Source: Cliona cf. orientalis (taxonomy: Eukaryota > Porifera > Demospongiae > Clionaida > Clionaidae). From it: 64,000 bases of DNA. The notes below the pieces were generated by a model. The model was not told the origin of the DNA. It ran no database searches and saw only the letters and a list, made by a program, of their open reading frames with translations. The stretch spans positions 4,960,001 through 5,024,000 of the forward strand of contig OZ005703.1 in the NCBI GenBank assembly GCA_963930775.1, given 5' to 3'. Numbering within the stretch: position 1 is the stretch's first letter; each line of letters opens with the position of its first letter. Of this stretch, positions 1 to 64,000 are shown piece by piece. Made by a program: the position numbers and the translations under genes.

Positions 1-334
1 TGGCAGACCTGGACATGAGCGATTCTTCTCAACATTTGTTGCACGTACAAGCTGGCACATGAATGATAACTACATTGATCTGAGTGCCCACATGCATGCT
101 TCTCAAGCTCAAGTTGAGGGGTGTCGTACCAGTTTGGAGGTGGAGTATAAAGGCCTTATCTCATCTCTGCTCTAGTGACTAGACTAGGCTGTATTCTGTG
201 TAGGCTCACTTTTGTGCTTTTCTGGTGCTATCCGTGACTAGCCTCAATGCAATCTCATCTGCTGATTCTCAGTGATGCTATTGCTCATTCTCTTGCTTTC
301 CTTAGGCCAGTGGAATAAACTGGAAGTCACACAT

Positions 335-355
335 ACACACACACACACACACACA
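335..355. repeat. CA microsatellite
   Basis: Uninterrupted alternating AC dinucleotides, seen directly. Confidence 0.9.
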
Positions 356-985
356 GATTTCTGCTATGGAACACTGAACATTTAGGACACTGCTGGCATA
401 CTGGAGGCATAATCAAATCACAAAATACAATAACTCTGCCCAGAAAGTGTTGTATGTGAACTGGGTGGTAGAGAACCAAAGGTACCCTCCAAGGGCCTGG
501 GTACAAGGCTACAAGCACATTCATATTAGTACTATTAAACGTCCTTACCAGCTGCTGGGCAGCCTTTCAAGAGAGAAACAGCTGGCTAGAGAGTGCAGTA
601 CAATGTATACGGTAGCATAACTTGCGTGTAAATAGAGACAGGTGCATTGGGTGTGGCTTGAAGTCAAGAAGCTAAGCAGTTCAAGTTATACTTCGCTGAC
701 TATTGGCAGGCAGGCAGTAGCTTTACAGGAGTTGTAGCTGGAACTTCTTAGTTTGTACCTTGAAAGAAGTCTACTATTATTCATTCTGTCCATCGAAAAG
801 CTGCCAAGGTGCGTGGAAGGATGGTCCTATGGTGGAAGGTAGCGGTCCTGAGCAAATGTCGCCAGAACTGGAGAACAAAGCGTTTTCAGCGAAATCCACA
901 CAATACATGGCTTTGAAACGCCATAAGGAATCATATAACACGAGCTTGAGACTCACAAACGAAATATGCAGCAGTTACAGAGTTA

Positions 986-1020
<35 letters not shown>

Positions 1021-1022
1021 CA
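986..1022. repeat. GACA microsatellite
   Basis: About nine tandem copies of the tetranucleotide CAGA/GACA, seen directly. Confidence 0.9.
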
Positions 1023-1492
1023 CAGAATGACTACCGTAACCCTACGGCGCATGCGCCGAGGGTTAATAATTCATCTCTATTCTGAATGTTGATGCACTGC
1101 ATGTTAAGTGCTCAACTTTCAGTGAATCGATACTGTTCCAATTGTACCTGGTGCAGAGTCTGATATGAGTAAAAATAAGCCATAGATTATTAATGAGATT
1201 CTATAGCTGAGGGAAATTACTTGGAAGAAAACTTCATCGGGCCATAGTTACTTCTTTCTATTTCTATGGTCGAGCACGTGGTCACAGGGGACCATTTATG
1301 GTGCACACATGCAGGATGTCCGGAGGGGGGAACTACTGCATTTTGTCCTGGGGACCACTTGTGTATGGGGACCAGTTAACTCATCCCATAATATTATATG
1401 TAGTGCAATACAAATATCCAAATATCTCAAAATAGGTAACTTCATGAAATTTTAAGTATCAAGAAATACCGAAATGGGAATATTTATATTGT

Positions 1493-1545
1493 ACGGTGGC
1501 CAAGAAGGTCACTTCAAATTGATTTCCAGGTATCGGTGTTAATAC
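1493..1545 (+). mobile_element. Solo terminal remnant, TACGGTGG-type element
   Basis: TACGGTGGCCAAGAAGG followed by a TTGATTTCCA word closely resembles the outer end of the TIR at 43013-43114. The duplicated locus has the same remnant at about 11090. No opposite end is visible nearby, so this is a decayed or partial end. Confidence 0.45.
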
Positions 1546-2092
1546 CATTATTTTCATTACAAAAATAATTCTTGTGAACAGCAAAAATATATGTCATTCA
1601 TCTCACCCAATTCAGAAGTAGCTATAATATTAATAGAGTAGTGAACCTAAAAAATTAACACACGAAGAAAAAAGCAGTTTTATGAGAAAAGGTGAGCAAT
1701 AATAATATTATACAGATTCTAGATCTACTTTGGTGTCCTTGAACTAAGTTATACCAAGGGCTAATCAGCCCATAATGCCTAGTTTGGTAAAGTACAGCGC
1801 TGTATAATGGTGGGGTTGCATGCTGATGTTGTTCATAATGAATCACTTGATTTCAATCAAAAGTAATGCATCCTTAAGTACAAGAACAAAAGATCTTCAA
1901 AAATGAAGGAATGAATTGAAAGTAATATTATAATAGCTAGTTATATCAGTGTAACAGTTCTGTTTCTGAATCAATAATATTACAGTTATACCAAGAGTAT
2001 ATAAGAGGAGAGATTGGAAAATAAAGGGATTAGCTAGGCTCATCAAATTGGAGATGAATGCCCAGACTATTAAAACAAGATGAGTAACAATA

Positions 2093-3165
2093 TTGATAGA
2101 GATTGCCACTGATACTAATCTGATTTGTGAACAGATACAAGAGGTATACGGACAACCTCTATCAATAGAAGTAAATGTAGAGAATGTGCTAAGATACATT
2201 CAAGCTCTCTACTATATCATCAACCTTTGTTTTGGACTTTTTATTATTAATCTCTTTGTGATAGCTAGTGCTCACTCTTCGCTTTAAGAAGCTACTGTAA
2301 CATATCTCCTTGGACTCCAGGTATGTATTAGTGACATGCTCAATGGTGCAATATTTCTTCCTACATCTGCAACAAATGCCATTGCTGATCGTTTTGTATT
2401 CACTGGCCTCTGCTCTGTATTTGGATTCGCTCTCTTCTTTCTTGGTCATACTAGAACCTACCTCATGTTTGTGTTGGTTCTTGATCACTTTTTTACTATC
2501 TTTGTACCATTTTGGTACCAACGACAGCGGATCAGAGTAGTCCTTCCTCTCTCCCTTGCATGGAGCTTGGATCTTGGCGTTTGTCGTTGCTTTGGTACCA
2601 GTATTATAAAGGGTGTACTGGACTGCTACTCAGTTGAACGTAGCAGTTGGGGCTGTTATCCTAGTCAAGGATGCTACCACCAGAGGGCCTGTTTGACCTA
2701 CACATGGACAGTCCTTACTTTGACCAACATTTGCAGTGTAATTTCGCTAGTAATATATCTCTTTCTTTAAATTCTGTAAAGCAAAGAAGCTACGAAATAA
2801 GGTAGCTACACCTTTCCAGCCAGATAGTGGTGCAGAAGAAGAGAGAGCAGCAACTGCACGAAAGCTAAAGCAAGAACGAAGAGCAAAATTAATGTTACAT
2901 TCTTTCTTCTCTACTTTGCTTTGATTGGAGTCTCGCTTCCTCCAGCAATTTTTCTGCTAATTGGCTGGGCACTTGTCGCTGTTGGTGGTGTAATTCTTCC
3001 CTCATCTTACAGAGCTGTAAAGATATTAGCTAGCTCCTCATTTTCTACGTTAATTTTTATTGATCCTATAGTCATCATGAGAAATGAAGTCTTCAGAGAA
3101 GTTATCAAGAAGCTGCTAAACAAAATAAATGGGGGATGTATACGGCAAGGTGGACGCTCAAACTC
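2093..3165 (+). pseudogene. Decayed class A (rhodopsin-like) GPCR, copy 1
   Basis: In broken frames I read an N-terminal tail, TM1 (NLCFGLF), TM2 with its conserved Asp (ISDMLNGAIF), TM3 ending in DHF where class A receptors have DRY, and TM4. A charged intracellular loop 3 follows (GAEEERAATARKLKQERR). TM6 and TM7 read in another frame, with DPIVIM standing for NPxxY and a helix-8-like NEVFREVIKKLL. The frame is lost in TM1/ICL1, around TM4 (about 2560-2600), in the second extracellular loop and before TM6. No single ORF spans the seven helices and no splice pattern repairs it. Copy 2 at 13800-14860 is also broken but keeps DRF at the TM3 end. The ligand is unknown. Confidence 0.7.
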
Positions 3166-3279
3166 CTCCTGTAGCCTTATTTATATATTTGCCATTGCCA
3201 TAAATTTATGTTGGGTGTTCATGTAACAGTTACAGCCATTTTTGATTCACATTATATGAAAAACATGACCACATTCTTG

Positions 3280-3365
3280 TACTTCTAATCTTATCGTCAG
3301 CAATTCTAATTGCACTGATTAAACCTTACATATATATTATGGACACCCTATTAACTTTTTAGCTT
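3280..3365 (+). pseudogene. Scrap of the multi-pass membrane gene family (copy 1)
   Basis: The short translation LLILSSAILIALIKP, then IMDTLLTF, matches the late TM segment of the intact gene at 21718-23466 (LLSAIVIALVKP ... ILDTLLLAF). Only this piece is readable and it ends in a stop. A longer version follows the GPCR in the second duplication copy at about 14990-15360. The ancestral duplicated unit therefore already held GPCR followed by this family member. Confidence 0.6.
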
Positions 3366-3604
3366 CTTATAGACTAGACTAGAATTAATTACAAAACCAT
3401 GGTCGTTATTACTATTATCTCAAGTTATATAATCCAATAAAGGCAGTGATAATCATAGCTATGAAAATACTGGTTGTCAGTATTGTGTGCGTGCAAAGTT
3501 ATTTCACTGAAGCACGTTGCTGATACAGCTGTAGATACCACATTATCTAGAAGAATAAAAACTCATAAAGAGTAATCCAGATGATTAGATATTACTCAGT
3601 GACA

Positions 3605-3835
3605 CATGTAAGAGTGGCATTTATCAGCTCACTCAGTAGAAGGTGCATTGACTCTGAGCGGACAGACACAGTTTGACCTACTTCATCTTGACTCCCCACT
3701 TGAAAGTTATCCTGGTCACATAAAAAGAAACAGGTACGCTTTTTCCACTACTCTATAGCCAGTAATGTTTGGTGTTTGATCAGGATTCCAGCTGACTTCA
3801 TCAGGGGTATGGGCCTTGCAATTGTGACTTTGACC
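3605..3835 (-). pseudogene. Inverted, decayed copy of an FN3 exon
   Basis: Read on the minus strand, this matches the fibronectin-III exon at about 6540-6765 base by base over long runs (GAAGTCAGCTGGA.TCCTGAT, CCAAACATTACTGGCTATAG, GTCAAGATGAAGTAGGTC). It has lost bases after GYRV, which destroys the frame. It lies 5' of the receptor it derives from and in opposite orientation. Confidence 0.75.
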
Positions 3836-4489
3836 TTATTCCCCATCATATCTAGAGATCTGATCCTACATGCATGGCTGGGGTGGCAAAGGGGCAAAAA
3901 CATCCATTCCATTAACAGTACCATGACCTGGTGGGGCCCAGATTGGATTTCGGGTGCCAGCACCACTCCTAGTCCAGAGTGGCAGCTAGAGAGTAGCTAG
4001 CTACAATACAAAAATTATGCAATGGCATGATTCTGTCACAGTGGGCAGTAGCTATAGCTACATCTTCCTATCTGGATGACCATAACTTGCTGCTACATTT
4101 TTCTCATGTCTAGATCCAATTATTATCACTGTCAGGATTGATGGTGATACATCTCCTCCAATGGTAGGATCAATGTACTCCATCACCTGTATAGTCACAG
4201 GAGCAGAGAGGCTCACTAACTCCACCGTAGCCTACCAGTGGCTCAAAGATGGTGCGACAGTGACAGAAGAAACAAGTGAGATACTCTCTTTCACTTCCCT
4301 CACCTTATCCGACGCTGGAAGCTATACCTGTCAAGCCACTGTTACTTCCAGCCTACTTAGTGCTCCTATCAATAATTTTAGTGCAGACTTCATTTGTGAG
4401 TTATGAAAACAATATAACTTTAGTTAGTTGATCATGATCGGATATATATTGTGATAACCATAAAAAAATTGTACCATTAGTATCAGGTC

Positions 4490-4556
4490 TCATAATACCT
4501 GGAGGTGGGAATTGAACTCAAGATCTTAACCACTGCATCAAGCTGTTCCGCCCTCC
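4490..4556 (-). repeat. Possible tRNA-derived SINE fragment
   Basis: On the minus strand GATGCAGTGGTTAAGA resembles a pol III A box and GAGTTCAATTCC a B box, at the spacing expected in a tRNA-like head. It does not fold as a complete tRNA to my eye. It lies within the intron region between two Ig exons, beside a poly-C/CA tract. Confidence 0.4.
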
Positions 4557-4591
4557 CCCCCCCCCCCAACACACACACACACACACACACA
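4553..4591. repeat. Poly-C plus CA microsatellite
   Basis: A run of C residues followed by (CA)n, seen directly. Confidence 0.9.
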
Positions 4592-7455
4592 ACCATCAAA
4601 ATTTACAAGTACGTTCAGCTCAGTACCTTGCCAACTCATCTGGTCCAGTTGATTGTTCTGTAATTGAATATAGTTGTTCATAATTTACTATGGTACCGAG
4701 AAGTAGTGTTGTAACCAGAGAAGCATAAAAATCTTGTAAGCTGCTGCTGGAAAGTAGTTGAATCTTCATCTTACATTTATGTATGCTAAGTTATTATACT
4801 TTTCTCACAGTAGACCAGGACATCTATAGCTAGTTACTAAGTATATTATTGGTATCTAATTCCAGGAAATTACATTGAAGACTTTAGAACCTCCTCAACT
4901 ATTGTATATCTTTGCTGTATGTTATGCATGCTGTGAAGCTTCAGTAGCTACATGGAAGTTGGGTATGCATGTGTATTATGCATTGGGTATGCACGTGTAT
5001 TGTGCGTGTATGGCTTCCAAAGTAATCGTTGACAATTGAATTACAATCATTAGGAAGTTATGATACTATTAGCATTGTGCATTTTAAGGGATACTATCTC
5101 AAAGAGTGCGTGGGTCAGATAGGTGGTGCAGTCATGGATGATTACATCATTTAGATTTCCCATTCCATTTGTAAACTGACAATCTATTTCCTTATTAGAT
5201 CACTGTTACAGTAATAGCTGGCCCTCTTAATGTGCAAGCCACTGGTCCAGTTCCTCTATGACTACTACGGATCCTCCTACAACAACTGTCTTTAATCCGA
5301 TAACTGAACCAGTTTCACCACCATCACCAAGTAAGTTTTTTCAAAATATAATAGACATGCAAAAGATTGCATGGTGGATCTGGTCTGCTTCTATAGTGGA
5401 TGATGTACGACTCTCTTTTCGAGGCAATTCAATCGCCAACAATAGCATTGTCCTATTGAGCGACATAGGTGACAATATGGATAGCAGGATCCAGTACATC
5501 ACAACTAATCCAGACTGCTGTACTAGAACACTGGGTGTCTGGTTATTCCCTAGTGGAAGACAGGTGAACAGTCGTGGCTCTGGTGATGTAATTTATCAAT
5601 CTAGAAGTAGGGCTGGACCAACAAAGCTTGCTTCTGTGAGTCTTGGTCGTTGAGATAACATGAATGCTGGTGGACTAACAGGGCTCTATCGCTGTGTAAT
5701 TCCTGACAGATCTAGAGTTGACCAAACTCTCATTGTGGGTCTTTACTCCAGCAGAGAGAACAGTGAGTTAAATTTCCAACTAGCTCATCCATTTTGTAGT
5801 GACATAGATAACTCTACATAATAAATATGGACCATGTAATTGATTAAAATTCCATACCGTTCACTCCCCATGCCTTTATGGAGCTTCAGTTGAAATTTGA
5901 AACTTACTGTGATTATACTGTATCCATTTTAAGTCAGATGGTTAATCTTTGAGCCTCAATTATGTATTGATTCATACTGTAGTGGCCAGGACTGCTCCAC
6001 TAACAAACTCGTTTCGACTGACATCGATATCACCCCAGAACTCAGCTAATATCACATTCTCTCTCACATGTCATGTAACTCATCCGGTGGGCCAGTGCAG
6101 AGTGTAGAGTGGATGAGGGATGGCTTCCCACTGGACAACACAGGACCACTGGTTTTAACAAGTGCCTCTACAGCTTCCTATACAAACACCTTGGATGTGA
6201 GTGGCAGACTACCAGGAACATACACCTGCCAGATCCGAGATTCCAATAATCAAATCCTGAGTTCCATGGATATTGATATTAATGATATAATAATATTATT
6301 ATTGATTCTAGCTACTTATTGATTTAATGTTAAATCCTTACAAGACTCCCTACAAAGTACTGACATTATGTTTGGGCTCCCTGTTGGTAGATAGTTAGTA
6401 TCTAATGAGCTATATTATAATATTAATCAGGTGTAGTATTCAATTACACTTGCAATGGTGTCATTTATAAGATTTTGCCCATTGCATAATACACCTTTCA
6501 GGCTCAGCTGGCCCTCTCAATGTGCAAGCCAGTCAGTCCAGTTCCTCTGCCCCAGTTGAAGTCAGCTGGAGTCCTGATCAAACACCAAACATCACTGGCT
6601 ATAGAGTATTCTATGGCAGTGGACAAAGCATATTTGTTTCTTTTTATGTGACCAGGATTGTTTCTAATTCCGTGGGGAGTCAAGATGAAGTAGGTCAAAC
6701 TGTGTATGTTCACTCAGAATCAATGCACCTACTACCAAGTGAACTGATAAATGCAACTATTGCATGTGGGTAACTTTGACAATTGATTATTATTGTTATT
6801 CAGAATCATCTGGATCATGCACTTATTGTTTATCTCTTCTCCTCAGATGATAGTGTTACAGTATCTACAGCCACATCAACAACATACTTCAGTGAAACGA
6901 CTTTGAGTGTTGCTGTGGTCATCACAGTATTGGCAACCAGTGTTGTTACTACTATACTTATACCACAGTCTTTATTGGATTATGCTACTTGAGGTAACCT
7001 ATATAGCTATATATAGTTCCCTAGATTTAGTGATGAGAAAGAGTATATAAGGACAGTCATTGTGCACCGATTAGAAGTAGTCTATATAGCTACAGACCTA
7101 GTACATAAACTGAGTACAAAAAGGTGTTATTCGCATAGCAAGCTTAGTGCCTCGTCCTTAAATTGCTACACCAGCATTAAGAATGATGTGATCAGTAATG
7201 CTCTTGCACGCAGAAAGAAGAAACTCTCCAGCAAGAACGGTTTTACTATTTCACCAAATATGGCATACAGCCTAGTGAACATGGAGATCAGTATCGGAAA
7301 ATGAAAGAGAATACGTGAGTCCTGATTTGCTGGCCATACAGTCCAGTGACAGTCAAGAGCCGAGGTACGAGGGCTGTGTGGGACACGAGTCAGTTGTCTA
7401 TGACCTTCCTGCTAGTCAGTCCTGTCAGTCAGTGGTGTATGCAGTACCACAATAG

Positions 7456-7722
7456 CGGACAATCTCTGAGTCAGTGATTGTATAAAGAGTGAAATGCATA
7501 ATAATTTTTAACCAACAATTTATGATACATTATTCTAGTACATGTAGTATGCACATAATAATTATTATTTTATTATCAATGATGGTGTGGATAATAATCT
7601 TATGGAGAAAATTAATAAGGGAATAATACCAGATACTTGCAATTGATAAGGCTTTTGGAAAGCAATAAAAAGTGAAACAACGTAGGCATTGCATTGCATG
7701 TACAGTTTCAAACTATTGCAGA
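7456..7722. other. Short intergenic spacer between converging genes
   Basis: AT-rich sequence between the end of the plus-strand receptor and the end of the minus-strand transporter. It presumably holds both 3' UTRs. No other feature is seen. Confidence 0.5.
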
Positions 7723-9519
7723 TCAATTGTTTGTGGTTGCATTTTTTAAGTATCGGTCATAAATCTCCTCCACATCATGTTGATTAAACATTCCTTCGTT
7801 CCTTCTCCTGTACTTGTACTTCTTGGCCGCTATCAATAGAAGAATGAAACCAATTCCTCCAACGACACAGGTGAAGAGAAGGTAGACAAAGCCACAGTTA
7901 GTGACTGGAGGGTTCTCTAACATCTCTCCACTGGCCCATGGATGCTTGAGGGAAAGAGGAATGATAATGATGGAATTGAGGAACTGGAAGAGACCTCTAA
8001 TGGCAAAGAAGACCCCAATAAGAAAACCTTTCATTAACTGAGGGCTCTGAGCTGAGATGAACTCTAACATAGCAGTGATGACCATTATGGGACCAATACC
8101 AAGAAGCAAGTTTGATGGCATAAGCACAGACCAATGCATGTTCAGGTGAGGGTACACTAATTCCGAATTATTTAGCATATAAAACTGAAACACACACTGC
8201 GACTGATCGTGAACATGTTGCATTGAATGTCCAACTATATCAATTATTAGTAAAGCAAATACTCCCAACAGACAAAAAATTATTCCGATTTTGATTCTTG
8301 TAAATATGTTTTTAAATCTTGTACGGAGAGCAATCCAGATGTAAAGTGGGAAGATAGCCAGTGTTGACATAAACATCAGATTGCCACTTCCAATAACAAT
8401 CGTTTCCAATGCATGCTCTCGTACGCACAGCTCTGTTCCCAAGTAACGAAATATGTGAAAGCTAAACAAAGGAAATACAAAATGTGAAGCAGGTATCTCC
8501 AACATGAACACTGGTCCAATGCAAAGCAGAACCATCAGAATCCTCAGGAATGTCTTAACATTTTCAACTTGTTCTGTAGTGAAAGGTCCTCCATATCTTT
8601 CTTTGGCAAAGTCAAGTCTGGATGGTACATAGTTGTCACAATAGGTGAAGGCACTGCGTCGAAGTGGGTACTTGTGCTTTCTGGCATAATTGATTACACT
8701 AAAGACAATTCTATAGGGATTTTTCTGTCCAGCTTCAGTGAAGAACCAACGTTTCTTTCTGTGAATTATGATCAACTGAATGCCCACCAGTATCAGCACG
8801 ATTATGGGCAAAGGACAGAGCACATAGTATACAATGGCTTTTGTAGTGGTACTATTACACCAAAGGAAAGGAAAGATCATTAATGGTAGTGAGCCTAACT
8901 CAAAAGCCCATACAACATAGTTAACAAAGAGGGCCAGATAATGACTTGGTAATTCTAAGAGTTGATCAAGCCCAAACTGAATATAGTTGGCTTGGTATCC
9001 CATCAGGCCAAGAGTAAAGAGAATCAACGCCACTAGTGAGGTAAGGATCACACATATGCCAAAAGGATTATGAAAAAGTTCAGGGTGATCATAAAATTTG
9101 ATTGAATGCAACTTTACAAGCCCCATGATTTCTACACAAAAAGCAAGAATCACAAATGACAATAACAAGCATAAGCTTATCTTAATAATTCTGTATCGTC
9201 CACAATAGACATCAGCAATGAATCCACTGAGTGGGTAGAACATCATAACAAGAGCCAGTATAGCATAGGGTAGGGAAAAGTAGACAGAAACTGGAAGCTC
9301 CAGATGTGGTGAGCTTGACATAATAAAGGCTATTACAGTGCCTAAAAGAATGAAGTAGATACAGCCAACAATTGCTGCTGAGAACAAGATGTATATGGCT
9401 GCTTTTGATGGGAGACACATTTTATTGCAAAATCCACAAGATCGAGTGATACTCTGGTGAAACGCTAGCGTTGGTTCAGAAGGTAGCAGATTACTCGATT
9501 CTGTAACTGAAGATGTCAT
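7723..9519 (-). CDS. POT/PTR-family proton-coupled oligopeptide transporter (SLC15-like)
   Basis: A single uninterrupted 598-residue ORF, close to the usual length of the family. The N-terminus is cytosolic and polar, followed by about 12 hydrophobic segments. Family signatures seen: GFIADVYCGRYRIIK after TM2 (POT consensus G-x-x-AD-x-x-x-GRY), and QANYIQFGLDQL where classical members have FGADQF. A long conserved cytosolic loop has SAFTYC ... PSRLDFAKERYGGPFTTEQVEN before TM7. The ExxER motif of canonical proton-coupled members is not obvious in TM1, so coupling may differ. Predicted role: plasma or lysosomal membrane uptake of di/tripeptides or similar solutes. A divergent paralogue with the same loop motifs lies at 51543-53195, so a local expansion is likely. 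The ATG at 9517-9519 is the first in-frame Met and fits the family. Confidence 0.85.
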   Translation of the reverse strand: MTSSVTESSNLLPSEPTLAFHQSITRSCGFCNKMCLPSKAAIYILFSAAIVGCIYFILLGTVIAFIMSSSPHLELPVSVYFSLPYAILALVMMFYPLSGFIADVYCGRYRIIKISLCLLLSFVILAFCVEIMGLVKLHSIKFYDHPELFHNPFGICVILTSLVALILFTLGLMGYQANYIQFGLDQLLELPSHYLALFVNYVVWAFELGSLPLMIFPFLWCNSTTTKAIVYYVLCPLPIIVLILVGIQLIIIHRKKRWFFTEAGQKNPYRIVFSVINYARKHKYPLRRSAFTYCDNYVPSRLDFAKERYGGPFTTEQVENVKTFLRILMVLLCIGPVFMLEIPASHFVFPLFSFHIFRYLGTELCVREHALETIVIGSGNLMFMSTLAIFPLYIWIALRTRFKNIFTRIKIGIIFCLLGVFALLIIDIVGHSMQHVHDQSQCVFQFYMLNNSELVYPHLNMHWSVLMPSNLLLGIGPIMVITAMLEFISAQSPQLMKGFLIGVFFAIRGLFQFLNSIIIIPLSLKHPWASGEMLENPPVTNCGFVYLLFTCVVGGIGFILLLIAAKKYKYRRRNEGMFNQHDVEEIYDRYLKNATTNN

Positions 9520-10800
9520 CGTGACAGCATTTATGCAATTTAGCCAGCCTATACTGTATGTAGCGCAGACTCTTTATGCAAGAAGTCAATCATGCAGTTC
9601 CTGACTCAGAGTATCTATTGACATATCCAATGAATCAGCAATCAGAAAGTGAACTTTCAATATTACACAATACAAGTGCACAAGAAACAGCTGTTAGTTT
9701 ACTATCTCTGAGCAATTGTAAAGCATGCTTTGTATACACATTAAAATTGTATGCTATGCTGACTTAATACTACTGCATGTGTATCTTTCTACATGTGGAG
9801 ATGTACAGTGTACATTCCTAGTACACTAAACATAACATTCATCAAATCGTCCACGGAACCCGTGACTACTGCCTATAGTGTATATAAAATAATTATTATA
9901 GTATTGCAAGAGACTGCCGGATCAACCTGATAACATGGTTGGTCAGTGATTATTATAAATTTAGATCTAGGTGGGGGGAATGAGATACAGTACTGTAACA
10001 GTAACAGCTGCTACGATCCATGAAAGATCATGAACATTATTGCTCTTGTATATTATGTAGCTAGCTGGAATAGGGACCATGCAATATTATCAAGGGCTTA
10101 TAGACTCCTAAAGGAGAAGAGGGCATGTAAGTATATAGGCACCTGGCAAAATTCATATAGCTATATGTAAGCTAAAAATAGTAAAACTCCTCAATATGCA
10201 TAGTGAAAGCCAGACTGCAGCTATTACTATAATTAGTTACAAACCACTGTCTGATCTGAATTTTGCTAGGTACACAGGACACCATGGCAGTTACATGCCC
10301 TCTCCCCCTTTGGGGTCTATAAGCCCTTGATTATATATAGCTCATGGGAACACAGTAAATGGTATGAGGATCAGGATGGTTGGGATCCGGATGAATACTA
10401 TGAGTGGGGCTAGTTCTACTTGTGTCTGCATGCATGGGTATCCCATATACCATACATGAAATATTAATTTTTTGTCCCATGGAGGTGAATGAAAGCCCAT
10501 CAACATATATAGCTAGTACAGTCCATTCAATATCACAGAGGAGCTTAATTTCAAGTGGCTAATTTTGCTACGCTTGTGCAAATTTATCCATGACAAGAAT
10601 CTTGGTCTATGATCATGAATGTTATAATCTTATAGTCTGACATTTCAGCATAGTTATGGAAACTCATGATTAAGCTTTCACCATCCTTCTATACGTTATA
10701 TTTAAAATAGCACAGGAAGCCTACCATAATAATCAATTTTAAATTTCTGTATTACTGGGCCAGCCTCGTCCCCAGGCCACTCTCACATTTCAATGTTCAT
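9520..10800. other. Intergenic, no gene recognised
   Basis: AT-rich spacer with no protein-like frame. At about 10757-10795 is GCCTCGTCCCCAGGCCACTC, matching one arm of the palindromic MITE at 23682-23766. Confidence 0.55.
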
Positions 10801-11284
10801 AGTTACGGTCGAGCACTCCTTTTGGAGATTCACTACTTTGTCCTGTGAAAGTCTTAGTCAAGTATATACATGCGTTTATGGCAGCGGGAGACCATTTATG
10901 GTGCACACAGGATGTCCGAGGGGTGGGGAGACCATTTTGTCCTGGGGACCACTTGTGTATGGGGACCAGTTAACTCGTCCCATACAATATGTAGCTAATG
11001 CATTACAAACATGCACCCAAATATCTCAAAATAGGTAACTTCGTGAAATTTTTAAGTATCTAGAAATACTGAAAATGGGAATATAGTGTACAGTGGCCGA
11101 GAAGGGTCATTTATTTTGATTTCCAGGTGCTAATAATTTTTTACAAAATTATTGTGAATAGCAAAAATGTCATTCATCTTACCCAATTCAGAATTAGCTA
11201 TAATAATAGTCTGAGTAGTGAACCTAAGAAATTAACACATGAAGAAAAAAGCAATTTTGTGAGAAGAGGTGAGAACTCAGCAGT

Positions 11285-13438
11285 AATAAAGATTGGGATT
11301 CTATAATTATGACAGAAAACATAGATGATGCGTGGGAAGCTTGGCTACAGCAATTTATGTCAATTATGAACCAGTTTATACCCAATTGTTCTCTGCAAAA
11401 TAGACAAAACCTGCCCTGGCTCACAAAGTCTCTGATTAAGTCGATTAAGAAACGAAATCTGCTCTATAAAAAAGCGAAGAAATCTGGCAGCTTCAGAAGT
11501 TACAAGCTAGCCCGCAATAAGACTCTAGCAGACATCCGATCAGCTAAACTTTCCTACTTCCGCAAATTAAATCCACGAGATCCAAAGAAATTTTGGAAAG
11601 CTGTCAAGTGCCTCAACAAAAGACCCAACTTGATGCCAACACTAACTCTTGGTGACACAACTGCAGTAACAGAAAGTGAAAAAGCGAACCTCCTAAATTC
11701 CTATTTTCACTCATGCTTCAACAAGTCTCATACTCCGATAACACCCTCAGCCTGTTTGCAACTTTCTCCTGCAGCAGATCTTCTGTTCTGAAGACGAAGT
11801 GTTTGACCTCTTGGCAACCCTGGATGTGTCCAAGTCCACTGGACCTGACGGAATCTCAGCCAGGATGCTGAAGTTCACAGCAACCAGCATAACCCCTTCT
11901 GAATCAGTGACTAAGCTGTTCAACCAATCAATTATTCAGGCCCGAGTACCATCCCTTTGGAAAAAATCTGTTATCGTTCCTGTCCTGAAAACATCAGATG
12001 TAACTACACCAACCAATTATCGTCCAATCTCGCTCTTACCTATCATCAGCAAACTCCTGGAAAGACACATTTATTCACTTATCGTACACCACCTGCAAGC
12101 AAATGACATCCTGACAATCTCTCAATGGGGATTCTTGGAGGGAAGATCCACTGTAACTGCTCTAATAAAATGCACAGATGATTGGCTAAAAAGCTTAGAA
12201 GACGGAAATGATACGTGCGCAATTTTCTTTGACTATCGTAAAGCTTTTGACTCTGTCCCTCATCGCCCACTGATAGTGAAACTACGATCCCATGGTGTCG
12301 ACGATTGCATTGTCAACTGGGTCAAAACTTACTTAGCTGAAAGATGTGAAGTTGTTGCAGTTGATGGAGTGGAATTGGATCCCTTGCCAGTCCTCTCTGG
12401 GGTTCCCCAGGGCTCTGTTCTCGGACCACTACTCTTCCTAATTTACATCAATGATCTTCCACATGCTATTCAAGATGAATTTGCCCAATTAACCTCTTTG
12501 CTGATGACCTTCTCCTTTATCAAATAATTACCTCTGCAGCAGACTATCTCCTCATGCAAGAAATGATTTGTATAATTGAGCAATGGACATCAGGAAATTA
12601 CCTCAGTTTCAACACCTCCAAGTGCAAATGTATGATTATCTCGTGCAAGAGAAATCCTCCTCTGCCAGATATTCCCTTACAGTTGTGTGAAAGTGCCCTG
12701 GAAAGAGTTAACAGCTACAAGTATCTCGGAGTCTTGCTTTCTTGTGATCTGTCCTGATCTCTGCATGTTGAATTTGCCGGTCAAAAAGCTCGGAGAGTAT
12801 TGAGCTTGTTCTATAGAAGATTTTATGGTCAAGCGTCCCAGGATTCGTTAAAACAGCTATATCTATCTCTTGTACGACCGCATTTAGAGTATGCTAGCCA
12901 GGTGTGGGATCCTCACCTTGCCAAAGATAGAAATGCCTTGGAAAAAGTGCAAAAAATCATGTGCAAATTGGCTACTTCTAAATGGAATAGCAGCTATGAG
13001 GAGCTGCTGGATTTGACAGATTTAAAGCCCCTCCAGGACAGAAGGTTAGAATCTAAGCTAGGACTGCTGTTCAAGTTGGTTCACAATCTCTATAATGATG
13101 CTGTTACAGCATTATTGTCCAACAGATTCCAGTTTGCCACAGTATGGGGGAAGAAGGAGGCCATATAGGCATTAGTACAAGCAAATGGTCTCGACAGCTG
13201 CAAGGAGTTGGAGTTCCTATTGCACCGGCTATTAGTACGGAAAGACCACGAGTTATCCGGGAAGAAGCACAAGTCCTTCGTGCAAACTGTTAGTAACTAA
13301 TTAATTTTAACTGCTCTCATTTTATTATATACATGTAGTTTAACTAGGGTAGCTACACACCTGTATTAGCTTTAGTAGCTATTGTGTATCCATTGCATAT
13401 TAATAATTATTGCATAAAGTATTATAAGCAGAAAAAAA
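11285..13438 (+). mobile_element. 5'-truncated CR1/Jockey-type LINE
   Basis: The translation begins inside the linker between endonuclease and reverse transcriptase (DWDSII ... NLPWLTKSLIKSIKKRNLLY), aligning with the full-length LINE at 26217-30391. RT motifs present: FFDYRKAFDSVPH, GVPQGSVLGPLLFLIYINDL, and a damaged ADD box. The frame breaks at about 11791-11799, 12527, 12757 and 13168. A segment at about 13097-13290 is inverted: the conserved FACTNAYM ... NWNLL region reads only on the minus strand. The 3' UTR motif CTATTGTGTATCCATTGC matches the full-length element's CTATTGTGTATCCACTGC, and the copy ends in a short A-rich tail. It is dead, and was inserted after the segmental duplication. 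Confidence 0.88.
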
Positions 13439-13799
13439 CAGATTCTAGATCTACTTTGGTATCCCTGTATATAGACTCCCATATTATCTAGTTTGGTAAA
13501 GCTGTATGGTGGGGCTGCATGCTGAGGTTTTTCATAATGAATAGCTACGTGATTTCCAATCAGAAGTAACTGTCCTTAAGTACTAGAACAATAGATCTTC
13601 AAAAATGAAGGAATGGTATTTTAAAGTGAAAATAATGTAGCTATATCAGTGTTTTGTTTCAAGAATATTACAGTTATACCAAGAGGATATAAGAGGAGAG
13701 ACTGGAAAATAATATTAAAGGGATTAGTCTCATCAAATTGGATATTTCATTAATGCCCAGACTATTAAAACAAGATGAGTAATGACACATTGTCAATAT

Positions 13800-14860
13800 T
13801 GATAGAGATTGCCACTGATACTAATCTGACTTATTATATATGAACAGATACAAGAGGTATACGGACAACCTCTATCAATAGAAGTAAACGTAGAGAATGT
13901 GCTAAGATACATTCAAGCTCTCTGCTATAATATCATCAACCTTTGTTTTGGACTTTTCATTAATCTCTTTGTGATAGTGCTCACTCTTCACTTTAAGAAG
14001 CTACAGAATATCACATTTCTCCTTGGACTCCAGGTATGTATTAGTGACATGCTCAATGGTGCAATATTTCTTCCTACATCCGCAACGAATGCCATTGCTG
14101 ATTGTTTTGTATTCACTGGCCTCTGCTCTGTGTTTGGGTTTGCTCTCTTCTTTCTTGGTCATGCTAGAACCTACCTCATGTTTGTATTGGTTCTTGATCG
14201 CTTTTTTACTGTCTTTGTACCATTTTGGTACCAACGACAGTGGGTCAGAGTGATCCTTTTTCTCTCTCTTGGAGCTTGGATCTTGGCGTTTGTCGTTGCT
14301 TTGGTACCAGTATAAAGGGTGTACTGGACTGCTACTCAGTTGAACGTAGCAGTTGGGGCTGTTATCCCAGTCAAGGATGCTACCACCAGAGGGCCTGTTT
14401 GACCTACACAATGCATGGACAGTCCCAACATTTGCAGTGTAATTTCCCTAGTCATGTATCTCTTTTCTGTAAAGCAAAGAAGTTACGAAATTAGGTAGCT
14501 ATACCTTACCAGCCAGATAGTAGTGCAGAAGAAGAGAGAGAAGCAACTGCATAAAAGCTAAAGCAAGAACGAAGAGCTAACGTTACATTCTTTCAGGCTT
14601 CTCTATCTTGCTTTGATTGGAGTCTCGCTTCCTCCAGCAATTTTTCTGCTAATTGGCTGGGCACTTGTCTCTGTTGGTGGTGTAATTTTTCCCTCATCTT
14701 ACAGAGCTGTAGAGATATATTAGCTGGCTCCTCATTTTCTACGTTAATTTTTATTGACCCTATATTAATAATAGTCATCATGAGAAATAAAGACTACAGA
14801 GAAGTTATCAAGAAGATGCTAAACAAAATAAAGGGTCAACCAACGGGGGAAGTACGGCTA
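13800..14860 (+). pseudogene. Decayed class A (rhodopsin-like) GPCR, copy 2
   Basis: The best-preserved part is 13899-14315. It gives TM1 (INLCFGLFINLFVIVLTL), TM2 (LLGLQVCISDM with the conserved Asp), TM3 ending in LDRF (DRY-like), ICL2 and TM4 (GAWILAFVVALVPV). A TAA then follows directly. The second extracellular loop, ICL3 (GAEEEREATA, then a stop), TM6 (LIGVSLPPAIFLLIGWALVSV) and TM7 (IDPILIIVIMRN) read in different frames. The stop after TM4 is shared in position with copy 1, so inactivation, or an unrecognised intron, may predate the duplication. Copy 2 keeps DRF where copy 1 has DHF. Confidence 0.7.
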
Positions 14861-14989
14861 AGTGGACACCCAAACTCCTCCTACATGTAGCCTACATGTT
14901 TACCATTGCCACACAAAACCATAAATTTATGTTGGGTGTCCATGCAACAATTATAGCCATTTCTGATTCACATTATTATGAAAAACATG

Positions 14990-15360
14990 ACCACATCCTA
15001 CTTCCAATCTTATCGTCAACAATTCTAATTGCACTGTATAATATATCAACACGAGTATTTTGGACACCTTGTTGTTCGCTTATTTAGCGTACATCTGCGC
15101 AATTTTATCACAAGAATCACAGTCATCTATTCTTTCTTCATAATCTACATGTAATTACTTTTTCTATCCCTCCATTTATGTTCGGATTAATTCTACTAGG
15201 CTTTCGAACATAATATTATTATTTTATTAACTAAATTACCGGTACCTAGAAAGTTCTCCTTTGTTATTAAATTTCTCAGCAGGAGATATTCTCTCAGTGC
15301 CAGTGTGCCAGCCCATGATGATCAACTTCAGCCACTACTGGCTTGGCATAAACAACTAAA
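14990..15360 (+). pseudogene. Scrap of the multi-pass membrane gene family (copy 2)
   Basis: Broken translations match the C-terminal third of the gene at 21718-23466: LSSTILIALYN, VFWTPCCSLI (for ILDTLLLAF), AYICAILSQESQSS (for AYTCAILSPEPQSN), and near 15290-15350 a tail resembling ASVPAHDDQLQPLLA (for EPDDQLEPLL). Several frame changes separate the pieces. Confidence 0.6.
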
Positions 15361-15851
15361 ATCACCATGATTCAATTTATAGTTATCATTTTTATTGAAA
15401 CATAATCATGAATAGAATAGTATAATATTATGCTACACATACATGTATACCCACTATATTGCACCGTTATTATACTGTATAGTTTGCCTATAATAGTATA
15501 TAGAGGAGAATTATGAAAGGAAGCTGTTAAATCATGATAGCTATAATGATATTATACTATAGGATACTAGTAAAACACTCAGGATTGACCATGCATGCAA
15601 TGAATCAGATGTAGAATTGAGCCTGTATTATTTTCAAATTCATACCGTATCAGTGCTAGTTATTCCCAAAAGCATGCTGGAATAACTCAACCAAGTGAAT
15701 CATCCAACTTGAGTCAATACTTACTGAATCGAGTTTCCTTAATCTATTACTCTTTCCCTGTATGAACACAATACCATCTATATATACCATTTTCCCACAA
15801 ATGTGCAAAGCAGCATGGTAGGAAATAATCAAAGGCTTTATCAATAGACAG
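15361..15851. other. Intergenic, no gene recognised
   Basis: AT-rich; nothing protein-like. Part of it (about 15785-15855, CCACAAATGTGCAAAGCAGCATGGTAGGAAATAAT) recurs just upstream of the membrane gene at about 21600-21660, consistent with a shared promoter-proximal segment or repeat. Confidence 0.5.
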
Positions 15852-15859
15852 GCAATGGC

Positions 15860-16314
15860 TATAGGGGTAGGTAAATTATGCCGGTATAATTTCGAGCACA
15901 ATAGGTGTGTGTAAGCATTTGAGAATTATGCTAGCATTATAGGCATAAACTGGCATAATTTTGAGATTTTAGGGCACACAGTTGCAGGTAGCTGCATGTT
16001 CAACACAAGCAAATTGGCCTTGATCATAACGCCTGGAATATAATAATATTGTGGACTGATCAATCAGCTGGTGCCCACTTTTGAATCCAAGCACAGGTAA
16101 AACTAAAATTGCTACACTCGATGATAGTGTAACCAAGTCTCCTTATGTCTCATATCGGTTTTTGTTAACATTATAGTCGGCTCAACTTGAGCATAATGGG
16201 CAATGTATTGGGAATTATAGGTGCCCTTCTTGAGCATTATTAGGGAATTTCTGAGCATTTGAGAATAGCATTATAGGCCAAAAAATTAGCATAATTTACC
16301 TATAGCTACCCTTA
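15860..16314. mobile_element. MITE with 8-bp target site duplication
   Basis: The ends are imperfect inverted repeats: left TATAGGGGTAGGTAAATTATGC, right (reverse complement) TAAGGGTAGCTATAGG then TAAATTATGC. The element is flanked on both sides by the octamer GCAATGGC (15852-15859 and 16315-16322). The interior repeats words such as GCATAATTT and GAGCATT. The length of 455 bp, lack of coding capacity and 8-bp TSD suit a hAT- or P-type non-autonomous element. Confidence 0.75.
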
Positions 16315-16497
16315 GCAATGGCCAACATTATTATAATTTATAATTTTACAAATAATAGCACAAGTCACTTAGGCTATCATTATTGTATGTCATGTAACTG
16401 TTCATAGAGTCAGTCCGTTTTCGAAGATTTCTTGAGTGGCTAGGTACTATCTATGTTTAATAGGCAAAGTGACTGATACTTATAGTGCATGTAACTG

Positions 16498-18830
16498 ATG
16501 CCAAGTTTGACTACCTACAGCCTGTCAGTAATAACCTTCAGTCTGATCCTTGGAGGATCCACAGCAAGCAGTAAAAACACTCAGACCAACTGCTCAACTT
16601 TGTATCTACTCCATGTAGTGCCCTATCCAGATGATGGAGAGAATGCAGGTTGGGATCGGGGCCTGGACCTAGTCCCAGCAGGCCACCTCGCTGCAGACCA
16701 AATAAACAATCACACTGAACTGCTATCAGGATACAAACTAGAGCTTATTGACCTTGATTCAGAGTCTTGTGGAAGAAGTGTTATACCTAAAGCAGTTGTG
16801 AATCTGCACACAGAACTGGTGTCCCCTATTCTCAGTAATAGAAGCCCTTGCCTTGTTGGTATTATTGGACTGTATTGTTCCATAGGACAAACACTCTAGC
16901 TCCCATTATCAGTCACCCTGGGATCAATTAGCTATGTCAAGATGGCTGCTTCCACCTCTCATGAACACCGTCATGATCCTACCTTCAGGGATGTAATTCA
17001 TACCATTGTGTCATCAAGAGTACTACATGAAGCTGTCATTAAAAATTAATGATGATGACCTTTAACTGGAGAAGAATCGGTTTGATATACGATGCTCCGG
17101 GCTTCTATCACCAGACCACATTCAATGATTTTGCACGTAGTGCTGCTTCACTCTCAAATATTGAACTGATTTTACAAGTGCCAATTGTAATATCAGGGCA
17201 GAGTAGTTATCTTGAGCGATTCATCGCTGATGGCATTACTGATACTTTTAATATAATAAACAACCAGGAGGTCCGCATTAGCTACTGGTCCATTACTGAG
17301 GATGAGAGCTCCTTTCTCTTCTGTGAGGTATTCAAAAGAAATTATCTTTGGCCCGGACATGTGTACATCCTTCAAGAAAGCTCCGTAAATACAATACTCA
17401 AAACTGAGACATCGTGCACCCATGAACAGATGATACAAGCAATGGAGGGAGTGTTCTTGCTGCAGTACAGAATCTATGTTGAAAATAACGTAGAACTCTA
17501 TTCTGGATGGACCTATGAAGAATTCCAACAGAGGTATGCTGCTAAGCTAAGGGAAGAGGCAGTGAACAGAATAGATAATGTGAACGAAAACATTTATGCT
17601 AATTCATTATATGATCAAGTCTGGGCTTTTGCACTTGCTCTAAATAGTTCCCTTCTAGATATCGAGGCACAGAATCTATCCTTCGATAATTACGCAATTG
17701 GAAATACGAAAGTAATATCTGGTATCATTAAAGAAAAACTGAGTAAAGTGGACTTTCAGGGCGCAACTGGAAGAATAATGTTTGACAGAAATCAAAGCAT
17801 TCCTTCATTTGTTGATATTAAGCAAATAAAAAACGGGAAAGAAATCCTAATCGGTGTATATGATCCATTTCAAAAGAACATAACTCACCAAAACTTTCCT
17901 GACAGCATACCCAAGGACACTTTTCAGACTGTCTACATCCTGCTTCCACTGTGGCTTGGAAGCTGTATAGTAGTGATTCAATTCACACTTCTGTGCTTGA
18001 TCACCACAAACACAGTGCTACTTCTTCAGTGGAGAGAAATCAAGGCAAGCGGTCCAATCTTGAGCATACCAATCATGATCAGTTGTTACCTTCTGTGTGC
18101 AGCTCCAATCCTTCTTACCGTGAAAGAAATGGTTTTGATACGACTCTACTTACATTTTTGTGACAGTAATGTAATTTAAAAGCAATGGTCACTGTCCATA
18201 GGGATTGATTTGATATTTGCAACTCTTTCATTGAGATTGCTGAGACTATTTCATATCTTTCGGTCCTTTCACAAAACGGGGAAATTCTGGTCAGATAAGT
18301 ATCTATTTCTGTACTTACTTTTGATATGCTCAATAAAAGTACTTCTCCTATTCCTTTGGACTTACTTGGACACCTTACGTCCCAAGATCACTCGAGAGTG
18401 TGTTCCTTCAGCAATACCACCACATTATCAAGTCAGCATCGAATGTGACGGCCAAAACTGGGTATTTTGGCTACTAGCCACATCCTTGTACTCAGGGATT
18501 CTGATTGTCTTTGTGCTGTTTATGGCTACCCAGACTTGCCACATTGAAAAGATTAACTTTAAAGACACAAAAAAGGTGAATGTTTTTATATTTCTCATTA
18601 CGATTATTCTCGCAATAGCTCTAATACTTTGGGTACTTTTTGATGCCCTACGTATGGAAATTGGAGCACATGTATGTGAGTGGTTGGCCTACTTCTCTGT
18701 CACCATGCTGTGTCAACTGTGCCTGTTTTCTCCAAAACTGCTTCCACTGGTTATAAAGAAAATCACGCCGTGCATATATCCACCCACCCTCCATGGATCT
18801 CTATCAAGGAATAAAAGCACCCTCTACTAA
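16498..18830 (+). pseudogene. GABA-B-like class C GPCR, disrupted
   Basis: ATG at 16498 opens a signal peptide (SLSVITFSLILGGSTA) and the start of a Venus-flytrap ligand-binding domain (HVVPYPDD ... GHLAADQINNHTELLSGY). TAG at 16897-16899 ends the frame. The conserved APIISHPGI reads only in a shifted frame at about 16900-16930, after which VKMAASTSHEHRHD reads in the first frame, and a second shift lies at about 17045. From 17049 the second VFT lobe is open (FNWRRIGLIYDAPGFY) through TM1 and TM2, then TAA at 18177-18179 interrupts. The same frame continues to 18830 with the remaining helices (IDLIFATLSLRLLRLFHIF, FVLFMATQT, AYFSVTMLCQLCLF). No convincing intron removes these lesions. The family binds GABA or other small ligands and couples to Gi/o; this copy should not make a full receptor. 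Confidence 0.75.
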
Positions 18831-19160
18831 CCCAGTTGGGAAACAAATCAAACTCCAGTGCCAAACTAGAGCAGTATAAAAGGTTAATATAGAGGATACA
18901 TGGTGTTGATTTGTTAACAATCATTATTATAGCTCCAGAAAAACTAGGGGATCACATTAAATTTACATGTGCGTGTGCATGGGTTGAGCCTGTTACACAC
19001 ACGCACTTATATAATAATTATATATATATACTCTACACTGCGCACCACATTATCATGGATCATAATATATATATATATATGCAGTAATCATGCATCATGG
19101 GACAAGTATTGGTACTTGGCAAGCAAAGACACTACTTTGTTACTCGCAAACTGGCATGTT
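18455..19160 (+). repeat. Tandem duplication unit 1 (3' end of the GABA-B-like gene)
   Basis: This unit and 19270-19975 share the last coding segment, the 3' flank (GGTGTTGATTTG.TAACAATCAT, GGGGATCACATTAAAT) and a distal block (CAGTAATCATGCA.CATGGGA ... GGCATGTTTGATCTACTGGG). Confidence 0.85.
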
Positions 19161-19264
19161 TGATCTACTGGGTATACTGTTCATGTGCATACACGAGTAC
19201 AACATAGGTATACTCATCATCAATGATATTTATTATAGTATCTGGCATTTGTAGCCACTATAGA

Positions 19265-19556
19265 GAATTGCAAAAGTTGGGTATTTTGGCTACTAGCCAC
19301 ATCCTTGTACTCAGGAATTCTGACAGGAATTCTGATTGTCTTTGTGCTGTTTATGGCTACCCAGACTCGCAATAGCTCTACCTCCTCTTTGGGTAGCTAC
19401 TTTTGGTGCACATGTAGCTATGTATATGAGTGGTTGGCCTATTTATCTGTCACCATGCTGTGTCAACTGTGCCTGTTTTTTCCAAAACTGCTTCCACTAG
19501 CTATAAAGAAAATCACACCATGCACCCACACTCCATGGATCTCTATCAAGGAGTAA
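19265..19556 (+). pseudogene. Duplicated 3' fragment of the GABA-B-like receptor
   Basis: The translation repeats the last two helices of the upstream receptor (FWLLATSLYSGIL ... FVLFMATQT ... EWLAYLSVTMLCQLCLFF ... LLPLAIKKITPC). The intervening loop is deleted and AGGAATTCTGAC is duplicated. It lacks a start, ligand domain and first helices. Confidence 0.8.
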
Positions 19557-19975
19557 AAGCACCCTCTACTAACCTGGTTAGGAAAAAAGTCAAATTCCAG
19601 TGCTAAACTAGAGTTATATATAATAATATGATAGGGATGGTGTTGATTTGCTAACAATCATTTATTATAATAGCTACAGAAAAACAAGGGGATCACATTA
19701 AATGTATATGTGCATGTGGGTTGAGTCAGTTACACACATGCACTACCTATTATATACTACTTACTTATTCCATGAAAGTTCTCATAACTGCTTAGTACAC
19801 TCTTAGACTACACATACCATAATATTTTACAAATTATAATGGATCATATATCATATCACACAGTAATCATGCACCATGGGACAAGTATTGGTATACTAGC
19901 TATATAATAGGCGAGCAAAGATGCTACTTTGTTACTCACAAAATGGCATGTTTGATCTACTGGGAGTGGTTGTAT
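19270..19975 (+). repeat. Tandem duplication unit 2
   Basis: Second copy of 18455-19160, in direct orientation and with small indels. Confidence 0.85.
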
Positions 19976-20374
19976 TATAAATTTGTCTATAACGACGCTA
20001 ATTGATTATAAATTTAGCAATCAAGAAACGATAATAATAGTCCTAAAAACGTGTACTAGCCACATGCAGCCTATCAAGTCTGTACTGTATAGCTACATAG
20101 GGCCGACATTCGAATATTTTAGCTCCCTTAACTACACTCTTAGACAATTAGAGAATTGCAAAAGTTGCATGCAGGAGTAGCTACCTATATGTGCTCCAAA
20201 AAGAGAGCTCCAAGTTAAGTATTATCATCATGCAGGAAGTGACATCATCCATGACTGTCACAGTCAATTGCAGCTGTAACTATAGAGCTCTCAAAAGAAC
20301 AGGCACACACAGTGGACCACTTATACAGTTGCTATGACCAAGCGGTCCACAACGATCTGTTTTGGCGTACAAGA

Positions 20375-20900
20375 TTTCAAACACGGATTTCCTGATTTCA
20401 GCTATGATTTCTACTAATGGTTAATTTCCGATTTCAGACAAGATATCCGATTTCAGACCAGATTTCGATCCTTCCTATAGCTATAGTGTTCGATTTCTAC
20501 TTTAATTTCAACGATTTCTTACTATTTGGATTTCTGATTACTGATTTCTGGGATAATTTAGCATGAATACACCTGATAGTAAGTGCATGATAAAATTAAT
20601 TATGGTATAAATTTTAGCTAAATGTACAAAAAATATTGTGTACAGGCTCTTATAAATATGCATGATAATGTCAAAAGTAGCTAACTGAAACACCAAACAA
20701 CCAAACGTTCTTCATTTTGCAACTCGCAATACAGAAACCATTCACTGCATCATAATAATTACTATCATGAGCCCAGCCTCAGGCAATCAGTAAGTAAAGG
20801 TGGGCGGATCTGCAATCGCAAGCGATTTCACCCGATGATTTCTAGTGATTTCTTGATTGATTTCTGTAAGCAAAGTATGACGAGATTTCTTTCATTGCAG
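20375..20900. repeat. GATTTC word arrays
   Basis: The word GATTTC/GATTTCA/GATTTCT recurs at irregular short spacing in two blocks, about 20375-20550 and 20822-20900. The blocks are separated by plain AT-rich sequence. This resembles the word-built subterminal arrays of other elements in the window, but both blocks have the same orientation and no TIR or TSD is evident. Confidence 0.5.
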
Positions 20901-21690
20901 ACCCCTAGAGTATGAGAGTACACCATTATCATGACATTGTCATTATTCATACATCTAGGGTATGCCAAGCATGCCTAAAGAACAGATAAGGCCTAAAGTT
21001 TGAGTCTGAAACGTGGATAAACCCTGGAGAGGGAATAAAAGGACCCTGATAACCATAGTCTCGTTCCCATGCAGACTCCATCTCGCACGCAAGGAATTCA
21101 AAAGGATCTGAGGACATTGTAGACCTTTCTTGGTCTTGCACACCATCACGTGATTGCACATGCTCCACGTGATTGCTGAGCTTGCACAACCAAGAATCAG
21201 CACCAATGTCTCCAGACCTTTTCCTCCTTTCAGTTGGGATGGGGTCTGGGGACAAGACTACAATAACCAACAACCTCCAGGGTTTGTCCTGGGGGGACCG
21301 TGCACAATTTTGGGTTAACAGCGCATTTCCAAAGGGGATACTCGTACATTTTCAAGAGATGAGATTCAGCAATTGAACTTCAGTGAAAGTAGCTATTAAA
21401 GTAGCGTAATCTAATAAGTTTGTCTGTAAAGAGAATCTCTGTTTATTTCACTGCCCTTAATTATATTATTGCAAGTAAGGTTATCAAAACCTGCTATGCT
21501 CTTTAAACAAATGTACTAGTGTGATTACCGGCCCTACACTCAAGTTTTGTGTTTCTAGTCTATCACTAACAAACTATTAATAGTTTCTATACCAGTTTCC
21601 CACAAATGTGCAGAGCAGCATGGTAGGAAATAATTAAAGGTAATCAATAAATAGGCAATTATAGTTCCCTAGAGTCACTTGATAGGCCAA
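20901..21690. other. Intergenic, upstream of the membrane gene
   Basis: Overlapping ORFs on both strands around 20947-21376 show no recognisable domain. A 70-bp segment near 21600-21660 matches about 15785-15855. I see no supportable promoter element. Confidence 0.45.
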
Positions 21691-21717
21691 GGAGTCATGC
21701 AAGAACCAAAGATTACC

Positions 21718-23466
21718 ATGAGAATAGATCATAATATTATTCTACTTAATACTATTATAATATTATTTATGCACTGCGTATGTGCTCAACTTATCAGTGA
21801 TACTGTTCCAGTTGCGCCTGCTTTATCTAGTAGAGATAGGAATGAAAGTAAGTCACTCTGTGCTGTATACCACCTTGAATATCATGGCCGCGACCATAAT
21901 CAGATGAAATGTACTGGCAATATTGCTCAGATAGGCATTGGATACTGCATCACAGTTGATAAGAATGGAACAGTATCTGCCATAAAATGTCCATATTATC
22001 AACTTGATGGCCACAATGTGAGTGATCCAGGATACATCAAACTTCCAGACAATGTCTCAGAGCTCAATGACTACATGTGTGGACCAATGAACAGGAAAGG
22101 CTTTCTCTGTGAGGACTGTATTGATGGATTTGCAGTTTCATTCACCTCCATGGGACACAAATGTTCCAACTGCACTGATGCATGGTATGGGATACCACTT
22201 TACCTGCTGATAGAACTAGCCCCGATCACAGTGTTCTACCTCATCATCTTAATCTTTCAAGTGCACATAACCTCTGCTCCTATGACATGCTTTATCTTTG
22301 GTTGCCAGTCGGTTCAATTTCTGCTTGTAAATGATCGCCCACCCCCACTAGAAAAGATTTTCCCATATTATTATGCACATGAATATAATGTACTATTCAA
22401 AATGGATATCTTTTTTTACAGCTTGTGGAATCTAGACTTTCTTCGCTACATTGCACCTCCATTTTGTATCAACAGAGATTTTAAACTCTGGCATACAATA
22501 CTCCTTGGCTATGTATCAGTCTTGTATCCTCTCTGCTTAATTGCTCTGACTTGGCTCTGCATCAAGCTACACGATGAGAACTACAAACCTATTGTGTGGA
22601 TATGGAGACCGTTTCATCGTTGCTTGGTGAAAATTCGAAGAGGATATGGTTCAAAAAATAGCATCATAGACGTCTTTTCAGCTTTCTTCCTTCTTTCATA
22701 CAGCAAGCTTATGTTCCAGCTCTCCTTTTTCCTTTCTTGCATAGAAGTTGTAAACATCAGTGATAATAATATTATTAAGTATTCCGTTAGTGCATTTCAT
22801 CCAACTGTCAATTGTGGTAGCTCCAGGTACTATCAAATGGCTGTACCTGCATTGCTTTGTCTGTGTATATTCAACTTTTTCCCTGCCCTTCTTTTAGTGT
22901 TTTATCCTGTGGGAGTGTTCAGAAAATGTCTCTCTAAATACAAGCTTGACAGTTTATCGCTTACTGCTTTCACAGAAAAGTTTTATGGCTGTTATAGGGA
23001 TGGTCTTGACGGTGGAAGAGACATGAGGAGCTTTGCTAGTTTCTACTTCCTCTTGAGGTATTTACCATTCCTTTACTATGGCTTGCAGCTGCAGTATACT
23101 TTCTTGGCTTTGTGGACTTACTGTGTCTTTCTTTATCTATTATCAGCAATTGTAATTGCACTGGTCAAACCTTATAAATCAACGTATATGAGTATTTTGG
23201 ACACCCTATTGCTTGCTTTTTTAGCTTACACCTGTGCAATTTTATCACCAGAACCACAGTCTAATCGGTTCTTTCAGCATATGAAAACTCATATTTTCAT
23301 AGCATACTGTATCCTTCCATTCACATTTGGACTTATTCTATTCTTGAATGAACTAACTGAGTTGTACAGGTGGCTCTCAAGTGTGGTCAAAGCCAAATTC
23401 CACGAACACAGGAATTCCTCCCTCAGTGAGCCAGATGATCAGTTGGAGCCACTACTCATGCAGTGA
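21718..23466 (+). CDS. Cysteine-rich multi-pass membrane protein, family unknown to me
   Basis: An intact single-exon ORF. I prefer ATG 21718 because it is directly followed by a signal peptide (IILLNTIIILFMHCVCAQ); an in-frame ATG lies at 21697. The ectodomain has several Asn-glycosylation sites and a compact Cys module, YMCGPMNRKGFLCEDC then KCSNC, resembling an EGF-like or laminin-type turn. About eight to ten hydrophobic helices follow, starting at GIPLYLLIELAPITVFYLI. Conserved positions shared with the paralogue at 24554 include IDVFSAFFL.SYS, FYPVGVFRKCLSK and GLDGGRDMRSF. The cytosolic tail ends in an acidic EPDDQLEPLL motif that could be a dileucine sorting signal. I do not know its function. 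Fossil scraps of the family follow each GPCR pseudogene at 3280 and 14990, so it is a locally duplicating family. Confidence 0.75.
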   Translation: MRIDHNIILLNTIIILFMHCVCAQLISDTVPVAPALSSRDRNESKSLCAVYHLEYHGRDHNQMKCTGNIAQIGIGYCITVDKNGTVSAIKCPYYQLDGHNVSDPGYIKLPDNVSELNDYMCGPMNRKGFLCEDCIDGFAVSFTSMGHKCSNCTDAWYGIPLYLLIELAPITVFYLIILIFQVHITSAPMTCFIFGCQSVQFLLVNDRPPPLEKIFPYYYAHEYNVLFKMDIFFYSLWNLDFLRYIAPPFCINRDFKLWHTILLGYVSVLYPLCLIALTWLCIKLHDENYKPIVWIWRPFHRCLVKIRRGYGSKNSIIDVFSAFFLLSYSKLMFQLSFFLSCIEVVNISDNNIIKYSVSAFHPTVNCGSSRYYQMAVPALLCLCIFNFFPALLLVFYPVGVFRKCLSKYKLDSLSLTAFTEKFYGCYRDGLDGGRDMRSFASFYFLLRYLPFLYYGLQLQYTFLALWTYCVFLYLLSAIVIALVKPYKSTYMSILDTLLLAFLAYTCAILSPEPQSNRFFQHMKTHIFIAYCILPFTFGLILFLNELTELYRWLSSVVKAKFHEHRNSSLSEPDDQLEPLLMQ

Positions 23467-23483
23467 TCATGCACAACTCTCAC

Positions 23484-23489
23484 AATAAA
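23484..23489 (+). terminator. Polyadenylation signal AATAAA
   Basis: Canonical hexamer 18 bases after the stop of the upstream membrane gene. Confidence 0.5.
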
Positions 23490-23681
23490 GGAACAAATAT
23501 TATAGTTTCTCATTTCTCAGAATTTATAGCTGCCTAGTACTCAGAGTCATAATTATTAGTTGACATGATAATAAAAATTAATATCGTCAATCGTACGTAG
23601 CTATTATAATATCATTTTTTTAGTGTTTGGACAATAATAATTATCAATTTCGAATATGCATTTCCACAGCTCATATTGTAG

Positions 23682-23766
23682 CCTCGTCCCCAGGCCACTT
23701 CCACGCTTTCAATAATTATATGCTACGTGATGTTGAAATGTGGGAGTGGCCTCAGGATGAGGCTAC
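23682..23766. mobile_element. Short palindromic MITE
   Basis: The arms GTAGCCTCGTCC.CAGGCCAC and the reverse complement of GTGGCCTCAGGATGAGGCTAC, extending through TTGAAA-like inner bases, pair over about 34 bp around an AT-rich 20-bp loop. A half copy lies at about 10757-10795 and a divergent one near 51433. Confidence 0.65.
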
Positions 23767-23799
23767 CCATATTATTATTGTTCAAGTTCTATATTCAGT

Positions 23800-24550
23800 G
23801 CATTAGATGCTTCAATGTTCTGAGAGTCCATGCATTGAACCTATGACGCTTAGTATAATATTATATTATAACTCGTATTCCAGCCACGTGACTCTCATGG
23901 GCACTTTCCTGGGATATGGATTCGAAGCTTCACATGCTGCATGCATATAGCTAGCTATAGATATGAATTATAGCATGATCCTGGATGGACAATAATTTAC
24001 CATGGAGGAGTGGGCATGCACTAAGGAATTCATAACTTCATGGTTTTCATATTTCCTGTCACATGCAGGAAATTCAGAAATTAAATTTGTGTACCATGGC
24101 ATGCAGTCAGAATATGCATGCGTACGTACGTCACAGTAAAAGAGAAAAGTCATTATGACATTCCATTTGTCATGTTGGTTGCAGATGAGTGAACCAATTT
24201 GATGCATGGACACAGTTAATTACCAAGAAGGCATGAGAATGTGTAGGAAAGCGGTTAAGAATGAGGAAAAGATTGTTATGTGGTTCTCCTTCACAACAGC
24301 TACTAATGAATTTTGTTCACTCACCTGAATCTGAAATAACAAACTTTCTGTCAATCTGACAATTCCTTCTTTACAGTATGCAGCTTGGTAGCTATGCTAT
24401 ATGTAAGTGCACACATGAATTTAGTCTATATATAATGAGCTGTACCCAGGCTTAGCTAGCTAGCATATCTTATGCATACACTGACCAGTCATTGCCTGCA
24501 GAACAACAGTTCAACTCAATAACGTAACTTAGTCTTTTGGATACAGCATT
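23800..24550. other. Intergenic, no gene recognised
   Basis: Spacer between the two paralogous membrane genes. It contains CGTACGTACG near 24120 and no protein-like frame. Confidence 0.5.
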
Positions 24551-26285
24551 ATAATGCCATTTCTATCATTGCTGCTATTTAGTTTGTTGCTTCCACAAGA
24601 GTGTCCCTGCTCAGTTCTGAATCACAGTGTGCTGAATGAATTTGGCAAAAATGACACATTGTCAATGCTAAAGGTTTATAATCTTCTTCAAAATGCGGGC
24701 GAAAATATTTGCAAAACAAAGTGGGGCAAATTGTGGGATATGAAGAAGAAACAAGGCAGTGTTTACTTGAGTACTGGATATTTGATGACCTTCAAGGAAG
24801 ACGAAGGCATTTTTCTATCAGGATACCCTTACTACCAACTCGAGGGCCACAATATGAGTGATCCAGGATACATCAAACTTCCAGATAACATCTCAGAGCT
24901 CAATGACTACATGTGTGGACCAATGAACAGAAAAGGCTTTCTCTGTGGCGACTGTATAGATGGATTTGGACCTTCAGCAAGTTCAATTGGATACAAATGC
25001 TCCAATTGTACAGATAAATGGTATGGTGTACCACTTTACTTACTTCTAGAACTATTACCAGTGACAATTTTCTATTTCATTATTCTAATCTTTCCGATTC
25101 CCATCACTTACGCTCCTTTGCCTTGCTTCATACTATATAGCCAGCTGATTATGTATGAAATAACTATAGATCAGCAGCCTCCCATAAACAAGCTTGTCAT
25201 TACACAACTGGAAAATAACTCACTACTTAAATTCTTGATAGCATTGTATAGCATATGGAGCCTTCAAATTCTAAACTACATTGTACCACCCTTTTGCATT
25301 AGTGAAAGCATTCGTTTAATCCACATAGCATTTCTTGGTTGCATCTCTATTGCTTACCAAATAATTTTGATCACTGTGACTTGGATCTGCATAGAACTCC
25401 ATGGTAACAATTGTAAACTCATGGTGTGGCTATGGAAACCATTCAATGACTGTTTTGGAAAATTACGAAGGAGATGGGACTCAAAAAGCGACATGATTGA
25501 CGTGTTTTCTGCCTTTTTCCTCATCTCATACAGTAGATTAATATTCCAACTGGGAATGTTTCTTGAATGCTCTTGCATCACCAGATTAAGTGAAGATGGA
25601 AACATTACTTATAAACACTCTCTTGTCTATGATCCAAGTGCTGACTGTGTTGGCGTAGACGATAGCACAAAGTCCTTTTCCGTTGCAATACTAGCTACGG
25701 TCAGTGTAATGCTATTTTATGCATCGTTAGTGCTGCTGCTGGTTCTCTATCCCATTAAGAAGTTTAGAATATGCATGTCTAAATGCAAACTTGACAGATT
25801 ATCAGTTACCGCATTTGTAGAAAAATTTCATGGCTGCTACAAAGATGGCTTGGATGGTGGAAGGGACATGAGAAGCTTTTCGGGATTATATATACTTCGT
25901 TTTGAGAGTTCTACCATTCACGTACATTGGTTTTGGAGTGTACAAGTTGAACTTACATCTCACAGTTTGGTCATACACAGCCTTTCTTTTCCTTACTTCA
26001 ACTCTGCTCACGGCCTACTTCAAACCTTACAAGCATACTTATATGAATGTATTAGATACATTACTACTCACTAACATTACTATTGTGTGCTACCTTCTGT
26101 CAAGACAATACATTGATAATGAAGCTACAGAGATTATCACAGTTTTGCTTATACCTGCAGCTGCTTTTGTGCTCTATGTTTTCTACAGAGCATTTTCACT
26201 TTCATTTACGAGAAAAAAGATGCAACAGCCAGATGCAACAGCCAGATGCAACAGCCAGTAAAAATAATAATACACGTGGAGGAAA

Positions 26286-27323
26286 ATGCCAAGAGGCAAA
26301 AAGAACAAGCCCAAGTCGGTTGAGACATCAGAAGGGAGCTGTGCTATTTGCGCGACCGAGATAGACAAGGAGGAGACTGCAACCTGCCTCGTATGCAATA
26401 ACTCGGTCCACAGGTATTGCGCTGGCGTGCCCCTGGAAGAGTTTCAACAAAGCAATGGACGTTTTACATGCTCCACCTGTCTAAGAAAACAACATGAAGC
26501 CCAGCTAGCCGAACTTACCGATACCGTTACTGCGCTAAAAGCGGAGATTTTGGAGCTAAGGGCAGCTCTGAACCAGGTGGAGACGACACTCGCAACATCA
26601 GCAAACCAGCAGAGCACTGGTGATGCTACTACTTGGGCAAAAGTTGTGTCTAGAGGTCGCAGGAGAAGGCAAGGGAGAACTACTGCTCACGGCACGCAGC
26701 CGCGCACAACCTTGGACAAGCCGACAGGTCCGGGGCCCCATGCTCAGGCCAATACTGGAGCAACGGCAACTGAAGCAAGTCGTTCTGACACCCCGCCACC
26801 CCACTCACCAATGAGAAAGGAAAAAGTTATAGTTAAAGGAAAGAGAAAAGTCTGGGGAACACACAAGGTCACTACAGCTAGAGCAGTGAAAAATGCCATC
26901 AATTCAATCGCTAGCACTGGAGGCATAGAAGTCAAACGCAAGTACCAGCTGAGTAAGCTGAATTCGCAAAAGGCTACTGTAACACTCATCAAATGGTGGT
27001 TCATTGTATCCGGTGAGGAATCAATTCTGGCACAGCTGAGTGAGAACTGGAATGATGTGAAACTTCAAACCGGTTGGTCACTTGGACCAGTTCTCATCTA
27101 TGCAACATCTGAGGAACAGGTCCCGGAACAGCAAATTCCAAGCAGTCAGAATTGCACTGAACTACAATCATCAAATCCTCTAAACACCAGCAGTACATCA
27201 CTTACAGAGCCTAACCAGCAGCCAGATATGTCCACAGGTGAACCTGCAGGGACACAACAAGCTTCCCCCTCACAGCATCCACCCTCAGAGACTCAGTCTT
27301 GCTCTGAACCAGAGCAAGACTGA
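26286..27323 (+). CDS. LINE ORF1: PHD-like zinc finger and coiled-coil protein
   Basis: 345 residues from ATG 26286. A Cys/His cluster at residues 17-60 (CAIC ... CLVC ... HRYCAG ... CSTC) fits a PHD-type zinc finger. A heptad-like helix follows (LAELTDTVTALKAEILELRA), then a basic stretch (RGRRRRQGR) and a Ser/Thr/Pro/Gln-rich C-terminus. Such ORF1 proteins bind RNA and chaperone the retrotransposon RNP. The terminator is TGA at 27321-27323, followed by CTA, and the same frame stays open into ORF2. Confidence 0.8.
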   Translation: MPRGKKNKPKSVETSEGSCAICATEIDKEETATCLVCNNSVHRYCAGVPLEEFQQSNGRFTCSTCLRKQHEAQLAELTDTVTALKAEILELRAALNQVETTLATSANQQSTGDATTWAKVVSRGRRRRQGRTTAHGTQPRTTLDKPTGPGPHAQANTGATATEASRSDTPPPHSPMRKEKVIVKGKRKVWGTHKVTTARAVKNAINSIASTGGIEVKRKYQLSKLNSQKATVTLIKWWFIVSGEESILAQLSENWNDVKLQTGWSLGPVLIYATSEEQVPEQQIPSSQNCTELQSSNPLNTSSTSLTEPNQQPDMSTGEPAGTQQASPSQHPPSETQSCSEPEQD

Positions 27324-30260
27324 CTACTGCATGATGCACAATCAGTCCCATCACTGTTGTCACCATCCGTTTCATCTCAGTATTTTCCCCCCTTGATTTC
27401 CTCTCTCCTCTCACCTCCCCTGTCCCCTTTCTCATATTATACAAATATTAATCCCACTTCACCACCAAAGATACATAATTTCAAATCTTTTACTATTTTA
27501 TATTTTAATTCTAGAAGCCTCCTTCCAAAGATTAATGAGCTTCAGTTAATTGCACAGGCATACACACCAAGTATTATTTGTATATCAGAAACGTGGTTAT
27601 GTCCTGACATCACTAACTGTGAACTGTCTATACAAGGTTACCAGTTAGTGCGACTGGATAGGAATCGTAATGGAGGCGGTGTTCTTATGTACATTTCTGT
27701 TGATCTTAATTTTTCTGTGTTACCTGGGTATGAGGGATTAGAAATACTCTCTGTGGTTGTTCAGAAAGATTTATGTAAAGCATGCATATCATTGTTTTAT
27801 AGGCCACCTAGTTCCTCATCTTTTATTTTTGATACTCTTTGTACTTACTTAGAGTCTCTCTCAGTACCGCACTATTCAAATTTTATTCTACTGGGGGATT
27901 TTAATGTTAATTTTTGTAATCACTCATGCCATCCATTGTTTCATAAACTTGAATCCTTGTCACATGTCTTTTCTTTTCAGCAAATTGTCTCCGATCCAAC
28001 ACATGTGCATCACAATGGACACACTAGTCTCATTGATTTGGTTTTTGTCTCAAATTCAGCTTTGATTAACTCTTGTGATGTTATTCCTCCCCTATGTAAT
28101 TCAGATCATAATGGAATCGTTACTAAGTGTAGCTGGAGGTCGTCATCCAGGCACAACTGTGAAAATCACTCAAAGGGTCGTACTGTCTGGAACTACAGCC
28201 AAGCCGACTGGGAGAGGGCGTCACTGCTAATTGAGAGTTTTGATTGGAGTTCATTGTTATCAGGAGACGTCAATGAGGTGTGGTCCAGCTGGTGTGAACA
28301 GTTTATGGCAATTATGGAAGAATGCATTCCCAAAAAGAAGTTACCCAAGAGAAAGAACCTCCCATGGCTCAATAAGAGTCTAGTCAATTCAATTAAAAGG
28401 AGAAATTTGCTATTTAAACAAGGCAAGCGTAGTGGTAATCTCTCAAAGTATAAGCTGAAAAGAAACAAAGTTACCCAGGAGCTTCATCAAGCCAAGCAGG
28501 CATACTTCAAGATACTAAATCCCAAGAAGCCAAAAGAATTCTGGAGGGCAGTAAAATATCTTAGAAAACAGCAATCTACAATTCCAACTCTAACAGACGA
28601 CGCTGGAACTGCAGCACACACCAGCCTTGAAAAAGCTGAAATGCTGAACTCCTTCTTTGCCAAGTGTTTCAACTCACGGTCTGCTCCCCTGGAAGAGAAT
28701 GCTACTCGTGGAGTTACAACTCGATTGGAAGAATTCCCAGACGATCTTTACTGTACAGAAGAAGAAGTACGCGACCTGCTCAGCCACCTGGACATCTCAA
28801 AATCAAATGGTCCAGATGGCATCTCTGCGAAAATGTTGAAGTACACTGCACCATACATCTCCTCATCGATAACTCAATTATTTAATCTGTCGATAAGAAC
28901 GGGTAAAATACCGAATGCTTGGAAGGAATCCCATGTAGTCCCTATCCCCAAGTCCTCTACAGTCCACGATCCAAAGAACTACAGACCTATTTCCTTGTTG
29001 AGCATCCTCAGCAAAGTTCTGGAGAAGCACATTTGCTCACTCATTCTATGCCACATGGAGGAGTTTCATCCACTCTCAAAGTCTCAATGGGGCTTCCGAG
29101 CTGGACGCTCAACAGTAACCGCTCTTCTCCTAACAGTTCATAGATGGCTCCAGCTGATGGAATCAGGAAAAGAGATCTGTGCCGTGTTCCTGGACTATAA
29201 GAAGGCGTTTGACAGTGTACCGCACAAATTATTGATTGAAAAGTTGCAACAGATTGGTTTGCATAACAATCTATTGGCATGGATAACCGATTATCTCACC
29301 CAGAGGAAACAAAGAGTTGTAGTTGAAGGAGCCACTTCTAGCCAAGCACTGGTATCTTCTGGTGTGCCACAAGGATCAGTACTCGGTCCTTTATTATTTT
29401 CCATATATATTGATGACATCACTGGCGTTGCTTTATCACCACAATCTGACCTAGTGCTGTATGCAGACGATGTTCTACTTTACCGCACAATCTCTTGCCG
29501 AGAAGATATCTCACTCTTACAGTCCGATCTTGATGCAATCGAGACCTGGTCTACCGACCATCTCCTGCAGCTCAACCCTGTTAAATGCAAACGTATGTTA
29601 ATCTCTAAAAAGAGACATTTAAGTATTGGCCATTTTACCCTTTTCTTGGATGGAAACGAGCTCGAGGAAGTGAGCATCTTCAAGTACCTTGGAGTCCTGA
29701 TTAAAAGTAACCTCTCATGGTCCGAACATACAATGGAGATTTGCAGCAAAGCAAGAAAGATTTTGGGTCTCCTCTATAGGCACTTCTACAATAACTCCTC
29801 ATCTGAAACGCTCCGGCAGCTGTACCTCAGTCTGGTGCGCCCGCACCTGGAGTATGCCGCACAACTGTGGGACCCTTACATGCAGAATGACATTGACAAG
29901 TTGGAATCGGTCCAAAAATTTGCTTTGAAACTTGTTACACATCAATGGGATGCTAACTATAACAGTATGCTCGAAGTAACTGATATCCCTAGACTGAGTG
30001 AAAGAAGGTTGCATCTAAAACTAGCACAAGTGTACAAGATCATCCACAATCTATGCTATTTTCCGGAGGCTATATTTCAGAGGCAGGCAGCTCACTCGGA
30101 GAGACTAGCTAGAACTGACACTCTTAGATGTCCATTTGCACGTACCAATTATTTTTATAATTCATTTGTGCCAAGTAGTATTGCTGCATGGAATTCTCTT
30201 GATGATAGCCAGGTGTGCACCACTACCTTGTCTTCATTTAAACGTTTGCTCTATACTTAA
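27324..30260 (+). CDS. LINE ORF2: APE endonuclease and reverse transcriptase
   Basis: Open from the codon after the ORF1 stop. Counting from 27357, there are 967 residues. The APE-type endonuclease spans about 45-265 (FNSRSL, SETWL, LLGDFNVNF near 179, SDHNG near 249). The RT spans about 495-770 (FLDYKKAFDSVPH near 613, GVPQGSVLGPLLF, YADDVLLY near 701). A CR1-type C-terminal region includes LESVQKFALKL. All catalytic signatures are intact. There is no in-frame ATG upstream of the endonuclease; the first lies about 100 residues in (GGGVLMYIS). It is in the same frame as ORF1, one UGA away. Translation therefore probably depends on UGA readthrough, or on a non-AUG start. Confidence 0.85.
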   Translation, partial: LLHDAQSVPSLLSPSVSSQYFPPLISSLLSPPLSPFSYYTNINPTSPPKIHNFKSFTILYFNSRSLLPKINELQLIAQAYTPSIICISETWLCPDITNCELSIQGYQLVRLDRNRNGGGVLMYISVDLNFSVLPGYEGLEILSVVVQKDLCKACISLFYRPPSSSSFIFDTLCTYLESLSVPHYSNFILLGDFNVNFCNHSCHPLFHKLESLSHVFSFQQIVSDPTHVHHNGHTSLIDLVFVSNSALINSCDVIPPLCNSDHNGIVTKCSWRSSSRHNCENHSKGRTVWNYSQADWERASLLIESFDWSSLLSGDVNEVWSSWCEQFMAIMEECIPKKKLPKRKNLPWLNKSLVNSIKRRNLLFKQGKRSGNLSKYKLKRNKVTQELHQAKQAYFKILNPKKPKEFWRAVKYLRKQQSTIPTLTDDAGTAAHTSLEKAEMLNSFFAKCFNSRSAPLEENATRGVTTRLEEFPDDLYCTEEEVRDLLSHLDISKSNGPDGISAKMLKYTAPYISSSITQLFNLSIRTGKIPNAWKESHVVPIPKSSTVHDPKNYRPISLLSILSKVLEKHICSLILCHMEEFHPLSKSQWGFRAGRSTVTALLLTVHRWLQLMESGKEICAVFLDYKKAFDSVPHKLLIEKLQQIGLHNNLLAWITDYLTQRKQRVVVEGATSSQALVSSGVPQGSVLGPLLFSIYIDDITGVALSPQSDLVLYADDVLLYRTISCREDISLLQSDLDAIETWSTDHLLQLNPVKCKRMLISKKRHLSIGHFTLFLDGNELEEVSIFKYLGVLIKSNLSWSEHTMEICSKARKILGLLYRHFYNNSSSETLRQLYLSLVRPHLEYAAQLWDPYMQNDIDKLESVQKFALKLVTHQWDANYNSMLEVTDIPRLSERRLHLKLAQVYKIIHNLCYFPEAIFQRQAAHSERLARTDTLRCPFARTNYFYNSFVPSSIAAWNSLDDSQVCTTTLSSFKRLLYT

Positions 30261-30561
30261 GTATGTATTCTGTCTTTTGTTTTTTGTTTTTTGGTTCCCT
30301 GGGTGCACACTTGATTAGCTTTTGCTATTGTGTATCCACTGCTTTGTAATGCAGAAAGTTTTATAGACAAAAAAAAAAAAAAAAAAAAAACAATGCTGGA
30401 AACTCTGCTGTAATGCAATAAAAACCATTAGATTTAGTGCTACAACTAGTAACTGTGACACTGATTATGATGATCCCAACCAAGAACAGCCACTGTTAGC
30501 ACCCACGGTTTCAGTTATTGATATAATCAGTTCTGGTGACAACGAACAGTACACTTCATAA

Positions 30562-32560
30562 AAATATTATATTAAATACAATGATGATAATTAATTCACT
30601 GTAAGAAATTAATCGTTATTTTGATCATAATTAATATGTGGTCGTCATGGTTTTATGTCTCCTTTCTAGACCATTAACCATTAATTTTAATGTAGCATGA
30701 GGAAATCTCATTAATTTGACGATCTATACCGAATTCGCCAAATTAAAAATCTCACCAAAGTCTCCCACTCTATGGTAGCCATGATAAAAATTAATGTTTC
30801 ATACATAATGTGGGTTGCCTCAGTTGGATACGTTCTCATAATCCTGTTAAATATATATAAACCATCCATTGCAGTATGTTAAGCATGCCTGTTTATGAGT
30901 ATTCTAAAATGTCACTATATTCACACTTATATTAGCCTTGTTCACTGCTAGAGATGTCAACAAGTGCATGTAATAAAAATTAATTTTGAAGAAAACCAAT
31001 TAAGTTTATACGCATGCTGTTGAAGAAAAAATTTTCACTTAGGGGGTGTGAATAATCTTCCATTTCTACTTTGAGCGCACACCCTTAAGCTTGCTTATAC
31101 CACGTCACATCACTCATGCCCAACTGTTATCGTTGCGCATAGCCTGGCTTAGTCTGTCTTTAGTCTTTACATCTATGCATAGTATTATTGTATAGCTACA
31201 CATGTACTTATGATATTTGAGACAATACGATCATGCATGGATGCCTTTGCTTAGAAAAATTTCCGATGCATCCCAACTGAGCACTCATGCATGCATGATT
31301 TTGACTTGATCAAGCTAGGTATCATAAGTAGGTAGTAAGAACCCATCGTACATGTATGTTTGTTAAGCCTATACATCCACGTCGAATTATATCCCAAGTA
31401 GCAATTTATAATTACTTTTCTGTGGTTGTGAGGTAGCTATGGTGTAACCTATGGAGAAATTATGATAAAATTATGATGCAACCTATGAAGAAATTTATGA
31501 GAAAATCCAGGGCCTCACTGGAGCCTTTCTGGACTTGAAAATCAGTAAATTAATATGTATCTTAGCTACGTGTGCATCCAGCCAATACAATACAAGCTGA
31601 GTGCTACTTTCTCTGAGAAGTACCGCTGGTTGAACTTCACGCATTTTCTTTTACCACATGCACCATTACACTACGCAGCTACTGGGGATATGGTCAAGTG
31701 TTCATTACAGTATATCAGACAAGCCTGTTTGTAAGTAGTATCAAAACTGGCATATCTGCAACTCCCATGCTTACAGAAAGTACGTAGTGTTTCATCTAAG
31801 AGCGCTTAGACTTCCACAGTAACATATGCACAAAAGCAATTATTGTGCACACAGGGATGTACCATGTAATAACATTCGATTCCCAACAGCTGTATGGCCC
31901 ACTACAAAATTTTACCCTTGTAATAATTAACCCTCGATGCATGCACCATAGGGGTATACGGTAATCATTCTGCCTTTCTGTCTTTGTACATAGCTCTCTA
32001 CAGGGCATTATGATTTTCTATGAAGGATAGAGATATCATACACCAATCAGATCACAGTATTTGTTACAATAAGATCAAAAAAAATTAATTTTTGGTACAA
32101 TAATTATGTAACTATATAATATGGTAACAACTAAGACCATTCTCCATTGGCAGCAACATAATTTTCAATTGGATAGTTAGAGGTGATAGAGGGTCATTAG
32201 TACATTAACTGGGTCAGTATAGTGACTGCTGCCAAAATAGTTAGTCTAAGATGTTGGTTTCGCAATTCTACTCGCGGCTTTGCCACATCCATAGTCAAGT
32301 AATGTTCAAAAACCAACAAGAACAGAGCTCCCTAGCTCACAATAATATAATCAGTGTACATTGAGTCTGGCTTTCAGCAGGGGAATGGGCCTTATAATTA
32401 GGATGAGACTAGCCAAGGGGGTGCTTTCAAATTATTTTTGGAAACCTAAACATCATTGTGACATTAATCTTTGACCCCCTCTCCCCCTTAATTAACATCA
32501 CAGGAAAAAGACATGCAGGTTATAGCTACTCTAATAGTAGTACAGTAGTGTACTACTAAG
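30562..32560. other. Intergenic, repeat-derived pieces only
   Basis: AT-rich, with no protein-like frame. About 31800-32075 resembles, on the minus strand, the dispersed repeat seen at 960-1085 and 41740 (CATGCATCGAGGGTTAAT; ATCAGATCACAGTATTTGTT). Nothing else is recognised. Confidence 0.5.
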
Positions 32561-32595
32561 TACGGTGGCCGAGAGAGACACACACGCACTATGAT

Positions 32596-32935
32596 TTGAC
32601 CTTAAGTGATTCGATCGTAATTCATACCACTGTAAGCGATTCAACCTTAAGCGATTCGTTGGTAAGCGATTCAACCTTAAGCGATTCGCTGGTAAGCGAT
32701 TCGTTGGTAAGCGATTCAACCTTAAGCGATTCGCTGGTAAGCGATTCAACCTTAAGCGATTCGTTGGTAAGCGATTCAACCTTAAGCGATTCGCTGGTAA
32801 GCGATTCAACCTTAAGCAATTCGATTTCTTCGTAAGCGATTCTTTGATTAGCTTTGCGACTGGTAAGCGATTTATTAACCGTATAGCGATTTTTTTTGGA
32901 AAGCAATTCCACCGCAGGCAATTTGATTGCAAGCT
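32596..32935 (+). repeat. AAGCGATTC word array, left arm
   Basis: About twenty degenerate copies of a 13-17 bp unit, alternating TAAGCGATTCAACCT and TAAGCGATTCGTTGG / GCTGG forms. It decays toward the interior. Confidence 0.9.
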
Positions 32936-32954
32936 ATAATATATTAAACGGCGG

Positions 32955-34050
32955 ATTCGTTTTGTTTTTTTTTGTTTTTTTTTGTCTATAATACTTCTTG
33001 CATAGCAAAGGATGCACAATAGCTGACACAAAAAATAGCTAATCGTGTGTACACCCCATAAATAAAATAACGATACAAAAGTTATAATTATAATAATATA
33101 AATAGGATACAGTATACACAAATGAAGAACGTACATGTATAAATAATGATAAAGTGAATAATAGTTAGTGCAGTAGCCCTTTAAAAGCCTGTAAGCTGCT
33201 CGCAGTAACTTGCTGCTCAGTGAGGTGGTTCCATGCAGTTGCACCACTCGGTACAAACGAATAAAAGAATGCATTTGTTCTCGCAAATGGCTGATGTAGC
33301 AGGTGTGATCTTGCACGCCTCTCACAATAACTTGTAGTCTCTTGAAAGATCGAGGGGAAATCACACAGACCATGAATAATACGAAACATGTGCTGTAATT
33401 TTAAATGCAATCGACGATGCTGTAAAGATGGTAAGTCGACCATTTGCATAAGCTGTGTATAGCCCTGGTCCCACTTGCGAGTAATAAGTTTCATGGCAAA
33501 CTTTTGTACCCCTTCCAATGCATCAACGTCTTTTTGGAGGTAAGGATCCCATAAAGGGGCTGCATACTCTAGATGCGGCCTAACGAGTGAGAGATACAGC
33601 TGCTTCATTGTGCTGGGTGTATATAGCATGATTATAAAAATTGTCGATACAGCAGACCAAGCAGTTTCCTAGCTTTTGAACAAACCATAGCTATATGGTC
33701 TGACCAGCTTAGGTTGCTCCTCAAGAGAACTCCAAGGTACTTAAAAATTTCAACTCTTTCCAATGGAACTCCATTCAAATAAAAGGTGAACGTATAGGAC
33801 ACACTGGGTTTCCTCGATATTATCATGTACTTGCACTTGGTGGCATTAAGTTTTAGATAATTGGAACTTGCCCACTGTTCTACTTCTTCTATGTCATGTT
33901 GGATGGCTCTAGCGTCCTGTGGACTAGCAATTAATCGATAAAGTAGGACATCATCTGCATAAAGAACACACTGAGAAAGTGGTGAAAGGGAGATGGTAGT
34001 AATATCATTTATATAGATCAAAAATAAAAGAGGGCCTAACACCGCCCAAA
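32955..34050 (-). mobile_element. 5'-truncated LINE inside the TIR element
   Basis: On the minus strand the RT reads from just before VLGPLLFLIYINDI through YADDVLLYR, then FKYLGVLLRSNLSWSDH, YLSLVRPHLEYAAPLWDPYL, LEGVQKFAMKL and the C-terminal PFARTNAFF ... AWNHL. There is one frame change near 33630. The 3' UTR (CTATTGTGCATCCTTTGC) and A-rich tail are at 32955-33020. It is the same family as 26217-30391. Confidence 0.88.
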
Positions 34051-34400
34051 TAACTAGAGCTCTGTTTACAGTGTACCCGCGTGCTGGTGGCTGCATCTAC
34101 ATGTAGCTGCAGATCGCCTGTTGACGATCTTTACCTACATATGCGAAATAGTTATGCGTACATGGCCTGATGTTGGGTATGGTTGATAGGCGTGGCCATA
34201 AAACGCAGTGTTTACGACGTTCGTGGGCTTCATTAAACGATTAGAGGCATAATGGAGCCAATTATTCGACGATTCCGACGGATTCCCTGTGCTTATGAGT
34301 CACTCACATGCCTAGATCATCAGATCTGGCGATTTTCGTGTTGACGACAGACAAACCCGATTGCTTCACACCTTGCTGCGTATGCGCGCGCGGGATAACT
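34050..34400 (-). repeat. Dispersed repeat family member (partial)
   Basis: It shares AACTAGAGCTCTGT at one side and TCTGGCGATTTTCGTG, then GCGCGCG.GG.ATAA, at the other with 57797-58195 in the same orientation. The middle is diverged. Confidence 0.6.
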
Positions 34401-34477
34401 AGCAAAGAAGAGGTGTGGCTGGTGTTTTAAGGCAATAATGAAGGTAGAAGCGGTAGGTAGCTTACCAAGGTATCGCT

Positions 34478-34750
34478 TACCGCTTAAGGTTGAATCGCTT
34501 ACTAACAAATCGATTAGGGTTGAATCGCTTACCAACGAATCGCTTAGGGTCGAATCGCTTACCAACGAATCGCTTAGGGTCGAATCGCGTACTTACCAAT
34601 GAATCGCTTAATCGCTTAGTGTCGAATCGTTTACCAACGAATCGCTTAAGGTTGAATCGCTACCAACGAATCGCTTAAGGTTGAATCGATTACCAGCGAA
34701 TCGCTTAAGGTTGAATCGCTTACCAACGAATCGCTTACCAGCGAATCGCT
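34478..34750 (-). repeat. AAGCGATTC word array, right arm
   Basis: The same words as 32596-32935 but in opposite orientation (AATCGCTTACCAACG, AATCGCTTAAGGTTG). This is the inner part of the right terminal inverted repeat, separated from the outer part (36613-36702) by a nested insertion. Confidence 0.9.
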
Positions 34751-34759
34751 TAAGGTACC

Positions 34760-36606
34760 ATTTAATTGCGTGGGCGTGAGCGTCAGGAATGGCTAATTCA
34801 ATTAGCGAATCGTGAAGGGGCGTGGCCGAAGAGGCCATACGAGTGCTTTTGGTCGAAGGTGGGCGTGTCCAGAATCGGCCAGGGATGATTATGCGCGTGT
34901 AATTAGCGACCGGAAGTGGCCCCTGAAGAAAAGGCCGGTAATTGCCCACATCAAGCAAGATCAAAGCATTCTTGCTTAACTATTAACCGCAACGACAAAT
35001 TAAACACTAAGTAGAAAAAAAAAAGCAAATTTAAATAATTAAATAAATAATCTAATTCATGGGGGGGTTGGGAGCACTTGGGGGGATAATTTTTACATGG
35101 GCACGCAGAATGGGTCGAAACTAGAGATTTGATCCTGGGGAATTTTGATTCACGCCTTAGAATTAAAGTTACAGCCCTTTGAAGTTACCCCATATGTTTG
35201 TATAGGAAGCCATGCATTTGCAATGTTTTCCGCCCACGCGCTACGTGAGGGGCGGGGCCACGCGCGCACATTAACGTGACGACCATTACCCACTTTGATC
35301 AAAATTGATGTATAGGCTGCCTGCTTGCATTGTATGGCTCTACTATGCATCCAGCTCAACTATGTGGCAGTTTTCGAACAATTTTTTTTTTCTGCTTAGT
35401 GTTCTGGTCGCCTTGAAAATTATACACTAAGTTATACACTAAGTAGAAAAAAAGAAAAGATTTAAATAATTAAATAATTAAATAATCTAATTCATGGGGA
35501 GTTTGGGAGTACTTGGGGAGATAATTTTTACATGGGCACGCAGAATGGGTCGAAACTAGAGATTTGACCGGACAGATTTTTGATTCACACCTTACAATTA
35601 AAGTTACGGCCCTTTGAAGTTTCCCCATATGTTTGTACAGGGAAGCCATGCGTTTGCAATGTTTCTGCCCACGCGCTACGTGAGGGGCGGGGCCACGCGC
35701 GCACATAAACGTGACGACCATTACCAACTTTTTGACAAAATTGAAATTTAGGCTGCCTGCTTGCATTGTATGGTTCCACTATGCACCCAGCTTGATTATA
35801 TGGTGGTTTTTGGACAATTTTTTTCTGCTTAGTGTTCAGGTCGCCTTGAAAAAAAAAAAAAAAAAAAAAGCTAATTAGGCCTAATTAAGCATGTGGGCGT
35901 GTTCCTGGCACTGTGTGGAGTGTGTGCGTGTGCGTTAATGTAGGTTTTATTGCTTCCGATTGGGCGTGGCTTCACGGGCCAGTGCTTGGACATCGGGGCC
36001 GGGGACTTGGCTGCGGCGATAGGTGGGCGTGTCCCGGATGCGGTGGTGACCTTTGACCCCGTCCAGGAGGCTTTGGGGGCGTGGCAGGAGGTCAAAGGTG
36101 AGGCCATGTCTGTTAATGAGGCACTGTACGGCGGTGCGATCGAGGGGCCTGTACGGCTGGACGGAAGCTGACGATGGTTTGAAGCGGATGTGGTTGCGAT
36201 GACGTGTTGTTACTCCGCCCACACAGGAAATGAGGTGAGCTCTTGTGTGGGCGGTGTGGCAGAACGGCCTCCAAGTGTTTGTGTGTGTTTTGGCCTTGAG
36301 GAAGCTGTGTGTTTTAATTGGGATTGATTGTGGGCTTCCGGTGGACATCCGGTGGTTAGTAGGCACTTGATTGAGAATGGTGGTCCTTGGGGAACAGGGT
36401 GGGGCTGTTTTGGGCGTGGCCTGGCCCCTCCCTTCCGGCTCGGCTTCCGGTCCATGGAGGATATTAAATGAACACTTCCGGCTCTAGCAGCCACACCCCT
36501 GAGACCTGTGCAATTAAAAGGGCGTGGTTACACAACATGCACCTCACTAATGACTTTGATGTGGTTTAGGTGTCATATCCCCCACCTCACGCCCACGCAA
36601 TTTAAT
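34760..36606. mobile_element. Nested 1.85-kb TIR element
   Basis: The ends are inverted repeats: ATTTAATTGCGTGGGCGTGA and, reverse-complemented from the right, ATTAAATTGCGTGGGCGTGA. Both sides are flanked by GGTACC. GGTACC is its own complement, so it may be a TSD or part of the terminus. The element interrupts the right word array of the 4.1-kb element. It contains an approximately 430-bp tandem duplication and GC-richer sequence with many GGGCGTG motifs. No coding region is recognised. Confidence 0.7.
35000..35860 (+). repeat. Tandem duplication of about 430 bp
   Basis: Two units, each starting at CACTAAGTAGAAAAAA. Both contain ACATGGGCACGCAGAATGGG, CACGCGCTACGTGAGGGGCG and TTTTTCTGCTTAGTGTTC. 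They are highly similar. Interleaved minus-strand ORFs are by-products. Confidence 0.85.
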
Positions 36607-36708
36607 GGTACCTTAAGGTTGAATCGCTTACAGTGGAATGAATTACGATCGAATCACTTAAGGTCGAATCATAGTGCGTGTGTGTCTCTCTCGGCCACCG
36701 TAACTAAG

Positions 36709-37150
36709 CAAACATCACAGCCTCAACCCCACTAACATCATGTCACAAGACAAGGGATGGAATCAGAAGGGTCAGCTTCTTTATCTGCCATAGACCAAGG
36801 CCTGTGCAATTTCGGTCTTGCTGGGTAACACAGTCAAATGCACCTGAGTAGCTAAGTAGTGCTAATTTGCTGCCTGGCCAAACAAGCCCCTGTGGGCCCT
36901 ACCCCATGTTGTGCATGAATAGGCTTCCAATGTCCACCAGGGCCCAAGTCCTAGAACATGGATTATCTTGCGCTAATTAGATGTTGCCATTAATTTTAAT
37001 ATCGTCAGTTGAATTTTCTACATAGCTATCCCTCCTCGTGCGACAGTTGCACTGAGTGGCTAACCATGGGCTGAAATGTTTTGCGACAACAGTACATGAT
37101 TCTTGTAGGAATTTTGGAACAAAAAAGTATTCCATAATAGCCCCCCGGGC
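36709..37150. other. Intergenic, no gene recognised
   Basis: Flank of the TIR element (ACAGCCTCAACCCC) grading into the duplicated upstream region of the kinase-Kelch locus. No protein-like frame. Confidence 0.5.
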
Positions 37151-37458
37151 ATGCAAGCAAAAGTACAAGCGGGCAAAAGCAATCAAAGGTTACAAGACAG
37201 GTGCAATGGTCAAGGCAGGCAAAAACCCACTCCTGTATCCCTACCAAATCCTAATGGGTGGCTCCAGGCCAGCTACTCGTGCCAATAACCCATAATAAAA
37301 AGCTGTTAGATGGCATTTGAATTCCAGTGAGGTCTAGTGTGTAAGATTATACCTAATTACAGTTGCTACTATGCCTCAGCCAATGGAATGATCAATCTAC
37401 GGTATTTTCATAGAATACCTTTAAACGTCATAAATCTCTCGAGCTTCACCCTCAGTAC

Positions 37459-38404
37459 TGTGAGACGACCCCTTACAGTATGTAATGTCATGTCTTACTT
37501 AGCTACTTGAGTTTGGGTTTGCCAAAACTGGTAGATTCATGGAAGCTTGCTGGTAAGCACATCAAGGAGGCCCAGTGAAGGCAAAAATATCAGTACGACA
37601 GAAGGTCTAAGGAACTGGACTTGAAAGTCGGGGATCAGGTTATGGTTTACATGCCACAGGAAAAGAAGGGAAAGTCTCAAAAGGTAGCCAGGCCTTATTT
37701 TGTCTCATATCATGTGCCAAATGTAATACCATCTAATGTGGAGGTGTGTTTGGTAGACAAACCAGCGGAACCATCTATCTTTGTGTCTTTGGATAGGGTT
37801 CATGTTTGCTATCCAGAATTGGGAGATGTATCTGACATGGAAGAAGAAAGTGAAGGCTATGCAAACAAACAAGGTGATACTGGAACACAGGTTCGAAGGT
37901 CGGGTCCAGTCACATGTACACACTCACAGATCTGCAAGGCGCATTCAAACTAACACTGTAACGTGAGCTAAAATCATTAATGGAAGAAAAAAAACGTTTG
38001 TGTATGTCAGATTACTGTGTATGCATGCTGTTGATTTGTATCCTCCTGTCAGTTATGTTAAGAAGTGTAGTTATCTCTTTTTTGTATGTTTACTGATGTG
38101 TTCCGTGGAAGGTTGACATGTGAACTTTCTGATTCATTTGGAGTTTTGTCAAGCTGTGAACTTTAAAGGAGGGGGATGTGTAAGACGACCCCTTACTGTA
38201 TGCAATGTCATGTGTTATGCATCATTAGTTTTGGCGGCCGTAAACCAGTCATACCAGTTTGGTGGGTCAGACAGAACTGGTTTTATCCAGTCCAGTAGTT
38301 AGTAAGTTGTTGAGCTTTATCAGATGCCATGTCTTTGTCTTCGTCTCTTCTCTAAGTATATAATCTTCATCTACTACTAGTCAGTCAAGAGTGAGTACCT
38401 TACA
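37459..38404 (+). mobile_element. Internally deleted Ty3/gypsy LTR retrotransposon
   Basis: A partial 5' LTR (TGTGAGACGACCCCTTACAG) is followed after about 45 bp by the end of pol. The integrase C-terminus is readable at about 37621-37840 (LKVGDQVMVYMP ... FVSLDRVHVCYPELGD). Next comes a purine tract (AAAGGAGGGGG) and a 228-bp 3' LTR (38177-38404) running TGTG to TTACA. Flanks CAGTAC and AATACC against the uninterrupted CAATAC of copy 2 suggest a 4-5 bp TSD. Most of gag-pol is missing. Confidence 0.8.
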
Positions 38405-38557
38405 ATACCAAGGATCCACTGGCTTCGATATCTAACCTATAATAGCTATTATCGGCTTCCAGCCTCGTGTAGCTAGCTATTTGAGGCTCACCTGAATAAG
38501 CCCTTGCTGCTAGTGATCAATCATCACTGAGTTTGCCAGTGCTACACCCAAACTACG

Positions 38558-41170
38558 ATGGAGGGGCATTATATTGAAATGCCTGATCTTGCATCTTTTG
38601 TTGTACCCAATGTTCATCCCACAGGGCGAGAGCTTGGTAAGGGAGCTTATGGGAGTGTGGAGGAGGTGGAAATCCTGGGATCTGTGTGCGCAGCCAAAAA
38701 AATCCATGCTGAGTTTCTTAATATTGGTAGCCATGAAGATATCTCACATATGATCACTAAGTTCACAAGTGAGTGCAAGCTAATGAGCATGCTCTGTCAT
38801 CCTCACATTGTCCAGTTTCTTGGTATATGCCATCTTCCTGAGGCAAGGCTACCTTGCCTTGTGATGGAGCGTCTGGATACAAGCCTTCATGATCTATTGG
38901 AGACCAGCCCCAATCTGCCACTAGCTGTCAAAAAATCAGTTCTTCTTGATACCGCCCGGGGTCTCCTGTACCTTCACAACCACTCTCCACCAATTATTCA
39001 TCGAGATCTCACTGCAAGGAATGTGCTCCTCAATTCTGCCATGGTAGCCAAAATTGCCGACTTGGGTGTGGCTCGCATTGTGAACCTCCAACCAGACCAG
39101 CTAGCTACGATGACCCAAGGACCTGGAAATATCGTCTACATGCCCCCCGAGGCAATGGGCGAGCACACACAATACAATACCTCACTCGATATCTTCTCAT
39201 TTGGTAATATTTCTCTCTTTACCCTCACCCAGGAGTTTATTGGACCAAAGCTCAAGGCTGCTACGTACACTGATGGTACAGGAAAGATCAATGCACGCTC
39301 TGAAATTGAGCGACGTGAGTATGGCTTTTGTATCATTTATCGTGGTCTGGGAAAAGATAATGTACTTGCACAGCTAACACGAGACTGTCTTCAAAACCAC
39401 CCTGCTTACCGCCCTAACGCTGCTGATCTTGTTGAAAGGATCAAGAGAATATCATCAGATATGGTACTGCCAAGCAAACTTGACTTGATGAAGCAGCTAT
39501 CAAGTAAGGAGAAAGAAAATAAGGAGATGGCAGATGAAATCAAGCTGCTACAAGACATGATGTCATCTCAACAGCTAACATTGCAAACACAATCTTCAAT
39601 TCAACGGAAAGAGATAGAGACCAAGGACACACAATTGATAGAGCTTCAAAAGGTGATACATACCCAGGAAGAACAAATACAAGACATCCAAAAGAGGCTG
39701 GCAGACATGATGGCACAGGTAAACTCCTATAAAATTAATCACCGCAGATAGGTTAGGTATAGTTGCAGGCCAATGGTTGATTCCATTGCATAGCAGGGTA
39801 TCAGGTTGAACTGTACAAAGTAGGCTAGCATTGGCCATCATATATTTATTAAGTTGATTTGTGCTTTACATACTGAGTAATTTATCTTGAAGCTTCTTTA
39901 TTATAGGGAAGTGTATCCCGTGAGGAGGCAAGACAGTTTCAAGCACAGATAAACAAAATGAAAGTAAGTGCAGATATCATGCAGTACTTTGCATGCTCAG
40001 AAGGATGTTAAGATAAAACAGCCCAATCAAAAATTGTATTGAGCCTTTACACAGTCTGGGCAATTAAATATTTTTGTAGCTATAAGGCTATCATAATAAT
40101 TATATCATTGTTCATTGCAACTTTTCGTCCTTTTCATGCAATCATTATTGATGCTGCTTTCTCTCATGTGACAGCCTGCACATGACGAGGTGATATTTCC
40201 ATTGACATTTAAGTGGGAGAAACGAAATAATTTACCTCATTGTGTAAGCACCACAGATTCATGCATCATCAATGGCAAGATGTATATCAATATTGGTGGC
40301 AGTTTTCTTCTTGAGTATGCCTCTGAAACTGATACCTGGATAAATCTATTAGTACCTACTACACAGCATGGACTAGTTTCCCTCAATGGAAAGCTCACTC
40401 TTGTGGGAGGACTTATGAAAGAATCCACTGAGGTTCTGAACTATTCACGTTCAATTCGAGTTTGGGACAGTAATTCTAAGCAATGGATAGAGCCCTATCC
40501 ACCAATGCCAATGGGAAGATGCTACTCAGGCTGTTCCAGTTACAAACACTATTTAATTATTGCTGGCGGGGAGATAGAAGGGAAAGTTCAGACTACTTCA
40601 GTGGAAATCCTAGACACTAAAATTGGACAATGGTTCAAAGCTCCACCAATGATGTATAATGGAAAGAATATTCAATTGGTAACAATTGGACAAAGTTTAT
40701 ATGCTTATTTTACGTATCGGGGTGTGCTTACCGCTTCTAAATTCCTATTGAGGGTCTCCCTACCAACTCTCATCTCACACACTCTGCAAGGAGAGAATCG
40801 TGATACATCCATCTGGGAGAAGATACCAGACGTACCATTGTACTTGACAACACTTTTTTCGATCGGCAACATGCTACTGACAGCTGGAGGCAACCCTAGT
40901 GGGATGGTTGGTGCTGTACTATCAGCTCTGCATATCAAAAATAATTATTCAAGTGCAGATATCCACCTCTTCAACCCCCACACAAACCAATGGCTCAAGA
41001 TTGGGGAGTTGCCTGAATCGAGAATGCTTTGTGCCTGCTGTGTGTTACCATCAGGTAAGCTGCTAGTGGCTGGAGGAGAACATTTATCAACAATGAGTGG
41101 AAGTGGCACCCTATCCACAGTCTACACAGGAACAATTGCTGGATCATTTTTTGAACCACCACACTACTGA
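38558..41170 (+). CDS. Protein kinase / coiled-coil / Kelch-repeat protein, copy 1
   Basis: Three exons: 38558-39718, 39907-39963 and 40175-41170, with GT-AG phase-0 introns. Exon 1 encodes a tyrosine-kinase-like domain (residues about 20-300). It has a glycine loop GKGAYGSV, the lysine in CAAKKI, the catalytic loop HRDLTARN, and DLG in place of DFG. The activation segment ends MPPEA and the late Arg is in HPAYRPNAADL. A coiled coil (about 310-405) continues into exon 2. Exon 3 gives Kelch-type blades (NGKMYINIGG, LIIAGGEIEG ... VEILD, DIHLFNPHTNQWLKIGELP, LLVAGGEH). Likely an intracellular kinase using its Kelch propeller to bind partners. All exon joins keep the frame and the key residues are present, so it looks functional. 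A near-identical copy lies at 61518. Confidence 0.88.
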
Positions 41171-42379
41171 TAAGTACTGAGTATTTTTAATATACACCTT
41201 CACGGTAGCTATCAAGAGCATAATAGCCTTATTTGTAACCACATGATACCAATAGCATTAACAACCTTATACCTACTATAATATGTCTGCTTATATCAGT
41301 ATGGGAACAAACAGATAATAATATTATTATAATATGGATGATTTTGTATGATACATTTACTAATTACACACAATTAGTCCCTTAAGCATAAGGATCTGTA
41401 ATGGCCTTATCTTAGGTACTTACTACAAAGAAAAGTCCCAAAAAGCTGATCAAAATGTCGCAGTGAATGCATTGGAGTGCAGAATCCTGACCGCTGCATC
41501 ACTCCAGGTAGTATGCATGGCTGTGACTATATTCCTTCAATCTCACAGTGCATACTTGTTCTACTGGTATCAGGAGTAGATTACAGAGTATTGAACTATC
41601 TACAGTATACAAACCCTATAGCAGGCCAGGTGCTCGTCACTCTTTTTTTGCAAAAAAAAGAGTGACGTTCATCCTTCACTTTTTGCAGCGTGCTCTCTTG
41701 ACTACAAATCTAAGAGTAGGGGAAGGAACATGACTAATCAGATCACAGTATTTATTACAACTAGGATCTAAAGATCTCAAGTTCTAGGCATCTATGCGTG
41801 TTGTAAAAACAACAAATCGGTACATACTGGTGAAAAACCGGTTTCTACACTTCGAATTGCTGAAAATGGGTAAGCTTACTAGCACTACAAATCATGCATT
41901 TTCTATTTAGCATGCCTGTGGTACATACTGGTGAAAAACCGGTTTCTACACACTTCGAATTGCTGAAAATGGGTAAGCTTACTAGCACTACAAATCGTGC
42001 ATTTTCTATTCAGCATGCCTGTGGTTTATCCACCACATGCACTCTACTGGCATAATAATAATAGTATTATGCTGATGCAACTGCACATGCTCAAGCTAAG
42101 TGTAGGAAAGGATCGACAAGTCATAAAATTTAATTACATTATTAATAACAGATCTGAGTATTGCAATATGCTACAACGGCAAGAGAATGTGCAGGGTCTA
42201 GAGAGCATAATGGTTGAGCATGATAGACAGGGTAGCTAAGTACTGTGCACACGGGTATACATTATATATTCCCATGCAACAACTACATAGCCAATAACAA
42301 TAATTTTTAATTGGTACACTCTTTGGTACAAATATGACAAAAACATTCTCATGAGAGCTCATGCAAGTGTACACAACTC
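41171..42379. other. Intergenic, repeat-rich
   Basis: Contains a perfect hairpin at 41638-41664 (CACTCTTTTTTTGC paired with its complement) and a dispersed repeat at 41815-42240. No protein-like frame. Confidence 0.5.
41815..42240 (+). repeat. Dispersed repeat with internal tandem block
   Basis: A block of about 105 bp from TACATACTGGTGAAAAACCG through AGCATGCCTGTGG is present twice in tandem (about 41822 and 41920). The following part (CTGCACATGCTCAAGCT) matches the minus strand of 57797-58060, so all belong to one repeat family. Confidence 0.75.
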
Positions 42380-42716
42380 TTATAGGAATTCTCTCATGAA
42401 CTGGTTGACCTCCTCCAGAGCATCCTGCTGCACCCAGTGACTGCAGTCAGCAGTGTGTCTACAGAGTATAAGAAAGAGAAAGAGAGGGGGAGAGAGAGAG
42501 AATTAAGGAAAAAAAAGAGAGAGAAGGAAAGAAAGAAGGTGAGAGAGGGAGAGAGAGAAGAAAAGAAAGAGAGTGAGAGAGAGAGAGGTGGGAATAAGTC
42601 TTAGAATGAAAACATGAGGAAACAAAGAAGTTTATTATTTACCTGACAGAGATATTAGTAGCAACAGTGTTATGTAAGTCAGCCATGTCTTTCTTTGCAG
42701 CCACATCACTATCACC
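42380..42716 (-). pseudogene. Last two exons of an alpha/beta-hydrolase (epoxide-hydrolase-like)
   Basis: On the minus strand, exon 42643-42716 (GDSDVAAKKDMADLHNTV) joins exon 42380-42458 (HTADCSHWVQQDALEEVNQF ... stop) through a GT-AG intron holding a GA-rich microsatellite. The joined end matches the C-terminus of epoxide-hydrolase-type alpha/beta hydrolases, where the catalytic His sits in a SHWVQ context. Upstream exons would lie at higher coordinates, but the spacer (42717-43012), a transposon and then an unrelated gene follow. It is probably a 3' fragment, or a gene whose upstream exons were displaced. Confidence 0.65.
42478..42590. repeat. GA-rich microsatellite
   Basis: Imperfect (GA)n / GAAA purine tract, within the hydrolase intron. 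Confidence 0.9.
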
Positions 42717-43620
42717 CTGCAGAGTACAAGCTTAGGCATATATAACATATCATCTACATGTACATAAGGGAGTCTAGAATCAATTAGCTTAGATGGACTT
42801 CGATCCCTCAGAGAGCCTATAAATAATACTAGTCTAGCTTCATCCCGCCTTGAGGAGGATTCGAGCTAGCATCGAATCGAAACGTCGACAAGATAAGTTT
42901 CTTGTGTTCCAGTTACTGTTATCTACATGAGACCTTCATTCACATTCCACATTAATTTTTCACTTTTGGGTTACACCACTTTAGTTCTGCATGAGCCCTT
43001 CATATTATTATCTACGGTGGCCGAGAAGGGCCATTCCAAACTCGAGAGTCGATCATTTCCAAAGTTGATATTTCCAAACTTGACATTTCTAATGTTGTCA
43101 TTTCCAAACTTGACATTTCTAATACTGTCATTTCCAAACTTGGCTTTTCTGAACTTGATCGTGGTACACGTATGCATGCGCGGCGGTACGCATGTCATGT
43201 GACTAACATAATGCACCCCGTGATCCACCGTTGGCTATTCATGATCAGAGGAGGTTGGACAAGGTCTCATACATGATTGAGGAATTTTTGGAATTGGGTA
43301 ATAAAACTTGGCCAGATAGTCTATGTTCAGAAGAGATATCTGTGCCCAACCTGTGCCCCGTGAGAAAATCAACCACGGGATACCTTTGAGCTCCTTTACG
43401 TACATGGAATGCGATGGAATATATTGTAAATATGCACCCCATCATATAAGTAACACTATTAAAAATTCTTGATGATCACAATAGGCCAGGATGCGATGTT
43501 TCATCATTATGGAGTCACTGATAAAGTATTATCCCACAATTCAAAGATTTTTGTCTTTATGTATTGCACTATGCATGTCCGACCTCCTCTGATTCATGAT
43601 GAACGCGATGGAGCATTTGC

Positions 43621-45797
43621 TTTTTACAGCCGTACGTGCTTCTTATTTTGCTAAGCAGTTGCGCTCAAGCCTCGAGGGATTCCCTTATCCAAGATTACTT
43701 TCGTCAAGGATACCCGTACAAACTCATTTTGTGTTTTCTGTATTTCGTTCATGGGATATCGTTGTCACTGAGACAATTAAAGCGGATTTTAAGGAGACTA
43801 GGGCTAAGAAGACAACCCCCGGCCATGAATCGGCGAAGAGAGAGACAACTAGAAGCAGCCATAAGGGTATGAATCAATGAACTTAGGAGATATTTTACTA
43901 TCATACTGCAGGGGGGGGGGGCAAAATTGCTTTGTCAGCTACTATATATGATAAGACTGACGAGGTTAAAATTATTCCAGCGTGTGTGTATTGGGGTGAG
44001 GATTACTAGTGTAAAATATGTGGCATGCATCAGACTTTGTCATAAGGCCATGACTTGTATTCCTGTCGGGCAGGTGGATATTTTTTATTCATGGTATTAT
44101 TCTGCTGGCATACAGTTCAGTATGCATGCAAAAATCTGACCACACCCCCAAACCAGCCTCGAATTAAGGGGTGAGGCCAATGAAACTGCCAATAATAAGT
44201 GAGGATGCTGGTGCCAAAATAGCATGCAGGTGGGGGACGGGAAACAATGTTATTATTATTATTATATTATTATAATTATATAGGCAGAGTTACAAGGTTC
44301 AAGTAGTGTTCTTGGTTATCGTTTCCTTTGGAAGAGAATATGCCAATCAACTAATACTCCTTACACAAGGTAGCTGCTATTAATTTGGTTACCTTAAATG
44401 TTATGACTAATAATTTTATATGCAGGGATTCCGTGATGCGTGCACTAGCACGGATCGATCCCTGTGGAAGTAGAGAGCGGAGGAGGAATAAGCTTACACG
44501 CAGACAATACACAAGCAAGGTCTGACTATGACCAACCTTCTAATCAACACTGATAAAATTAACGTTTATGATAGTACAGGGTCCTAATTATGTTTGGCAC
44601 TGTGACGGTATGGACAAACTCAAAAGATTTGGGATAGCAGTACATGGATGTATTGATGGGTAAGGGTTGATTTAATAGTATATTATGCTATAATTATTGG
44701 TATAAATAGCTATTCTAGAAAGGTGTTATGGCTAAAGGCTGGTACAACAAACAATAATCCACGGGTTATTGCATACTACTTCATGGAGTATATAACAAAG
44801 TTTGGTGGTAAGCGAATCTATCCAGGAGATGTATTGTATAAATTTAATTTTGTATGCTTGCAAGACTTAGTAGTGCTACATCATGTACTAGGTGTGCCCA
44901 GAATTTTACGAACAGATTGTGGAACTGAAAATACAAATTTGGCTTTCATTCAACCTTATCTAAGGCGATCACATGGTGATTGTTTTTCTGGAACAGAAAG
45001 TTTCCGATATGGACGTTCAGTATCCAATCAAGTACGTCACAATAGGATCTTAAAAAATGATATATTTATTATAATACTGTACTTGGCATAATGACCATGA
45101 AAACAGAGAATAGAGGCTTGGTGGTCCCAACTAAAACGACTATGCACATTGTGGTGGCATCAACTATTTATGGTATGAACTTAATAACCAATATCACAAT
45201 AATATTGCTGTTATAATAGTTATGAATTTATATAAGGCAATGCAAGAAGGCGGACTTTATGATGAAACCAATTTTGTTCATGTGTAAGTGAAGTGGCAGA
45301 TATTATTGTGTTTGCATGTATAGTTATAATTGTGTCAATCTTTTGTAGAGACTGCTTTGCACTATGCTTTATGAATTTGGTTCAAAAAGATTTGGATAGG
45401 ATCAAAGCTGAATGGAATTGCCATAGAATCCGTGAAAGCCGACAGAGTTGCTGTCCATCAGGTCATCCAAACGAGCTTTATCAATTACCTCAGCTACTAG
45501 GTACATAATATTATTATAGTATTGATTGGTCACCTTTACCCTCATGCAAGTATATATATTCTTTACCTTCCTTCTATAGGTACCAAGGATTATTCACATC
45601 CTGTTGATCCAAGGGATATGGGTGTTGCAAAAGAATACACAGAGGAGCCAGATCCACCTGGTAGTCTGGAGTTCTTGGAATTAGCATTGGAAATCATGAC
45701 CCAACACCATCTATTCATGCCAAATACAGTCCAAGAAGCATTGGAGCTATATGTAAGCCTCACAACGATTATACAAAGTGAGATAAGTGATCATTGA
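43621..45797 (+). CDS. DDE integrase-type transposase (rve-like), intron-rich
   Basis: About ten exons with GT-AG introns of 50-420 bp: about 43621-43866, 44284-44369, 44426-44519, 44580-44659, 44710-44807, 44894-45031, 45107-45172, 45237-45282, 45349-45500 and 45580-45797 (the last may end at 45752). Exon 1 gives a helix-turn-helix (IQDYFRQGYPYKLILCF ... SLRQLKRILRRLGL). The catalytic core follows: first Asp in WHCDGMDKL, second Asp in LRTDCGTEN, Glu in SNQRIEAWW, 40 residues after the second Asp. Further conserved text: SFRYGRS, HRIRESRQSCCPSG. All joins keep one frame and the triad is complete, so it could be active. The start codon is unresolved; no ATG precedes the HTH in the same frame after the TGA at 43600. 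Confidence 0.82.
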
Positions 45798-45909
45798 ATA
45801 TTGTTTCAAAATGAAATTACATTGTGACTGATGAATGTCAGAGATTGATATTGTTATACTTTTTCAGTACACTGTTAGTTCAAGCCAACTTGCATGTTCA
45901 CAGAAATAG

Positions 45910-48900
45910 CTAGGACTTAATGCTCAGTAACTTCAACAGGACTTCAGCACTGGTAGCCCTATGGCTCTTGTCATAAAAGCAAGATTCACATAGTAGACGC
46001 ATATCCTCATCAAGGCCCACAGTGCTGGGAGTTTCGTTGTTAACGGACACCTTGTACATAATTTGATACGGGCTGAGTCCTTCCCAGACAGGACGCTCCG
46101 TAAAAACCACCAGCAATACTGCTCCAAAGGCATAGACATCGCTCTCTATACCAACTGATTCAGCCCGGAGTTGTTCTGGGGGTTGGAACCCAGGACTGCC
46201 TGCCAGCATTGTTTTTGTCCCTACTTGTGCAGTCATTGTCATGACTTTTGCCAACCCAAAATCAGTCAGTGTGGCGTGGACAGCAAGGGTATCAACCTAA
46301 AGTGTATACAGACACAATTTCTATAAATTTGGCACACAATCATTTGCACTATATAGCCTTGCCCTGTTTTCTATCCCATGGCAATCGCATGTGCATTGAT
46401 ACCCACTCACAATATAGTAATACAGATGACAACTTTTGCCTACATAATATTATAGGTATCCTTCTGTTAAGGGTACTAATTGAATAATAGTTTAAGGTGC
46501 CAAATTTAGAGAAGATAATGATAACTGACCATGATATTCGCTGGCTTGATGTCCAAGTGTGCCATAACTGGTGAATGGGTATGTAAAAACAAAACTGCTT
46601 GACACACTTGAATGCAGAAAAGCCATTTCTCCTTGCTTGTGAGCTAAAATAGAATAAATATCTACACTGTTATAATGCACAAGCTAAAATAAATCTGTAT
46701 ACCTTTCTGCGACCATCACCAAAGATAAGATCATGTAGATTTGCTCCCCTGACCAAAGGAGTGACTATAGCAATTTTCCCTTCATCAATGGGCACAACAC
46801 CAAGCAGTGAGCTCAAATGTGGGTGCTGTATCAGCCTATATACAAATACAAATCCATCATTGTAACTATAGCAAGCAAAAGTATAGAGATACTTACTTCA
46901 GCAACTCCACCTCCTTTGATGTAACTTGACACTGCAGGGGTATGACTTTGGCTGCCACAATTGTCCCACGCCAACAAGCTCTATGAACTGTTCCAAATGT
47001 TCCACTACCAATAACATTCAGTAGTGTCAACTTCTTAGGATCTGTTGTATATACGTACATGCATGCAAGTCCACGTATCGAGATAATACATAGCATATAT
47101 TGCACCACACATACCATCAAAAGTGATTAGTGGAAGCTCGTCTATTGCTCGCCAAAGGAGACCGGAGTTCATAGCTATAAAATTACTACAAAATAATATT
47201 TATCCATATGTACAGCTCTGTATATGTATACCTGATCCAGTGCATGATTCATCTTGTTCCTTATTAAGCTTGTCACACCAGAGCATTGGCTCACCAACAC
47301 ATGGGGGTACTTCAACCTTCCACTCATGATCAGATCCTATTATAGATTGTGTATACATGTGTAGTATGAGACCCAAGAAATATATATTCATCCATATTGT
47401 ATACATTATACCTGATACAGAAAAAGTGAGGTTGGTCTTTCTCTCTTCTTCATTTAGTTTTGTGACAATATGGCAGGTAAAGTCCCCCCTGCTCTCACTG
47501 TACATGATTGGGTCACAAGCTGACATGGTTACTCCGTTATAGCTCCAAGAGTATGTGCTATGTGTATGGTAACCTCCCGTCACCACTGCTGCCAAAAGAG
47601 CTACTGGACACCCTGGGTAGGCTAATCCTCCAGTCCAAACACCAAACTCAGATCCTAAAAAACATAGTTGTAATTATAAAATCAGCTACATGATATATCC
47701 ACATAATATACCTTCTTCTGGTTTTCTATATAGAACCTGACCAGTATCCCTACAACACCTATCCACAAGTGTCAACTTGCTGGCCACGGCATCACCACTA
47801 TCTTGAAGTTCATAAAGCAACAAAAAATGTCAAAAACCTATACTATATATAGCCGGCTTAAAACTTACCCCAAATTTCTATTCCACTAAACATAATCCCT
47901 TCAAAGTCACAAGGGTTATATGGATGCAAAGGCACGGACTTCTCCCTCTCTGTAAACCAGTGCTCCAACTCTATATTTCCACATCTCATTAGGGCTTGCT
48001 CTTGGTGCATGTCCGTGAAAAAGCTACATTCTTTTCTGTAGTGGCTTTTCACGATCTTTGTGAATAATGGTTCAAAATGATCATCTGTATTGAAATAGAG
48101 TACTAAATAAAAATTTGTATTTGATCTATAGCCATATAATATATAGCTTACCACGATATTTAAAAGAAGCACAAGGAGCAACAGCTATATCGTCTATACA
48201 GGGAAGATTATGTTAAATTATGATGCTCATAGTGATAATTTTCTTAGACACACCAAACTATAGTAACTGACCTGAAAGATTTCCCTTACTTCCAACAGCA
48301 CTAGCTTGTGTAGCCTCTTGATGTCCTGCTGTATCATCACAGCCTATACATATAACGTTACTGTGTATGTGAAGAATTTCACCAAACCCAGAAAATATGT
48401 GCACAAAAAGTTTTTGCCAGTGCGGTAAAGGTCACAATATCCTCTATGTGATCTTTAATACAGGACAGAAAGTTTTCACCAATGAGACTAGGTGGAGAAA
48501 TTGGTGAAAATTTTCTTCTGGCAAAAATATCTCCATACACATGCATGGTATAAATATTACATTCATTATCATATTTGACCGTCCACATTGCATTGGATAT
48601 CGATCTGAGATACAGGCCTATAAGGTGATATTTATCATTTTTCACTTTTTGGCAGAGGAATCATTCCTCGACACAAAAATGTATATGGTCACATATTTTA
48701 TATACATGTAGTACCATCAATATGTCTGTCACTAGCTGTGGTATCTCCTTTCCCAATAGAATCATGTGGCTCTTTTTCATCGTCAGTATCCATCTCTGCA
48801 TAGTATTATGTATATGCATACCACAAACTGGATTATTACACTACTATAGGAATATATGTGCACTATAGATGGCTGCATTAGTTTTCAGTGAAGTGTTTCA

Positions 48901-50784
48901 AGAGAAACCCAGACGATGAAGACCTAACCTTACAATTTCCAAACTTATCATTTCCAAAGTTGTTATTTCTAAACTTAAAATTCCAAACTTATCATTTCCA
49001 AAGTTGTTATTTCTAAACTTGAAATTCTAAACTTATCGTTTCCAAACTTATCATTTCCAAACTTACCATTTCCAATCTTGCTATCTCCAAGCATGCTCTT
49101 TTGTAGGATTAATATTATTATTAAATACTGTGATGGTCATGGTACATACCAAAATACTTGAGTGTCTAAATAAGTACCCAGGTTTATTTCTAACATGCAT
49201 ACAATTTTGCTCATATCTATATATACACAGGGTACAGGATCTATGGGGTTACATACAACGGTACTAGGTTTTGTCATGTACAACAATACAACCAACCTTT
49301 GCGGACACAGTAGTATCGCACTTTTGAAGGATACTTGGCATTAGATAAATGGATGTAACGGTTGAGAGTCCACTCTAGCTCCTCTGTTCCATTGTCAACA
49401 TCAATCTTGATGGTATCTGAGCTCCATATTGGTATCCCGCGACTGTCAGCAATGTAGAACTCCGCATTCTCCTGTTCCTCTTCAGTATAAATCTCTGCAA
49501 TACATTTCTCTAACATCCTTTGATAGCTACAATCTTTCCGGAAGAACATGTTCCTTGCATCCCCTTTCACAAGCACTCCTCGGGAACGGCGAGGACAGTG
49601 GTACATCTTGCCAATTCCCAACTGTACAAGAATGCAAAACGCATAATACTGTTGGCAATACTGCATCCTATCCAATATAATATAGGGGTCATGACCTTGA
49701 TCTCCACCAATAGTACTTTGTCCTATACACAACATAGCATTAGTTGCTCTATTATGGTATTGTATACTGTACTTACACCAATAGGTATATATATATTATG
49801 TCAAAGATAGGCCTTGAAGATACAGAGCAATACAATATCACACGGTAAGTAGCCCCCTACCCATTAGCTATAAGTTACAGGTGGTGATATTTCACAACAG
49901 TATACTATTTACTGTAAGCTGATCATCTAGGTCAGTCCCTGTTTTCTGTTTCTTCTTCTTAGTCATCTGACGCGTGACAATTGATCTCTTCTTTTTGGCA
50001 CTCTCTATGTATTGATTGATCGCTGCAAATATTAAAGATAAAAATAACAGCTAACTACTACAAGAGTAACTAGCTGGCTATTAGTATTGTTTATCACCAT
50101 GTCCAGAATCTTTCACTACTTCCAAGTCAGCTAGCTAGCTACCAAAGTTCAACCGTTACTCGTTTGGTGTGCATTATTCAAAATACATATAACTGTAGCT
50201 ACAAATTTCATAAATTATAGCTCGTTTAAAAAATAGATATATTGGCATGGGTGACCTAGTCATAATGCTTATTTCTGGACGATAACTCAGCAGTAGTACT
50301 TCATTGTATAAAACAGTTCAGTACTCAAGTATACATGCATATGCAGTAGTCAACTTGATCAGCTAGCTACTCATACATAGCTAGTACTCTCATTTCTTGA
50401 AACTTCACCTGTTGAGCTTTCAGAATTCCGAGTTAATAATATTTTGGCACTAACACGTGGAAGTTCTTAATAAAGCACACCATAATCTATTCAATGCCAC
50501 ATGCATGCTATGCGGCTATGTATGCCTGGATGATAATCTGTACATACACGAAAGAGGTGGCAAAATACGTTTATAATTATAAACACCGTCACATAATACA
50601 GCAATCTTAACCACATCGCCATGATCTAGATGGCCGACCATGACCGTAACTGAGCGCAAACTACTAGCTACTGAGCTAGTAGACTGAGCTACTTACTCTG
50701 ATTTCGAGAATGTTCCACTCCAGAGCCACCAGACATAGCTGACGCCCCTGCCTCATCCCCGGTGGATTCAGCTTCGGAATCCAT
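45910..50784 (-). CDS. Transposon-borne protein kinase with novel N-terminal and Ig-like domains
   Basis: About fifteen exons on the minus strand: 50697-50784, 49913-50022, 49297-49722, 48715-48795, 48272-48343, 48152-48193, 47869-48084, 47712-47801, 47412-47654, 47232-47336, 47115-47174, 46897-47041, 46703-46835, 46530-46643 and 45910-46296, about 770 residues. One exon-2/3 junction is off by one base and unresolved. The product begins with acidic and basic stretches (KKKRS, KKKKQK, possible NLS) and no signal peptide. A compact domain in exon 3 (IADSRGIPIW ... YIHLSNAKYPSKVRYYC) is unknown to me. An Ig-like exon follows (YSWSYNGV ... RGDFTC). The kinase domain has GSGTFGTV, VAAKV, HLDIKPANIM, DFGLAK and PPEQ, with all catalytic residues. 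It lies wholly between the transposon ends. Confidence 0.8.
48930..49095. repeat. Internal TTTCCAAACTT word array
   Basis: About ten tandem degenerate units (AACTTATCATTTCC, AAAGTTGTTATTTC) lie in the kinase's third intron. The words match those of the element's terminal repeats, but the array is 2.1-5.9 kb away from either end. Confidence 0.85.
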
Positions 50785-51059
50785 CACGCAACCAGACTAT
50801 TTTCCACAGTACGATGAAAAATAAATGACGAATCCCGGCAAGATGATCCTGAGCTGCTTGTCGCAAACACGTGGTGGAACACCGGTTCTCGTTCCAGTTC
50901 CCGGAATCTCAATCCCTATCCCAAGATTAGTAGTGCGCGCCTACTGGGGGAGAAAGACCGGCGGCGTACGTCTAAATTAATTTCTAATAGCAAGTCCATC
51001 ATTATACCGCTCTTATAGAAGGGCGGGGTCAGCATACTCTCACGCGCACGCTATATAGT

Positions 51060-51092
51060 TCAGTCAGCCCCTCCTACATAGGAGGGGCTGGC
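51060..51092. other. Strong hairpin near the right end of the transposon
   Basis: AGCCCCTCCTA and TAGGAGGGGCT pair perfectly around a 2-base loop (about 51066-51089). It is upstream of the kinase start and just inside the right TIR, in locally GC-rich sequence; possibly part of the kinase promoter or a subterminal element. Confidence 0.5.
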
Positions 51093-51276
51093 TAGGATCA
51101 GCGTAAGTCAAGTCTCGCGCGCCAGCTCAGCTCGCCCCCTCCTACGTAGATAGGATCAGTTTGGAAAAGTCAAGTTTGGAAATGACAACATTAGAAATGT
51201 CAAGTTTGGAAATATCAACTTTGGAAATGATCGACTCTCGAGTTTGGAATGGCCCTTCTCGGCCACCGTAATTATC

Positions 51277-51542
51277 CATAGATGTAGCTATGCACTGATG
51301 CTACCACGAGATATAATTTAATATACTCTAAATGCACACTCTAGATCTTTCCTTAATATCATGCTACAATCCATGGAAATTTTCAATATAAAATGTCACT
51401 CCAATTCACTAATGTTTCCTATGATATATACAATTAGCCTCGTCCCTGGGGCTGGGGACAATGCTAGCAGTACATCAATTATTATGCTACACATTAGTTT
51501 AAATGCTAGCACTGAGCTAACTTCAAGAAAGTTAATATGTAA
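51277..51542. other. Intergenic, no gene recognised
   Basis: Short spacer after the transposon, with a CCTCGTCCCTGGGGCTGGGGAC segment like the palindromic MITE arm. Otherwise plain AT-rich sequence. Confidence 0.5.
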
Positions 51543-53195
51543 TTAACTGTCTCTGTCATAGTATCTCTCGGCAAAGATGTGTTCATTTGGCAACACATCT
51601 TCCCTCTTCCTCTTCTTATACCACCTCTGCATGGCAATAAGCATGAAGCCAACCAGCACTTCAACCACCAGAAGTAGCAGAGCGTACCAGAATCCACAGC
51701 TGATGATCCCAGTGCCCCAAATGGACAATTGTCTAGTGAACGGTATACTTACACCCTCTCCTACAGCAGCACATAAGGTAAACATACAATAAGCAGTGCC
51801 CATTATGAGTCCCCTCATTGAATAGGGAGTTTGAGATGCAATGAACTCAATACCTCCTATGCCAAACATACTTAACGATAGAGAAAACAGTAAGAGTGGT
51901 ACTGCCATCCACCAGAAATCCATAACAGTGCTCAAAGTACCATATCCCATGCATGGGATGGTAGCATTGTACTTTTTGCTCTCTAAGTGCTCATATCTTG
52001 CTGCAGTCTCTATCAGTAACAATGCCGTAATTCCTGCTATTAGCAAAGGCACTCCCATAATGTATTTCCAATGACTTTTTATCCTTTCTAAACACCGATG
52101 AAACATAGGATAGATGAGTATCTCATATAAGGGTAAGATTAGGACACTGCCATAAATAAAACTGTTGACAAATACTTTTTTGAAGCACAATTTGGAAACA
52201 GATCCATCAACAGTGTGAGTCAGCATACTTGATACATTATCAATTAGCTGGCCAGATGCAAATACTACATCAAATGTCACTGTTCCTAAAAAAATCATGA
52301 TAATAAATCGTAGAAATGTTTTGACATCTTCCACCTGCTCTGTTGTGAATGGTCCTCCATATTTACTCTTGCCAAAGTCAATGCGAGAAGGAGGCTCATC
52401 TTCACAGTATGTGAAGGCACTCCTACATTCTGGGTGCTTGTGTTTGATGGCATATCTGATAACATTGTAGACTAGTTTGAAAGGATTTTGTGTTACAGGC
52501 TCTTTTACTAGCCAGTGGTTAAACATAAGCATTGAAGTTAGGGCAATGCTTAGATAGAGACAAATCATCAGATTTCCCAGTAAACGATACTCACTTGGTA
52601 AGCATCCAAGAATGATATTTACTACAAGACCACTACAAAAGTTGGTCCATACATACCAATGTATGAATGATGCAATTTCATTGGTTGAGGCATCGTGAAG
52701 CTGATCTATTCCAAACTGAATGATGTTGGCTTGAAATCCACCAAAGCCTATAGCAATTATAGTCCACAACACTCCATTTACATAGCTATGTATGCTGTTG
52801 GTATAGCTATTCATTACTGTTGGTAATACAGAGCTCAGAGTAGCCAGCATTAGAGCAGCCCACATGATCCACATACTCAAATACATCATCCTGTATCGTC
52901 CAAAGCACACATCCGCTATCCACCCAGCAATTGATAGAGTCAGGCCAAGTATGATTGTGACTATGTCAAACTCTATCCCACGATAGCTTGCATTGAAATA
53001 GTAGAAAGGAATGCTTATGCAGAGGTAATTCCACATCAATACCAAAATTGCTCCTTTCTTTTTTAGCCTTCTTAACCGAAAAGATGGTTTGCAGCATATA
53101 CTGAGTCGTTCCTTGGTAGTTAGTTCACTGCTTTCTAACGAAACATGTGACCTTAAAGGAGTCACTGAGTTACTACTTGAATCTAGCTCTTCCAT
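51543..53195 (-). CDS. POT/PTR-family transporter (SLC15-like), second gene
   Basis: A single uninterrupted 550-residue ORF, about 50 residues shorter than the paralogue at 7723-9519. Signatures: GWIADVCFGRYRMMYL after the second helix, FGGFQANIIQFGIDQLHD, and the long loop with SAFTYCEDEPPSRIDFGKSK then YGGPFTTEQVEDVKTFLRF. About 12 hydrophobic segments; the C-terminus is charged and cytosolic (KRKREDVLPNEHIFAERYYD). Predicted role: import of small peptides or related solutes across a membrane. The two genes share motifs but are clearly diverged, so this is an old expansion. The ATG at 53193-53195 fits the family start. A copy of its 3' end lies at 54471-54556. Confidence 0.85.
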   Translation of the reverse strand: MEELDSSSNSVTPLRSHVSLESSELTTKERLSICCKPSFRLRRLKKKGAILVLMWNYLCISIPFYYFNASYRGIEFDIVTIILGLTLSIAGWIADVCFGRYRMMYLSMWIMWAALMLATLSSVLPTVMNSYTNSIHSYVNGVLWTIIAIGFGGFQANIIQFGIDQLHDASTNEIASFIHWYVWTNFCSGLVVNIILGCLPSEYRLLGNLMICLYLSIALTSMLMFNHWLVKEPVTQNPFKLVYNVIRYAIKHKHPECRSAFTYCEDEPPSRIDFGKSKYGGPFTTEQVEDVKTFLRFIIMIFLGTVTFDVVFASGQLIDNVSSMLTHTVDGSVSKLCFKKVFVNSFIYGSVLILPLYEILIYPMFHRCLERIKSHWKYIMGVPLLIAGITALLLIETAARYEHLESKKYNATIPCMGYGTLSTVMDFWWMAVPLLLFSLSLSMFGIGGIEFIASQTPYSMRGLIMGTAYCMFTLCAAVGEGVSIPFTRQLSIWGTGIISCGFWYALLLLVVEVLVGFMLIAMQRWYKKRKREDVLPNEHIFAERYYDRDS

Positions 53196-53740
53196 TACTT
53201 CAGTAAGGCTAACGTAATGCTGTGTTTGGTGTCTAATCAGAGAACTACAGCTGCTGTGAATTTACAGAGGAGTGCTTGCAACCTAAGACTACTGCAAATG
53301 AAACATGTTTTTAAAGGGTCACTGGCTCACTACTACATACACAGCTGAAGTTTTCTGACTCCTCTTCCATTGAAAGCTTGTTAACTTTAGTCACTGATTG
53401 TTTTCGTGGAAAACATGCTTAAAATATAAGTTATATAGCTACTGACGTTGTGATCTATATTATTATCTTAATTGTGTTTTGCATGCAGAATCATCAACAT
53501 AATAATGTATCTGCATCTATCTATGAGGAAAGCCTTGACCAGAAATAGGGAATTACCAACATGTTGGAAAGGCTTTACAAAAATTATTAACTTATTATGA
53601 CAACAAAACACTCTAAATTACTTTCACTTTTACAATATTAAGTTATAGTATTATAGAAGAGGGGAATTAGATGTCTGCACGTTTATGGTGTATTCATGCA
53701 CTGAAGACTGATCATCACGATTAGCTTACATGTAGTTTTC
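53196..53740. other. Upstream spacer of the second transporter
   Basis: AT-rich; no gene seen. A second CACTGGCTCACTACTAC segment near 53320 loosely repeats the transporter's first codons (CACTGAGTTACTACTTG), suggesting a small local duplication. Confidence 0.4.
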
Positions 53741-54363
53741 GATTCACTGCCACGAGATCAATTCTCATTAGATCAACTCCCACAAGATCAATTCTCGTAC
53801 GATCAATTCTTGCCAAATCAACTTGTCACGAGATCAATTCCCATATGATCAACTCAATTTGTGAATGGGACATTCTCAATCTGCCCATCAATTTTCTATC
53901 AGGTCCAAATTTAACCAATGATCTATGCCTCAATTGCTTCCTAACAAACAACGGAACTCATACAACCATACATACACGCTCCTGAAAAGATGCTACCTTA
54001 CACCTTGGACTAACTCTCTCTTCATACTTGTGCAATTTTGAATTGGAAATCATTCAAGCATCGTTTCCAGTGCACACGCACACGCAAACAACTATGGCAT
54101 TCATAGCTAACAATGAAGATGAAGATGCAGGTGTGTGAGTTAGGAGCTACACGGCCTCCATGAAGACTAAGGGTCAGAGAAAGAGAGAATTCAGACGTTT
54201 GTGGAACAATTAGTATGTATCAAGAATCAACAATATTAGCATATATATGAGTTGATTAAACTGGAATTGATCTCGTGACAAGTTGATTAGGCGAGAATTG
54301 ATTACATGAGAATTGACCTCGTGGGAGTTGATCTAATGAAAATTGATCTCATGGGAGCACCCC
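53741..54363. mobile_element. MITE with GATCAATTCTC word-repeat TIRs
   Basis: Left arm about 53745-53855 and right arm about 54245-54358 are inverted repeats of about 110 bp. Both are composed of GATCAATTCTC / GATCAACTCCCAC words (left GAGATCAATTCTCATTAG, right as complement GAGATCAATTTTCATTAG). TTTTCG lies on both flanks and may be a 6-bp TSD. The interior has no gene. Confidence 0.75.
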
Positions 54364-54470
54364 TATTTTTCGCACCTGTTTAATGTGACTGCATTACTAA
54401 GAACAACTGTCTGTTGATAATATTTGCCTGACATGCTCTCACTATCTTTATCATCATGTCACTTGGTATA

Positions 54471-54556
54471 TATGTGTTCATTTGGCAACACATCTTCCCT
54501 CTTCCTCTTATTATACCACCTCTGCATGGCAATAAGCATAAAGCCAACCAGCACAG
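54471..54556 (-). pseudogene. Duplicated 3' end of the second POT transporter
   Basis: Nearly identical to 51572-51657 (GTGTTCATTTGGCAACACAT, CCTCTGCATGGCAATAAGCA), encoding only the last helix boundary and start of the tail. It is isolated between two TIR elements. Confidence 0.85.
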
Positions 54557-54570
54557 ATCACAGTGGCCCA

Positions 54571-55830
54571 GAAGTGCACTCCTTTTGGCCTTCAACTCAA
54601 TCCTGATTCTGATTCTCCGACTTGAGTTTGATTTTGATTCTGATTCTCTGACTTGATTCTGATTCTCCAATTTGATTTTGATTTAATTCTGATTCTCCGA
54701 CTTGATTTTGATTCTGATTCTCTGACTTGCAATTGATTCTGATTCTCTAACTTGATTTTGATTTTTATTTCTCTGATTCAATTCTTATTTAGATTCTTAC
54801 TTCGATTTTGTAAGTGGATTCTGATTCTCTAACGTGATTCTCATTGGGCTTTCCATTAATAATAATTAAAGGACCTGTAGCTATAGGAAACATTTTAATG
54901 CCCCCAAGATTAATTAAAATTGCCATAGAATCAATTAATTATTGCCAACCCCCTCTGGATGTAATTGTCAATTGGGAATCCTCAATGGGGGGTGTATGCC
55001 TATTAAATGGAAAAACCCATTACTGGTTTTTAGCAAAGCAAGCCATCTAATGTTTTTTCAATGACATACATGCAATTAAGATGTTAACCCACTCACGGTA
55101 CATAATCCTTTTTCCGTAAGATTTTACTCCACTGCCATAGACAGTAACAAGACTGTCTACATGGAATACCTATCTCTTACGCTATTACTGCAGTAGGAAA
55201 TGTTATGCTGTTGTAAATATCTGTTATCCTTGTGCGTTCACTTTCTTTGTTTACTTGCACCCAGGCAGAAACTACCTAGAGACGCCACTGCACCAGCCCT
55301 GTGCCGCCGATGGCATGCATGTGATCATGATGGTAGTCTATACCATGAGCATGATGAATCCTCAAATGAATCTTTTGACTTACATGAAGGCTCGCCCCAC
55401 ACAGATGATTTTCATCACCACTAGCTAGTAACCCAAAATTGGCTACTGACTGAAGAAGAGGGCTGAGGAGGGGGGGGGGGGAGTTTTGGGGGAGATGCAC
55501 CCTTACGCTGCTTGTGGCCCTAATCTAGCTGCCATTCTGAAAGGACAGATAGCTATTATTTTGAGTCATCACTAGCTTGTAGAATAAGAATCAAGTCAGA
55601 GAATCAGAATCCACTTACAAGTCAGAGAATCAGAATCCACTTACAAGTCAGAGAATCAGAATCAAAATCAAAAATCAGAATCAAATTGGAGAATCAGAAT
55701 CCACTTACAAAGGATCTATTAAAACAAGAGTCAAGTCAGAGAATCAGAATCAAAATTAAAAATCAAAATCAAGTTGGAGAATCAGAATCAGGATTGAATT
55801 GAGGACCGAAACGAGCACTTCCACACCAGC
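54571..55830. mobile_element. TIR element with GATTCTGATTCTC word arrays
   Basis: Left AAGTGCACTCC...CTCAATCCTGATTCTGATTC and right, complemented, AAGTGCTCG...TTCAATCCTGATTCTGATTC are inverted repeats. They run into arrays of GATTCTGATTCTC / ACTTGATTTTGATT words (54595-54840 and 55585-55800). The 1.26-kb body has no recognisable gene. No clear TSD was found. Confidence 0.75.
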
Positions 55831-56735
55831 TTATTCACGCGTGCGCACTATGCAGCTCAGCTTGAGCAGAGTCGGAAAGGCGAGAGAGAAGAATAGATCA
55901 GGGATGTAGACTCGGAAAGAGTGAGAGAGGCAAAAGCCACAGAGCACATGCCAGACAGTATAGCTATAGATCTAGATCTACTTAGTAATAATCTGCCATA
56001 GTATGGTGCCTATTTAGCTAATTTGTTGCTCAGCCTGTTGCCTGCCATAATAATATTATGGCCTTGAATGCTATCTTCCTGGGACCAAGGCCTGCAGCTG
56101 GGTAGTTCTATTGGTGAAGGTGTCCATTATATTTAAGCTATCAGAATGCTAGCTCCCAGGGTAACAATCATGTCACCTGTGGCACTCGGCTGGATGCCCT
56201 AATCAATCAATCAAATATTCATAAAGTATAATAGTACCACTTTTGTGTATTGTATTTGATAGATACTTCAAAAAGATTGTTAATATTCACTGCCGTCAAA
56301 TCCTAATAATTTATGTGAGTGCATGACAGTACCTTGAGTGACTACTGTGATGTGTATGGGCGTGCATAGTTCCTTAATATTTCTCCACTGTATTGCATGC
56401 TTTGATCTCCCTGAATGTGGTCCTCTTCCTTCCTCCTTCAGCCAGGATCCAATGATGGCTGATGAGTCAATCAATGCTTCAGTAGCTAGCTATCACAAGC
56501 TAGGTGTGCCAGGGGTTGATATGACTTACTCCACTGAGAATAATAATTTGTCAGTCAGATAGCTATAGTAGTATGCGTAACACAACAACACATAGCTACA
56601 CAGCCTCCTTTTCATACAGCTTTAAAACACTCTTTGTAGAGATGTCCATTATCATGTGGTATCCAGATCATCCCACGTTGTTCAACGTCAATTGCTAGTG
56701 CGCATGCCCAATTGGTCCACTTAAAACGGTACGGG
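55831..56735. other. Intergenic, no gene recognised
   Basis: Mixed AT-rich sequence. Short ORFs show no domain. Confidence 0.5.
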
Positions 56736-56739
56736 GTCG

Positions 56740-56825
56740 TTAATCGTTCGTTCCACCCGGATTCCAGTATTCCACTGTTCAACCATTCCACTATTCCATT
56801 CGCCACCGTTCCACGTTCCATTGAA
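56740..56825. repeat. ATTCCA word array
   Basis: ATTCCA / GTTCCA recurs about nine times in 85 bp. It may be one arm of another word-repeat element whose partner arm I could not find. Confidence 0.55.
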
Positions 56826-56902
56826 TCTAGACTCCCTATACATAACCTTAACCTCTCACTTACTCATATGATGAGAGTAGGTGTCTCAATAGCTTTGGGG
56901 GT

Positions 56903-57262
56903 ACCGTATTTATTCAAATAGTAGCCGCGGCTACTATTAATTTCAGCCTTGCTGGAGTGCGGCTACTATAAATCGAGGGCGGCTTTTATTGGTTTGGAGC
57001 GACACCTCTTGGTGACATTGACACGGTAGACTCGATTTTCGGGACTGATATTCGAATATTCGAGCTATAGACGATCGACAAATAAACAGTAAAACCAAGT
57101 CGAGGACGTTTTCTGCCATGTTTTTGCCTCGAACTAAGTTAGTGTCTTGCGATCGTGGCCACACCCACTAATTTGTGTCCGCGCATGCGTGCGGCTACTA
57201 TATTCGAGGCGGCTATTATTTCTTTCGCAGAGCTCCATGTGCGGCTACTATAAATCGATAGT
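56903..57262. mobile_element. Putative MITE with GCGGCTACTAT words
   Basis: It begins TACCGTATTTATTCAAATAG, then GTAGCCGCGGCTACTATTAA. GCGGCTACTATA and ATCGAGGGCGGCT-like words recur at both ends (56925-56990 and 57190-57258). The right terminus appears truncated. No coding content. Confidence 0.55.
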
Positions 57263-57265
57263 ATG

Positions 57266-57312
57266 TAGTGTACTACAAAGTAAACGTCACAGCCTCAACC
57301 CCCCTAACGTCA
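57266..57312 (+). other. Probable unoccupied homologue of the 4.1-kb element's target
   Basis: GTAGTGTACTACAAAG joined directly to TAAACGTCACAGCCTCAACC corresponds to the left flank (TAGTGTACTACTAAG, up to 32560) and right flank (ACTAAGCAAACATCACAGCC, from 36703) of the element at 32561-36702. Confidence 0.55.
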
Positions 57313-57796
57313 TATCTTTCCAAAAATAATTGGAAGTGCCTCTTGTACGGAATTACTAGATGGTAATCTCGTCTCAGTGCTCTATCCACAGGCCAGTCAA
57401 GCCTGATCCGGGCAACCCTCACTGAAGCCTAGCCATGCAGGGCCCAGGGTAGTCCCGGGACGCAAGTCAGACCCTGTAGCATTCATGCAGTTCAATAAAA
57501 TCTACACAGACTACACAGAGTGAACACTGAGGGTGGGACTTGCAAAACAAGCATCCAGATTAATGATAGGCCTTGGGGCTCATCGTAATGGACGAACATG
57601 AAAAATGAACATGGAATAGTAAACGATAAAGGTAAAGGTCGTCAGGAATATTCAATATTACTTTAATACACTGCACCATTTCTGACTAGCTACATGTCTT
57701 TCCTGAAGAGGGTGCATTTTGTCTATGAAATATTTTTGCATAATAAATGCAAGGCATATACAAAATAGTGAAACACACTAATATGAATGCATACCC

Positions 57797-58195
57797 TAAA
57801 CTAGAGCTCTGTAGAGCACATACCCCGCGCGCTCTGTAGCCACTGTAGCAACACTCAGGCTGATCTGCGACATAGCTGTTTATGACCTGGCGACCCTTTC
57901 CAACACGGAGCTTGAGCATGCGCAGTCGCATCAGCATGCTAAAAGAGTGGGTGTGGTCGATAAACCATATATAGGCATGTTGAACAGAAAATGCACGATT
58001 TGTAGCACCAGCATAAGCCTTATTGAGCAATTCAAAGCCTGTACAAACCAGTTTTTCACCGATATCTACCGATTGGTTGTGCTTATAGCACGCACAGACG
58101 CCTAGAACTCGAGATCTGGCGATTTTCGTGCCGACGACGACGACAACAGACGGACAAACCGATTGCTTTACCCCTTGCGCATGCGCGCGGGGTAA
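57797..58195 (-). repeat. Dispersed repeat family, fullest copy
   Basis: Matches 41815-42240 (opposite strand) and 34050-34400 (same strand) in separate sections: AAATGCACGATTTGTAG, GAGCTTGAGCATGCGCAG, GATCTGGCGATTTTCGTG, and the end GCGCATGCGCGCGGGGTAAT. Confidence 0.7.
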
Positions 58196-59529
58196 TAAAC
58201 GAAAAATGACTATGAATTATTAAAAACTAAGTAGTGCTTTAAATAAATGAAAGTAATGGAAGGGGAAGTAGTGATGGACTGTGGAAGTGAATTCCATAGT
58301 GACAGTGTAGATGGGTAAAATGAATGAAGGTATAAGTTTGAATGTGCATATGGTTGGATGTACGTTTTCCGGCTGTTGGAGCGAGTGTTATAGTAGGCAT
58401 ATTACATCAAAATTTTAGATTACTCCTTACACCTTCTTTACCACACATAATAATAAAGGAGGCTTCAAGATACAATTTAGTCTTTGTTCCGCAAAATTTC
58501 ATTGAGTGGTTGCGGAGATATGGCTGTTTTAGTATTTCTAAACATCATAATTTTTCTGCCAGGTGTGTGTGTACTATTCCAATAGGGGAATGGCACGTAA
58601 CATGTTGATTGCTTTAGAGGCCTATAACTCAAAAACTACACTACTGATTGACTCCAAACTTGAAATATAGCATATAAGTACCTCTCTGCTTATTCTACTG
58701 ATGAATGTAACACGCCTTAATGAATAAAAAAAATTTGGTGTGTATACATGTTTGGCTGCTACTGTAGCTAACACTTCACTGCCTCAGAATTCCAGAAGCT
58801 GACTTCATGCATGATTTTTTTGAAATTACTAATTTAGATGTCTGCTCAAACACATACATAAGTTTTCATAGTGTTACACACACACATGTTCACACATGTA
58901 CATGCTCATATGATTGTACATATTAATATTGTTTTCTGAAGTGGAATCTATTCTTAAAGTGTAAGATGAGCCCTGAGTTCTTTGGAAGCAACAAAGAGTT
59001 TAAAGTGCGTGCATTTTCTATGTATTGACAGAAATTGTCTAGCTAGGGGTAATTTGAGCCAAAAATTTCGTTTTTCATACTTTCAACACATTTTCTCTTA
59101 TGTACACATGTTATTTTACACAAAGTAAAATGCTTATTGAGCTCTTTTCAACCGAACACTTCAAAAATGGTTAAAACTACTAAATCAGCACCTTGAGTTA
59201 CCCCTAGAAGCATAAAATACTCTGGAGAAGTGAGCAACATGGAGCAACTTGAAGTTATCCATTAGCAATATTTGTGTGCCACAGTAGTTGAGTATGTGGT
59301 ATTTATGGAGTTTCCCTGAAGCCTTGCAATGCTGGAAGTGGTTACAACCAAACACTTTGGATACTGTAGTGTAGTGCTATCTTTGCTGAAGCCTGTGGTG
59401 CAAGTTTGGTGTCCCTAGCACATTGTAGTGAGTAGTTATGATCCCTGAAACTTCATAATATTTATATGTGTGCAGGTTTTTTATAGGCAATTTTTTGGGG
59501 TTCTGATATGCCTAGTTATAGCTACAGAT
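58196..59529. other. Intergenic, no gene recognised
   Basis: AT-rich. A short plus-strand ORF at 58342-58608 has no recognisable domain. Nothing else supportable. Confidence 0.5.
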
Positions 59530-60335
59530 GCGTGGCTCAAGTGGAGCATTGTTAGGGGTGATGACATACCCATTGATCGCCTTGTAGAGATAAACCAAGC
59601 AAAGCATCTTTCGTCTATCTGCAAGGCTTGGTAAATTACAAGCTTATAAGTCATCACTATAGGATCTGTCCCAGCTCTTTAAGCAAATTTTTAGTGCAAA
59701 CTTTTGAATAGATTCCAGCTTTTATTCATCTTTCTTGAGGTACGGGTTCCACACTGAAACAGCATATTCTAGATGGGGCCGAATTAGGCAGAGGTACAAT
59801 CTAATTAACGCTCTTGATGTAGCCCATCTGTAAAATTTCCGGTAAAGAAATCCAACCAGCCTCCGGGTTTTACATGCAATCTTATCAATGTGCAGAGACC
59901 AGGATAAATCATTAGTAAGAATAACTCCAAGATATTTGTAGTTGGATACTTGCTCCATTGGTTGACCATACAATAGCATTGCCTGGGATGGAACTGACCT
60001 CGATTTTAATCTCGATACCACCATATATTTGCATTTGATGCTATTCAGAGCTAAGTCATTACTGTCGACCCAAGAAGATACTGTATCAGTATCTTCTTGC
60101 AATGCTTCATAGTCACGGGTGGAATGAATGATCCGATACATGAGGATGTCGTCAGCATAAAGACAAATTAAGTTACCATCTGACAGAGGCTCCTGCACCG
60201 AGTCGTTTATATAGAAGAGAAACAACAATGGCCCTAGCACAGATCCCTGGGGTACTCCTGACTCAACATAGGTAGTTAAAGAAGCTTTTCCATTCAATAC
60301 AACATATTGCCTTCTATTGCACAGGTAAGATATTA
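59530..60335 (-). mobile_element. Truncated LINE reverse-transcriptase fragment
   Basis: On the minus strand: NRRQYVVLNG, GVPQGSVLGPLLFLFYIND, YADDILMYRII, YKYLGVILTNDLSWS and RLYLCLIRPHLEYAVSVWNP. After a stop near 59722 come ESIQKFALKI and LADRRKMLC. It is diverged from the full-length LINE at 26217 and lacks an endonuclease and 3' tail, so it represents an older or separate lineage. Confidence 0.85.
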
Positions 60336-60808
60336 ATGAGCATGACTGTTAGAATGCCAAATAGAGCCAGTATAGCTATCCCTCCAAACATAATCATCAC
60401 AAGCACAACAATAGTGAAATAAACTCTCTTCAGCACTACACTTGCCATTATTCTCAGCTCAAAGATCGGAAACCCCGACCACCCAATGCATATGGATTTC
60501 TAATATCTCAGTTCCCAGCCTAGGAATGTATAGATGAGCTGTTTTACAGCATACTTATAATTACTATACTCAGTTACTGTACTATTAATATTTTTTGCTT
60601 AGGGAGGTTTGGGCCCTGGTTAATGTCGATGGACAAACAAAAGTACAAGCGGGCAAAAACAATCAAAGGTTACAGGACATGCATAGGGAAAGGTGGGTCA
60701 AGGCAGGCAACAGCGTGGCTAAAAGCCACTCCTGTATCCCCATGCACCAAATCCTAATGGGTGGCTTCAGGCCAGCTATTCATGCCAAAATGCCATATTA
60801 AGATGGGC

Positions 60809-61175
60809 CAGTGGCGTAGGCGGGGAGGGGGGGGGGGCTTTGGGGGCTCGAGCCCCCCCCCCCCCTTTGTCATCAGCCATAGTGGGCGTGGCAACAGCTA
60901 ACATCAGCTTCTTTGCAGTAAGTACTCGAATACTGCATTGCACTGCTCTAACTTACATCTTAACAATCCATTTCAGCTGTAGAAATCCATACCTTTCAGC
61001 GCTTAAAGCACGGCGGCATATAAGAACTCGCGCAAGCTTAGTACAGCTTAGGAGTTTAATAGTCAATAGTGTAATCACGTGATCCTAATTAATGAGCGTG
61101 GCCAAGGCGAAAATGTTTCGCGCGCGCGCACTCTCAAGCCCCCCCCCCCCCCCAATACTTAGAATCCTGCCCCTG
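60809..61175. mobile_element. hAT-like MITE private to duplication copy 2
   Basis: It begins CAGTGGCGTAGGC and ends, complemented, CAGGGGCAGGATTC, typical of hAT-type ends. Poly-G/poly-C tracts flank the interior. Copy 1 has uninterrupted GATGGCATTTG at this point. Flanks here read AGATGGGC and ATGGCATT, giving at best a short imperfect TSD. Confidence 0.65.
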
Positions 61176-61517
61176 ATGGCATTTGGTAAGTTACATCGGA
61201 ACTGAATTCCAGCGAGCTCTCGGTGTTACTAAGCATCCGGTGCATGAGGTTTAATTTAAACCTAACAACAGTTGCTAGCTATCTACACCACAGCCAATAA
61301 AACAATCAATCTATGATATTTTAATAGAATACCTTCAGACGTCATAAATCTCTCGGGCTTCACCCTCAATACTGAAGATCCTTTGGCTTCGACGTTTAAT
61401 CTATACAGTAACTGCGGCTATTAATATCTGCTTCCAGCCTCATCACCTGGATAAGCTATTGCTGCTGGTGATTCATCATCCTGTTACTGAGTTTGCCAGT
61501 GCCACATCCAAACTACG

Positions 61518-64000
61518 ATGGAGGGGCATCAAATCGAAATCTCTGATCTTGCATCTTACATTGTATCCAACGTTCATCCCACAGGGCGAGAGCTTGGTAA
61601 GGGAGCTTATGGGAGTGTGGAGGAGGTGGAAATCCCAGGATCTGTGTGCGCAGCCAAAAAAATCCATACTGAGTTTCTTAATATTGGTAGCCATGAAGAT
61701 ATCTCACATATGATCACTAAGTTCACAAGTGAGTGCAAGCTAATGAGCATGCTCCGTCATCCTCACATTGTCCAATTTCTTGGTATATGCTATCTTCCTG
61801 GGGCAAGGCTACCTTCCCTTGTGATGGAGCGTCTGGATACAAGCCTTCATGATCTATTGGAGACCAGCCCCAATCTGCCACTAGCTGTCAAAAAATCAGT
61901 TCTTCTTGATACTGCTCGAGGTCTCCTGTACCTTCACAATCACTCTCCACCAATTATTCATCGAGATCTCACTGCAAGGAATGTGCTCCTCAATTCCGCC
62001 ATGGTAGCCAAAATTGCCGACTTGGGCGTGGCTCGTATTGTGAACCTCCAACCAGACCAGCTAGCTACAATGACCCGAGGACCTGGAAATATCGTCTACA
62101 TGCCCCCCGAGGCAATGGGGGAGCACACACAATATAATACCTCACTCGATATCTTCTCATTTGGTAATATTTCTCTCTTTACCCTCACCCAGGAGTTTAT
62201 TGGACCAAAGCTCAAGGCTGCTACTTACACTGATAATGCAGGAAAGATCAATGCACGCTCTGAAATTGAGCGACGCGAGTATGGCTTTTGTATCATTTAT
62301 TGTGGTCTGGGAAAAGATAATGTACTTGCACAGCTAACACGAGACTGTCTTCAAAACCACCCCGCTTACCGCCCTAACGCTGCTGATCTTGTTGAAAGGA
62401 TCAAGAGAATATCATCAGATATGGTACTGCCAAGCAAACTTGACTTGATGAAGCAGCTGTCAAGTAAGGAGAAGGAAAACAAGGAGATGGCAGATCAAAT
62501 CAAGCTGCTACAAGACATGATGTCGTCTCAACAGCTAACGTTGCAAACACAATCTTCAATTCAACAGAAAGAGATAGAGACCAAGGACACACAATTGACA
62601 GAGCTTCAAACGGTGATACATACCCAGGAAGAACAGATACAAGGCATCCAAAAGAGGCTGGCAGACATGCTGGCACAGGTAAACTCCTATAATATTAATT
62701 AATTCCATTGCATGGTCGAGTATCAGGTTGAACTGTACCAAGTAGGCCATATAGGCATTGACCATATATTAAGGGTTGATATGTGCTTTGCATACTGAGT
62801 AATTTAAGCTTTTTAATTATAGGGAAGTGTATCCAATGAGGAGGCAAGACAACTTCAAGCAGAGATAAACAAAATGAAAGTAAGTGCAGATATCATGCAG
62901 TACTTTTTGCATGCTCAGAAGGATATTAAGATAAAACAGCACAATCAATATAATATTGTATTGAGCCTATACACAGTCTGGGCAATTAAATTTTTTAGGC
63001 TATCATATTATTGCAACTTTTTTCGTCCTTTTTATGCAATCATTATTGATGCTGCTTTCTCTCACGTGCACATGCAGCCTGCACATGATGAGGTGATATT
63101 TCCATTGACATTTAAGTGGGAGAAACGAAACAATTTACCTCATTGTGTAAGCACCACAGATTCATGCATCATCAATGGCAAGATGTATATCAATATTGGT
63201 GGCAGTTTTCTTCTTGAATATGCCTCTGAAACTGATACCTGGGCAAATCTATTAGTACCTACTACACAGCATGGACTAGTTTCCCTCAATGGAAAGCTCA
63301 CTCTTGTGGGAGGACTTATGAAAGAATCCACTGAGGTTCTGAACTATTCACGTTCAATTCAAGTATGGGACAGTAATTCTAAGCAATGGACAGAGCCCTA
63401 TCCACCAATGCCAATGGGAAGATGCTACTCAGGCTGTTCCAGTTACAAACACTATTTAATTGTTGCTGGTGGGGAGATAGAAGGACAAGTTCAGACTACT
63501 TCAGTGGAAATTCTAGACACTAAAATTCAACAATGGTTCAAAGCTCCACCAATGATGTATAATGGAAAGAATATTCAATTGGTAACAATTGGAAAATGTT
63601 TATATGCTTATTTTACGTATCGGGGTATGCTTACTGCTTCTAAATTCCTATTGAGGGTCTCCCTACCAACCCTCATCTCACACACTCTGCAAGGAAAGAA
63701 TCATGATACATCCATCTGGGAGAAGATACCAGACGTACCATTGTACTTGACAACACTATTTTCGATCGGCAATATGCTACTGACAGCTGGAGGAAACCCC
63801 AGTGGGATGGTTGGTGCTGTACTATCTGCTCTGCATATCAAAAACAATTACTCAAGTGCAGACATCCACCTCTTCAATCCCCACACAAACCAATGGCTCA
63901 AGATTGGGAAGTTGCCTGAATCGAGAATGCTTTGTGCCTGCTGTGTATTACCGTCAGGTAAGCTGCTAGTGGCTGGAGGAGAACATTTATCAACAATGAG
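61518..64000 (+). CDS. Protein kinase / coiled-coil / Kelch-repeat protein, copy 2 (cut by window end)
   Basis: Exons 61518-62678, 62823-62879 and 63078 to beyond 64000, with splice sites at the same positions as the copy at 38558 and identical exon 1 and 2 lengths. The kinase domain keeps GKGAYGSV, CAAKKI, HRDLTARN and the same DLG variant. Differences from copy 1 are scattered substitutions (for example LRHPHIVQF for LCHPHIVQF). The Kelch part is open to the last base shown. The two copies are so alike, including in introns, that the duplication or a gene-conversion event must be recent. The third-exon acceptor differs slightly (CACATGCAG for ATGTGACAG). Confidence 0.87.

Follow-up and report, generated by a model that had tools for sequence, protein, structure and literature searches.

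An IS3EU-type DNA transposon from a sponge that encloses a canonical protein-kinase gene opposite its transposase

Does a cut-and-paste transposon in the genome of the sponge Cliona cf. orientalis carry a protein kinase as a gene of its own, or does the kinase merely ride along? We addressed this question at a single locus within a 64,000-nucleotide stretch of DNA, which we call the window. The initial annotation had described perfect inverted termini of about 102 bp flanked by a duplicated hexamer, ATTATC, and these boundaries held exactly. The element occupies positions 43013-51270 (8.3 kb); its left terminal inverted repeat (TIR), which begins TACGGTGGCCGAGAAGGGCC (43013-43114, + strand), is identical over 102 bp to the right TIR (51169-51270, - strand), and ATTATC lies directly outside both as a target-site duplication (TSD; 43007-43012 and 51271-51276). 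A longer alignment of the termini gave 98% complementarity across 110 nt, and the TIRs end in TACGG..CCGTA. The element reads as one mobile unit with both genes inside, and its perfect TIRs suggest recent mobility. No empty-site copy of its flanks was found within the 64-kb window.

The inner part of each TIR is made up of 15-bp iterons with the consensus CATTTCCAAACTTGA, the left set running inwards from 43054. Similar 15-bp iterons form an internal block at 48935-49079, in intron 3 of the kinase gene and in the left-TIR orientation (+). No TACGGTGG terminus was found at this block, which may be an old end, an expanded array or a set of regulatory binding sites. Iterons with a 15-bp period but unlike one another in sequence were also seen at 43054-43158, 32632-32822, 34481-34756 and 53755-53852, within or close to the termini of stretches that resemble elements, and the 15/30-bp spacing common to these sets may mirror the way in which the transposases bind.

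A DDE transposase had been proposed inside the element, and one is indeed encoded there. We modelled it on the + strand as 11 exons between 43659 and 45909 (43659-43866, 44290-44369, 44426-44519, 44580-44659, 44710-44807, 44892-45031, 45107-45172, 45237-45283, 45349-45500, 45580-45752 and, tentatively, 45868-45909), joined by 10 GT-AG introns into a stop-free partial protein of 392 residues. The start exon is missing from the model, since the ten top-scoring candidates disagree and none is compelling; the exon models of both genes are predictions from the sequence. The putative catalytic Asp/Asp/Glu residues fall at 136/195/236 of the partial protein, with 58 and 40 residues between them. PF24764 (‘rva_4, integrase core domain’) was matched above its Pfam cut-off at E 2e-36, while rve (PF00665, E 9e-7) fell under its cut-off and the NCBIfam models for IS481 (1e-7) and IS3 (5.8e-7) fell far under theirs. 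By sequence, the transposase had no relative among solved structures: the four matches at E up to 1 were all ETS-domain proteins, at E of at least 0.65. One HHCC pattern, tried ahead of residue 136 of the partial protein (the start exon lying outside it), had no match.

These features allowed us to ask to which superfamily the element belongs. According to the available portions of two reports, IS3EU/GingerRoot elements have TA..TA termini, usually a 6-bp TSD and an integrase-like DDE transposase with no HHCC motif (PMC10045372), and TET+ IS3EU families of rust fungi have termini of the form TAYGG..CCRTA and TIRs longer than 30 bp (PMC12730594). The kinase element ends in TACGG..CCGTA, is flanked by the 6-bp TSD ATTATC, encodes an integrase-like DDE transposase related to IS3 and IS481 (PF24764 and, more weakly, PF00665, IS481 and IS3) and, by the one pattern used on the partial protein, has no HHCC motif upstream. 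Judged by these features, its assignment to IS3EU is well supported. IS481EU, for which the same account gives TSDs of about 4, 15 or 25 bp (PMC10045372), was ruled out by the 6-bp TSD, and a Ginger1-type element by the lack of an HHCC match in the partial transposase.

Both ends of a second element, at 32561-36702, carry the terminal 14 bp (TACGGTGGCCGAGA) of the kinase element. This second element has 91-bp TIRs of 98% identity, its own 6-bp TSD (ACTAAG) and a CpG o/e of 1.02, and together the two elements show that TACGGTGGCCGAGA-type ends yield 6-bp duplications at different hexamers in the window. Neither the kinase nor the transposase was found in the second element by tblastn at E up to 10. 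However, beyond the first 14 bp its TIR is unlike that of the kinase element, and because of this difference it is no test of kinase carriage in the first family. By eye, it contains reverse-transcriptase-like ORFs, and an internal inverted iteron block lies at 34460-34756. No second copy of the transposase or the kinase is present in the 64-kb window.

Several further repeats were seen in the window. Beside a degenerate inverted pair of about 70% identity (54571-54845 and 55583-55821) lies a fragment of 35 aa (54441-54545) from another copy of the PTR transporter, and a TIR-like CACAGTGGCC stands nearby at 54559. Sites of the form TAC(G/A)GTGGCC..GAAGG occur at 1492 and 11089, inside a dispersed repeat of 81% identity (1287-1696 and 10887-11273). 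By resemblance, the window appears to encode kinases, kelch proteins, an ANF-type receptor and a PTR-type transporter, a gene content that looks sponge-like; a tRNA scan found none.

The kinase gene runs on the - strand from 50784 down to 45910. In our model, and in agreement with the roughly 15 exons first proposed, it has exactly 15 exons joined by 14 GT-AG introns and encodes 736 aa from ATG to stop with no internal stop. Donor sites are weak at intron 3 (GTTGGT) and intron 4 (GTACTA), and 9 of the 14 introns measure 57-78 bp. The chance of 736 codons staying open at this base composition is 8e-21, a crude figure because the exons were picked for being open. Exons 1-3 (49297-50784) provide the start, a basic NLS-like stretch recognized by eye (KKKRSIVTRQMTKKKKQK) and then an exon of 108 residues. 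This last exon matched no Pfam family above cut-off, and its structure model (mean pLDDT 44.6) was too poor for a fold search; the regions upstream of the catalytic domain gave two weak Pfam hits, both under cut-off. An Ig-like domain considered in one exon was dropped, as the model of that exon (mean pLDDT 48.0) was likewise too poor and no Pfam match was found at E up to 10.

Canonical protein kinases (ePKs) share a G-loop, a VAIK lysine, a catalytic loop with Asp and Asn, and DFG and APE motifs. The predicted kinase domain, residues 484-728, matches Pfam Pkinase at E 1.6e-34 and contains this set: the G-loop at 489, AAK at 507-509, HLDIKPANIM at 599, DFG at 620 and PPE at 647. The main catalytic motifs are therefore present, with HLD in place of HRD and PPE in place of APE. 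By its Lys, the loop HLDIKPANIM appears Ser/Thr-like, and it is non-RD. Among the best 60 of 1964 sequence matches to solved structures, plant CTR1 came first (7.3e-29), followed by receptor-like kinases, TAK1, MLK and IRAK4, and because of these matches we read the kinase, a canonical ePK, as TKL-like. The alpha-kinase family was absent from the three Pfam families listed for the protein at E up to 0.1. We ruled out an origin from the neighbouring kinase-kelch genes, to which identity is only about 25% over 203 aligned positions. A stretch of kinase plus kelch sequence is itself directly duplicated (38488-41097 and 61443-64000, 91.7% identity), the second copy running off the window.

The convergent orientation of the two genes was likewise as annotated. 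The transposase (+) and the kinase (-) each start near their own TIR and run toward one another until their modelled stops abut (TAG at 45907-45909, CTA at 45910-45912). If the tentative last transposase exon is left out, read-through from 45752 stops at 45795-45797, 112 bp from the kinase stop, and the coding gap, counted from 45752, is at most about 157 bp. The kinase ATG is 384 bp from the right TIR, and the two genes fill the element. Around the convergent stops, a scan of the + strand at 45701-46150 and of the - strand at 45601-45912 detected neither AATAAA nor ATTAAA.

Both ends of the element are CpG-rich and are candidate promoters: the left end, ahead of the modelled transposase exons (43013-43658), has a CpG o/e of 0.81, and the right end, ahead of the kinase (50785-51270), one of 1.03. 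Over the transposase span the ratio is 0.47, and the kinase gene, divided into four parts, has values of 0.24-0.58, including 0.28 and 0.35 over the span of exons 4-15; host genes taken for comparison gave 0.33 (kelch-kinase) and 0.25 (PTR transporter). From this pattern we infer two terminal promoters above CpG-depleted gene bodies. Against such a reading, high CpG also occurs outside the element, both in the second element and in the 55 1-kb bins outside 43-51 kb, where the median is 0.42 and the maximum 1.40; as these bins reach 1.40, a high CpG o/e is not special to the element.

Relatives were also sought in sequence collections. For the transposase, one stretch in viral contigs and 20 in bacterial and archaeal genome contigs fit the search pattern, and for the N-terminal kinase exon, five stretches in viral contigs; none of them was confirmed. 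The transposase protein had no relative among plasmids and phages, the transposase half of the element had no match in phages at the DNA level, and a 23-mer of the TIR was absent from bacterial and archaeal genome contigs. In viral contigs, a TIR 17-mer occurred at 4 loci and a catalytic-motif pattern at 21; since tblastn of the transposase and the kinase on these 25 loci gave no match at E up to 1, we regard them as chance hits. A further motif pattern had 0 matches. PF24764 was found in 0/4 viral records with the TIR 17-mer, which carries little weight as it was found in 0/14 control genomes as well. Comparison of the full-length kinase covered solved structures, Pfam, the window and the 25 viral loci only. 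Because the collections consist of prokaryotes, plasmids and viruses, these null results tell us little about animals.

How, then, did the kinase come to lie between these ends? The initial annotation offered a mobile passenger or a regulatory partner, which is the right pair of options. In fungal TET+ IS3EU families, an alpha-kinase gene lies opposite in orientation to the transposase, according to the portion of Kojima 2025 available (PMC12730594). As fungal elements of this superfamily carry an unrelated type of kinase in the same opposed layout, the kinase here may serve the transposon and not merely ride along. We think that the locus is probably an IS3EU transposon in which a canonical, TKL-like kinase of the Ser/Thr type is an integral second gene, one that would act in the nucleus on the element's behalf. 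That the kinase is integral seems likely from the anatomy of this one copy and from the fungal precedent: a single perfect TIR pair with a 6-bp TSD encloses both open genes, and the abutting stops, the filling of the element by the two genes and the CpG-rich ends, if these are terminal promoters, would fit a two-gene unit. Its nuclear action is a proposal drawn from the NLS-like basic stretch.

Some observations pull the other way. With one copy known, capture in a single copy could have occurred; the host-gene-like CpG o/e over kinase exons 4-15 also suits a captured host gene; and the second TACGGTGGCCGAGA element lacks both kinase and transposase, though its TIR differs after 14 bp. One alternative is transduplication, in which one copy or a small sub-family would have taken up an intron-bearing host TKL-like kinase as a neutral passenger that plays no part in transposition. 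Retention of introns in the kinase (judged on that gene's own intron lengths only) and its host-like CpG depletion agree with this, and kinase genes do duplicate here, as the twofold kinase-kelch pair attests. Yet the kinase is open across all 15 exons; its start lies next to the TIR in CpG-rich sequence, and its end abuts the transposase in the models. The source is not next door, as the remaining kinases in the window share only about 25% identity with it, and an opposed kinase recurs in fungal IS3EU (PMC12730594). We regard transduplication as unlikely.

A transposase-only element could also have come first, with the kinase gene or an iteron-bearing second copy entering later, in which case these ends would never have mobilized the kinase. 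The additional TIR-type iterons of intron 3, in left-TIR orientation, could be the remnant of a second end, but no TACGGTGG terminus was found at the block, and kinase exons flank it on both sides and are spliced in frame in the model; such nesting is improbable. Non-RD catalytic loops are of the type found in plant innate-immune receptor kinases, and IRAK4 and plant receptor kinases are among the best 60 of 1964 structure matches. The kinase might serve the host, for example in immunity, with the transposon ends a mere vehicle. These matches are unspecific, however, with CTR1 ahead of many TKL and receptor-like kinases, and the perfect TIRs suggest recent mobility; domesticated cargo seems very improbable.

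If the kinase is instead an integral gene, the element might work as follows. The transposase would bind the 15-bp TIR iterons, excise the element and, by making cuts staggered by 6 bp, insert it elsewhere. The kinase, entering the nucleus through its basic stretch, would phosphorylate the transposase or else host proteins involved in silencing, repair or the cell cycle, and this phosphorylation could raise or time transposition. It would in this way serve the element, a case that Kojima makes for the TET/JBP genes carried by fungal transposons in the text available (PMC12730594).

A kinase that proved to be a conserved second gene would give a eukaryotic cut-and-paste element its own signalling enzyme. 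More tentatively, kinase carriage in IS3EU may be recurrent, an alpha-kinase in fungi and an ePK here having been recruited independently into the opposed layout, because phosphorylating the transposase or the guards of the host would be one means by which these elements control their movement. If so, two kinase classes in one superfamily would mark phosphorylation as a step at which transposition is controlled. Kinase expansions in certain genomes could then consist in part of transposon genes and not of host signalling genes. Alpha-kinases are termed highly expanded in rusts in the accessible part of one report (PMC4469406), an expansion that a mobile gene could explain; the family is also an entry in a domain table of wheat rusts (PMC5295586, in part), from which we draw no inference. 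By speculation, kinases of the host's relatives could likewise be transposon genes.

The initial annotation had presented kinase carriage as rare and distinctive. Kinase carriage as such has a precedent in fungi (PMC12730594). No report of an ePK in an animal IS3EU element is among the literature matches listed (a Repbase entry may exist), and "transposon-encoded kinase" had no literature match as a phrase. IS3EU/GingerRoot elements in general share the termini, TSD and HHCC-less DDE transposase seen here, and a word search of the available text gave no kinase match (PMC10045372). Styx of Zymoseptoria (7927 bp) likewise combines an IS3EU-related transposase with further genes, but these are three, with putative GATA or CCHC DNA-binding motifs or a DUF, and no kinase in the portion available (PMC10853768). 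KolobokP is, like our element, an animal DNA transposon with a second enzyme gene beside its transposase; from the available text, it belongs to another superfamily, and its additional gene encodes a homing endonuclease of the His-Me finger type (PMC9587614). As far as the available part of PMC12730594 describes them, the kinase-bearing fungal IS3EU families match the element in their 6-bp TSD, TIRs longer than 30 bp, TAYGG..CCRTA termini and a kinase opposed to the transposase. They differ in that their kinase is an atypical alpha-kinase, whereas ours is a canonical ePK; in the TET/JBP gene that they have between kinase and transposase, for which the at most about 157 bp separating the two coding regions here leaves no space; and in their host, fungi in their case and an animal in ours.
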